A stretch of 64,000 nt of DNA from Parapristionchus giblindavisi (taxonomy: Eukaryota; Nematoda; Chromadorea; Rhabditida; Diplogasteridae). A model generated the notes under the pieces. The model was given only the letters and a program-made list of their open reading frames with translations. It searched no databases and had not been told where the DNA came from. The stretch lies in NCBI GenBank assembly GCA_943737045.1, contig CALSFV010000015.1, positions 556,501-620,500 on the forward strand, given 5' to 3'. A program made the translations under genes and the position numbers. This document shows, in pieces, positions 1-64,000 of the stretch (the stretch's first letter is position 1; every line of letters starts with the position of its first letter).

Positions 1-439
1 ATTATGGAATGGAAAACGATGATCAGGGGGATAAGAGGGATGAAGTGTTTTCTAATCGGTTGACTGATTAGTAATTGTGAAGGAAGAGGGAGATTAATGC
101 TAGTTGGTCGTTTAAGAGATGAGGAAGAAGAGGGGATAGTAGCTTGTTTAGCTATGATGAGCTGAAGATCGGAGAGAGGGGTTGGTGTAGTTGAATTGTT
201 ATTGGAAAGTGAGAGGAATATTAATGAAGATGCATGTATTAGGTAGGCTGAAAAAATTTCGAATGCAAACTTGTCTCATACTCTTGTTATTCTCAGTCAC
301 TCGTATATTCATACTAAATAGAAGTGCATCCATATCATCAAAGTGTACTTACTGTTCAGTTCTTTCTAATTGCCCATGCGAAAATGCCGTACAGTGTGGT
401 CTCTGACCGAATCTACATTTTCTTTCTCCTTTCCCCGAC

Positions 440-990
440 TGTTATGCATCGTTATATTTGCCTACGCCGTAACCCCCTCCGCCGCGTATCCGGTGCGTAA
501 TGCAGTGTTCAGAACTTGGAAAATGCACGAAAATGCGGAAAATGCTGTTCAGAAGTTCGGGTGGAAAATGCCCGAAAATGCTCGATTTTGGCTCGAAAAA
601 GATGGTTTTTAACGATTTAAAAGCGTTGAGACTCCTTGTTTCATGGAAAATAACTAAGTTAGGTCATTTGTAAAGTATTCTACTGAAACAAATATCTTAT
701 GATCCGATTTTGAGCAGTTTAAGCGAAAAATCTATGAAAATGCTTAGAAAATTCAACATAGCCAGTCCATGTTTCAAATAAACACTTATCATCAATAAAA
801 TGCGTCCGCAACACTGTTTGCAACCTATAAATGTTGATATTAAACTGAAAACCCATTGAAAAGTGCTTAAAATCATTGAAAATGAGCATTTTCTGAGCAT
901 TTTCCACCTGAACTTCTGAACAGCATTTTCCGCATTTTCTTGCATTTACAAGTTCTGAACACTGCATTAGGCAAATGTAACGGTGCATTA
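440..990. mobile_element. Fold-back (inverted-repeat) element, unclassified
   Basis: The right end (about 890-990) is the reverse complement of the left end. The word TGCAGTGTTCAGAACTTG near 500 returns inverted near 950-967, and GAAAATGCGGAAAATGCTGTTC near 533 returns inverted near 920-940. The outermost arms (TTATATTTGCCTA near 450; TAGGCAAATGTAA near 968) also pair, but the left arm has about 33 extra GC-rich bases. No transposase similarity is seen; short ORFs here are arm sequence. Target duplications were not resolved. Probably a non-autonomous DNA element. Confidence 0.6.
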
Positions 991-995
991 GACTA

Positions 996-2300
996 CGTAA
1001 ACCGAGGTGTCTAGTCGAATCCAGTACAAGGAAGGGTGTCTGAATCTACTTTGGACTCGACGACAAAGAGGCACACAGTCAATTCTAATACTCATACTTT
1101 ATTTATATCAAGTGATAACACTAGATGAAGGGATTGGCGTTCTTCAATTCCTCCGTTGGTATCGACCACCATCTCGCACAGTCAAAATCGAGCAAAACTT
1201 ATTAGCCTACTGATACATATGGGATAAGATGATGAATGGGATTAAAAGCAATAGACGATATTAAATGAAATGAGATGGGACGGAGGGTTGATTGTTGTCT
1301 ACCTCTCTATCTCTCTCTATCGCTCTATCTATCTCTATCCCTGGACTACAATTGGTGTTGTTTGTGTATGCATCATTAGAGGGAGAACAAGAAAGAGGAA
1401 GGAAGAACGAAGGGGTAATTTGTGTCAGTGTTTTCCCAGTATTCTTTCATTGGAAAATAGACTGGGTACACTCAATGGGTGAATGATTAACTGTTGGAGA
1501 TGGACTAATGTATAGGTCGAATAGTTGGGTTATCGGTTATCAAAATGCGGTCAGGTTTTTCGATTTTTGGCAAATTTTGGCTCAAAATACGGTCATGCTT
1601 GGTATATACTTTTCGACCTATGGGCTAATGAATGAAATGGATTGTGCGATATGAAGTATAGTAGATGTAGTCACGTCGTGTAGTCTCAAAATGTACTAAT
1701 GTGATGATTAATGTGATCATGAGGAAGATATATTATGGACTATAATATGTTAATGTGATCGGTGATATGGAATCATGCATCGGGTACATGGAGAAGGAGA
1801 CATTTATTTATTTAATTAATTATTTATTTATTCCATCAAATATATATTTATAAACATATTATTGGCGAGGGAAAGAGAGATTACATATAATACATGGACG
1901 GGATAACAAATAAAGAGTTTTTTTTGCTGAAAATATTGAGGTGTTTGCTATACTGATAGTGGGTGTTTTTCTTCTCTTTTTGAGTAGATCGATACAAATG
2001 GAGATGTGGGAATAGATGGACTGAAGAAAGATGGAGTATGGATTGATAGTTGGAGACGTGTGAAGATAATGTTAATTGAAGATGCATGAATACGTCTGTT
2101 GACAGAGATAATAATACAGCGCACCATTCTTTATCATGTGCTCATATCAGACCACAAACGAGATCATATCATTCTAATCGATAATCATTTACAGATCAGC
2201 AGCATCAGCATTCATCGGTAATCTCGTACCTCGTATGCAACATCTACTAGGAGGGGCTGCTCATCGAGAGAATCACTCCAATAGTACGTTCATATTCATC
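996..2300. other. Gene-free stretch
   Basis: No ORF here looks like a protein. It holds one small inverted-repeat element (1511-1622), a CT-rich run near 1300-1340 and a TTTA-rich patch near 1805-1830. Confidence 0.5.
1511..1622. mobile_element. Small MITE, 'ATAGGTCGAA' family
   Basis: The ends are inverted: TATAGGTCGAATAG on the left and ACTTTTCGACCTATG on the right. The inside reads GCGGTCAGGTTTTTCGATTTT. Related sequence occurs at about 53154-53300 and 53926-54046, so this is a dispersed family. Non-coding. Confidence 0.6.
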
Positions 2301-2302
2301 AC

Positions 2303-2304
<2 letters not shown>

Positions 2305-2356
<52 letters not shown>
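2305..2356. repeat. (ATT)n microsatellite
   Basis: About 17 uninterrupted ATT/TTA triplets. Read on the minus strand it gives a run of Asn, which creates a spurious 139-codon ORF. Confidence 0.95.
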
Positions 2357-2359
<3 letters not shown>

Positions 2360-2668
2360 ACCTATTGTGAGGATGGAAATGTGACACTTCTCTGTTTTTT
2401 TTGAACAGGCAATTTTGCAAATGTTCCATTCCCCTCCCCCGCCAATTATTCGTTCATTATGGTCACAGTCAAAATGAGTGTGTATTTGAATCGCAAAAGA
2501 ACCTGGACCAAAAACAGAGAAGTTCCAGAGAAAATGTTTAGATACTGTAGTATGTAGTTGATGCAGTATAGTGTTTCTAACTCCTTGTGTGTCTTCATCG
2601 TAGTTTGCAGTCTTCAGTCGTAGTGTGGATGTTGTGCGTGTATTATTTGATGTCTTACAATTGGTGTA

Positions 2669-2988
2669 AGTATTGATTGTAGATCCAATCAATAATTGTG
2701 ATTATCGATTGTAGATGTAATTAATAATTGTGATTATCGATTGTAGATCGAATCAATAATTGTGATTATCGATTGTAGATCGAATCAATAATTGTGATTA
2801 TCGATTGTAGATCGAATCAATAATTGTGATTATCGATTGTAGATCGAATCAATAATTGTGATTATCGATTGTAGATCCAATCAATAATTGTGATTATCGA
2901 TTGTAGATGTAATTAATAATTGTGATTATCGATTGTAGTTGCACTCAATAATTGTGAATATCGATTGTAGATGCAATCAATAGTTGTG
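2669..2988. repeat. 32-bp tandem repeat (minisatellite), about 9-10 copies
   Basis: The unit ATTATCGATTGTAGAT plus CGAATCAATAATTGTG repeats every 32 bp (starts at 2701, 2733, 2765, 2797, 2829, 2861, 2893, 2925, 2957). Middle copies are nearly identical and edge copies vary, as expected from unequal exchange. Each unit contains a near-palindrome around GATTGTAGATCGAATC. Confidence 0.95.
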
Positions 2989-2989
2989 A

Positions 2990-5900
2990 GAGGATGTCAT
3001 ATGAGAGTATGATTCATATCTAGAGAATTGAATAGAACAGAATAGTGTAGATAGAAAGAGTGAGAGAGATAGGAGAAGAAGAAGATGAAATGATGGTATT
3101 GAAAGTTTATGAAAAGAAGATGATGATGAAGAAGAAGAATAGATGAAGGCTAATTGAGAGATGGAGTAATCGATATGGATGTACCAACTTTAAGAAAATG
3201 ATTTACATCTAATTATATGAAAATGATATTTATGATCTATAATAGTAGCGTAAATCAATCATTTTATGATCCCTTCTCTATCCGCCGAAATGCCGTTTAT
3301 GACTAGATCCGAACAAATGTTCATGTACCAAAAAATTCAGATGTTGTGATGTCTGAAGTATGTTCACTGTGGTTGTTCTATCAATTGAAAGAATATACAA
3401 GAAGAATGTAATAGATGTGTGATATAGTCAGACAAGATAAGGATAATATATAAGCTCAATGAATATAAACTTTTGCGAACGATAACTTTCTCTCGACTCG
3501 ATCCCTTTTCTTATTCTTCTCATTTTACTGAATCACAATGATGTCTCACTTGTTCCTCGTCTTCTTTTATCATTCTTTTGATTCGCGTGAGACTCAGCGA
3601 AGAGGAATAGAATGAGGAATTATGAGAATGGAGAGGAGATAGGAGGGAAGAGAGAGTAGGATGAATGATTGAATAGAAAGGTAATTATGGCCTCCTTCCG
3701 TCTATGACATAAGAGTTGTAGTTGTTGAATATGTAATGGATGAATGAATGGATAGCAATGATCTCCCGCATCTCTCTATTGAAAGATGAGATGGATAAAG
3801 AGGTAGAGATAGATTGATCACACCCTCATATAATAATAATATTAAATTTATCTTATCAGCACATAGTATAGAAGGTAGCCCAGAGAAGAGAAGAGAAGAG
3901 TTGTCGTCTCCTCATTACTATATATCTTTACTAAATGTTCTCATCAAGTATACGGTAGTATTTCATCATTGATATTATAATGTTGACTGGAATGAGTGAG
4001 GATGAAAGATCTATCTATCTCTGTGTCTATGTTCTTTTCTTATTCTCCTCCAGTTTCTTACTCTACTAAGAAGGAGAGGGACGTTATCTAGTCTTTCTTT
4101 CTTATTCTTCTCCCTTCACTCCCTTCATTCCCTTCTACTCCAGTCTCTTTCGTTCACATGGCAATATAAATGAACTGTTATCCCTATCCTTCATTTTCCT
4201 ATGGATGATGGAATAGTGAATACAATCTATGAAGAGGTAATGGTGAAATGATCGTCCTTGATAAGAGAATAAACATAATTGAATGAGTAATAGATATTAA
4301 GAAATGATATTACGTTATCAATCGATAATCTATTAATCAGTTTGTTATGTTAAGAGTAATCAATCGATAATCTGCTGATCAGTTTGGAATATTACGAGTA
4401 ATCAATCAATAATCATCAGATTGAGATTTTAGAAATAATCAATCAATAATCTATTCGTGACGTTAATCTGCACACAAAGATGAAGGTTATTGGAATGATG
4501 GTGTAATCAGTACGGAATGCATATCGTGTATATGATTAGTAGTAATGATTAAACGATCTTTGATCTCTCTTTCTCTCTCTCTCATTCGATAATATTCCAT
4601 TCTCGAATGTATTATTGGTCCTTGTTTGATGGCCGTTTTTGCCCCCCCCCCCTTCATTCCTTCCCTTCCCCACTCACACTCCCTGGCTGTGCGTCATATT
4701 GAAGTGAAGAAGAAGAAGAAGATGATGAAGGAGAGGAGGAGGATGCAAAGACGATAAGAGCATCACCACAGCAGTAAGAATGGAATGGAATGGAATGGAA
4801 TGAATAGAGAGGAATAGATAAGAGAAGATGGAAGATGTTGAAGGATAAGATGAATGGATTTGATGATGATAGAGATATTGATTGATACGATGGAAATATA
4901 TTGATAAATCATTCTTTCAATTGATGACAATATAAATGGCCTTGAATTATCAATGGCTTCGTAACGGGATAATGTTACCTTTTACTTTGTCATTAATGAT
5001 GTCAATGATGAATATTGTGGGAGAAAGGAATGAAATAGGATCAATTCCTCCATATCTCTACTCTATTCCATTATGTTGCATTCCTTTCCATTCTCTATCC
5101 TATCCGTTGTCTGTCTATTCACATTATTATTCGTCGTCTTCTTCTTCTTCTCCTTCAATCCTATCCATTTCGTCTCCCTTTTTGTTCACTCAAATGGCCG
5201 TTGTGCCTTTAATTTAGTATACATGTGCTTGTTGTCTTGATAGAGGGAGAGGGAGAAGGAGAGAAGGAGAGGGAGAGAGTGATCTCTATCTATCGTATGA
5301 TTAAGAGGAGGAGAAGGGAGAATAATATCTATTATATCTATCATACAATACAATACTTATCAGCAAATATCATTATTATAGTATGCAGAGGGGGTCAAAG
5401 CAGAGGGTATCTTCATATTCACAAGTAATATCCGTCGGTCTCTGAGAGAATTCTTCTCCATTTGAGAATATCTATCATATTTCTCTCATAATCTCTTGTC
5501 TTTATTCATTCCAATTCCAATTTCCCCTTCTTTCTTTTCTTCTTTCTTCATCATCATCATCTTTTTCTCTCCTTCGTTCTTTCCTTATCTATCTATTCCT
5601 CATACTGTCACACTCATTTTATTTCGTCTATCTTTTCCTCTCCTCCTCCCTCTATCTATTCATTCCCCTCCCCTCAAATATCGGTGATATGTGTATACTT
5701 ATTGTCTTCTCTCTCTCCTATCTCTTGACTACTCAGTCAGTATATGAGGTTGTTATCCACAAGAGAGTAGGGAAAGAGAATGAATGAATGGATGAATGGA
5801 TAGATAGATGGACAACAAAAGTGATGGAGATGAAGACGGGGCAAGTATGTATGTATGTAATCTACTACTAGAGGAGGAGGAATAAGAATGTATCATTATA

Positions 5901-6774
5901 TATCGAAGAGGAGATGAATGAGTGAATTGATGAATATGTTGAAAGGAGAAGAAGAAGAGTAGATGGAATGGAGATAGATAGATAGAGGGTGAAAGAGTAA
6001 GAGAAAGCGATAGTGGAGGAGAGCAGGCAGTCAGCCACATTCACCCAAACTCCGCCCCTCCATCGTTTTCTCCCCTTCTCTTTTCTCTTCTCCCTTCTCT
6101 TTTCTACTCCCATCGTCCCTTCCCCATACACACACTCCCCTTCTTCTTCACCTATTTGACGTCGTTTTCCCCCATTCTTATTCCCTATTTCATCTACATT
6201 CGATTATTCGATCGCAATCATCAATCGATTGAGTGATAGGACTTGTGCATGGCAATGGCGGAGATACAATAGTATATACAAGAGAGAGAACTAAAGATCG
6301 AAGATTAGCCATAAGTACTCTTCACTCCCTTCTCTACTCTTCCCTTCTACTACACATATAATTCATTGGTTGCTTGTCTCATCTCAACTGGAATCACACT
6401 CCTTTATTCACTCTATACTCGTAGTGGTCCCCTTTCTCTTCTCTACCATGCACTCAACTATGCCAGTCAGCTGATCATCTCAGTGTGTATAGAGTAAGAA
6501 GAAGAGAGACTTCCATTCAACTCCCTCCCTCATTCTCTAATACTTCTCTCGAGTCTCTTCAATTTGCGTGCACCCTCTGGGCAGTCTCGATTGTCGAGGC
6601 CTCGTTCTCAAGCTGACCACGACTCGCGTCTGATCTATTAGTTGCCTCCTCCCTCTGCCTCTCTATCTATCTATCTAGTGGGCGGAGTCAAGATCTCTTC
6701 TCTAATTCTTCTCTCTCTCACTATATTTACTGACTGACCTAGTCATCATCATCATCATTACATATCGCGTCAAT
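2990..6774. other. Intergenic low-complexity DNA upstream of the TRIP12-like gene
   Basis: About 3.8 kb with strong purine/pyrimidine strand bias (GA-rich and CT-rich tracts) and simple repeats such as GGAAT near 4780-4800. A loose repeat of ATCAATCGATAATCTATT type lies at 4314-4460. ORFs are short and biased to Ser/Leu/Ile or Arg/Glu, as low-complexity DNA gives. The last few hundred bases before 6775 should include the promoter and 5' UTR, but no motif can be assigned. Confidence 0.6.
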
Positions 6775-9700
6775 ATGGATTGGCAATCGGATCCTGCTAT
6801 CTTCTCGAGTCTTCTGCGTGCCTATGAGAGAGGAGGAGGTAATAATAGCAATGGTTTAATCATTCCTACCCTACCCGCTCCGACCTTTGTGGCTCCTTCG
6901 GTAGCTGCTGCGCCCATTCCCTATCCACCTCCATCACTGTACAACAACTACAGTATACAGCAGCAATCTCAGCAGTCGCATGGTTACGGTAGTGTGATCA
7001 CTGCTGGTCCTTCTCTGTTGAACGCTAGCAGTGCTCTATTCGGAAGTGTAGCGCCTAGTCAGTCATTCAATCAATTGTATGGTACCACTTCTGGTGTGCC
7101 TCAACAACACGTGCAGTCATTGAGCCATCAAGTCATCCAATACCAATCACCATCCCAACAATATCTGTCTCCTTCTGCACTGAGACAGGCTCCTCTTGCC
7201 CCTGTACAGATACCCCCGCAACCTCCTTTGCAGCTGCAGCAATTGCAGCAACCATTCGTTATGCCTCATCATAATCATCATCAACAACAACACCACCATC
7301 ATCATCAGTTGCCGATGTCCCTGCAGGATGAGAATAGTGGAGGAGGTTGTTATGCATTCCCTAGCACGAGCTACGGTGCTCCACTCCCGTCACTCATTGC
7401 ATCATCACAACAACAGTCTACTTATCAAGTGGTCATACCTCAACAGAATCATTTACATGCAATGCATCAACCGCAACAATATGTACAGTACGCATATGGA
7501 TCTAATCCATCTACATCATCATCATCTAATCAGTGTCTAACACAACAACAACAAGCATTCATGCCCCAGTCATCTTCCGTAGTCAATCAATCCGTGCCGG
7601 ACCCTAGTCCATCATCGTTCATCGATTCACTAATCAATAGTCAACAGATGGATGACTTGCGAGAACAATATAGAATGGATGTGGAGTGTATGGCTTCAGG
7701 GGACAATGGAGGAGGAGGACAGGGATCAACAAGGAGTGATATGGATACGGTAGTTGATATGGAGTCACGGATAAGCAGTACGACTAATGGAGTTGAGCGT
7801 GACTACTTCATGGGATTGTATCAATTAGGAGGAGGAGGAGCCAAGTATAATGCTAATCTAGGTAAATATATTTTATAGTTTAAAATTTTTTTATTGTGTT
7901 GTTTGTGGAGCCTTGCCGCAGCGATCCTTCTTATCTCTATACATGTCATGTGCTCTGCGTTTGATCTTTGATCTTTGTCGCCTAGACGGAATTATCTGCG
8001 CTATCTTGTGACGTGCTTGGTATTTTCTCGATCATGATGATCATTCATTCATTCCATCATTTCCTTTTCTATTATCAATCGCTTGTATTCACTCTCATAT
8101 CATCTTCTCTCTTCTGTTTTGTTCTCTATCTCTTCTCCATCTACTCTATTTAGTCTTTGCTTGTACCAGCGACATCTTCTTCATCTACTCTGTCTATCCC
8201 CTTCTATATCTTTAACTATGCTTGTATCTCTCTCTATTAGTAAATGAAGTGAAAGAATAGAAGAAGAGAAGGCTCGTTCTAGTAGTAGAGATAGATAAAT
8301 AGAAAGACATTGTAAGTAGGGAGGGGAGGGGACTCATTCTATTCATTCATCCTCTTCTTTTCTATATTATTCCTTCATCCTATCTAAGAGAGAGATGGAT
8401 GGATGGATGGATGGAGTTGGGAGGGCTCTCCTCTTCTTCTTCTTTTTTGTCCAGGGGTCTACTTCTAACCCTCTCTCCCTCTCCCTATCTCTCCCTCTCC
8501 CTCTCTATCTACTCCTATCTATCTATCGCTCCTTCTCCTCACCCGTTTGATGCTTTGTTGACTGTGTTTTCGTGGTGAGTAAATGGAGGAGAGAATAGGA
8601 GAGGAGAAGGAATGGAAGAAAAAGAAGGAGAAGGAGAGAGTTGAGTTGAACAAACGAAATGATGAAGATGAAAAGAGAATAGAAGTTACGGTTTAGACAC
8701 TATTCAATAACTGTTTTGTTGCCTATTCTTGAACCAATATCTCATGTACAGGGAAAAAGTGTTATTATTTATCACTTTTTGTGAAAAATATAACACTTCA
8801 CAGGACTTATGCTCTGTGGAGAACATTTTTCCTCTGTGTGCATATAGAGTGGTACGCAGTAAGTAGTAAGAGTATATATATATTTATATCTTTTGTGCTG
8901 ACGAAAAAGAGTCATCCGAGATATATTTAGACACATTATATATGTGTATGGAGAAAGAAAATCTTTTTGCCATTTGATTATGAGAATTGGGAGAGGGAGA
9001 GTGAGAGATAGAAAGGGAGGGGATGGAGGGACGAATAACTGGCTAATTAATATGAGAGTGAATGTAGAATAGAATAGTTTGATGCCTATCTGTCTCTCTC
9101 TCCCTCTCTCTCTCTCTCCCTTTTCTACCTCTCTTTATTCAACTAAATACCATTCATATAGTTTTTGTCCACCTCTGCATTCATGTAATCTTTTCATTCA
9201 TTCATTTCTCATCGTCTTCTCTTATTATGAAATGGTTGAGTGACTGTTTACATGAAGGGAGAGATAGAGAGAGAGGGGGGGAGTCCATGTAATCTTATGA
9301 GGAGTCGAGTCTATTTATTTTTGACTCTCGACGTGGGCTGATGCCAAAACACGCGGCGAGCACCACGACGTGAGAAGAAGACGGTGTATGCTGCGGGGTA
9401 TTGCTGTCCGCTCCGCGAGGTACACCGCCTACACGATTTTGAGATGGCGTACGACTCGAGTAAAAAATACGGGAGTTTATACATGGAAGGTAGATCGTTG
9501 TTGATCCCTACATAGGATTCGTCATCAATGAACGTATCTAAGATGGACTTGAAACCCTTTCGCTAATTGCCCATATTAGAGATTATCGCACAATTGTACT
9601 GTGATTGAGTGATCAAATGGTGATGATGTTGACTTGATCTGTGAACTTGATCTATCTCTATCTCGTATATCGACCATATACTACTCCATTCCCATCTCCA

Positions 9701-12700
9701 TCCTCTTCATTCTCCTTCATCATCATCCCATCTCTGTTTATTGTTTGGAAGAAGAGAAAGAGTCTCCTCTCTCTTCTATCAAATTGTCCCCTTTCTGATT
9801 ATGACAAAAGTGGGGATAGAGATAGATGACTATCTAGATGGATATAATATATGTGAATACATGAGTTAATGAATGAGGGGATAATATTACATCCCCATTT
9901 TATTCTTTATTCTTCCTACTAAGAACTCCTCTTCATCTCTCTCATGAACAAGAGTTGTGTTCCATAGAATGGAATAAATGAATGAAGTAGTAGAATAAGA
10001 GATAGTGAGAGATAAGAGATGGAGAGAGGAGAGCATGTGTACTCGCTGTTTTTCAATCTTTTTTCTCTTCTTCTTCATCTCTATCTGTCCATATTCTCGG
10101 CCTTATTTACTCTCATATGATTAGAGGAGGACAGTAAACTAGAAGATGATAGTAATGGAATACATGGAGGGATATAGAGTGGGAGAAGGATCATGATGGC
10201 GCATGTCGAATTGATCGACTTCCCCCCTCTCTCTCTCTCCCTCTCTCTCTCTCTCCCTCTCTCGCTCTCTCCCTCTCTCTCTCTCTCTCCCCCTCTCTCC
10301 CTCTCTCCCTCTCTCTCTTCCGCTTGTAGATCTACGGATGGGAAGAGATGTAGGAAATAGATGGGGATCTATGTAGTTTTGAATTTAGAGAACAACGGCA
10401 GGAAGGGAGTGAGCTTTTCCCTCTATCTCCTCCATCTAACTATCCCTATCCTTTCACTTTATCACATTGTGGTATCAGTGAATATGATTTGTATCTCTCC
10501 CTCTCCCTCTCCCTCTCCCTCTCCCTCTCCCTCTCCCTCTCCCTCTCCCTCCCTCTTGTTCCTTCCACTCTTTGATCTCCTATCTACATGTCACTTCCTC
10601 TTTATCGGTATATCCTCCTCTCTCTCTTGATATGTCTTATCCTCTTTGATGATTGCTTTAGTGGGAGAAGAGAGGGAGATGGAGAGAAGAGGAAGAAGAA
10701 GAAGAAGTAGATGTCTTGGTATAGATCTATCCATACTTGTCTTCTTCTTCTCCTTCTTCTTCTTTAGTGTATCTACAGTACTGGCCAAAAAAGTGTAACA
10801 TTTGGATTTTTCGCCATAACTTTTTTCAAACTCAACCGATCGAGTCCAGGTTTTCAGGGATAATTTTAAGAGTGTTTTTACGTGTCTTACACAAAAACCA
10901 CCGCGGTTGAGCTCTTCCGGTGAATTTTATTTCGATTTTATCAAAAGTCACAAAAATGAAATTTTCGTTTTTTTCGAATTCTTCGATTTTTTTCACTTAT
11001 TTTGCCATCAATGTGTATTATATCAATTTCAAAGCATGACACGGATTCTCGGGATCAAGAATCTACCGAGATCCGAGCGGGAATCCATTCGTCGTGGACG
11101 TCAGGTGGGGCTGTCACTGGCACTCTGTCACAGCAGTTCCGAGTGACGGTTTCGACTATCCTGAAGGTCATCAAAACTTCAATCCGTGCTCAAACAATGA
11201 AGAAGGTTAATGTACGACCTCGCAAGTCGACCACGACATCGGATCGTCTGATTATCTGCACCTCGAAGGAGAAACTGAGGCTCACTACAATGGACATCAA
11301 GCGAGCACTAGCGGAGATTCGCTAATTTGAGGTGGCTAAGGTTTCTAAACATGGCTGAAAAGATGTTTTAAGGAATGAAAAGTCCTCTAGCATATCTCCT
11401 TCTTCATAATTCTCTTCACGTGAACCAGGGGTCCAACCCCATCTTCAGAGAAACAACAACACAACATCAACGATCCTCCTCCATGCTTCACGGTGGTCCG
11501 TTGGTACTTCACATCCAATCTAGTGCCAACCGGACGACGAACATGATTTATTTCCACCGTACCAATCATCAGAAACTTGTTTTCGTCTGAGAATAAGACC
11601 TAATTCTACTGTTAGGGGGTCCAATATCAGTGCTCTTTTGCCCATGTGATCCATGCTTTGCGATTCTTTTCGGAGATCAGCGGATTCTTGATATGTCGAC
11701 GTTCGAAGAGACCCGAAGCTCGAAGACGATGCTGTACATTGTTCACGGACACCTCAAACATCTTTTCAGTCATGTTTAGAAACCTTAGCTACCTCAAATT
11801 AGCGAATCTCCGCTAGTGCTCGCTTGATGTCCATTGTAGTGAGCCTCAGTTTATCCTTCGAGATGCAGGTAATCAGACGATCCGATGTCGTGGTCGACTT
11901 GCGAGGTCGTACATTAACCTTCTTCATTGTTTGAGCACGGATTGAAATTTTGATGACCTTCAGGATAGTCGAAACAGTCACTCGGAACTGCTGTGACAGA
12001 GTGCCAGTGACAGTCCCATCTGATGTCCACGACTAATGGATTCTCGCGCGGATCTCGGTAGATTCTTGTTCCCAAGAATCCGTCTCATACTTTTAAAACG
12101 ATCCAACACACATTACTAGCAAAATTAGTGAAAAAATTAAGTCGAAATCGAAGAAACCGAAAATCTCACTTTTGTGACTTTTGATAAATTCTAAATAAAT
12201 TTCACCGTAAGGGATAACCCGGGCTAAATTGTTGTATAAAACACGTCAAGACTCTATCAAAATTATCCCTGAAAATCTGGACTCGATCGGTTGAGTTTGA
12301 AAAAAGTTATGGCGAAAAATCCAAATGTTACACTTTTTTGGCCAGTACTGTAAGTACATTTAGCATCTCTTCTTGTACTACTCTATCCTCTTTTTGCTTC
12401 TTGAGAGGAAATGGAAGGGAAAATGGTCTTAGTATCCAACACAGAGAGATACATTCAATTTTGTATTGTTTAATATTGAATTAAAAGAAGGGAAAGGTGG
12501 AGAGAACTTCGATATGAAGATATCGAACGAAGCTTACTATATAAGCCTTATATGATTATTCTAATTGAATAATAATTGTATATTAGTTGCTACAAGTTAA
12601 TACTATTATACTTAACATGTTCATGCACTATAATTGTGTAATTACATAATGTCATGAGTTAAATCAATGTATTGTATGAATAGCTGCTTCCGTTCCAATC

Positions 12701-15700
12701 TAATAGATGCATTTTCTATCGTTTCTATATCGTAGTATCTATCGAGTCTCTCAGACGAAATGGGTAATATAAGGGAGTATTAGACATGATAGATTAGAAT
12801 GGGAATGGCTTTCTCTCTCTCTCTCTCCTGTCTCCTCTTTAACAAATATCAACGACTATGACTACTTTGACATGAGAATCGATGGGTGCCTAAATGGGTT
12901 GTATGATGATTGCTCTTTGATCTCTTTCTCTGTGTCTTTGTCTCTAGCTTGTCTCTCCTCTCTCCATTCTCTGTATTCGTATTGGTTGTGAGCGGTTGTT
13001 CGTGTCTTCAATGGAGAGAATGGTTGTGAGACGACGTCTCATTGACCCCACACAAGGTTCAATCATATATTGGAGTCTTTCAGCTCTATCTAACTACGTT
13101 TCTGCTTCTTATCCCTTTTTGCGACTATCTGGGCTTGTGCAGTAGTGCCCAAGATGTTTATTATATCTTCTTACCTCTTTCATATGATCATAATATTACT
13201 CTACCTATCTATCTATCTAATTTATCTAGCTATCTACATATCAGTGTGTCTGTGTATACTTTACTAGTCTTGCGAATGATACAACAAACGGGGATTAATA
13301 TTAGTCAGTGTGTGATAGCACTGTCTGTTATGAAAGGCAAATGATTAACAGAGGGATTACGGTAGTTTGTATAGACATGGTAAATAAATGAGATGGCACA
13401 GATTGATCTTTGATCTCTACGTATTGATTGCAGATGCTCGAGTGTCGACGATTTTGGAAGGTCTCAAGGCATCGAACGAGATCCGACAACAGGAGGCGGC
13501 GACTGAGCTGGCTGATCTACTTCTGATGGGCAATGAGGACAGTCTGCCGCCCAATCTTCCCATTAGGGTATTTAATAATACTTTATTTATCTTTAATGGT
13601 AAACAGAGAGGTGAAAGAGATATTAAAATTACAATAGAAAGAGAACAATTAAATTTTTGGGTATGTACACTGGTTTTTGTTTCATTGTTTTAACGAAGAC
13701 AAGAAGTCGAAGAAACCGTTGAGTTCTCTCACTGTCATCTAGTATGATGATAGTGTGACGGGAAATCAGGTGGTTGCACCGAAATGCCTTCTAATTGGAA
13801 AATAAATAGACGAATAAAGATTTATTTATTTATCATACATCAAAAGATGTGACAACATTTGAAATATCAAAAAAAAACTATTTGCAATATATAAAATAAG
13901 ATGATCAAAAGGAAGGAAGAATGTTTATGAATTACTAGATGTATATGTTATTAATAAAAGTAATGGCTATTTCGTACCCTATCGAATGTCCTCTATTCTA
14001 CAGGAGATCGTTGGACTTGTCGTGCAGTTGCTCCAGAAGGAACACAACTTTGAGCTGGTACGGTATTCATCATTATCGATTTATCGATTGATTGGACTCA
14101 TTTATTGAATGATCTCTTTAGATGCTGACAGCAGCTCGTTGTATCACGAACATGTTGGAGGCGCTTCCGCGTGCACAGCCAATCGTGATTGAAGCTGTAC
14201 CGTATCTACTCGAGAAGGTACTGTGGCCGTGGTGTACACCGTGGTGCATTGAGTGCGCATGGGCAGACGATGTATGCTAATTGGTGTGTTTCAGTTGAAA
14301 CGTATTGAGTGCATTGATGTGGCTGAACAGTCATTGGCTGCCCTCGAAGTGATGAGCAGAAGGAATGGAAAGAATATCATGGCTGCTGTGAGTATTTGAT
14401 CTTTGATCTTTGATCTCTCATATGTTGTAGTTTGATCTTTGACCCCTCTTGTCTCGTTCAGGGTGGTATCGCAGCAACCATATCTCACGTAGACTTCTTT
14501 CCGCTCGCATCTCAGAGACTAGCCTTCTCAATATCAGCCAATTGTGCCATGTATGTGGGACAATCGGACTTTCATCTCGTAAGAGATTCACTTGCTGAAC
14601 TCACTCAACGACTACTCAATGGTTAGTCTTTGATCTTTGATCTTTGATCTCTTGTCTAATGTGTGAATATTGCAGAGGACAAGCGTTGTCTGGACTCGAT
14701 ATGTACCCTATTTGCTCGTTTGATTGAGAATCTCCGATCACATCCGGATAAGCTGAGAGAGATTGCAGGAATGAATCATTGGTACGAGATTGATCTTTGA
14801 TCTTTGATCTCTAATATCTTGATTCAGTCTTCTATCGAACATGCAACAGCTACTGCTTGCTCAACCATCTCTACTATCATCATCAACCTTTCCTCTTGTC
14901 ATCAAATCTCTTCGTACCATGGCTACACGATGTTCGGATATCGCTGTGGCTCTTGTGCACATGCATTTTGCCAGTACCCTAAGATCATTGTAAGTGGTAG
15001 ATCATTATTGATTTATTGATTGATATATTGATTTATTGATTGATCTATTGATTTATTGATTGATGACATGATTCAGATTCATTGGATCGGGTAAGAAGGA
15101 TGATGATGAACACCATATTGATATCGTTAGTAGACCATCTAATCAATTGGCCGAACTGGTCTATCTCACTGGGTGAGTGTAGTTGTCTTTGTTCACTATT
15201 TACAATGTGTAGTATGACTATTGTGATTCTTCCACTTGATTATCGATTGATTTGGATCAATTAATTGATTGTAGTTGATTGATCATTGATTATATCCGTT
15301 GCAGTGAACTCTTTCCTCGTCTTCCCACCACTGGACTATTCGACATAGACTCTGTAGTGAGTGGATGTACGAAGACGGGAGGAGATGGTGCGAGTTCGAT
15401 CATCTATCCGTCCACTCAATGGTACTGGAGAGATGAGCAGATGTGGCAGCCATTCCGAGCCACCGAGAGTAGGGTACTCGAGTTAGCCAAGGTAAGGCTC
15501 ATTTTGATCATTTAATGAAATAAAATGGAATTAGATCATTATGATCATGCAAATGTACTCGTGGAATTTGAAATTAGTGAACCGAGATAGTTATTAGTAG
15601 GGGCAAGATTCGTGTATCTACCATTATATTGTAGACAGTGATGAATGAATTAATGAATGAATGAAACATGAGTGTCACTGTTTGAACACTTGTCATCTGT

Positions 15701-18700
15701 TGATTACGAATCAATCGATAAATGGATGAATTACGATCGATTACCAATCAATAATTGTAGATGAACGGTGATCGTGAGTTGCACGTATCCATCAATGGAA
15801 ACGTCTATCAGATGGATTTGATTGGAATGAAACAGACGAATACGATGACTGGAACGACCAGAGAACTGCAGAGGAAAGCGCCATCTCCTGTGAAGAAGGA
15901 AGGTACGGTATCGTGTTCTTGGGCATACGGTAGATCGATTGATTAGTATTGATTTTAATCTTTTTCAGCGACTCCATCATCATCAATCGATGAAGATCGT
16001 CGTCTAGTTCTTCTTCAATCAGAACCAGAGAAGATTGAGCTGGTCGCTCGTCAATTGTTCCCTGTACTGGTCGAGATAGACGGAAGTTCGGTGAGTATTG
16101 ATTGTCAGATATTGAGTACCGTATTCCCCATTCGTTACCGTAATCTTCCTCTCTCCTCAGGTTGGATCAACTCTTCGCTATGAGAGTCTTCGTGTGATGC
16201 TTCGTATCATCTGTCCCATGTCTGCCAATGTTCTACGTGGAGTACTCGCTGATCTACCTCTATCATGTCAGTCAATCAATAAATCAATATTAAAGGGATT
16301 ATTATATATTGATTGATATTTGATAAAATATAATATAAATTATTTGATAAATTAATTAAATTAATATTGATTACAGGTCACATTGCATCAGCTCTCGCCT
16401 CTACTCGCAGTAAGGATGTTTGTGTGGTGGTAGCCGCCCTTCAACTCGTTCATATGTTACTCGAGAAGTTATCCGATGTCTACGTACCGCTCTTCCGAAA
16501 GGAAGGTGTCGCCCATGAGGTACGGTATCACGCACTATGAATATGTATCAAGAAATGATTTAATTGTCTCTTCAGGTGGCCAAACTGGCAGCAATCTCAT
16601 CACTGTCATCAGCAGCCTCATCACCAGCTACCGTATCCGTGGCTACGTCATCATCAGCCACATCGAGTGCATCACGATCGGCTCCATCTTCTGGTGTGGC
16701 ATCACCAGCACTCGGAGGCACTCCTGATGAATCGATGGGCATGAAGACTAGAGGAGCAAGGAAGACGGGAGAACGAGCGGCTGCTAAGAGAGCCAATGCA
16801 GCCCTGTCTGCTGCATCGTCATCTACAACAGCTACAGCAGCATCTAATGATGCTGATGGAACTCCATCAGGATCTCCATCGGGAGCTGGAGCTTCGTCCT
16901 CATCGTCAGCTCCGATTACTCGTAATAATCGTCATCGCAAGCGTACTTCTCCTGAGAGTTCACCATCGTCATCGTCGTCACAGAATAAGGAAAAGTCGAG
17001 AAGGAAATCGTCATCGTCCAACTTCTTATCCGCTCTGAGACTACCCTCATTCCGTGGTTCACCTTCTAGCTCTCCTTCATCGGGTACGGTATTATTATTG
17101 ATTGATTACTGTAGGATTACGGTAGATTGGGTCATACTAATGTATGATGATTGCAGCAACGGGTTCTCCGCCGTCCCAAGGCACTCCTCCTCCTGGTGGA
17201 TTGACAGTGACGTCATCATCCATGTCGACATCCAACACTACGACAACGACGACGACGAGTTCATCATCGAGTATGCAGATGTTCTACCAATCAATGAGTA
17301 TATATTATAGTAGATGATATCTATCAATCAATAATGCATGCGTGACAGTGTGTCAATATCCTAATTGTCAAATCAATCAATCAATCGATAATTAGAGCAT
17401 GGAATGAATGAAGATTGATTATGACACTCTGTTTGCTTATCATCTTATCTATCAATATATGATTACGTTTATGTTCTTTGTTCAGATTCCGCTCTACTCA
17501 ACGGTACATCATCTAGTATTCGTTCTCGTACCATTGGAGGAGTATCCTCTGCTTCTACCCAATTGTCCAATTCACAGAAGGAGAAGTTGCGATCATGGAT
17601 CAAGAAGGAAGGTACGGTATTGATTGATACGGGATGGTCATTGATGTATTGATTGATTATTGATTGATTGATGGATTATTGATTGATTGCAGCTGAACTA
17701 TTGATGAAGACGTATCTGGGCGACAGTGCAGCGTCATCAGCCATGAATTCACTGGAGCAGACTGCCGAACGATTGATCGATGATAAGAAGGAGAATGAAC
17801 AATTGGATATATTGAAGATGTTCTATGATCTACTCAAGAAGGAGAATGTATCGGCGTTTGAGATGAAACAGTCGGGAATGATCTCAGCTCTGCATAAGTA
17901 TCTCACCCATGAAGGATCGTCCATTCAACCTGAGAGAATGACACGACTTCATCGATTCGCCAACGTCTTCATGCATATTCATCCTAATGAGGTACAGATC
18001 GATTGATCTACTTGAGATGATGATTATTGATTGATTGATTGATTGTAGAATCATCGTCCAACCGGAGTGGACGGATCATTCGATGTATTCGATGCTCTGG
18101 TCCAGAAAGTCATCTCGAGTGTCGCCCTTCTCGAGCAATTCCAGGTATAATAGATTTGTCTAAAGAATTCGGGGAATACGAATCGCAGAGAAATCTTTAT
18201 TGTAGTATTGAATAGATAGTGAAACGTGAACTCGCGGGGTGAACTTGATTGGCTAGTCACTTCTCTATTTATTTATTTAAAAAATTTTTTTTTATTTCCA
18301 GGTATCGGATATGGGTGGAATAGCAACGGGTGGATCGGGTGGATGTCTACGTGGCGCTCAAGCTCTGCGATTCTTCCAGAGTCATCAAATACGGGTACGG
18401 TAGCCAGTTCGATGGGGCGAACTATGATGTTTCTATCGTTATAGTGTAATCTTCGTCGGCATCCCGGTTGCCGTGAATTGATGGATTGGAGACACGGCCA
18501 TGGATCGATTAAGGTCGATCCACTCACCAGCATCTCTGCCATCGAGAGGTACGGTACTTGTATTGATTGATTGATTGACTGATTCCACTGGTTACAGTAT
18601 GATAGTGAGTATTGATTGGTTGACTGATTCCCCTGGTTACAGTATGATAGTGAGTATTGATTGATTCCCCTGGTTAGAGTATGATAATTATATTTATAGT

Positions 18701-21700
18701 ATGTGAGTATTGATTGATTGATTGATTGATTGATTATATGGATTGCAGATATCTAAGTGAGCGTGGCATAGGATACGTTCGTAATTCGTCGACCGCAGCT
18801 ACGGTAGCCGCGGTGGGCGATGATTCTAGTGGAGAGGATGAATTGAGTGATGAAGATGGAGAAGGATTGATGGGAGGAGGAGGAGGAGGAAGTGGAGGTG
18901 GTGGTAGTGCCTCTAATGGAGGAACTCCATCTAGCGGTGAAGATAAGAAGATTGAGGTGGGTGTATATGATCAACTTGATCTTTGATCTTTGACGAGGCC
19001 CGCTGACTCCCCAGGGGAGTGGTCGGTGTCTAGACCACGCACTTCTACAGGCTTATTTTTAGTCTTAGACTATCCTGAAAATGATTTGACGAACATAATT
19101 TCCAAATATTTGTACCAATCGATATGCTTGTAGATCATGATTGGCGATACACCAGTGCCTGGTCATATCTCTGTCCTCCAAGCCCTTCGACAGTACTCAC
19201 CCTCTCTACAAGAAGAAGCTGCGGCTGGAGGAACCATTGGACAGAATCTGTGGATGAGCACGCATACTCTATACTACAGGTACGGCAGGGGGTTACGGTA
19301 GATTAGATGATGATGATGATGATGAAGGGGATACGGTAGGTGTACTCTATACTATGGGTACGGTAGAGGGTTACTGTAGATTAGATGATGATGAAGGGGA
19401 TACGGTAGGTGTACTCTATACTATAGGTATGGTAGGGGGTTACTGTACATTGTTTGACGAAGGGTATACGATAGATGTGTTATATTGATTGATTGTATTG
19501 CAGAGCTGTCGTGACCACTGCTGATAGTGCTCAGTCAACTGGTGCATCATCATCAATGTCATCAACTATTCTGTCGACTACAAACAATCCTTCCACTGCT
19601 CCACTTGCAACCAAAGATCGGAAACAGAAAGTGTCGGATAAATTGTGGATTGGTACGTATAATATCATCAAGCGATTTATTTAATCCTGGCTACTGTATT
19701 ACTCTATGTATTACTGTATTATGTATTATAACTATTGTATTGATTGTTATATTTTCCAGAAGGTGAAGTGGAATCGATTGAATCTCCGCTATGGTCATAT
19801 CTTCACTCTAAATTGCCTGTCGATATGGAAGATCCATCCGTACCTTCACTTCAATTGCTACGTGCACTATATGGCCTCAATAAGTGAGTTGGAAAAGGGG
19901 CGGAGCTTACTCTAATTATCGATTGATTGATTGATTTTAATTATTTCTTTTTCAGGTATTGGTACGCACTCTTCGATACTGATAAGATGCTCCCAGTTAC
20001 GTTCACTCCTCTTATCCCAACAAGGTATGGTGTTGTTGAATCAATCAATAGTAGATCTCGTAATCAATCAATATTATGTTCTCGTAATCAATAAATCTAA
20101 TAATTTCGTAATCAATCAATAAAATGATCTCATGATCAATTAATATAATGATATTGCAATCAATAAGTAAAATGATCCCGTAATCAGTCAATAATATTAA
20201 TCGATATGTTTTCAGTTCCTTCGTGTGTTCGAAGTTGTCAGCCAAGCTTCAACGTCAACTATCGGACTTCCTCTCAGTAGCAACACAGCAGATACCCAAG
20301 TGGACTGTGGATGTTGTGAAGGCTACACCATTTGTATTCCCGTTCAATATGAGAAGGTATGTAATGAGTAGTAGTTGTAGAAGAAGTGAAACATGAATGT
20401 GACTGACATTGATTGAGATTGATATTTATAATTGTTGATATTGATATTGATTGACATTGATATTGAAATTTTTGGCATTGATAGATTGATGATATGGTAT
20501 ATTTAGATCTCTCCTCTATTGTACTGCATTCGGTCGTGATCGTGCTCTAATGCATCTAGTCAATCAAACCGATGGAGGAGTCAATTCTGATAGTAATGAA
20601 GGAGGACGTGGACTCACACCACGATTGGAGAGAAAGAAGGTACGGCAACTCTTATCCATCAATCAATATCCATTCATCCTTCATTACCGTATTCCTTGTA
20701 GGTATCGATCAAACGAGATGATCTCCTGAAATCAGCTGAAGCAGCACTGCTTGCGTGCGCTGGACAACGTGCCATGCTTGAGGTTGTTGATCTTTGATCT
20801 TTGATTTTTGATCTCTGATCATTCTTATCCTGTTATAGGTCTCGTTCGACGGTGAAGCTGGTACTGGATTCGGTCCAACGCTTGAATTCTACTCCGCTAT
20901 CAGTAAGGAACTCCAATTGGCTAATCTCAAACTGTGGCACGGAGTCCCGCAGAAGGGAAATCCCGATGGTAAGGATTTATTAATCAATGTATTGATTGAT
21001 TGATTGATTATATTTAAGATGGTGAAGGAGTAGAGTATATTTCATCTCCCCATGGTCTACATCCAACTCCAATTCCATATGGACAAAAGGTACACTTTTT
21101 GGGAATATTATAATTGGAATAGCTTGTATGTTGTATTGTGACACTGATAAGATATCTATTCTCGTTTCTTTGAATGCAGTTGTTTCAGTCAAACGGAGGA
21201 TCGACTCGTGTGAAGAAGTTTGAGCTGATTGGACGTCTGATGGCTCAATCTCTAATCGATGCTCGAATGCTTGATCTACCTCTGTCACCGCTATTCCTGT
21301 CATGGCTTATCGGGCATCAGAACACACTTGGATTGCCTGATCTTGAGGTACGGTACACTGACTGGTTACTGTAGTAGTCTATGATCTTTGATCTTTTGTA
21401 TATTCTGGTTACGGTAGTAGTCTATGATCTTTGATCTTTTGTAGATTCTGGTTGCTGTAGTAGTCTATGATCTTTGATCTTTTGTAGATTCTGGATCCTG
21501 AATTGTACAAGTCATTGCGTCAATTGACTCTAACTGATGAAGCGGACTTTGAACATCTCGAACAGTACTTTACTCTACCTGGAAATGAACAATTTGAATT
21601 GATCAAAGGAGGAAGAAACAAACCTGTTACTAAGGCTAATGTCATGCAGTATGCTAAGGTACTGTAGTCGTATTAGATTATTGATTGATTATTGATTGAT

Positions 21701-21821
21701 AATCATATTCCTGTTTGTAGTTGGTTGCACGTTGGCGTCTTCGTGAGGGAGTCACGAGAGATATGGAAGCAGTTAGAAGAGGTTAGCTAGATTAAATAAA
21801 TAAATAAATAAATAAATAATG

Positions 21822-21854
<33 letters not shown>

Positions 21855-22639
21855 CTATTATAGGATTCTGTTCAATCGTCGATTCATCTCATCTATCTAT
21901 ATTCACTTGTGATGAACTCGACCAACTCTTCTGTGGTTGCCCTGATGATGCGGGTGATCGTGTATGGGGAGTGCCTGCTATCACCTCATCCATCAAACCT
22001 GATCATGGGTATGTTGATCTTTGATCTTTGATCTTTGATCTTTCATTGTCTAATCGATGAAATATTGCAGTTACTCTCATGATTCGGACCAAATCAAATG
22101 GCTCATTCGCATGCTCTCGTCGTTCTCTCGTGAAGAGGTAAGCATGCATTATATACGGTATTACTGGTATACGGTAGATGGGCGGAGCATATATATGGAC
22201 TGGTATACGGTAGATCATATCTATGATCGATATCATTGCAGCAACGTCGTTTCGTTCAATTTGTCACTGGTTCTCCTCGTCTTCCTGTTGGCGGATTCCG
22301 TGCTCTCAATCCTCCTCTTACTGTTGTGAGGAAGAGTAGTGTGTACGGCAACAGTGATGAGGAACTTCCTTCAGCTATGACCTGCTATAACTATCTCAAG
22401 GTACGGTAGCCATCGGATTACTGTATCATAATGATGTTACTGATTGATCCTCAATAACATGATTACTGTATTATAATCATGTTATTGATTGATTCCTAAA
22501 TAGCATGATTACTGTATCATAAGATTATTGATTTTATTGATTCACCTCATTGTAGGTGCCACCATACAGTTCATACGAAGTATTCCACGAGAGATTCTGT
22601 GTGGCTCTTCGATTCGTTACTTCATTCCATCTCACCTAA
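6775..22639 (+). CDS. TRIP12: TRIP12/UFD4-type HECT E3 ubiquitin-protein ligase (38 exons)
   Basis: Predicted HECT-class E3 that takes ubiquitin from an E2 onto a cysteine and passes it to substrates; the TRIP12/UFD4 family acts in ubiquitin-fusion degradation and chromatin control. Exons: 6775-7861, 13434-13567, 14004-14057, 14122-14217, 14295-14387, 14462-14621, 14676-14781, 14828-14989, 15077-15172, 15305-15491, 15761-15902, 15969-16090, 16161-16266, 16377-16519, 16576-17083, 17157-17270, 17486-17611, 17693-17991, 18049-18144, 18302-18394, 18445-18548, 18749-18956, 19134-19279, 19504-19652, 19760-19883, 19956-20024, 20216-20356, 20507-20639, 20702-20782, 20839-20968, 21019-21089, 21180-21347, 21488-21658, 21721-21781, 21864-22008, 22071-22137, 22242-22400, 22556-22639. 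These total 6135 nt, i.e. 2044 residues in frame (human TRIP12 is about 1990). Seen: Q/S/P-rich N-terminus (1-360), armadillo-like region (about 363-640), WWE domain beginning WYWRDEQMW (about 702), Ser-rich linker, HECT domain (about 1690-2044) with [12 protein letters not shown] and active-site MTCYNYL (Cys about 2012, codon 22383-22385). The exon 1 to 2 join is in phase but is the least certain part. Confidence 0.93.
9311..9475. mobile_element. Possible degenerate short inverted-repeat element
   Basis: A GC-rich island in AT-rich DNA. The left end (CTATTTATTTTTGACTCTCG) and right end (CGAGTAAAAAATACGGGAG) are imperfect inverted repeats. They resemble the ends of the 131-bp MITE at 41523-41653. 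No target duplication was resolved. Confidence 0.35.
10224..10318. repeat. CT-rich simple repeat
   Basis: CTCTCTCC-type repeat of about 95 bp with occasional C insertions. Confidence 0.9.
10496..10553. repeat. (CCCTCT)n hexamer microsatellite
   Basis: Nine to ten perfect hexamers. One frame translates to a Ser-Pro run, which explains a spurious ORF. Confidence 0.95.
10776..12351 (-). mobile_element. Tc1-like transposon, fold-back derivative (dead)
   Basis: The ends are inverted (CAGTACTGGCCAAAAAAGTG and its reverse complement), flanked by TA at 10774-10775 and 12352-12353, the Tc1/mariner target duplication. The inverted arms are about 592 bp each (10776-11367 and 11760-12351), and both carry the N-terminal, helix-turn-helix part of a Tc1-type transposase. 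The unique middle (11368-11759) carries part of the catalytic domain on the minus strand. It therefore looks like a minus-strand Tc1-like element whose 3' half was replaced by an inverted copy of its 5' half. Confidence 0.9.
11387..12030 (-). pseudogene. Tc1-like transposase pseudogene
   Basis: Minus-strand reading. The N-terminal part shows the DNA-binding half ([19 protein letters not shown], then [10 protein letters not shown]) and ends in a stop after LAEIR. The middle contains [20 protein letters not shown]. The catalytic part contains [16 protein letters not shown] and [11 protein letters not shown], typical of the Tc1 DDE fold (family knowledge). Frameshifts and stops separate these blocks and the C-terminal end is missing, so no active enzyme can be made. 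A second N-terminal fragment on the plus strand (about 11037-11325) is the inverted arm and is also frameshifted. Confidence 0.88.
15000..15064. repeat. TTGATTTATTGATTGA simple repeat in an intron
   Basis: TTGATT/TGATTTA repeats immediately before the exon at 15077. Similar TTGATTGA runs fill the ends of many introns of the same gene (for example near 17640-17690, 18010-18045 and 18690-18740). Confidence 0.85.
21790..21855. repeat. (AAAT)n and (ATA)n microsatellites in an intron
   Basis: About seven AAAT units followed by about twelve AAT units, inside the 82-bp intron between the exons ending at 21781 and starting at 21864. They make up almost the whole intron. Confidence 0.9.
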
Positions 22640-23960
22640 TTGTACAATGTGTATATCATCATCTATTGATTAATCTTCATCTTCATTCATCTCTTCACCA
22701 ATCAAACGGGATTACTCTCTACAATACTTGGATATAATCGATATCGATATCTCTTTCACTTCCTTCCCCCCTTTACTCCCTTTACTCCCTCACCATCCAA
22801 TTATTTGATTTACTCGTAGATAATAACCTATTCGTAATTTCAATTCTCATGCTATTCAATTCATTCAATCGATCACACATCCTGATCTACCGTACCTCAA
22901 TGGCCCCATATGGTTTCTACTCTACAATAATGGCTACAGTATCCCCCTCCGCAGTGCCTATATCTCTCTATATATAGTACTTCGTTCATCTCTTCATCAT
23001 TATCCATTTCTCGTATCTTCTCGGGTACATCAACTCTTCTCTTCTCTTCCTCTTCATTTAGTCGTGTTCCACTACCGTTTAGCGGGTTATTCAACTCTTT
23101 GCCCTATTCCCCGTATACCTCTTCCATCTTCTCTAGTCTCCCTATTCTCTACCCCTCTACATATTGTGCAGTACCACACCTACAGTAATCCTTCAATACC
23201 GTAGTCATCCATTCATAACCCCTCACTCTCTCTCTCATTCTATTGTTCGGGTTCCATCCTACGATACATTACAGACGTTGGTCGTATATTACGAGCACGC
23301 ATGGCTCTTTCATCTAGACTCTCTAACTTTCTGTTCCTCCCTAATCAATCGATAATTGTATATACCGTATGTCTGCCATTCCCTTCCATCCCTTCCCCCC
23401 CCCTTTCTGTATACTTTAATTGTCGTAGCATCCGGCTTCTCATATCGGAAAATATGATCACTCTTGTGTATCTCTGTCTCTATTGAATCGTGTGATGATA
23501 TGACTGATCTACTATAACTGATTATGTGACACTGTCGTCCCCCATGTCTCCTTTCATCAATGTACACTAAGTATATACATGCATACATACAGTATCTATT
23601 GAATACCTGGTCAACAACAAAACAAGTGTGAATACCACCACAATATAGTCTATATTTGTTTCTCTTATGGAAGATATGCGTGTCAACCCCTCCCATCCCC
23701 TCTTCAATTCCATCCATGTTCATTTTCATACTTCCCTTCATCACCTCCATTCTAGAAGATATCTCTTGTACTCGTTTCCACTCATCAATCGATAAATTCG
23801 CTTTCCGATATCTTCTTCTTTCTGTTGTCTTATCGCAATTATTCTGTAATAAAACGTTTCCACTGTTTCGAGGGTAGTTATGGTGTGACAGAGGAAAAGG
23901 AAAGAGGGCGCGTAAAAGTGAGAAAGTGTAGATGATTAAAGTACACCATGATGCACTATA
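22640..23960. other. 3' flank and spacer after the TRIP12-like gene
   Basis: Pyrimidine-rich DNA with no recognised gene. It should include the 3' UTR. A 267-codon minus-strand frame (23310-24113) runs through it, but it is of biased composition, with no domain or splice pattern that I recognise. Confidence 0.5.
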
Positions 23961-25240
23961 CAGTAATACACCGATTATGGCTTCGCCCATTTTACTTCGT
24001 GGGCTCGGACACCGTTTGCAAACGCTGGCACACCTAAAAGATCTAAAAGATAAGAGAAGATTCATCACTGCCGAGGAGGGCACAAAGAATCCATGAGGTC
24101 TCATCACATTCAACTATTTATTTAATAACATAATATATTATTATTATGTGGTCAATGAAGAGAGTACAGAGAGAAATGAGATCAAAGACAAGAGATCAAG
24201 GATCAAGATCAAGGAAGAGATCAAAATTTTTTGAAACGCTACTAGAAATTGTTGAGTTCATTTATCGTTTTCATTCTTGAAAATGTTGGACAATTTTTAG
24301 TAGAACCGGTTCATAATATCCATAATTAATGTATGTGAAAATAATGATGTTAAGTGCTATTGGGTTGTTCTCTACGCATGAGTTAGGAGACGTTCGATTT
24401 TGAATTGAATTGAGAGGAAAAAGGGGAGAAGACAATGAGCTACTACTATATGAACTACTTATGTTTTGGTAAGATACCATCGATGCCTATGGAGCATATT
24501 TTCATAGCTATTGTCGTTTCAAAGAACACAAAAATCGAAAAATGGGACGAAAAAGTCAGAAATTATGAATTATTATGATATGACAAAAGGTTCCGTGTGC
24601 GCATCTGTTACTAATCCTATGGTGTTAGATGGTTCGGCATACTGTAAGTAATGATTACTGTATACAGTAAGAATCAGATACTGTAGAAATGGAATACTGT
24701 AAGTAATGGACATTGTACTGTAATACACCTTTATAATCTTCCTGCAGTTATTGTGTACAAGTAATGTATGACATTTAACGATTATGGTTCATCACTATTG
24801 TCAGCATTTCAATTTTACTTTATTAATCAATAATTCAATCAATAGAAAGGAACAAATAATAATACTGAAAAAATTACATAAAATGATTACAAAGCAAAGC
24901 AACCTCAATCAAAAGTATCTTTATTTCAGATACATGATGTGTTTATGTAGCGTTCAAAAGTCCCGAAAAGAAAGAAAAAATGAAACGAGAAAGGGATGAG
25001 ATGGTGTGCAAAATAACGAGTTTTCTCGGTTTTTTCGTTTCTTTTCGCAACTTTTCCACAGTACAGAAGTTCTCCGTAAAAGATGATGAGAGGACTGACA
25101 AATGTTTAGATTTTGAAAGACAAACTGCAATGAATAAGTATTTATACAAGCCACATGAAAGACATACCATGAAAGATCGAAACTAAATTTGATGAAAAAG
25201 TGGAAATTGTGGAATTTAATCCTAATTATGGCCAAAATTT
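23960..25240. repeat. Segmentally duplicated 3' flank, copy next to paralogue A
   Basis: Blocks here recur beside the other paralogues: the TCGCCCATTTTACTTCGTG block (also near 42230), the CATACTGTAA/ACTGTAGAAATGGAATACTG block, the TTTACTTTATTAATCAA block and the CGTTCAAAAGTCCCGAAAAG block (also at 37590-38400, 42480-43240 and 58790-59860). No coding sequence shared by all copies is evident, so this is probably the duplicated intergenic part of the unit. Confidence 0.75.
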
Positions 25241-25833
25241 TCTACTTTTCTATCTAGTTTCGATTTTTTTATTTTTTACAATTTTATTTTGTAGATTACG
25301 TTTTAATTTCTCATGTTGTGTTATTACGTGAAGTTCTGCCACACTTGTTGATATCCGCTCTCTGCAGGAGTATAATATCTGAAATAATAATAATAAAAGA
25401 CACAACAATTTTAAAAATATGATTCATTTTTACAAAAATTTAAAATTTGAAAAAAAAATTTACTTGAGTAAAATATGTATATTTTATCACGTAAGCAGCT
25501 TCAATAATGAATCAAACAGTTGCAATTCTTGAGTTTCCTTTTATCGATTGTAAAATTTATCAAATTGGTGTTTTTGATGGGAAAATCATTGTTTAAATTT
25601 TTCTCAAATTTTTTTTCGAAAATTTTACGAAATCATTTTTTCACCCAGTCCTGGCCGAATATATACTCATGCCTCAAAGTCCTGTTGCTGACCATTGAAC
25701 ATTGCAATTTCCTGAATCTACCTTACCTCGGCAATTGAAACTCCGATGTCGTTACACTCTGCGCAATGTAACAATAGCTGAAAGATAGGCTACCGCAGTT
25801 CAGCTAGACCTTATATAACTATTGAGATGTTAA

Positions 25834-25946
25834 AGGGAGCGTAACCTCACTCAATGGTCTCTTCGACGCGTAATGCTATCTCGTTGTTAGAGAACAGAGA
25901 AATAGTGCGCACAATGTAGAGACCATTGAGAGAGGTTACGCTCCCT
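25834..25946. mobile_element. 113-bp TTAA-flanked MITE
   Basis: Terminal inverted repeats of about 30 bp (AGGGAGCGTAACCTC on the left and GAGGTTACGCTCCCT on the right), flanked by TTAA at 25830-25833 and 25947-25950. Paralogues B and C keep the empty site at the same intron position. TTAA duplication is the hallmark of piggyBac-type transposases, so this is probably a non-autonomous element moved by one. Confidence 0.9.
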
Positions 25947-27957
25947 TTAACCTACCTCCGGTCGTTATCATCATATACGATTGATATATTATTCTTATGC
26001 AGTGCATCGAGCAACTCATCCCGCGCTTTAGAAACCTTATTGAAGTACCCGAAATCTCTGAAATTATTTTTTATGTTATTTGTACAATAGGCCTGTTTGA
26101 CAATTACTGTATGCTAACAAACAACAAATATTCTAAAGTTACCGTACACCGCTGACCGTTGTTCAACTAAACCATTGCGAAGTGCACCAACCTAGTGTAA
26201 GTATCCCTTGCTTCCCACCGTTGATATTCCGCTTCATCAATCCGAGCAATGTGCCTTAAATTATTAATTATATTATTTGACTATGTAATCCCTAATGTGT
26301 TCTAATTAACATCTTTGGGGTGTAAATTGGAACACATGGGGTATTCAATACACATAAAGCTGTATAGATTATTTACACATTGTTTTCTGAGTGTACAATA
26401 AGATAAAACTACCGTACCTGCCCAATATGGCCCCTATACTTTTCAATCTCGTTTCATTCCGTCTGAAGTAGCGACAGTATCGCGAGATGAATGCGTCCAC
26501 ATGACTTGGACCCGGTTCCTGCAAAAATATGAGTAATGTCTTAATAATTTCAATATTATTGTTTCAAAGAATATAAAGGGGTGCGAGATAAATTAGAGAG
26601 ATATTGTATATTTTTTTATTATACAAATAAATTAATATTTTAATTGTTTCGTCGAGATATCTTTGCCAAACCGTTAATATCCACTATTTCCGTTGTCAAT
26701 CAATCTAAAGTAATTCACATTTTATCCTCTTCCTTATTCCCCTCAATTCTTCCTTTTTCTCTATGTCTCTCATCTACGTTGATTATATTTGAGATCTAAT
26801 GTTGCTGTTGGGTCAATGTGGTTTTGAGTTAATATTTTTTGATTGTTTTGTTTCCTTTGCCAGCTGCTTTCTTAGAGATGCTGTATGAATTTTCCTGAAT
26901 CAAAAGTTAAAATACGAAGAAGAGCGCCCCTTGACTTCATGTTGACTATTCCACGGAACTCAGAAACAGCTCTTTTGGACGAGTGCAAACTTTTCCAACG
27001 TTCAAACTTTTGAATTACGAAACGACAAAATTCACGTCAAAGTTCTAACAAAGATCTTGCAGCGCACATAAACCTGCAATTGTGATGTTTTACTTGATCG
27101 CATAAGGCACCTGATATTTTCATCATTATTGTTGTAGTACTTACAGATCTCCAGGCCCAGTCATACCAAGATAGCCTATTATCTAATAAACAACTAACAA
27201 TAGCGTTTATATATGAAAATACAATTCTTCTGTGAACTTTTGTGATAATTTTTACAAATTCTCACAAATGTTTACTTTTTTTTTTCGTTTTGACGGGATG
27301 TCGCGTATTTTCCATCAACTACAGTCAATATCAACTACAGTCATGCTGGAATCTTATCGATTAATGAACTTTCAGCACTCACAACGTTTGAACTCTAGTA
27401 ATGTTTGAGAAGATGAGACAGAAATATTATCTAGTGTAGGATTACTTACACCAATATACTCTTCATAACGGTCAATTGTCTTTAAAAGGTAGAGATGGAT
27501 CATCAAAGCTGCGAAAGAAATAGGCACCACATTAACCAAAGTCGAGACGTCGCGAAAAGTACTACGGACATGCTTATCCTGAAAATATTTTGTTGAATTT
27601 GATTGTAAAGAACTGAGGAAAGAATTAAACAATCTTTAAAAAAAATCTATAACCAAAATAGATCATTTAAAAATTTAATACTGAATGAAAAAAAAGGATT
27701 CATTGTTCGTTAGTAAGCCATTCTTGCACTAATGCAGTTTTTTCTGAATCTAAGAAAGATGAGTTTTCCTTTCACACATACCCAGTCATTTTCTGTCGGA
27801 TCTGTGTTGTACAGATACCATGTATGTACAATGAAGAGTAAGAACATGGGAACTCCCACGCATACTGAAATTGGTTTTGAACCATCAAAAAAACGAAAAA
27901 AATCGAATAAACTTCCATACATGATGCAATAAAAAAATCTCTGACAAGTGATAATAA

Positions 27958-28778
27958 TGTATAGTAGATCCATTATTGATTGATAATTATTGTGTTCCTT
28001 TCATATATTAGCATAATTGTCATTCAAATCCCCTTGCAGTTTGTACATAACGTCCCTAATTACTCTCTCTATCTATCACTAATTTATTCATTATGCAAAT
28101 GCTATTACACGTGTCCTTTCTCTCTATGATTTGTGTTAGTTGTTAGTTAGTAGTCAGTTGTGAGTCAGTTGGTTAGTTCTTAGTAGTCGTCTCCCTCGCT
28201 AGTACTTTGCCTAGCTTCGTTGTTGATTGTGAACTGTAGATAAAGTTCTATGAATTATTAAATCATCTTCGTCTTCTCCACATTAGACGAGGTCGTCAAC
28301 CTCATCTGTATCTGTTCTTCTTCTTCGTCATCTTACATAGTCATCGTCTGATCTCTGGTCTTTGATCTTCGTCTCTTCTCGGTCTAGTCCATTATTATCC
28401 GTAGTTGCGATTGCGGATCCTTACAGTTGCGATTGTAAGAAGTATACTTGCGAGTATAGAGTTGTGGTTGCGATCACAAGCGCGTAGTTGCGATTACGTG
28501 TCCTTACAGTTGCGATTGTAAGAAGTATACTTGCGAGTATAGAGTTGTGGTTGCGATCACAAGCGCGTAGTTGCGATTACGTGCAAACTTGCAGTTGCGA
28601 TTGTGAGTATTGTTAGTTTACTTGCGAGTAATCTTTTGACTTTTGGTTGCGATCATTAGTAAAAGGGTGTCGTCCCCCTGTTTACGTGTACTTGGTAGCA
28701 GTCAATAAGCTATCAAACATTAGCAAACCGTGACAGTTTGCTATCAAGTACAGGTATCCAGGATCGGCATTCCTTACA
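27958..28778 (+). repeat. 5' LTR (821 bp)
   Basis: Same length as the 3' LTR, and no base difference was noticed on reading. It contains the TTGCGA hairpin row (28397-28659), including an 82-bp direct repeat (from about 28421 and 28503). Near its end, ACTTGGTAGCA and TTGCTATCAAGT can form a further hairpin (about 28689-28750). Confidence 0.95.
28397..28659 (+). promoter_or_regulatory. Row of twelve short hairpins with constant core TTGCGA
   Basis: The core occurs twelve times, nine as GTTGCGAT and three as CTTGCGAG, always between self-complementary arms that differ from hairpin to hairpin: TTACA/TGTAA, TATA/TATA, TTGTG/CACAA, CGTA/TACG, ATCCG/CGGAT. Changing stems around a fixed loop suggest selection for folded RNA or DNA. 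As RNA the apex can be U(UGCG)A, a UNCG-type tetraloop. The role is unknown: packaging, RNA stability, transcription and protein binding are all possible. Confidence 0.8.
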
Positions 28779-28800
28779 TGGGGGCCAAGCCGGGTCTAAA
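28779..28800 (+). promoter_or_regulatory. Candidate primer-binding site of the LTR element
   Basis: The sequence starting TGGGGGCCAAGCCGGGTC lies directly after the 5' LTR. A TGG start is expected for pairing with a tRNA 3' CCA end. The matching tRNA was not identified. Confidence 0.5.
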
Positions 28801-28851
28801 CTGAAAGGACAAGATTATTGATTATTGATTATTGATTGACTATTGATTATT

Positions 28852-29822
28852 ATGGAGATACAAGGAGGAAGAACATGGGATGATGTCAAATGGCGTAATG
28901 AGGCTGTGGATAGCCTTACCATATTGGATAATCTCAAAGAGAATGGATTGTGTGGACGTGAATTAAGAGATGTTTCTTCGGAGTTGGAGTTCCATACTGA
29001 GAGGTTGTATGGAGATGATTCTGATCGTTTGGATGAAAAGAGAGTTAATGTATTTCTCGGAATATATGGAAAGGACAAGAAATTTGGAAAATTATTCAGA
29101 TTCTGGTATGAAGGCGCATCATATATGGAATTGAAGGAATATATGTTATATGGAACAGAACCACCGAATCATTATCGATTAATAACGTGTCGATTTTGTT
29201 GTGGCACGGATCACAAGATTTTGCAATGTCCTGCTTTTTGGGAGCGTAAGGGAGGAGATGATGAAGTGGATACGAATATATGTGAAGTACAATGTGTGGA
29301 TAAAGTATGTGTAGAGACTAATGATACCCATGCTGGAGGAGGAGCTCATGATGAAGCCCAAGACGCTCCATGTAGATTAAGTGGAGGATTACAATGGCAA
29401 GTGTGTTTCGATAATGGTGTTCAGGTAAATACGGTTCAGGATACGGCTAAGGATGTCGTAAGAGACGCCGTTGAGGATAATGTGGGCACGGATAGCACTG
29501 ATACTCAGAGAGATCAGGTGAAGACCGTTGAAGCCACAGTTTCGGAAGTGTATTCTTTTGTAAATAAGTGGTGTAAAGGAGTAGTTGTCACGAAATGGAA
29601 GAAACCGTGTATTAAATCGAAGCAAAGTGCCTTGGAGTCTATGGTTATGGAGTTGAGCGTCGAAAAGGATGAGGTCATTATTGGAAGTAATGGGAATCGT
29701 ATAAGTGAATTAGGAGGAAGTTTATCTAAGGGAGAAGATGTACATGAACATATCGTTGAACAAGAGAGTATTATTGAACAGGAGAGCATTATCAAAGAGG
29801 ATGTTATTATTAAAGAAGAGTA
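28852..29822 (+). pseudogene. gag-like protein of the LTR element, 5' part (interrupted)
   Basis: Starts at ATG 28852. It has an acidic/basic N-terminal domain, then one CCHC zinc knuckle (CRFCCGTDHKILQC, spacing C-X2-C-X4-H-X4-C, codons near 29190-29230), the nucleic-acid-binding motif of Gag nucleocapsids. A low-complexity Glu/Lys/Ile tail begins about 29740. The frame continues about 20 codons into the inserted palindrome and stops at 29883. With the insertion and one target copy removed, the frame runs on into 34865-35831. No other domain is recognised. Confidence is high for the zinc knuckle and moderate for calling the protein Gag. Confidence 0.8.
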
Positions 29823-30720
29823 TAGTGGTGCACACTCTCCTTTACTACAGGCGTGTCCCCGCATGTCCCCGCGTGTCCCCTGATGTCCCCTGGCCGATTT
29901 CTCCACAAATAAATTTCTGAAAAATATTTTCGTAGTATCGATTAAGAGACCGGCTCGGTAAGACTCGAGCATTTTGACCCCCTGCCGGACATTCGCGAGG
30001 ACTTTCGATCTGGCCCTCAATACTTTCATCATAGACACATACCGGGGGGAGACCGATGAAGGTTATAGTGAAAATGCCCTTAGGCTCAAACCCGGCTCAC
30101 ATATGTCGCATAAAATAAAAAATTGAAAAATTCATAACTTTTCAATCGTGATAGCTAGCAGCGTTATTTCTTTTTATTGGTGAATAACATGTCATGCGCC
30201 CTTATAAACACAGCTGAGCAGTAATTTCATATCGTTCTGGATATGTTTTTTCGTGTATGATTTTCCGATTTTTCCTCTTCCATCCTCGTTGAAGAGAGAC
30301 GGCAAGCATTGACATAGTACATATTGTAGCCCTGACACTTCTGTACATGATGGTCACATTCCCTTGGAAATCCAACTTTTCTGAAGCATCGAGAATTGCA
30401 ACTGAATGTGAGATATGTGTAATTTGCAAAAATCGAAAATTAAATTTCTTGTAAATCGCAAGAGAGTAGGTAGCTTTATTATGCCTTTTTACTTGTAGTG
30501 ATGCGCCTACACAGAAAAAATATTCAAGTAGACTCAGACTAAATTTTTAAAAATTTTTAAAAATAATTATTTTATTTTTATTTTTTTCAACCCTGACATT
30601 GAGTCGACCGTCAAGGCAAGTTGATTCATAGGGCGGATGGTAGCTGATGCATGTCCGTTTGCGAAAACAACTGCCACGAAAAGAATCGTCGTTTCGCAGA
30701 TCTAGAATTTATTTTTTTAA

Positions 30721-31393
30721 TTATCAAACTTGAATATTTATATGTTTCTTTCACATAAATCGGTTGGAAGGTGGCGTATGGCAACCAAAGCTGTACCATT
30801 GTTATCAGTAGGAGTGTACTGTACTGCACTACCGTAACCGTCAGGAATCACGAACTAACTTTTTTTCAGTCGACCCATGATTCACAACCATGACCCCGGG
30901 TTCATGGTTGAGAATAGCTGAGGTCGAAAAATTCATGATGATCCCAGACCAAATACTATTTGGCAATATATCAACAGTGAGCCAACTTCTAGTTTTCTGG
31001 ATACCGTAACTCAAAATACAGTAATCTAGTTACCGTACCCTATAATAATGTGGTGAAATTCTCGGAAAATTCAAGTGCGTGCCTTACAATTACTGTAGTT
31101 TGGGTTACGGTATCCAGAAAACTAGAAGTTGTCTCACTGTTGATATATTGCCAAATAGTATTTGGTCTGGGATCATCATGAATTTTTCGACCTCAGCTAT
31201 TCTCAACCATGAACCCCGGGTCATGGTTGAGAATCATGGGTCGACTGAAAAAAAATCAGTTCGCGATTCCTGACGATTATGGTATTCAAGTACAGTTCAC
31301 TCCCACTGATAACAATGGTACAGCTTTGGTTGCCATACGCCACCTTCCAACCGATTTATGTGAAAGAAACATGTATTTTTTCAAGTTTGATAA
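30721..31393. mobile_element. Element b (673-bp hairpin), copy 1
   Basis: Long imperfect inverted repeat (arms about 300 bp, loop about 90 bp), from TTATCAAACTTGAA to TTCAAGTTTGATAA, flanked by TTAA at 30717-30720 and 31394-31397. Inside it, short palindromes around CATGACCCCGGGTTCATG occur. It sits where the a and a' arms of E would otherwise meet in a TTTTTTTAAAAAAA palindrome, so it probably inserted at that TTAA. Non-coding. Confidence 0.75.
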
Positions 31394-31397
31394 TTAA

Positions 31398-33614
31398 GAG
31401 ACCGGCTCGGTAAGACTCGAGCATTTTGACCCCCTGCCGGACATTCGCGAGGACTTTCGATCTGGCCCTCAATACTTTCATCATAGACACATACCGGGGG
31501 GAGACCGATGAAGGTTATAGTGAAAATGCCCTTAGGCTCAAACCCGGCTCACATATGTCGCATAAAATAAAAAATTGAAAAATTCATAACTTTTCAATCG
31601 TGATAGCTAGCAGCGTTATTTCTTTTTATTGGTGAATAACATGTCATGCGCCCTTATAAACACAGCTGAGCAGTAATTTCATATCGTTCTGGATATGTTT
31701 TTTCGTGTATGATTTTCCGATTTTTCCTCTTCCATCCTCGTTGAAGAGAGACGGCAAGCATTGACATAGTACATATTGTAGCCCTGACACTTCTGTACAT
31801 GATGGTCACATTCCCTTGGAAATCCAACTTTTCTGAAGCATCGAGAATTGCAACTGAATGTGAGATATGTGTAATTTGCAAAAATCGAAAATTAAATTTC
31901 TTGTAAATCGCAAGAGTAGTAGGTAGCTTTATTATGCCTTTTTACTTGTAGTGATGCGCCTACACAGAAAAAATATTCAAGTAGACTCAGACTAAATTTT
32001 TAAAAATTTTTAAAAATAATTATTTTATTTTTATTTTTTTCAACCCTGACATTGAGTCGACCGTCAAGGCAAGTTGATTCATAGGGCGGATGGTAGCTGA
32101 TGCATGTCCGTTTGCGAAAACAACTGCCACGAAAAGAATCGTCGTTTCGCAGATCTAGAATTTATTTTTTTAATTATCAAACTTGAATATTTATATGTTT
32201 CTTTCACATAAATCGGTTGGAAGGTGGCGTATGGCAACCAAAGCTGTACCATTGTTATCAGTAGGAGTGTACTGTACTGCACTACCGTAACCGTCAGGAA
32301 TCACGAACTAACTTTTTTTCAGTCGACCCATGATTCACAACCATGACCCCGGGTTCATGGTTGAGAATAGCTGAGGTCGAAAAATTCATGATGATCCCAG
32401 ACCAAATACTATTTGGCAATATATCAACAGTGAGCCAACTTCTAGTTTTCTGGATACCGTAACTCAAAATACAGTAATCTAGTTACCGTACCCTATAATA
32501 ATGTGGTGAAATTCTCGGAAAATTCAAGTGCGTGCCTTACAATTACTGTAGTTTGGGTTACGGTATCCAGAAAACTAGAAGTTGTCTCACTGTTGATATA
32601 TTGCCAAATAGTATTTGGTCTGGGATCATCATGAATTTTTCGACCTCAGCTATTCTCAACCATGAACCCCGGGTCATGGTTGAGAATCATGGGTCGACTG
32701 AAAAAAAATCAGTTCGCGATTCCTGACGATTATGGTATTCAAGTACAGTTCACTCCCACTGATAACAATGGTACAGCTTTGGTTGCCATACGCCACCTTC
32801 CAACCGATTTATGTGAAAGAAACATGTATTTTTTCAAGTTTGATAATTAAAAAAATAAATTCTAGATCTGCGAAACGACGATTCTTTTCGTGGCAGTTGT
32901 TTTCGCAAACGGACATGCATCAGCTACCATCCGCCCTATGAATCAACTTGCTTTGACGGTCGACTCAATGTCAGGGTTGAAAAAAATAAAAATAAAATAA
33001 TTATTTTTAAAATTTAAAAAAAATGTAGTCTGAGTCTACTAGTATATTTTTTTCTGTGTAGGCACATCACTACAAGTAAAATGACATAATAAAGCTACCT
33101 ACTACTCTTGCGATTTACAAGAAATTTAATTTTCGATTTTTACAAATTACACATATCTCACATTCAGTTGCAATTCTCGATGCTTCAGAAAAGTTGGATT
33201 TCCAAGGGAATGTGACCATCATGTACAGAAGTGTCAGGGCTACAATATGTACTATGTCAATGCTTGCCGTCTCTCTTCAACGAGGATGGAAGAGGAAAAA
33301 TCGGAAAATCATACACGAAAAAACATATCCAGAACGACATGATATTACTGCTCAACTGTGTTTGTAAGAGTGCATGACATGTTATTCACCAATAAAAAGA
33401 AATAAAAGTCCTAGCTATCGCGATTGAAAAGTTATGAATTTTTCAATTTTTTATTTTATGCGACATATGTGAGCCGGGTTTGAGCCTAAGGGCATTTTCA
33501 CTATAACTTTCATCGGTCTCCCCCCGGTATGTGTCTATGATGAAAGTATTGAGGGCCAGATCGAAAGTCCTCGCGAATGTCCGGACCATGCTCGAGTCTT
33601 ACCGAGCCGGTCTC
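31398..33614. mobile_element. Inner copy of TTAA element E (2217 bp)
   Basis: Complete: arm a (31398-32169), core b (32174-32846), arm a' (32851-33614), flanked by TTAA at 31394-31397 and 33615-33618. Long terminal inverted repeats of about 765-772 bp. Its a-b part differs from the outer copy by about one base in 1452, and its a' arm has the same length as the outer a'. It is placed exactly at the TTAA between b and a' of the outer copy. Confidence 0.82.
32174..32846. mobile_element. Element b, copy 2 (inside inner E)
   Basis: Same 673 bp as copy 1, flanked by TTAA at 32170-32173 and 32847-32850. Confidence 0.75.
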
Positions 33615-34386
33615 TTAAAAAAATAAATTCTAGATCTGCGAAACGACGATTCTTTTCGTGGCAGTTGTTTTCGCAAACGGACATGCATCAGCTACCATCC
33701 GCCCTATGAATCAACTTGCTTTGACGGTCGACTCAATGTCAGGGTTGAAAAAAATAAAAATAAAATAATTATTTTTAAAATTTAAAAAAAATGTAGTCTG
33801 AGTCTACTAGTATATTTTTTTCTGTGTAGGCACATCACTACAAGTAAAATGACATAATAAAGCTACCTACTACTCTTGCGATTTACAAGAAATTTAATTT
33901 TCGATTTTTACAAATTACACATATCTCACATTCAGTTGCAATTCTCGATGCTTCAGAAAAGTTGGATTTCCAAGGGAATGTGACCATCATGTACAGAAGT
34001 GTCAGGGCTACAATATGTACTATGTCAATGCTTGCCGTCTCTCTTCAACGAGGATGGAAGAGGAAAAATCGGAAAATCATACACGAAAAAACATATCCAG
34101 AACGACATGATATTACTGCTCAACTGTGTTTGTAAGAGTGCATGACATGTTATTCACCAATAAAAAGAAATAAAAGTCCTAGCTATCGCGATTGAAAAGT
34201 TATGAATTTTTCAATTTTTTATTTTATGCGACATATGTGAGCCGGGTTTGAGCCTAAGGGCATTTTCACTATAACTTTCATCGGTCTCCCCCCGGTATGT
34301 GTCTATGATGAAAGTATTGAGGGCCAGATCGAAAGTCCTCGCGAATGTCCGGACCATGCTCGAGTCTTACCGAGCCGGTCTCTTAA

Positions 34387-34739
34387 TTAGTCTATCTGAG
34401 TTCTGCTAAACGCCATGTAAAAGAAATATATAGCTTGATTCTGTACAGTATTTTGGGAAAATCAAGTTACACGATCTCTGTTTATTTTGTATACTCTTTC
34501 TTTTAAATTTTCTACCTTTCGGTTTGATTGATGTAGTGAACGTGGTTTCTGTTTATTGGCTTCATGCATGATCGAAATTAGGGAAAAAATATACACTATC
34601 GGCAAAAGGAAAAAAAATTAAAATGTGAAATATTAAAAAAATAGACCCTCGCCCTATAAATCTATTTTACTATAAAACTATACACAGTCAAGCAATATAT
34701 TTCTTTTACATGGCGTTTAGCAGCGCTCAGATAGACTAA
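34387..34739. mobile_element. 353-bp TTAA-flanked MITE (c)
   Basis: Inverted ends of about 45 bp (TTAGTCTATCTGAG and CTCAGATAGACTAA, extending through CTAAACGCCATGTAAAAG), flanked by TTAA at 34383-34386 and 34740-34743. AT-rich interior, no ORF. Confidence 0.82.
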
Positions 34740-34864
34740 TTAATCGATACTATGAACATATTTTTCAGAAATTTATTTGTGGAGAAATCGTCCAGGGGAC
34801 ATCAGGGGACACGCGGGGACATGCGGGGACACGCCTGTAGTAAAGGAGAGTGTGCACCACTGTA

Positions 34865-35831
34865 TATTGTCGAGCAAGAGATTATTATTAATGAGGAAGA
34901 TATTATTAAGGAGAAGGATATTGTTAAAGAGGAGTATATCGTTGAAAGGGAGAGCACTGTTAATGAGAAGGATATTTTTAAAGAAGAGGATATTATTAAG
35001 AAAGATATTAAAGAAGATAAGGATATTGAAGAAAAGGATATTGTTGAAGAGTTTGAGGACGCTGTTAAGAAGAAAGATATTGCTAAAAAGGAGAATGTTA
35101 TTAAGGAGGAGTATATTATCGATCAAGATGATTTGGAGAAGAAGGATGCTATGGAATACATGAATGTTAAGGAAAAGGATATTGTTGAGCAGAAGGATGT
35201 TGTGAAGGAGGATATTGTTGAAGAGGAGTACATCGAGAAGGATATTGTTGTGAAGGAGGATATTGTTGAAGATAAGGTCAAGAAGGATAAGAAGGTCATG
35301 GAAGTTGCTAATAATATAGCTGCTGCGAATGGATTGAATAGTGTTATGGGAGATGGAAAGAATGTTAGTAAGGAGGAGATCGTAAAGGGAAATTTGGATG
35401 GACTTGTTAGTGGAGATGGAAAGAAGGTTAGTGAGGAGATCGTGAAGGAGTATTTGGAAGGTCGAGTGTCAAAGATGGATACAGGGGCTGTGTCGTGTGA
35501 GATTGTGTTGGATCATGATGTGAAGGTACAGCAATTGGATCGAAGGAAAGTGGTCCCAAGAGAACCGGATAAGAATTTATGGTCGGTCCTGTCAGATGAT
35601 ATGAAGGTGGAGCAATTGGATCGAAGGAAGGTGGTACCAAGAGAACCGGATAAGACGTTGTCGTTGGTACTGTCAGATGATGTGGAGGTTGAACAACTGG
35701 ATCGAAGGAACGTGGTCCCGAAAGAACCAGATAAGGAGTTGTCATCGGTCTTGTCAGGAGGGGAGCCTATATCATTCACGAAGGAAGGAAGCTGGAAACG
35801 AGTTTCACATGCACGAGAAGGACAACAATAA
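34865..35831 (+). pseudogene. gag-like protein of the LTR element, 3' part
   Basis: The open frame actually begins upstream in the palindrome arm (34752); the element's own part starts after the insertion. It encodes a long, highly charged, low-complexity region built from degenerate KDIVKEE-type units (about 34870-35280). Three tandem repeats of about 28 residues follow, each carrying QLDRRKVVPREPDK or a close variant (about 35525-35760), and the frame ends at 35831. It is the continuation of the frame at 28852-29822. No catalytic motif. The Glu/Lys repeats may form coiled coil or disordered spacer. Whether this half is still translated is unknown. Confidence 0.75.
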
Positions 35832-36176
35832 TGTCGCCCGTCGTCATTCATCATATTCATTAATTGTTCATTTTGTTTTGTATCATACTTATTCATATTA
35901 TACTTCACCTTTTTCATATTATTATCATCACCAACCCCATTATCAACTACCGTAATCTCATTTACATTTCAATCACCTACAACCGTATCGTCGTCGTTGA
36001 TTATCTCTTTATGCGCAAGGCATACAATCGTCTCGTCGTCATTCATTATCACGTTATGCGCAAGGCATACTCATTCGTCGTCATGAATCGTTGCAGCAGC
36101 TAGAAGTCAAGCCATATCGCCATCCCCACCGTCATCAAGATTGAATGCGAGGACGCATTCTTCGAAGGAGGTGGCA
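35832..36176 (+). other. Internal non-coding tail of the LTR element
   Basis: About 345 bp between the gag-like stop and the 3' LTR. It contains a direct repeat (TTATGCGCAAGGCATAC at about 36010 and 36054), CGTCGTC-rich runs, and a purine-rich stretch at 36163-36174 that is the probable polypurine tract. Confidence 0.6.
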
Positions 36177-36997
36177 TGTATAGTAGATCCATTATTGATT
36201 GATAATTATTGTGTTCCTTTCATATATTAGCATAATTGTCATTCAAATCCCCTTGCAGTTTGTACATAACGTCCCTAATTACTCTCTCTATCTATCACTA
36301 ATTTATTCATTATGCAAATGCTATTACACGTGTCCTTTCTCTCTATGATTTGTGTTAGTTGTTAGTTAGTAGTCAGTTGTGAGTCAGTTGGTTAGTTCTT
36401 AGTAGTCGTCTCCCTCGCTAGTACTTTGCCTAGCTTCGTTGTTGATTGTGAACTGTAGATAAAGTTCTATGAATTATTAAATCATCTTCGTCTTCTCCAC
36501 ATTAGACGAGGTCGTCAACCTCATCTGTATCTGTTCTTCTTCTTCGTCATCTTACATAGTCATCGTCTGATCTCTGGTCTTTGATCTTCGTCTCTTCTCG
36601 GTCTAGTCCATTATTATCCGTAGTTGCGATTGCGGATCCTTACAGTTGCGATTGTAAGAAGTATACTTGCGAGTATAGAGTTGTGGTTGCGATCACAAGC
36701 GCGTAGTTGCGATTACGTGTCCTTACAGTTGCGATTGTAAGAAGTATACTTGCGAGTATAGAGTTGTGGTTGCGATCACAAGCGCGTAGTTGCGATTACG
36801 TGCAAACTTGCAGTTGCGATTGTGAGTATTGTTAGTTTACTTGCGAGTAATCTTTTGACTTTTGGTTGCGATCATTAGTAAAAGGGTGTCGTCCCCCTGT
36901 TTACGTGTACTTGGTAGCAGTCAATAAGCTATCAAACATTAGCAAACCGTGACAGTTTGCTATCAAGTACAGGTATCCAGGATCGGCATTCCTTACA
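36177..36997 (+). repeat. 3' LTR (821 bp)
   Basis: Matches the 5' LTR at an offset of 8219 bp; no differences were noticed by eye. It carries the same hairpin row at 36616-36878. Confidence 0.95.
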
Positions 36998-37049
36998 ATA
37001 ATGCCATTGAAAGTTTTAGTTTGATCATCTCTATATCCATCTTGATGCG

Positions 37050-37560
37050 ACCTGATAATTCCAATCTAAAATAAACTCTCGTACTAAAGAATAGCAATTG
37101 TTAATGGAAACACGGAGGTGAAATTTTTGAAAATTGAAGAAAGAAAAAATAAGTTCTTTACATATATGAAACGCTGTTAAAATACTCATAAAGGTATTGA
37201 TTATTCCAAGGATGACAACGGAACATTCCAAATGACATCGAAAAGAATCGAAAATGGGAAAAGGTTAGAAAATGCACCAACCTAAACAAAAACACTACGA
37301 GGGTGGTCGAATGAACATTGATCGACAGTGTCTCACATGTCTCACTCTACCTATAGGTGCATAGATGCTCAATCTGTTACGCCATCTCTCCCTTGACCTC
37401 TACTAGATCTTCTCTACCTTGTCCTCTCATTATCAACGTTTGCTCCTCTATCGCCATAATATGAGAAAGTATTGAGAATGAGAGAGTACAGAGAAAGAGA
37501 GACATGACTGTATGGCAGAGCATGAGAGGAAGGATGGACTAAGGGAGTTCGATGAATCAA
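37050..37560. repeat. Duplicated 5' flank of paralogue A
   Basis: TCTCGTACTAAAGAATAGCA, ATGGAAACACGGAGG and a GAGAATGAGAGAGTA block recur in the same order beside B (41395-42010) and C (45990-46460). This is probably the promoter-side part of the duplicated unit; no core promoter motif can be named. Confidence 0.7.
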
Positions 37561-37589
37561 TCGGGGTGAGTGAAAAAAACGACAAAATA

Positions 37590-38400
37590 AGGGAGTCGTG
37601 AAGACAATGAGCCCATACTTGGAAACATACCATCGATGTACATGGAGCATATTTATCGTAGTTGGCTATTGTAGTTTCAAAGAACACAAAAATATAAAAA
37701 AATGGGACGAAAAAGTCAGAAATTATGAATTATTATGGTATGACAAACGGTTTCATCGTGTGAGCACCACTAATCCTATGGTATCATATGAAACGGCATA
37801 CTGTAACTGGTACTGTAGAAATGGTATACAGTAAGAATCAGATACTGCATAAATGGAATACTGTAGGTAATGCACCTTGTAGTGTAATACTTATTGATTA
37901 TTTTCCGGCAGCTATTGATTATGGTGTGGACAAGTAATGTATGACATTTAACGATTATGGTTCATCACTATTGTCAGCATTTCAATTTTACTTTATTAAT
38001 CAACAATTCAATCAATAGAACGGAACAAATAATAATAATGAAAAAATCACATAAAATGATTACAAATCAAAGCAACCTCAATCAATAGTATCTTTATTTC
38101 AGATACATGATATGTTTATGCAGCGTTCAAAAGTCCCGAAAAGAAAAGAAAGGAAAAGAGAAAGTGATGGGCAAAATGACGAGTTTTCTCTGGATTTCTT
38201 TTCTTTTCTCAACTTTTGAACTGTACGGAAGTTCTCCGTTAAAAATGATGAGAGGACTGACAAAAGTTCAGACTTTGAAAAACAAAATGCAGTAAACTAA
38301 TATAAAAGGTACATGAAAGACTGACCATGAAAGATCGAAACTAAATTTGATGAAAAAGTGGAAATAGTTGAATCTAACTAGGAAAAATTTTATTAATGAA
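37590..38400. repeat. Segmentally duplicated 3' flank, copy next to paralogue B
   Basis: Homologous to 24440-25240, 42450-43240 and 58960-59860 (shared GAACACAAAAAT, ACTGTAGAAATGG, TATCTTTATTTCAGATACATGA and AGTCCCGAAAAGAAA blocks). ORFs in it are not conserved in frame between copies. Confidence 0.75.
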
Positions 38401-38517
38401 TTGTAGAGTAGAGTTTTGCTTTTTTCAACTAATAGATTTTTATTTTTTTATTTATTTTTTGTAAATTAGGTTTTAATTTTTCATGCTGTGTCATTACGTC
38501 AAGTTCTGCTATACTTT

Positions 38518-41390
38518 CTAATATCCGCTCTCTGCAGGAGTGTAATATCTGAAATAATAATAATGATAACAGGGTTGTTCATTCATCGTTTCTCGGTTTT
38601 TTCGTATTCTTCGGGTTTTCTCGAAAAAATTCAACGACAAAAAAAAACGAAAACTTTTCGGAAAAAAAAAAACGAAAAATGCTTTGCACAAAATTCAATT
38701 TAAAATATGTATATTTTGACACGAAATCAGCTTCAATTATGAATCAGACAATATCAATTTTCATTGCGTTCTTTTTCGAACATTTTTCGAAATATTTTTT
38801 CCGCACACCCCTTGCCGAAAATATACTCAGTCCTGATACTGACCAACAACAGTGCAACTTCCTAAAGCTACCTTACCTCGGCAATTTTCTCTCCGATGTC
38901 GTTACACGCTTCACCGGGTAGTCGTAGCTGAAAGATCGAATGTCGTAGTTCAGCTAGACCTTATATAACTATTGCGAAGTTAACCAACCTCCGGGCGTTA
39001 TCAGCATAGACGACTGATATATTATTCTTAGACAGTCCTTCGAACAACTCATCCCGCGCTTTAGAAACCTGATCGAAGTACTCCAAATCTCTGAAATTAA
39101 TTACTTATACAATAGGCCTTTTGACTACTACTGTATGCTTACCAACAACACTACAATATTCTAAAGTTACCGTATGCCTCTGAAACTTCGGCTACCGTAG
39201 TTCAGCTACACCATATATAACTATTGCGAAGTGCACCAACCTATAAGTATTCACTGCTTCGCACCGCTGTTTCTCCGCTTCGTCAATTAGAGCAATGTGC
39301 CTGAAAGTAGTAATTATATTATTTGCCCAATAGGCCTTTTTGACAACTACTGTATGCTGACCAACAACAGTGCACACAGAAAAATGAAGGGTTAATATGA
39401 ACACTTATAGGTGTTCCGAGTGACTATGTAATCCCCTAATGTGTTCATCAGGGCTGCACAGAAATTTTTTTCTGAAATCAGAAAACAGAAATTTCTGTTT
39501 TCAAAAAGCAGGAAAAAAACAGAAAATTCAGAAAAAAACAGAAAATGTCATAAAATCATTGATTTGAAATCTTTTTTTAAATGTTTTTATTAGTTTGGAT
39601 GCAAAACCAATTCAGCATACATTTTTACCTAAGCGTCAGCGAAAAACAATAAAATAGCAACAATATAGAATCGAAACGATGATACCGGCTTCATTTGACT
39701 AGCTCCAACAGCGAAAACCGATCATGAAATTTTCGGCCGTATATACCAGAGATTAAATTTTGCCGGGTAGGGATAGTTTGCGAACGATCTTCCAGTATTC
39801 TGGCAAATGCTTGCCTGTATCTGGTAAATAGCTGGTTTTTCGACTACCATTTGCCAGAATATGGGCAAATCGTTTACACAAGTAAGGAGAGATGGGAAAT
39901 ATGATGTCATATTTAGGCCAATTTACTCTCTCCGTGCACGGTATTTGCAAAAATACTTCATAAATGTAACACTATATGAGTTTTTTTTTCCTTTTCTTTA
40001 AAACTATTTCGAAAAATAATATTTTCTGAAAATTTTCTGTTTTAAAAATATATTTTTTGTTTCTGGTCAGAAAATTTTCTGGTCTCTAAAATGACCAGAA
40101 AACAGGAAAGAAAAACATAAAATTCAGAAAAAGATATTCCCAGCCCTGGTTCTAATTAACAGCTTTGGGGTGTGAATTGGAACACATGTGGGTGTTCAAT
40201 AGAGCAAATTAAAAAGCTGTATTTTTTGCACTTTTTTCTGAGTTTACAATAAGCTGAAACTACCGTACTTGCCCAATATAGCCTTCAATCTCGTGTCAAT
40301 CTGCGGGAATAAGTGACCGTACTGCGCGTAGAATGCGTCCTCATAACTTGGACCAGATTCCTGCAAAAAAATATGAGTAATGTTTCAAGAATTTCAATAG
40401 AATTGTTTCAAAGAATATAAAGGGAAAGGGGAGTGCGAGATAAATTAGAGATATATTTGAGATCTAATGTTGCTGTTGGGTCAATGTGGTTTTGAGTTAA
40501 TATTTTTTTGATTGTTTCGTTTCCTTGGCCAAAAGTTAAAAAAATTGTGATAATTTTTACAAATTCTCACAAATGTTTTACTTTTTTTCTCGTTTTGACG
40601 GTACGGCATGTTAAGTATTTCATGTTGGGTTTTTTTCATGTTTTTATGATAATATCAATAACAGAACGGGGACATTCTCAAAGGATATCAACTACAGTCA
40701 TGGTGGAATCTTATCGATTAATGAATTTTTAAGCACTCACAACCTTAGAATTCTAGTAATGTTTGAAAATATGAGAAAGAAATATGTAGTATCGAATAAA
40801 ACATTACTTACGCCGATATATTTCTGATAACGATCCTTTGTCCGTAAACGATATAGGTGTATGTACAAAGTTGCTATGCAAATAATCACGGAATTAAGCA
40901 AAGCTTGAGCGTAGCGAATAGTCCTATCGACATGCTTATCCTGCAAGTATTTTGAAGAAATATTATTATTGATTGTAAATAACTGCGCAGAGAACATTCT
41001 TTTCGTTATAAAGCAATCAATAACATAAACAGATTATTTATTCAATTCCGTAAACGAACTCCCAAAGTTCCTACCAAATCCTTTATTTTTGCATTTGTAA
41101 TCCATTCTTTATTTTGCACTATGTACTGCAGTATTTTCTAAATCGAAGAAAGATGAGTTTTCCTTTCACACTTACCCAGTCATTTTCCATCGGATCTGTG
41201 TTGTATAAATACCATGTATAACCAATGGATACTAACAAAAGGGGAACTCCCGAGCATACTGAAATTGGTTTTAAAACATCAAAAATACGAATAAAGCCGA
41301 ATGAACTTCCATACCTAATACATAAGCTACAAGTTCGTGAAGATATAAAAACGCCATTAAAAGAATTAACTTAATCTCATGGAGATCCAT
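38518..41390 (-). CDS. Paralogue B, unrecognised membrane-protein family (8 exons)
   Basis: Minus strand. Exons 5' to 3': 41390-41315, 41258-41176, 40940-40812, 40360-40269, 39300-39241, 39090-38989, 38927-38877, 38548-38518. They total 624 nt in frame, 207 residues. Exon 1 encodes a hydrophobic start (MDLHEIKLILLMAFLYL), a signal peptide or first membrane segment. Exon 2 has a membrane segment before YLYNTDPMENDW, and exon 3 another ending DRYQKYIG. Exons 4-8 are hydrophilic (DAFYAQYGHLFPQIDTRL; FDQVSKARDELFEGLSKNN) and end RYYTPAESGY. Conserved exon sizes, phases and protein sequence across four copies while introns diverge argue for a real gene. Function unknown. An hAT-like element lies in intron 4 and a 131-bp MITE upstream; neither touches an exon. 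Confidence 0.8.
39449..40148. mobile_element. hAT-like non-autonomous element (700 bp) in intron 4 of B
   Basis: Ends CAGGGCTG and CAGCCCTG. The right flank GTTCTAAT and left flank GTTCAT fit an 8-bp duplication (two bases lost on the left). Paralogues A, C and D have the uninterrupted site TGTGTTCTAATTAAC. Contents: A-rich CAGAAAA-type repeats and no transposase. A truncated relative begins at 57686. Confidence 0.75.
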
Positions 41391-41522
41391 TTTGATTCAA
41401 TGTGAGAATTCCACGATTCCAATCTAAAATAAGTTCTCGTACTAAAGAATAGCAAATTTTAATGGAAACACGGAGGTGCACTTGTCGAAAATTGAAGAAA
41501 ACAGAAATAAGTTCTTTACATA

Positions 41523-41653
41523 CTCCGGTATTTTTGCTCGCGGGGCACACCGTTGAGAGTCCAAATCTCGCGGGGCACCCCGTATAAATGTTCTACCCCG
41601 CGGTGTACACCACGGGATTGAACGGTGTGCCCTTCAAGTAAAAAATACCGGAG
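41523..41653. mobile_element. 131-bp TA-flanked MITE
   Basis: Inverted ends CTCCGGTATTTTTGCTCG and AAGTAAAAAATACCGGAG, with GC-rich inner repeats (GCGGGGCACACCG, CGGTGTGCCC). TA lies on each side (41521-41522 and 41654-41655). The same flank in paralogues A and C reads through (TTTGCATATATGAAACGCTG in C), giving the empty site. Confidence 0.88.
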
Positions 41654-42029
41654 TACGTGAAACGCTATTCAAATACTCATATTTATTGATGGCTCAAAGG
41701 ATGACAAAAAAGAACTACCATTCTAAATGGCATAGATAAAAATCGAAAATGATCCGAAACAAAGTCAGAAAATGCCCAACCTAATAAGACACTATTATGG
41801 TTATCGAATGGTCATTGATCGAGAGTCTCATTCTCACTATCTCTCTTTCTGTCCTTCTTGGCCATCTCTCCCTTGACCTCTCAGCGTCTCCCTCTCCTCT
41901 ACGTTTGTACCTCTATCGCTATAATTTGAGAAAGTATCGAGAATGAGAGAGTATAAAGAAAGAGAGACATGACTGTATGGCAGAGCATGAGAGGAAGGAT
42001 GGGCTAATTTCAATTTTCGATAAGCTTTC

Positions 42030-43240
42030 GATCTTGTTCAAGATTTTAATACGTCTTTTGTTGCATTGTAGAGGACATTATCGAAGGAACCTTGCCGACA
42101 CACGATAATTGGCTCTGAAATACGTTTGAAATTTTAAAAAAAGAAACAGGGGACATGGGACAAAAAGATCAAAGTTCAATGAGAAATGAGAAATGAGAAA
42201 GACACGTAACACACCGATTATAGCTCCGCCCATTTTACTTCGTGTGCTTGGACACCGTTTGCATACGGTAACACACCCAAGAGATGTTTGTTTATACACC
42301 ACTGCCAACGAGGGCACAAAGAATCCATGAGGCCTCATCACATACATATTCAACGATTAATTCAATAATATTATTATTATGTGGTCGGTGACGAGAGTAT
42401 AAAGAAAAAGTAAGCGACCAATGTCTCTTGAGATCTTCTATAAATTCTCGAGAAAATAAACGAGTCGTGAAAACAATGAGCCCATATACATATATGTACC
42501 ACCTATGTTTTCGTAAGTTACCATCGATGAGTAAGGAGTCATATTTTCATAGTTATTGTCGTTTCAAAGAACACAGAAATCAAAAACAAGGACGAAAAAG
42601 TCAGAAATTATGGATTATTATGGCATGTCAAAAGGTTCCATCATGTGCGCATCTGTCACTAATCCTCTGGTGTCAGATGGTTCGGTATACTGTAACTAGT
42701 GAATACTGTATACAGTAAGAATCAGATACTGTAGAAATGGAATACTGTAGGTAATGCACATTGTAGTGTAATACACCTTGATAATCTTCCTGCAGTTATT
42801 GTGCACATCATTTGAATACCAATTTACTTTATTAATCAATAATTCAATCAATAGAATTCGACAAATGATAATAATGACGAAATCACATAAAATTATTACA
42901 AATCTAAGCAACCTCAATCAATAGTATCTTCATTTCAGGCGCAAAATATTTTTATGTGGCGTTCAAAAGTCTCGAAAAGAAAAAAAATGAAATGAGAAAG
43001 TGATGACGATTTTTTTCTTTTCTTTTCTCAACTTTTGAACAGTATGGAAGTTCTCAAAGATGATGAGAGGACTGACAAAAGTTTCGACTTTGAAAAAAAA
43101 AACTGCAATAAATAAGTATAAAAGCGACATGAAAGATCGAAACTGAATTTGATGAAAAAGTGGAAATAGTGGAATTTAATTAAGAAAAATTTGATTAAGG
43201 AATTCGATATTCGTATTGAGAGAGACACACGTAGGAGATT
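42030..43240. repeat. Segmentally duplicated flank between paralogues B and C
   Basis: Contains the TCCGCCCATTTTACTTCGTG block shared with 23985-24010, and the same 3'-flank blocks as the other copies. A 91-codon minus-strand frame (42078-42353) begins like a frame near 24113 (MRPHGFFVPS, then CKRCPS and RSKMG). The two are recognisably related over about 45 codons, so a decayed or small conserved coding piece cannot be ruled out. Confidence 0.6.
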
Positions 43241-43667
43241 GTAGAGTAGTTTTGTTTATTTTTCAATTTAACAACTTTTAGTGTTGGTTTTCATGATAGT
43301 TGAGATTTGAACTTCAGAGTGTTACACGAACCCAATGAATAAAGAAGAAGAAATTTGAAGACCCTTGAAAAAATTGGAATTTAAAGTAGATCTACCTTTT
43401 TGATGGAGAGCTTCGGACTACGATTGGAAGAGCAAAGATAATATTATTCATGAATGTTAGATTTTCAAACCAGCATACAGCAAAGTGGAGAAAAAAAAGA
43501 ATCTTAATTTGAGTAAATTGAAGCTTAATTTGATAAAAATAATTATGGCGCGAAATTTTCTACTTTCATCAAATCTAGTTTCGATTTTTATTTTTTTAAC
43601 AATTTTTTTGTTGTAAATTAGATTTTAATTTTTCATGGTGTGTCATTACGTCAAGTTCTGCCATCCG

Positions 43668-45983
43668 TTAATATCCGATCTCTACATCATTATAATATCT
43701 GAAATAATAATTAAATTAATAATATTAATAGATGAATAAATATGCACTTTAAATTTAATTTTTTTTAATAATAATAATAATCGTATTCTTCGGATGCTTT
43801 TACAGAAACATAAAAGGTGCACAAAATTTCAAAAAAAATATGACTTTTTTTCCAAAAATTACAATTTTACTTGAGTGAAATATGTGTATTTTATCACGTA
43901 AACAGCTTCAATTATGAATCAGACAGTTGCAATTCTTGCGTTTTCATTTAACAAATTGATGTTCTCGATACGGAAATAAATTTTCGAAATATTTTTTCCC
44001 ACAGATCGGGCCAAAAATATACGATACTGCCCAACAACAGTGCAATTTCCTAAAGCTACCTTACCTCGGCAATTTTAACTCCGATGTCGTTACACGCTGA
44101 ACGGGGTAGCTGTGGCTGAAAGATCGGCTACAGTAGTTCAGCTAGGTCTTATACAACAATTGCGAAGTTTACCAACCTCTGTGCGTCATCGGTATAGGTG
44201 AAAAATATTTTATTCTTAAAAAGTGCTTCGAGCAACTCATCCCGCGCTTTAGAAACCTTATTGAAGTACCCGAAATCTCTGAAATTAATTATTATATTAT
44301 ATTTCTACAATAGGCCTTTTTGACAATTACTGTATGCTAACCAACAACAGAACAATATTCTGAAGCCACCGTACACCGCTGAAAATTCTTCTACCGTTGT
44401 TCAACTAAACCATTGCGAAGTGCACCAACCTAGTGTAAGTATCCACTGCTTCGCACCGTTGTTCCGCCGCTTTATCAATTAGATCAAAATGCCTGAAATT
44501 ATTAATTATTTTATTTGACAACTAGCGTATGCTGACCAACAACAGTACACACAGAAAATGAAGTTATGATATCAACACCTATAGGTGTTCCGAGAGACTA
44601 TGTTATCCACAATGTGTTCTAATTAACAGCTTTGGGGTGTAAATTGGAACACATGGGGTGTTCAAAAGAGCACATTAAAAAGCTGTGTAGATTTTTAACG
44701 CATTTTTGCTGAGTGTACAATAAGCTGAAACTACCGTACTTCCCCACCATGACCAGCACACCCATTAATCTTGTGTTATTCTGTGGGAAGAAGCGCGCGT
44801 AGAATGCGTCCACAAAACCTGGATTGGGATCCTGCAAACAATATGAGTAATGTTTTAAGAATGCCAATAGAATTGTTTCCAAGAATATAAAGGGAAAGGG
44901 GAGTGCGAGATAAATTAGAGAGATATATTTGAGATCTAATATTGCCGTTGGTCAATGTGGTTTTGAGTTAATATTTTTTTGATTGTTTCGTTTCTTTGCC
45001 ATCTGCTTTCTTGAAGATGTTATATGAATTTCCCGGAATCAAAAGTTAAAATACGAAGAAGAGATAACTCAGAAACAGCAATTTTGGACGAGTGCAAACT
45101 TTTGAATTACGGTACGACAAAAATTCGGGTAAAAAACAGACAGTTCTAACAAAGATCTTGCATCTAAATCGAATATAACATTACTTACCCCGATATATTT
45201 CTGATAACGGTCCATTGTCCGTAAAAGGTAGAGATGGATGGACAAAATTACGAAACAAACAAACACCATATTAAGCAAAGTTTGGGCGTAGCGAAGAGTC
45301 CTATCGACATGCTTATCCTGAAAGTATTTTGACGAAATATTATTATTGAATGTAAAGAACTGCGGAAAGAATTAAACAACCTTTTCCATAAAATAGTAAA
45401 CTATAACATAAATAAATTATTTATTCAATTCCCCAACGAACTCCAAAATTTCCTCCCAAATGCTTGGTTTTTGATACTACATACAATAACTCTGATTTTT
45501 GGGTGGTTACTTTATTTATGGAAACGGTAAATTAGAAAATTCGTTACCCAATGTGCAACCAAATACAAGCATATTCAAAAAAAATGCGTGCATTTTTTTA
45601 TCGGCCAAAATGAGACTACAAATTCCTCTGTTGGTATCAACATAAAATACCGGAGCATTTTTTATTACCAAGCCATTTTTTTATTTTGCACTACTGCAAT
45701 TGTTTTTGTCTAAATGATTTTGGCTTTAGACTAGATCGTAGAAATATGAGTTCTCCGTTCACACTTACCCAGTCATTTTCCATCGGATCAGTGTTGTATT
45801 TATACCATGTTTGTCCAATGCCGACCAACGAAAGGTAAACTGCCATGTTTACTGAAATTGGTTTTAAAACATCAAAAATATGAATAAAGCCGTATAAACT
45901 TCCATACCGAATAGATAAAGTGCAGTTTCGAGAAAAAGTAAAAACGTCATTAAAAGAATCAGCTTAATCTCATGGAGATCCAT
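43668..45983 (-). CDS. Paralogue C, unrecognised membrane-protein family (8 exons)
   Basis: Minus strand. Exons 5' to 3': 45983-45908, 45851-45769, 45317-45189, 44831-44740, 44492-44430, 44278-44177, 44115-44065, 43698-43668. They total 627 nt in frame, 208 residues, the compact, uninterrupted form of the family. Same start (MDLHEIKLILLM), membrane segment before KYNTDPMENDW, second segment ending RYQKYIG, then DAFYARFFPQNNTRL and the FNKVSKARDELLE-type helix. Exon 5 reads HFDLIDKAAEQRCEAVDTYTR. The last exon is more diverged (RYYNDVEIGY). Intron positions equal those in A, B and D. Splice donors include GTACGGTA after exon 4. Function unknown; the two hydrophobic segments suggest a small membrane protein. 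Confidence 0.8.
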
Positions 45984-46469
45984 TTTGATTCAATGTGAGA
46001 AGTCGACGATTTCAATCTAAAATGGACTCTCGTACTCATACATAGTAATTTTTAATGGAAACACGGAGGAAAACTTGTGGAAAATTGAAGAAAAACAGAA
46101 GTAAGTTCTTTGCATATATGAAACGCTGTTCCAATACTCATAAAAGTATTGATGGCTCAAAGGATGGTAGATAAAAATCGAAAATGGGTCGAAACAAAGT
46201 CAGAAAAAGCCCAATCTAATAAGACACTATTATGGTCATCGAATGGACATTGATCGAGAGGTCTCATTCTCCCTATCTCTCTTTCTGTCCTTCTTGACCA
46301 TCTCTCCCCTGACCTCTCAATGTCTCCCTCTCCTCTTCGTTTGCTCCTCTATCGCCATAATATGAGAAAGTATCGAGAATGAGAGAGCACAGAGAAAGAG
46401 AGACAAGACTGTATGGCAGAGCAAGAGAGGGAGGATGGGCTAATTTGAATTTTCGATAAGCTTTCCATC

Positions 46470-49400
46470 TTTTTCAACATTTTGCTACACTTTTTGTCGC
46501 ATGGTAGATTCTATAATGAGATAGGTTAAATAGTATAGTGATTTGATCTAGTAATCGATATGGATAAGAGAAGAAATAAATACTGAAAAAGAAAGGAAAT
46601 CGTAGCTCCCTCATCTTCTTCTCTCGAATATATCACACCATAGATGGAGTTACACAGGATGAATCTCTTATATTTCAGAACTTCAAGTGTGATTATGATA
46701 TACTTGAAGTAGACACTAGTAAAAAATGTACATTCTCTCTTTTATGTTGAAATTTTTATCGGAGATTTTCCCGTATAATCTCCTACTCGTGTAGTTTTCT
46801 TTCATTTTGTCGGTACTCTCTTATCGCAAGTATAGGCGAGCTAGGTGACTTGGGAGGACACTTGGTCGAATGATAACCGATCGGACTGGATGAGAACTAT
46901 TTGCATATTTGAGACAAGCACTATTGAATAGACAAAGTATGCAAATGGTTACAATACAGGTCGGTATTATTCATCGGTTATCAGTCGACCTAGTGCCCTT
47001 GGGTGAGGATGCAGAATGGCATTTGGACGGGGTTATTGACATATCAATTCATTAAAGAAGTTCGCCAAAGGACGTATCTTCAACAAAACTACGACGATCA
47101 TTTCTTCACAACCGAGAGGATAATGACGACGATCAGACGAGATGGCATCGGCAACATTCTGATGACGTCATCAACGAAAATGTCGAAAAGATGATTCGAC
47201 TTGTTAGAGAAATGAGAAAGGCACCTAGCACTCCGATTTGGTCTGCACTGTGGTAACGACGACAGAAACCAATTCACTATTTCACATGTCACACACTGAA
47301 TCTCGCTGCGAATACCGTATGGGAGACAATGTACATATGCATGAGGATGGTCTCTTCAACTGTGATAAAACCATTCGACGATCGACTGAAACCAATGAAC
47401 ATGCGTACTGTTATATTTGCAAAATGTACAACGTAAATAAGATAAGAAAGAGCTATAACAAGTTTCAACGCAAATTTGACATCATTTGAATGCTTAATTT
47501 GTTATTCTCGTAATCAGATTTATAGGTATTATCGGTATTGAGTCTGATCGTAAGGGCAGACAAAGAGATAACTCTCTACACTATTGATTCCAAGATAGGA
47601 AGCGACCCATCCAGTGTTAGATCAGTGATAGAGAGACCAGACGACAAGATTAGATCGATGGGCAGAGACGCAGAGAGTCATCGCGCGCGCAGAACCCCAT
47701 ATACCACCACTGTTGAGACGGGTGAAGGGCGGGGATTACTTCACGAAATGACATATATAAAAAAATTAAATTTTTTATTATTTTTTAAAATTTTATGTAA
47801 TATTATGTATTTTGTGAATTGCACAGTACCTATACTAATTTTTCTCACAGCTTTTTTATTGTTTCAAAATTTAAAATTTAAATTAATTTTGTAATTGCAT
47901 GTATAATAATTAATTGTAAGTAATTTTGGGAATTGCTCAAGATACTTGCAGTGTTTTCGCATCGCAATATGTGATCGATTATACCCTCGTGATATTGTAA
48001 CATGAGAAGTTCTCCGATGAGATATTTATTGATTTTTGTCAGAAATATCGATTATTACTTCGTTTTGATTTGGCATAAAATAATCTTACGGTATTATTAA
48101 TATATTATATGTTTGGCCATTGGTTCTATCCTTTTCGGAAGCCGAAGAAAAGTAAATTTATTGTAAAAAGTAATTTGTTCTCGATTTTCAAGGAAGTAGA
48201 ATTAGGAGATTTGGGGTGCGCTATTATCACAAAGAACTTAGGGCCTACTATGTGACATTCTGTTCTCTATTAGGTTACAGATGCCTACATACGTCGTACT
48301 CACCGAGAAAATTCTCTTACAATATGTTCCGTTTTAAGAAATTGAATTCTTATAACTGAGTTTCAGAAATTGAATTTCTTACTTTTCAAGAGAATTTTTC
48401 GGTGATATTTCTTATAATTAAGAAATTGAAAAGTAAGAAATTATAAATTTAAGTAAATTTTCTGTGTGAGTAGCAACTCATTGTCAGTGGTTACAAGACA
48501 GCGCAGTTCGGATTACGTAGTAGGGGGGGGGGGAGTTATACATTTTTATGTAGTTTTAGAATTGGTTTAGAGTTGAGTATGCACTATACTTGTACTTATC
48601 CTACATACCCACCGCTCAATATATTATAGGAACATTACTAGGATGACTAATGGAATGATCGATTGGTCTGCAGAGATGTCTGCAGATTATGCTAAGGCAC
48701 CACCTGGATATATAAGAAGATCATTCCCTTGTCCAAATCAACTCCCCACTACGTGCTTAATAAAGTCTTGTAGTGATGGCTCTCTTTGTCCAATTGCACA
48801 TTACTATAACTTATTCACGGAGATGTGATCTATAGTTTATTTTCTATGTGTATTCAATGTACTTTTGAGAACTTTCTATGTTTATTCTTATTCATACTCA
48901 TACATTGACATAAACTAATCTAATAACTGACGATTACTGCAGAATATGAAAACGATAATTTTAAGAGTATTTCAACTACCGCGTGAAAAAGAGATTAATT
49001 GATTGTGGAATTAATCGTGATGGATAAACATGGAACGAAAGTACATTGAATATGCAAATCAGTTCAGAACTTTTTGAAATATCTATCTTATCAACTGTGC
49101 CTTGATTACATATTATATGAAACGTCAAAGGATCTACGTATATTCACTTATTTATTATTTTATATTATATATTTATTTACTTATTATATATTTACCGATG
49201 TCTGGCTCCGCCTCTTTCTGGTAGACCCCATATATGTATACCGATTTTGACTCCGCCCATTTAACTTCGCGGGCTTGGACACCACATATCAACATGAACA
49301 CAACCAAAAATCTTTATTAATTAAAAAAAGACCGCCAGAGGATTTATCTTCAACAAAATCACGACGCCTTCCGACTGCCGAGTAGATTTTCCACAATGGC

Positions 49401-50150
49401 GTGTATCTTCTTCTGGCGTTGTCATCGAACACACTAAAATGCATTTGAAATTAAGTAAACGAAGGGGGTGTATTCGAATGAGCGAAGATCACGATGTAAG
49501 ATAAAGGGGACGAAAATATCAAAGTTCAACTTGAACAGACGCCGAACGAGGGGAAGACGGAAAACGTGATCAACGACTGCAAACAAAGAGAACAAAAATG
49601 AGAATATGATAATCTATGATTACATATATGCAAATTTTTGTATAATGGATTTGTGCTCGAGACAACAACGGCAAAGCACAGCGTTCTCATGACTTTCAAA
49701 GCAAGAACGACCGCTCAACATACAAACTCTCTCGAATACAATGGTCTCTCCTTTGTCTTGCTTTGGAAGGAAAATGGCTTGGACCAGAATACTGTGAAAG
49801 AGATCAAAGACTGTCTTGACGATGACATAAAGAGAGCGGAATACTAAATTCTCCATACCCTCTCACTCCGTCTGTGTCTCTGTCTCTACTAACACTAAAA
49901 GAAATGGTTAAGGAATTCCAGTAATCAGCTATGCGCAAATTCAACTAGATATAGAAATAGCAAACAGTAATTCTACAGGAACGACTCCAAGCCGTACATA
50001 GAGTAAACCCAGTGAGCCATATAATTGCCCAACACTCGGAATACTCCCTGAACGGGCATTCAGAGTCCGGTACCGTAAGTCAGAGGGGGGGGGCGCATAA
50101 TGGATACCGTAAGACACAAAGTTTATCGCAAGACAAGTAGATTAGGCGAT
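46470..50150. other. Spacer between paralogue C and the ucr-2 locus
   Basis: No gene recognised. It contains degraded copies of the family flank (GAGAAATGAGAAAGGCACC near 47210; TCCGCCCATTTAACTTCG near 49252) and two similar stretches near 47060 and 49330 (CAAAGGACGTATCTTCAAC and AGAGGATTTATCTTCAAC). Open frames of 60-118 codons are present, but none has a recognisable motif, and most overlap A/T-rich DNA. Confidence 0.5.
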
Positions 50151-50237
50151 GTTACATTTTCAAAACGGGCGCACGTCCACGTGCGTTTTTTCAGTTAGCA
50201 AAACGTACGTTTACGTACGCCCGTTTTAAAAATGTAA
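50151..50237. mobile_element. Tiny palindromic element (about 87 bp)
   Basis: GTTACATTTTCAAAACGGGCG on the left pairs with CGCCCGTTTTAAAAATGTAAC on the right. Inside, CACGTCCACGTG and GTACGTTTACGTAC form further small palindromes. No clear target duplication. Confidence 0.65.
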
Positions 50238-50262
50238 CACAGTTAGATACAAAGACTACTAT

Positions 50263-50556
50263 AACACATAATGGCGGCCGTAAGACATAGTGGCTACCGT
50301 AACACGCAATAGCTACCATAGCACAAACGAGCTACCGTAAACCGCAAGAGCTACCGTAACATGCAATAGCTACCGTAACATGCAATAGCTACCGTAACAC
50401 GCAAGAGCTACCGTAACACGCAAGGGCTATTGTAAGACGCAAGAGCTACCGTAACACGCATTAGCTACCGTAAGACGCCAGAACTACCGTACCACGCAAG
50501 AACTACCGTAACACGCAAGAACTACCGTAACACGCAAGAGCTACCGTAACACACAA
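50263..50556. repeat. 19-bp minisatellite CTACCGTAACACGCAAGAG
   Basis: About fifteen degenerate copies of CTACCGTAACACGCAAGAG (variants CATGCAATAG, GACGCCAGAA). The unit contains TACCGTA, the reverse complement of the TACGGTA word found at many splice donors in this window. Confidence 0.93.
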
Positions 50557-50992
50557 AGTCTAAGGCATGGTTGAGTTTACGGTTAGACAGATACCTTATT
50601 GAAGATGGCGATGAATCTGGTAGATGATGGGCAGATGGGTAGATGAGATGATAGACAGTCGACCTTCGATGGTACGGGAGACCGAGAACACAAGAGGAGA
50701 TAGAAGATAGTAGCACGGAGGGGGCAAACGCATAAACGCAAACGCAAACGGCAAAGGCAAGGCAAGGCAAACGCAAACGGGGCAATCGATTTATGAGAAA
50801 TTTAATTGACGAGAATATCACTCTATCTCTCCTTAAATAATTGCAAAGCATCTTTTCATATTGTTTCACGACAACAGAAGGACGAAAAGAAACGTGGGAA
50901 GATATCACATACAAAGCACCCCATAGATCCTAATATAACTAATTGTTAGATTGACTATAACCCAAGAGGATGATCATGACCTTTCTCACCAT

Positions 50993-51254
50993 ATGCGTCT
51001 ATCTCCATCTACACTCCATTCATCTTCATTTAGTGAAGCTATGTCTCCGATTGATTCAAGTATATATGGATGTAATATAGGATGCGACTATTCAATTCAT
51101 TCCTTTATTTGTTCTTCTCTTATCGGATTCATGATCGGAGTCGTCGTTGGACTAATGCTTACAGAGGTATCTATCATCTTCTCGAATGTTTTCAAATATC
51201 AATTCTGATTTTCAGCCAAAGAAATGTCTTCCTACTTATTTTTTTCGAATGTAA
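50993..51254 (+). CDS. Small single-pass membrane protein, unknown (possibly 3' part of a larger gene)
   Basis: Two exons: 50993-51166 and 51216-51254 (intron GTATCT...TTTTCAG), giving 70 residues if the ATG at 50993 is the start. One clear membrane segment (FICSSLIGFMIGVVVGLML) is followed by a short basic tail (PKKCLPTYFFRM). An AATAAA signal at 51311-51316, 57 bp after the stop, supports a real 3' end. The frame is open upstream of the ATG to about 50951, where a possible TTGTTAG acceptor lies, so 5' exons may be missing. It sits about 420 bp before the ucr-2 start on the same strand; co-transcription is possible but not shown. Product not recognised. Confidence 0.5.
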
Positions 51255-51677
51255 TTTTATTATTTCGAGTTCTTCGTTATCTTCAACGTCGTGATGCATA
51301 ATATTCTATCAATAAACGTTCATATTGTTTAAATTTCACTTCGAGTGAACTATTGTATTTCAATTGTAAAACAAGTTGTAGTCACATTCTGATTAAAATA
51401 CTTCATTTCATAACTTGTACTATTTGTTCATGCAAACCAAATTTTTAAATTAATGATATTTAAAACATTTTTAATTAACATTTCAATTTGTAATACAATT
51501 AGTTCGCGATAGATCTCAAGAACATTTCTCAAACCTCGTCTACAGTAATCTCTTCCACAAGTGTTAAAATTTTTCACGTTATTTTCAGAACCTCGTTTAT
51601 TTCGATTAATTACTGTTTAATGATTCGTAATTTTCTATAATAATATTGTAATTGATATAGGGTACCTGCCGGTTGAG

Positions 51678-52924
51678 ATGCTCTCTCGTTTGTCCATCCG
51701 CGCTCAGTCTTCAGCTGCTGGTAATACTTAAAAAAAACTTTTCCTTGGTTATTAATCAGTTGTTCAGCTGCTGCAGCACCAAACACATTGGCATCGGCCT
51801 TTGATCTTCGTAGTTCTCGTCTCACATCTGGATTGAGCGTAACCTCCGTCGATCTCAATCAACCCATCGCTCATCTATCCATCGCTTTCCGGTTAGTTTG
51901 TCGATTCATTCCCATAATTCATGAAGACGTGTACATTTATGAATACGTAATTATGAAATAGTGAGATATCCTACTGGCTCTTTCCTCCTAAAACCCATAT
52001 CTCACCGATTTGCCTTGTTTACGGAGATCCATCAAAAGACACAGATAAATCCCATCCCGGTTGCTTCGATTGAAGGAATACATTATTATTAATATTATTA
52101 TATATTTGCAGTGCTGGATCTCGTCATCAGAGTGCAATCGAAGCTGGATTCGCCCATCGTCTTCGGAATGCTATTGGTGGAGATTCTCGTCGTGCTAAGG
52201 GACTCACTATGCTCTGGCAGGTATGCACTTTGTGTTTATACGATTAATAATATTAAATATTATTATTATTATTATCCTGTCGGCATACTAAATGCAGAGG
52301 GGCCAAAACAAGGGGAATCGTATTATCCACGAGATCTATCCTTTCGGGAGAATAGTCCTACCGACCACATCGCAGAGTCAAAAGAATCAGAAGAATTAAA
52401 ACGATTAATCATTATCTTATTATTGCAAACGAAACGTTTTTACTTATAAAGAGACTGTTATTCGAAATGAAAGCAATGTCATAGTATTCATCATACGTGG
52501 GTGGTATTATCGTTAGCGAAATCAATATAATGCCATAGTATTGATTGCACTTATTACAGGCTGGAGCCATCGGTGCTGATGTAAAGACCACAGTCGATCG
52601 AGAGAACATCATTCTCTCAATGAGCTTCGTATGTCATTTAGTTATCGATTGATTCATTCAAATCAATATTGATTACTATCCAATACGAAATCGTTTAAAT
52701 GTTTCAAAATACGTTTTTAAAACAATTAAATACATGTTTATATTGTTCAGCCTCGTTCTCATACATCTCTCGGTGCTTCACTTCTTTCTGAACTCGCCCA
52801 ACCTTCACTTGAAGCATGGGAGCTCGATGATACGCTTGATCTACTCAAGGTGACGTCACTAGATTATCGATTAGTAATCTTATATATATTCCCCATCTCC
52901 AAGCGTTCATTTGAAGGAATAAAA

Positions 52925-52961
<37 letters not shown>

Positions 52962-55900
52962 GTTATTATTATTATTATTATTATTGTTATTATTATTATT
53001 ATTATTATTATTAATATATAGTTTGCAGTCTGATGTTGCCAATCTCAGCACTTATGAACGCGTCAACCAACTCCTTCACGAAGCTGCTTACAGGTTTTAG
53101 TTTTATTTAATTGTCTATGTTCATAAGGCTAAAGCTAATCTACAAGCTACGAGCATAGGTCGAAAAGTATGTTGCAAAGTACCAAGCCTGACCGCATTTT
53201 GAGCCAAAATTTCACGAAAATCGAAAAACCTGACCGCATTTTGAATCAAATTTGCCAAAATTCGAGAAACCTGACCGTATTTTGAAATTCGATGACCTTT
53301 TACGATGATGATTGATGTGTATTTTTTTACGTTTTGAATAAATTAAAAGTCATTTGAAACACGTTATTTTGGCCAATGATTAAAGATGTAACATAATAGG
53401 AATAATATTAATTACCTATTATTAAACAGTTTATATGTTTCAGAAATGGTGGTCTTGCTCAGTCACCATACGCTGGACCACACAACGTTGGATCGGTCCA
53501 CTTCTCGAAGATCCAAGATTACGCTGCATCGAGACTCGTAAGTCTCGAATATCGATTGATTTATTGATTGATCAAATTATTGATTTATTGATTGATTTAT
53601 TGATTATCGATTGATTGGCTGTTGTTTAGGTAGCCTCGGAATGTGCTGTAGTCGGAGTGAATGTCGACCATGGAGAACTCCAATCGTTCTTTGCTGAGAA
53701 GGCCTTCATTCAGGAGTCGAAGAATAGAAAGGAACAAGGTATTACTTTATATTATTAATTTTATTTTTTAAATATTTTAATTATATTTGAACAACTTTAT
53801 CAACTGATTAGGGTGATAGGTCAGCTGGGTTGACATTAGGGTTAACTATATTCAATTTCATATTATTTAATTAATTCGAACAGTTTCTTACCCTGCTCTA
53901 CTATGAAAACAATATTGATTGGTGTCATAGGTCAAAAGTGTGTTACTATGAAGCCTGGCCGCATTTTTAGGATTTAAAAGAATCTTTTGAAAATCTGTAA
54001 TGGCAATCATATTCAGTTGTCTATGAAAAAGCTATTCGACCTATCATGGGTGCATTGTAGTATACATCGGTAAATAGATAGGATATATTCGTACTTTGTA
54101 TCTGTATTTGGCTAGACGTCGTGCATATTGTATTATCTTATCGTTCTTTCGACTTCTAAATATACCTGTCTATGCATACTTTGGAGCGCAAGTACTGTAG
54201 TGTTGTTGTCTGATTGAGTACTGAAGTACTGTACATTAATTGTATATATGTTATGATGATTGCTTATATTTTACTTTATGAGTCATAATAATATTTATTT
54301 TTGTTTTATTTCAGCAGCCTCGACCTATCATGGTCACGGTGAGGCTCGTCGTGAGGGATGCGCATCTGGTGCAGCGGTTGCTGTCGCTGGAGAAGCGCCT
54401 TCACTCGCTGCAGACGCCAAGGCACTCCTTGCTGGCGCCGTTGTTGCGCAGATCGCGCAGAAGGGTCAGTTTGTGCATACAGCGACTTGTTATTGAGATT
54501 GATAAAGTATTGATTGGACGGGGAGAATTGTACAAATCTCAATTAAGTTACTTTAAAATATATATTGAATATTTTAGAGCTGAAGTCATCGTCTATCGTG
54601 TATTCTCCATATTCTGATTCGGGTCTTTTTGGATTCTACATGGAAGGAAAGGCTGATGTTTCTTTCGCATCTCAAATCAAGGCCAATGTTTCCGCTCTCA
54701 AGTAAGATATTCTCCTATTCCAATCGATTATCATACACCTACAGTATACCTTCTTCTTGGATGAACTAATCAATATCATACGGTATAATATAGTGGTAAT
54801 CAATAATATATCTTATCAGGACCCTCGATTCTAAGGTCGATGAGTCATCATTGAAGGCAGCTAAAGCTGCAGCCAAGGTTGCTCTATTGAATAGAGCTGA
54901 TAAGGGAGAAGAGGTATACACATATTATATATTATTATTAATAATAGTATTGATAATAATAATAGTAATGCTTTATTATGCGGGTACGTAATGAACATTA
55001 CATATTAGGACACTAGTTGGGTACATAATTTGTTATGCTACAACTGGGTAGGATAAAAATATCTTTTTATTTTTTTTTATTTTTCAGCTCTATTCAATAG
55101 AGATTATAGCCATACATGACTATGGTCTGGTAGAACAGTATTATAATAAATACTAAAATGAGAATTAGTAGTATTTATACGCGAATACGTTCAAAATCAC
55201 CATTCTATAACTGTTATAATTGGTTGATATATGTTGTAAAAGAACACCATGCCAGAGCCCTAGACCAAACGAAGTCTCTTATAAATTAGTTATAACTGAA
55301 TGAGAATTTCATTCATTATGAAAGTAAATAATGAATAATCAGTTATATTCTTTGCAGCTCGCCTCATCACTGGCAGCATCCGTCCTCTCTCCATCCAAGG
55401 ATCTTCATACCCCATCTGATCTAGCTACCATCATTGACTCCATCTCTATCAATGATGCTAAGGAGGTATTGTACACATTTATTTTGTATTTATTTATTTA
55501 TTTACATATATTACTTATTTTATTTATCAAATGAGCGATACAGTCGAAACAAGAGAAGAAATAATAAATTGCATACTAAGAACTCTCGAATAGTATGGTC
55601 TCCTTGTGTTCTGATCTTTGGTGATCTTGTGTTATCGATCATCCCTTTACCTGTATAAAAACCGATCATCCCATACGGTTTGTGTTCGATAAGGAAAGCA
55701 ATTTGAGAATAGCTATTCATATTGTGCTTGTTAGTTTGTTCTATGAGTAAATGATATCACATTCCATATGGAAAACTTTAATGAGGACTTGTTTATAGGT
55801 ATTTTAGAGATAACATTATATTAATATTGTTATTATTTTCCATATTCACTCACGTACTCATGGGAACAAATGAGGGATTCTATTAGTCATATAAAATAAT

Positions 55901-56138
55901 AATAATAATACTTTATGCATAAAATTACATATTATACACATATAGGAAAAAGGTTGAATACATAATTTACTATGACACAACTGGGTAGCATAAAATAATA
56001 TATGTTTAATCTTAGATCGATCGATAATATCTTTAATTAATCGATAATTGTGTTGAGGTCGCCCGTAACGCTGGAGCTCGTTTGTCACTTGGAGCCATCG
56101 GAAACATTCGACACGTACCGTATCTTGATGAGTGCTAA
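51678..56138 (+). CDS. ucr-2: Cytochrome b-c1 complex core protein 2 (ubiquinol-cytochrome c reductase, M16 peptidase-like)
   Basis: Structural core subunit of mitochondrial respiratory complex III. Thirteen exons: 51678-51720, 51768-51891, 52112-52220, 52560-52628, 52751-52849, 53029-53093, 53444-53537, 53630-53738, 54315-54464, 54578-54701, 54820-54913, 55358-55465, 56058-56138. They total 1269 nt, 422 residues, as expected for the family (about 420-450). Seen: a Ser/Arg-rich N-terminus (MLSRLSIRAQSS), a typical mitochondrial presequence; LTSGLSVTSVDLNQPIAHLS and FRAGSRHQ of the first M16 fold; YAGPHNVGSV; VVGVNVDHGEL; STYHGHGEAR at the second fold; a C-terminus ending VPYLDEC. No HXXEH zinc motif is seen, as usual for core 2 proteins. 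Introns hold MITEs (53154, 53926) and an (ATT)n run, with exons intact. The last acceptor is GAG-type (TGTTGAG), unusual but needed for the conserved C-terminus. Confidence 0.94.
52923..53014. repeat. (ATT)n microsatellite in a ucr-2 intron
   Basis: About thirty ATT triplets with two GTT interruptions, ending shortly before the exon at 53029. Confidence 0.95.
53154..53300. mobile_element. MITE of the 'ATAGGTCGAA' family in a ucr-2 intron
   Basis: Begins CATAGGTCGAAAAGTATG. Contains CCTGACCGCATTTTGA twice, matching the inverse of the 1511-1622 copy. The right end is degraded. Confidence 0.55.
53926..54046. mobile_element. MITE of the 'ATAGGTCGAA' family, second copy in ucr-2
   Basis: CATAGGTCAAAAGTGTG on the left and AGCTATTCGACCTATCATG on the right are inverted; CCTGGCCGCATTTTTAGGA lies inside. 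It is in the intron before the exon at 54315. Confidence 0.55.
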
Positions 56139-57187
56139 TCGATTTATTGATTGATAGGTCAAACAATATATTGATTGATTAATTGATCCATCTCTATTGT
56201 ATCATGTAGTGCACTCGAGAATTTTGTAGAGAAAGATGATAAACAGTTTATATTATTGATTAGCAATGACATGTGACTATTGATTGTTTCTATTCTGGTA
56301 TATAAATAGTGTGTGTGTGTGTTATTTGTATATATGTGAATAGAAGAAGACGAAGAGAAAGTGTACTGTGGTTATGTCCAAATGTCCTATCTCACTCGGT
56401 TTGTCTCTCTCAATCTCCCATACTCTCTCTCTCATTCTCTCCTCTTATCCCCTTTCTAGATGGTTGTTTATGTCGTTGGATTCATTCTATCCGTTCCTTG
56501 GCTCTGTCATACTCTGTCTTATGCCGTCCTCTAAGTTATCCTTGACTAGCTCTTCTATTTTTGAGAAAGAAAGTCATTTTTATAATGTGCTGTGCGAGGA
56601 GATGAAGAGATTCCGTGACGAGAATATAAAACACTATCTCAGAGACTGGGATATTTTTTGGTATCGACGAAAAATTTTTCTGTTTTATGTATGATAATTA
56701 CAGGCTCAATAAGTGAAGTTCACTGGTACTTGGAAATTTCTTCCAATTGAAAATTCGCTTCAGGGGGTGACCACACAACGATTTGGCGCGTTTTCCTAAA
56801 AGGTTTATTTCGAATCCAATCGATGCGGGAGTGGACGCAATCGATTCCTTAGCTAATTCTAAGAAACTATTGTCAAGGGGAGTTTTTCGATCAACGGTCA
56901 ACGGAGGCTGGAATTTTGAATTTTCGAAAAAAAATTTCACATTTAATTAATTTTCACTATTTTGGTACAACAACCCTACGTTTTTTTATTTGCTTAATCG
57001 CTTCTAAATATCATAACACAGCTTCAGTTTAAAAATCATAATTTTTTTAAAATACGATTACGGTGAATAAATCATTTTTATAATGAAGTCTTGAATTATG
57101 GTGTGGCACCTACAGTATCCCGAATTGATAAATTTAGAAATCTGGTAGTTTTAAACATATTTTATCGCTGTTCTTGGCATGACTAAG
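56139..57187. other. 3' flank of ucr-2
   Basis: AT-rich with a (GT)n run near 56310 and CT-rich DNA near 56400-56450. No recognised gene; the short open frames look random. Confidence 0.5.
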
Positions 57188-57471
57188 GTATACGACTACT
57201 CCGCGTCTTCGGAGTGCACCTGCACGGTACAGTGCTGGCAAATATTCTACAATATTTTGGTTTTTCAACAATAACTTTCTTCGCAGTCAACCGTTTCTCT
57301 TTATTTTTTAGTATGTTTGTATAGATGATAAAAAGGTATAGTGATCCAATTTTTATCGATATTGGATCACAAACAACGAAATAGTGATCAATTTACGAAA
57401 AAATGCCAATTTTCATCGACATCAGCACCTGGGCACAGGTGCACTCCGAAGACGGGGAGTAGTCGTATACC
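57188..57471. mobile_element. Inverted-repeat element (about 284 bp)
   Basis: GGTATACGACTACTCCGCG with GTCTTCGGAGTGCACCTG on the left is mirrored by CAGGTGCACTCCGAAGACGG and GGAGTAGTCGTATACC on the right (arms about 37 bp, few mismatches). AT-rich interior, no ORF. Target duplication not resolved. Confidence 0.7.
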
Positions 57472-57685
57472 GAGAGAAAAGGGAAGAGGGAGAAGGAGAG
57501 AAAAGGAAGAGGGAGAGGGAGAGGGAGAGAGTAAGAGATAGAAAAGTAAACTACGTTATGGTTTAATGTTTGTGTTAGAGATTGTCTTAAACTGGACAAT
57601 TCCATCTTCGGTTACATAAATAGTATTGTAAGCAAGAAGAAATGTTGCTATCTCTCTCTCTCGCCCTAACATCATATCTCGCAAC

Positions 57686-57995
57686 CAGGGCTGGGACAGA
57701 AAATTATTATTTTTCTGAAAACAGAAAACAGAAATTTCTGTTTTCAAAAAGCAGAAAAAAAACAGAAAATTCAGAAAAAAAAACAGAAAAAATCATAAAA
57801 TCATTGATTTGCCTTATTTTCATAATGTTTTTATTAGTTTGGTTGCAAAACCAATTTCGCATACATTTTTATCGAGGCGCCAGCGAAAAACAACAAAATA
57901 GCAACATAGAATCGAAACGATGATACCGGCTTCATTCGACTATCTCCACCACCGAGATACCAAAGCCCGATCATGAAATTTTCGGCCGCACTATA
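57686..57995. mobile_element. Truncated copy of the hAT-like element at 39449
   Basis: Begins CAGGGCTGGGACAG and follows the 39449 copy through the CAGAAAA repeats to GATCATGAAATTTTCGGCCG. It is cut at a TA where the mariner-like sequence starts; the missing right half was not found downstream. Confidence 0.75.
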
Positions 57996-58780
57996 CAGGG
58001 TGGGCATTAATTATTGCGACACCGTAAAAAACTAAATAACTTTTTTCAAAAAAATCGAGTTCCGTTCAAATATGTACCAGACAATCTTCAATCATGTTGG
58101 AATACAATAAAACAGTCATAGCTCGATTCTGCCTCCATTGGTGTTTATGACGTCCTTGAGAAGGGAGAGGTACGCGGGTGTTCGATCACTCCTTCTACAA
58201 GACTGCAAGCCGTCTACTGCCCCCAGAGTCGCCGAATGCTTACTACGGACCCCCAGAGTGCTAACTGCAATGGTCGGATTGTCCATACCATCTCCCAACT
58301 CATATAAAGTAATTGTTTTGACCAGAATGTGCGCCTCCGTGGAGACACACCTGGTTTTTCAGAATCCGGGCGCCAAGATCGAAAAGAGGTGCTACGTAGA
58401 GAAGATAGTCAAGGACGCCCAGCTCCCCCGGAGCCGTTCCCACTTCGGAAATTCATCGTGGACCTTTGAGAATGATGGAGCGCTACTTTATATGACAAAG
58501 TTCGTTAATGCGTGGTGAAAAGAGCAGTTTCTCGACTTCATTCGTGGAGATTGGTGGGTGCCTTCTCGCCCGATCTCAGCTCCCTGGTCTACTCACTCTG
58601 GGGTACCTTGGATGATAAGACCTGGGCTACACCCCACACAAATCTGAGGTCCCTGAAGAAAATCTTGTAGAAGGAGTGATCGATGATAGACACCACTTAC
58701 CTGCGTGTTTTGACACCCGCGTACCTCTCCCTTCTCAAGGACGTCATAAACACCAATGGAGGCGAGAAAATGAAGAGACC
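57996..58780 (+). mobile_element. Mariner/Tc1-like element remnant
   Basis: Starts CAGGGTGGGCATTAATTATT after TA (57994-57995). Inside lies a decayed DDE transposase (58320-58700). The segment GATTCTGCCTCCATTGGTG to about 58180 recurs inverted at about 58704-58768, so the right end is again a fold-back of the left. The outer right boundary was not found. Confidence 0.7.
58320..58700 (+). pseudogene. Mariner/Tc1-like transposase pseudogene
   Basis: The frame reads THLVFQNPGAKIEKRCYVEK, then LPRSRSHFGN, SSWTFENDGALL and a stop at 58518. This block pattern (LVFV..GVKIN..., HFGN..WTFQQDGAPAH) is the catalytic core of Tc1/mariner-type transposases. The expected histidine after the second Asp (DGAPAH) is lost (DGALLY). 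Downstream, DFIRG and further degraded pieces continue in shifted frames. Not functional. Confidence 0.75.
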
Positions 58781-58789
58781 GAGGTCTCT

Positions 58790-59860
58790 TACTAAACGCT
58801 CCTATAAATTCTTGAGTTCATTCATCGTTTTTCATTCTTGAAAATGTTCGACAATTTTCTGTAGAATCGGTTCATAGGTTCAATACGTGAAAATAATGAA
58901 ATCAAGCGATTTTGGGATGCTCTCTACGCATGAGGGAGCAGAAGTTTGATGTTGAATCGGATATAATGAAAAAACGGCAAAACAAAGGAGTCGTGAAGAC
59001 AATGAGCCCATATATGTACTACCTATGTTTTGGAAAAATACCATCGATGGATGTACATGGAGCATATTTATCATAGTTGGATAATGTCGTTTCAAAGAAC
59101 ACAAAAATAGAGAAATGGGACGAAATGGGACAAAATGATCAAGTTCTTACTATATTTTCACCTTTTTTTGGATTATTATGGTATGTCAAATGGTTTCATC
59201 ATGTGCGCATCTACCACTGATCCTATGGCATCATGTGGTACGGCATACTGTAACTAATGAATACTGTAGAAATGGTACACGGTAAGAATCAGATACTGTA
59301 GAAATGGAATACTGCTGTAGGTAATGGACATTGTAGTATAATAGTTATTGATTATTTTCTGGCAGTTATTGATAATGGTGTGGACAAGTAATGTATGACG
59401 TTTAACCATTATGTTTCATCACTATTGGCAGCATTTAAATATGAATTTACTTTATTAATCAATAATTCAATCAATAGAATTGAACAAATGAAAATAATGA
59501 CGAGGTAAATTAAAATGATTACAAATCAAATTTAAAAAATAAATGTTTATTTCAGATACATGATATGTTTATGTGGCGTTCAAAGAAAAGTCCCGAAAAG
59601 AAAAAAAATTAAACGAGAAAGGGATGAGAGGATGTGCAAAATGACGAGTTTTCTAGGGGTTTTCTTTTCTTTTCGAAACTTTTGAATAATGCGGAAGTTC
59701 TCCATTATCGATGATGATATGACTGACAAAAGAGAAAATGCAATATATATTATCCAGATGAAAGACACACCATGAAAGATCGAAACTAAACTTGATGAAA
59801 AAGTGGAAATAGTGGAATTTAATTAAGAAAAATTTGATTAAGGAATTTGAAATTCGTATT
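58790..59860. repeat. Segmentally duplicated 3' flank, copy next to paralogue D
   Basis: Collinear with 24240-25240, 37590-38400 and 42430-43240. It ends where the fold-back element at 59869 interrupts; the matching sequence resumes near 61315. Confidence 0.75.
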
Positions 59861-59868
59861 AATATAAC

Positions 59869-61311
59869 CAGTCTGGAACTGCCGTTGTGGAATTAGGACA
59901 TTTTGGAACCGGACGAATAGGAGCGATGACGAATTAGAACGGGACATATTAGAACTAGACATTCTGGAACTCTCCCGTTTTGGATCTACCCCATTTTAGA
60001 ACTCGGACATTTTGGAACCGGGACATTTTGGAACTCGGCCGTTTTGGAACCGGGACATTTTGGAACCGAGACCAAGGAATACAGTTTGGTGATGCATTGC
60101 TAAAAGTTACTTTGATCTTGCTTAAAGAAGGGGAACCAGGAGATTAGAATCGGGAGATCATGTGGATAGTAGTCGGCGCTTGTAACCGCTTCTCTGATTA
60201 CGGTATTCCGGGGCAACTAAAATTTTGTATTCAGGAAGATGAGATCTATAGTTCTGCCTGGCCAGTTTAGTCACGAAAAACTCGAGGATCCCCTTCTTTA
60301 ATTTCTTTTCAAAATGTAGCTGCATTTTCACTCCTAAATATACTTTCTTTCTGAGAAATGTTCAAGCCACTGCGAAGATTAGCCTATGTTGCCTATGTGG
60401 ACGCCTACATTCGATATTTCTCAAGTCTAGAAAGGTAATTTGGTTTGCTTGAACCCTATTATGGTGTTTGAAGTGGCTCTGTGTTCTACGGTATTGCTAC
60501 CATAAGTCCAGAGACTGTAAATATATACAGGGATTTCGCTTGAATCCCATTTCGTTGACTTTCGCATTGATTGAAGATGGAATGTTTCTCGCGAATGTTT
60601 ATGCAAACTTCTAGGAGAAGTGATATGCACAAATTTCAGTTTACTCTTCCAGACCAATTATTGCAGTGGTAAAACCGCTGATTTGATATTAGATTGTCGC
60701 GAGTTCGAAATCAATCCGAAATGTCAAATTTTCAAAACGCGTGAACTTATAGCAGTTATATGCATTGGTCATTCTGCAAATCAATGCGCTCTTTCAGACA
60801 AAAAGAAATATTGCACGGTATGTAGAATAAACTCTCCATAGTTTGTTCACGAAAATATTCGCGTAATCATTGTGGCGTTTTACGAAACATGCAATAAAAC
60901 TGTTGAGCTGAAAAAAATTTTAAAAAAAAACTGAAAATTCAGCAAACAATAAAAATATTTTAAAAAAGGTTTGAAAATTCTATTCGATAAAAAATGTCCT
61001 GGTTCCAAAATGGCCGAGTTCCAAAATGTCCCGGTTCCAAAACGGCCGGGCTCCAAAATGTTCCGGTTCCAAAACGGGCGAGTTCCAAAACGGCCGAGTT
61101 CCAAAATGTCTAGGTTCCAAAATGTCCAAGTTCCTAAACGGCCGAGTTCCCAAATGTCCCGGCTACAAAACGGCCGAGTTCCAAAATGGGGTAGTTCCAC
61201 AACGGGAGAGTTCCAGAATGTCTAGTTCTAATATGTCCCGTTCTAATTCGTCATCGTTCCTATTCGTCCGGTTCCAAAATATCCTAATTCCACAACGGCA
61301 GTTCCAGACTG
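59869..61311. mobile_element. Fold-back element with tandem-repeat arms (1.44 kb)
   Basis: Ends CAGTCTGGAACTGCCGTTGT and its reverse complement. Each arm (about 200 bp left, 300 bp right) is built of degenerate units of about 15-16 bp, TTTTGGAACCGGGACA / TTTTGGAACTCGGCCG. This is the arrangement of Foldback-type transposons. The right arm translates as FQNVPVPKRPGSKM-like repeats, a by-product. The interior (60066-61000) has no recognised transposase. It lies in the duplicated flank of paralogue D; paralogue C has no insertion here. Confidence 0.85.
60655..60720 (+). ncRNA. tRNA-like patch (possible tRNA pseudogene or SINE promoter)
   Basis: ATTGCAGTGGTAAAACCGC resembles a D arm/A box, and about 35 bp later GCGAGTTCGAAATC resembles a T arm/B box. 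No good acceptor stem is seen, so it is not called as a working tRNA. Confidence 0.35.
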
Positions 61312-61694
61312 TCATACTGCCAAAAAAGACACAAGTAGGGTTGTAGTGGAGAGTTTAGCTTATTTTTCAATTTTACAAATTTAAAAAAAAAGATGTATTG
61401 TAATCGAGTTTCTATAGGATACACAGGATATGCAAGAAGGTCATAGACCATATTGGCCATATTGGTATTGGCGGACCCATTCACAACCGATTAGGTTCAT
61501 GGAACGAAAAAAATGAGTAAAGTAAAATTTGAGTAAATTGAAGATTAATTTGATAAAAAAATAATCCAAATTATGGCGCAAAATTTTCTACTTTCATCAA
61601 ATCAAGATTCAATTTTTATTTTTTACAAATTTATTTTGAAAATTAGTTTTTAATTTTTCATGGTGTGTCATTACGTCAAGTTCTGCTATATTTG

Positions 61695-64000
61695 TTAATA
61701 TCCGCTCTCTGCAGGAGTATAATATCTGAAATAATAATTAAGTAAATAATATTAATAGATGTACTAGAATAAGTGCTTTTACATAAACATAAAAAAGGCA
61801 CAAAATTTCAAAAAAATGCGTTTTCATTTATGAAATTGATGTTTTCGATAGATTGTTAAAATTTTTAATTTTTTTCGAAAATTTTTCCAAATAATTTTTT
61901 CGCACAGCCCTGGCCGAAAATATACTCATGCCTCACAGTCCTGATGCTGCCCAAAAACAATGCAATTTCCTGAATCTACCTTAATTTTTTCTCCGATCTC
62001 GTCACACGGTGCACGGGGTAGCCGTAGCTGAAAGATCGGCTACAGTAGTTCAGTTAGGACTTATAGGTATAACTATTGCGAAGTTAACCAACCTCTGGGT
62101 GTTATCAGCATAGACGACTGGTATATTATTCTTATACAGTGCTTCGAGCAACTCATCCCGCGCTTTAGAAACCTGATGGAAGTACTCCAAATCTCTGAAA
62201 TTAATTATTATATTATTTTTGCAATAGGCCTTTTTGACAGCTATTGTATGCTAAAAACAATAGTACAATATTCTAAAGCTACCGTACACCGCTGAAAATT
62301 TTCTACCGTTGTTCAAATAAACCATTGCGAAGTGCACCAACCTCTTATCAGTATCCACTGCTTCGCACCGCTCATACTCCGCTTGATCAATCAGAGAAAT
62401 ATGCCTGAAATTAATAATTATATTATTTGCCCAACGGGCCTTTTTGACGACTACCGTATGCTGACGAACAACAGTACACACAGAAAATGAAGGGTTGATA
62501 TGAACACCTATAGGTGTTCCGAGTGAGTATGTAATCCCCCAATGTGTTCTAATTAACAGCTTTGGGGTGTAAATTGGAACACATGGGGTTTTCAAAAGAG
62601 CACATTTAAAAGCTGTATAGACTTTTACACATTTTTTTCTGAGTTTACAATAAGCTGAAACTACCTACTTGCCCAATATGGCCTTCAATCTCGCGTCAAT
62701 CTGCGGGAATAAGTGACCGTACTGTGCGTAGAAAGCGTCCACATTACTTGGACCGGGATTCTGCAAAAATATGAATGATGTCTTAAGAATTTCAATAGAA
62801 TTGTTTCAAACAATATAAAAGAAAAGGGTGTGCGAGATAAACTAGGGAGATATTATATAATATTTTATTATAAAAATAAATTAATATTTTAAACCACGAC
62901 TGTTCGGATAGAATGATAGAGATTCATGATCATTCATCACACAAATCGAAAGACATATCTGATATTGAATACCGCACACTATGCGCATCGAAAGTATAAT
63001 TTTCAAGTGACTATCCGATTTGCATACTTGACTCTCTCATTTACTCATTGTCCCTTACGCCTATTACCATATAATATAAAAATAGCCAACATGCTCGTGG
63101 CGGGAGTCAGTCATGACAACTCATGGGTCCCCTTCTTTAACTGTTTCTTCGAGATATCTTTGCAAAGTCGTTAATATCCACTGTTTCCAAAAATCAATCT
63201 AAACATATTCACATTTTATCCTCTTCCTCTTTTCCCTCTATTCTTCCTTTTCTCTCTATGTCTCTCATCTACGGCTACTATATTTGAGATCTAGTCTTCT
63301 TGTTGGGTCAATGTGGTTTTGAGTTAATAATTTTTTGATTGTTTTGTTTCCTTCGCCAGCTGCTTTCTTGTAGTTGTTGTTTGAATTTTCCTGAATCAAA
63401 AGTTAAAATACGAAGAAGAGCGCCCCTTGACTTCATGTTGACTATTCCACGGAACTCTGAAACAGCTCTTTTGGACGAGTGCAAACTTTCCTAAAGTTCA
63501 AACTTTTGAATTACGATACGACAAAATTCGCGTCAAAGTTCTAACAAAGATCTTGCAGCGCATATGAACCTGCAATTGGGCTATTTAACTTGATCGGATA
63601 TTCTGATGGCAACATATATTTTCATCATTATTTTTGTAGTGATTACACATCTCCAGACCCAGCCATGCTCAGAAAGAATATTATCTTATAAAAAAACTAA
63701 CAATTGCGTTTAGATATGAAAACACAATAATTCTGTGAACTTTTATGATAATTTTTGCAAATTCTCACTAATGTTTTACTTTTTTCGAGTACTTTCCGTG
63801 ATAATATTATTAATAAAGCGGGGGCATCGTTTCAAAATTCTGAGGGAATATCAACAACAGTCATGGTGGAATCTTATCAATTAATGAATTTTAGGCACAT
63901 GTTTGAGAAGATGAGACAGAAATATTATCTAGTATAACATTACTTACACCGATATATTCCTGATAACGGTCCATTGTCTTTAAAAGGTAGATATGGATGC
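61695..64000 (-). CDS. Paralogue D, unrecognised membrane-protein family (5' end beyond the window)
   Basis: Minus strand, exons 3 (partial) to 8: 64000-63948, 62760-62669, 62404-62342, 62194-62093, 62027-61980, 61725-61695. Same phases and sizes as B and C, except exon 7, which is 48 bp instead of 51. A small deletion removed the usual donor, and the frame is kept by a GTAGAT donor a few bases upstream. Exon 4 also uses GTAGGT where others have GTACGG. Recognisable blocks: HISLIDQAEYERCEAVDTDKR in exon 5, the ARDELLEALYKNN-type helix in exon 6, the final RYYTPAESGY. Exons 1 and 2 are outside the window. The reading frame is intact in what is visible. Confidence 0.72.

Follow-up and report, generated by a model that had tools for sequence, protein, structure and literature searches.

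Two lineages of LTR retrotransposons in the genome of the nematode Parapristionchus giblindavisi share rows of covarying hairpins, in which the arms vary freely and one short loop recurs from hairpin to hairpin, and the loop type changes between rows. Our tentative interpretation is that such a row, situated in the 5' leader, works at the RNA level as a multivalent docking array that elements can exchange, and that its loops would be read by shared, probably host, proteins. The window, i.e., the whole stretch of 64,000 nucleotides that was analyzed, contains one of these elements, and all comparisons described below were made within this one genome (251 Mb, 703 contigs).

The window element is an LTR retrotransposon, as is evident from its paired LTRs with TG..CA ends, target duplication, primer-binding site, and polypurine tract (Table 1). 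The two LTRs are 100% identical, and the 4-bp target duplication ATAA flanks the element on both outer sides. The primer-binding site immediately follows the 5' LTR in all six elements of the window family examined, and the polypurine-tract-like sequence has an identical 3' end in five other elements examined. A single long gag-like ORF was found in each window-family element examined; in the window copy, it is interrupted by an insertion that is absent in five other elements examined. Within the insertion, extended repeats of about 1456 and 772 bp occur in either orientation, and a 556-bp piece of another copy, L021, is similar to its inner units. The gag-like ORF encodes a CX2CX4HX4C zinc knuckle in the window copy, L009, L012, and L013, and no such knuckle was seen in L011 or L015. 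No Pfam match to a Gag domain was obtained for the gag-like ORF (window copy; long ORFs of L009, L013, and L015), no Pfam match to pol domains was obtained for the window ORFs or the three long ORFs of L009, L013, and L015, and no relatives of the gag-like ORF were found in viral contigs. Judged on its long ORFs, the window element is without pol genes of its own and thus does not qualify as autonomous. It is a possible non-autonomous element of the TR-GAG type, a class whose members combine LTRs with a recognizable Gag domain only. Rfam gave no match within the window at gathering scores. In one copy of the family, L015, three LTRs and two internal regions are arrayed at a spacing of 3229 bp. 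Elsewhere in the window, the ORF at 17683–18003 matches the engineered protein 4rzp (E 1.5e-7), which we take to be of the armadillo type, and is probably an exon of a host gene.

Table 1. Features of the window, and protein domains encoded by the gypsy element L073
Feature	Position	Strand	Remark
5' LTR	27958–28778	+	821 bp, TGTATA...CTTACA
ATG-free stretch	28253–28777	+	525 bp, taken as transcribed 5' leader (R/U5)
Row of UUGCGA hairpins	28397–28659	+	12 hairpins, 8 distinct
Hairpin 1	28397–28418	+	ATCCGTAG/TTGCGGAT
Hairpin 2	28420–28439	+	CTTACAG/TTGTAAG
Hairpin 3	28443–28458	+	TATAC/GTATA
Hairpin 4	28462–28479	+	TTGTGG/TCACAA
Hairpin 5	28480–28501	+	GCGCGTAG/TTACGTGT
Hairpins 6–9	28502–28584	+	tandem duplication of the hairpin 2–5 block, 83-bp period
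Hairpin 10	28587–28608	+	ACTTGCAG/TTGTGAGT
Hairpin 11	28618–28631	+	TTAC/GTAA
Hairpin 12	28644–28655	+	TGG/TCA, weak
Primer-binding site	28779–28794	+	TGGGGGCCAAGCCGGG
Gag-like ORF, first part	28852–29823	+	CX2CX4HX4C zinc knuckle
Insertion inside gag-like ORF	29824–34861	.	5038 bp, inverted ends (AGTGGTGCACACTC...), GTAT-flanked
Gag-like ORF, remainder	34862–35831	+	matches residues 322–627 of intact L013 ORF
Polypurine-tract-like sequence	36164–36176	+	GAAGGAGGTGGCA
3' LTR	36177–36997	+	second row copy at 36616–36878
Armless TTGCGA repeat	26175, 38972, 39224, 44160, 44413, 62076, 62325		
DUF7083	L073:2726–6913, 68–153		
Protease	L073:2726–6913, 331–390		below curated cut-off
RT	L073:2726–6913, 558–683		
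RNase H	L073:2726–6913, 746–880		
Integrase	L073:2726–6913, 997–1157		

An earlier note on this DNA had described, in each LTR, twelve perfect hairpins with TTGCGA at their tips, and most of that description stands. The hexamer occurs twelve times on the + strand within 248 bp (28405–28652) and again at 36624–36871, i.e., within the reported second copy of the row in the identical 3' LTR; the whole window has 58 occurrences on both strands, compared with 25.9 ± 4.5 in shuffles. The contiguous pairs at the twelve cores, with G·U counted, number 8, 7, 5, 6, 8, 7, 5, 6, 8, 8, 4, and 3, and their sum of 75 was reached in none of 1000 shuffles of the inter-core segments (mean 8.5, maximum 27), so the pairing is not due to chance. 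At the remaining 34 TTGCGA sites in the window, 0–3 flanking pairs were counted (0 or 1 in 31 cases). All twelve cores are present, but only eight hairpins are distinct; the other four derive from a tandem duplication (period 83, 2.4 copies, 93% matches) that is missing from the 8-hairpin copies, of which there are many. To count as perfect, the arms require that G·U pairs be allowed, which makes sense for RNA of the + strand and not for DNA, and the last two hairpins are weak, with 4 and 3 contiguous pairs. As claimed, the base pair beside the core switches between G·U and C-G, and the arms differ yet remain self-complementary: in the core-aligned set of eight distinct hairpins, 90.6% of cells pair, as compared with 68.7% when the 3' letters are redealt and 36–53% when they are slid. 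For a joint set of 14 hairpins, comprising these eight and six UUGCGA hairpins of the second family described below, the respective values are 86.5%, 65.3%, and 32–45%, with changes on both sides at 8 of 9 pairs. A separate dispersed repeat carries a single TTGCGA before 'AAGT..ACCAACC', without hairpin arms.

The genome contains at least 45 matches to the LTR and at least 34 to the row, fragments counted, and the number of hairpins per copy is 12 in one subfamily, 8 in another, and 3–4 in broken copies. Of 24 aligned LTRs, one for each of 18 elements was used to assess diversity and variable sites. The 3-hairpin copies L022–L025, the fragments L030–L037, and the first LTR of L012, which is broken, were left out; two of these have a damaged core (one mutated core in the first LTR of L012, and TAGCGA in L033). 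Nucleotide diversity is 0.012 in the row, 0.113 upstream, and 0.061 downstream, i.e., the row block is about nine-fold less variable than the LTR upstream of it and five-fold less than that downstream. Relative to the 8-hairpin reference, variable sites amount to 0/48 in cores, 11/98 in stems, and 8/37 in linkers, and to 181/461 upstream and 28/117 downstream of the row; the cores differ from linkers (P = 0.0008) and from stems (P = 0.016), and the difference between stems and linkers is not significant (P = 0.16). Five stem-change events retain pairing, including one compensatory double change (L017), and eight disrupt it, one of them by a 1-base deletion; 11 of these 13 events are each confined to one element. 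The earlier note had named arm changes that break pairing as often as they keep it as grounds for refutation, and by this test the window family speaks against a selected structure. A sister row with the UGCUUCGUGAG loop is shared by L081–L084. Its six stems comprise 56 pairs, and 224/224 cells are paired; of the eight variable pairs, five have changed on one side and three on both sides (compensatory), and none is broken. Redealing the letters gives 98.7% ± 0.5, with 14/500 trials as high, and sliding gives 31–54%. Moreover, in each of nine rows tested, the core-flanking stems exceed those of 1000/1000 segment shuffles. Thus, the invariant cores of the window family and the intact pairing of the sister row support well the selected RNA structure that had been suggested.

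A genome scan for three TTGCGA with gaps of 10–25 returned 201+184 places, as compared with 6+28 for a reversed control. About 100 of these places were listed, and they represent the window family, plain tandem repeats, and one different element, termed family 2, which has 6–8 UUGCGA hairpins with other arms, including an A-U pair adjoining the core. Family 2 belongs to Ty3/gypsy, and its LTRs measure about 240 bp; in L073, one ORF covers gag, protease, RT, RNase H, and integrase in the corresponding order. The ORFs of other copies are shorter, and the elements with other loops mentioned next were read to gag and the start of protease. The gypsy row is located outside the LTR, downstream of the primer site and ahead of the gag ATG. 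Other loops are found in relatives whose LTR ends are similar and whose leader flanks are near-identical, namely UUUGGYAA in L074 and L075 and CUUUGUG in L076. Within the UUUGGYAA rows, the loop varies somewhat (UGGC, UGGU, and some UGUU), and L074 has one A·C mismatch where L075 pairs. The last hairpin keeps the outer stem ACTTGTA/TACAAGT between families 2 and 3, while its core-adjacent pair changes from G·U to U-A and its loop from UGCG to UGGC; the remaining hairpins of the family 3 row show the new loop type too. In the CUUUGUG rows, several cores have only 2–4 flanking pairs, and in L076 and in L077, described below, further copies of the heptamer lie in the linkers, where the flanks pair little; it may be read single-stranded, in hairpins and linkers alike. 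The leaders of L074, L075, and L076 have GTAAGT just 3' of the primer site, which is not found in the UUGCGA leaders; it is a possible 5' splice site, in which case the row could be an intron in the gag mRNA.

Loop type and Gag sequence do not change together. Compared with the Gag piece of L073, that of L078 with a UUUGGYAA row is identical at 330/336 residues (98%; 51/53 in the zinc-knuckle region) and that of L079 with a CUUUGUG row at 291/335, whereas L070, which has UUGCGA as does L073, matches it at 316/335. Since L073 and L078 are closer than the two UUGCGA copies, the loop does not follow the knuckle, and reading of the loop by the element's own NC knuckle is not supported by the Gag pieces of the three families compared. 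The earlier note had further suggested that, as RNA, the tip can be a UNCG-type tetraloop (UGCG). Stable tetraloops of this type are closed by C-G; the UGCG loop is closed by U-A in 14/14 UUGCGA hairpins compared, and related rows use UGGY, CUUUGUG, CUGUGUG, or UGCUUCGUGAG instead, so UNCG stability is rejected as the point of the structure.

Rows with five loop types occur in the window lineage. Exact matches to the primer-site pattern ACATGGGGGCCAAGCCG are found at 15 places in the genome, namely seven of the window family, two with CTTTGTG rows (L077 on contig C1, and C19), and six new ones, and an LTR-borne row is located upstream of it in 15/15 cases (C19 by position only). These rows represent UUGCGA, UUUGGUAA (L085), CUUUGUG (L077, read, and C19, by position), CUGUGUG (L080), and UGCUUCGUGAG (L081–L084). 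L077 matches the window element in the primer site (18 bp) and the gag start (70 bp, 97%), and it shows no further match to the window LTR. Its row agrees with that of the gypsy leader L076 at 96% identity across 111 bp and at 88.5% across 122 bp, despite different LTRs and primer sites. Likewise, L085 contains CGAAGGCTATCGC, a piece of gypsy leader. Four of the five loop types are common to both lineages: UUGCGA, UUUGGYAA, and CUUUGUG as read, and UGCUUCGUGAG by position. One BLASTP comparison of the window lineage's Gag-like ORF, taken from L015, with the gypsy polyprotein of L073 showed no similarity (best E 0.31).

A genome search with the L013 ORF gave 98 matches. It hit 13 of the 14 primer-site contigs, the exception being C320 with the L085 locus, as well as LTR-row loci such as C319, C369, C48, and C9; the rows at C214 and C221 were without a match. 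Weak matches fall within long open frames at C8:106967 (2380 aa, E 2.6e-7) and C44:208898–210034 (1395 aa, E 1.2e-6 and 2.3e-5), and both frames sit between pairs of LTR-borne CTTTGTG rows, which suggests that the window lineage may have autonomous members. Row pairs 8–9 kb apart were observed at C8:104201–112130, C44:202537–211692, C11:433539–442073, and C221:373414–381448. Two copies of the L013 ORF, C246:612570–614066 and C340:41656–43329, have no row among the matches listed.

In the gypsy lineage, the position of the row relative to gag was assessed across the genome. The gag-start pattern, with up to two mismatches, occurs at 112 places, 100 of which were listed and scored for UUGCGA, UUUGGYAA, CUUUGUG, or UGCUUCGUGAG rows. 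The row places were a selection of one or two per locus with satellite-like places omitted, and restoring the omitted ones changed nothing on the contigs checked. An upstream row is present at no fewer than 62 of the 100 listed gag starts, and a row downstream or on the other strand at 0/100; on contigs C1–C43, which the row listings cover, a known row lies within 600 nt upstream on the same strand at 24 of 27 gag starts listed. Rows at three more gag starts were read directly: C90 (L075), C651 (L074), and C238:122244 (L076). The gag starts at C6:666899, C30:40015, and C3:1164590 have none of the four searched rows upstream, and perhaps further loop types are present there. For five UGCUUCGUGAG rows that lack a second, LTR-like copy, a gag start lies 162–230 nt downstream in every case; these gypsy leaders, known by position only, had been predicted from the LTR-borne UGCUUCGUGAG rows. 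CUGUGUG rows occur at 24 places (0 in the control), none of them near the 100 listed of 112 gypsy gag starts. It had been predicted that each loop found in LTRs would have a counterpart in gypsy leaders; this was thus borne out for four loops, one of them by position, and failed for CUGUGUG.

The stems of the rows favor the sense strand, with 40 G·U vs. 6 A·C in 38 hairpins from 7 rows, which are not independent of each other (four hairpins each were taken from CUUUGUG and CUGUGUG rows, and weakly paired cores were omitted). A dyad in double-stranded DNA was judged unlikely in view of the asymmetric core, the same direction of all twelve cores, and the prevalence of G·U. The stretch 28253–28777 of the window contains no ATG and 10 CAT, while shuffles contain 8.0 ATG on average and none in 1/1000 cases; we read it as the putative transcribed 5' leader. 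ATG is also absent in 10/10 gypsy leaders examined (276–409 nt) and between 242 and 805 of L077. Exceptions are found in 4 of 24 window-family LTRs (one ATG past the first core in L016, L019, and L029, and one 74 nt upstream of that core in L026), and L085 has one ATG at position 77 of its 501-bp piece. In ten rows, the folding-energy z of the + strand ranges from −1.3 (L076) to −6.5 (L081), and in five of them the − strand is more negative. For the 12-hairpin row, z is −5.8 (+) and −2.2 (−) without a span limit, and −3.0 (+) and −2.3 (−) with spans up to 60. Folding energy alone is weak evidence, because the unlimited fold includes long-range pairing across duplicated blocks and z is less negative at short span.

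Among other explanations, a packaging signal is the most serious one: the Gag zinc knuckle would bind the loops and select the RNA for particles, and non-autonomous elements such as that of the window would bear the row of the autonomous gypsy element to enter its particles. We consider this possible, at about one chance in three. The gypsy row occupies the place between primer site and gag that is usual for retroviral packaging signals, with structured RNA, by computed pairing, in the leader nearby; elements that yielded no ORF other than a gag-like one bear the same loops, in one case in the near-identical row of L077; and all gypsy loops examined contain U-U-G. There is also precedent, as BARE2 is described as entering BARE1 particles (PMC3735527), and 4–6 stem-loops with GGG are attributed to alphaviruses in the account of their packaging signal (PMC8233893). 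However, near-identical Gag goes with two loop types, the window lineage's own Gag-like ORF lacks similarity to gypsy Gag, the L013-like stretches at C8 and C44 lie in long frames of their own between CTTTGTG rows, and CUGUGUG has no gypsy leader among the listed gag starts. Because near-identical Gag has two loops and loops are common to both Gag lineages, we favor a reader that the lineages share, probably a host protein, and would place it slightly ahead of packaging by own Gag; as a counterpoint, the lineages could share loops because the particles of one lineage carry both.

An RNA element that acts without a loop-reading protein, through translation control (ribosome loading or internal entry) or loop-loop dimerization, would fit the location of the rows before gag and the absence of AUG, but a uniform loop on free arms should be unnecessary for either function, and dimers formed by loop-loop contact would not be general, given that neither CUUUGUG nor UGGY loops are self-complementary; we regard this explanation as improbable. 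Still less probable are protein-binding sites at the DNA level. The insulator of Drosophila gypsy, with twelve clustered Su(Hw) repeats in its 5' untranslated region, is reported to act as DNA (PMC2493044); in the present rows, the covarying arms around an asymmetric core, the single orientation of all twelve cores, and the G·U excess of the stems point to RNA. The least credible explanation is that of tandem repeats without selected structure, homogenized by duplication and conversion. Tandem duplication did produce 4 of the 12 hairpins, row length varies between copies, and the stem changes of the window family, which break pairs more often than they keep them and do not set stems apart from linkers, would agree with it. 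Nevertheless, core, stem, and linker differ at the scale of single bases, wholly different arms still pair, L081–L084 keep every paired cell, and conversion would not spare loops while preserving pairing.

Returning to the docking array, the element RNA would fold in cells into 4–12 hairpins that, together with some linkers in the CUUUGUG rows, present one short loop repeatedly. An RNA-binding protein would read these loops and gain avidity from the row. The putative readers would be proteins available to both lineages, probably host proteins, and would take the genomic RNA to some stage on which replication depends, such as export, translation, or delivery to assembly sites. A loop change across the whole row would then call on a different reader, and rows would pass between elements by recombination. 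Thus, we propose, as a working model short of an even chance, that the row is a swappable RNA address code: the loop picks the carrier protein, rows switch loops as a whole, lineages trade rows, and non-autonomous elements join the traffic of autonomous ones.

To our knowledge, there are few LTR retrotransposons for which it is understood how their RNA is selected for export, translation, or packaging. The present rows constitute a natural experiment in one genome, with five loop types, close relatives whose main difference is the row, and a row common to otherwise unrelated elements, by which the reader could be found by RNA pull-down and its role tested by loop swaps. Repeated hairpin tags serve as laboratory tools, and these natural arrays of one loop on varied stems resemble them and could supply new tag-reader pairs. 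Rows with a constant loop are not categorically new, since small RNA viruses have dispersed packaging stem-loops with a common loop motif and phage coat proteins bind repeated loops. For LTR retrotransposons, in agreement with the earlier note, which knew of no described LTR with such a row, none was found in the open-licence literature among the matches listed.

Several known systems resemble the rows in part. Retroviral LTRs have stem-loops in R and U5, which the account in PMC2664473 presents as few separate structures and not as a row with a constant loop. In the fungal GalEa elements, the Copia Conserved Hairpin Site directly follows the 5' LTR; as described, it is one hairpin, its loop is the least conserved part, and the primer site is absent, whereas the present rows have many hairpins, a constant loop, and a primer site (PMC5445492). 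BARE2 offers a parallel in that an element lacking functions retains the packaging signals of an autonomous one; BARE1 and BARE2 are treated there as subfamilies of one element (PMC3735527), whereas here the elements have the row in common but not the LTR, the primer site, or Gag. The Drosophila gypsy insulator shares with the window row the twelve repeats of one motif and the gypsy-type leader; according to its description, these are DNA sites for Su(Hw) (PMC2493044), in contrast to covarying hairpins with sense-strand G·U. The alphavirus packaging signal, outlined as 4–6 stem-loops with GGG loops in the coding region of an RNA virus (PMC8233893), also repeats one loop, whereas the present rows lie in untranslated leaders of LTR retrotransposons and combine 4–12 hairpins with a family-dependent loop and a putative reader.
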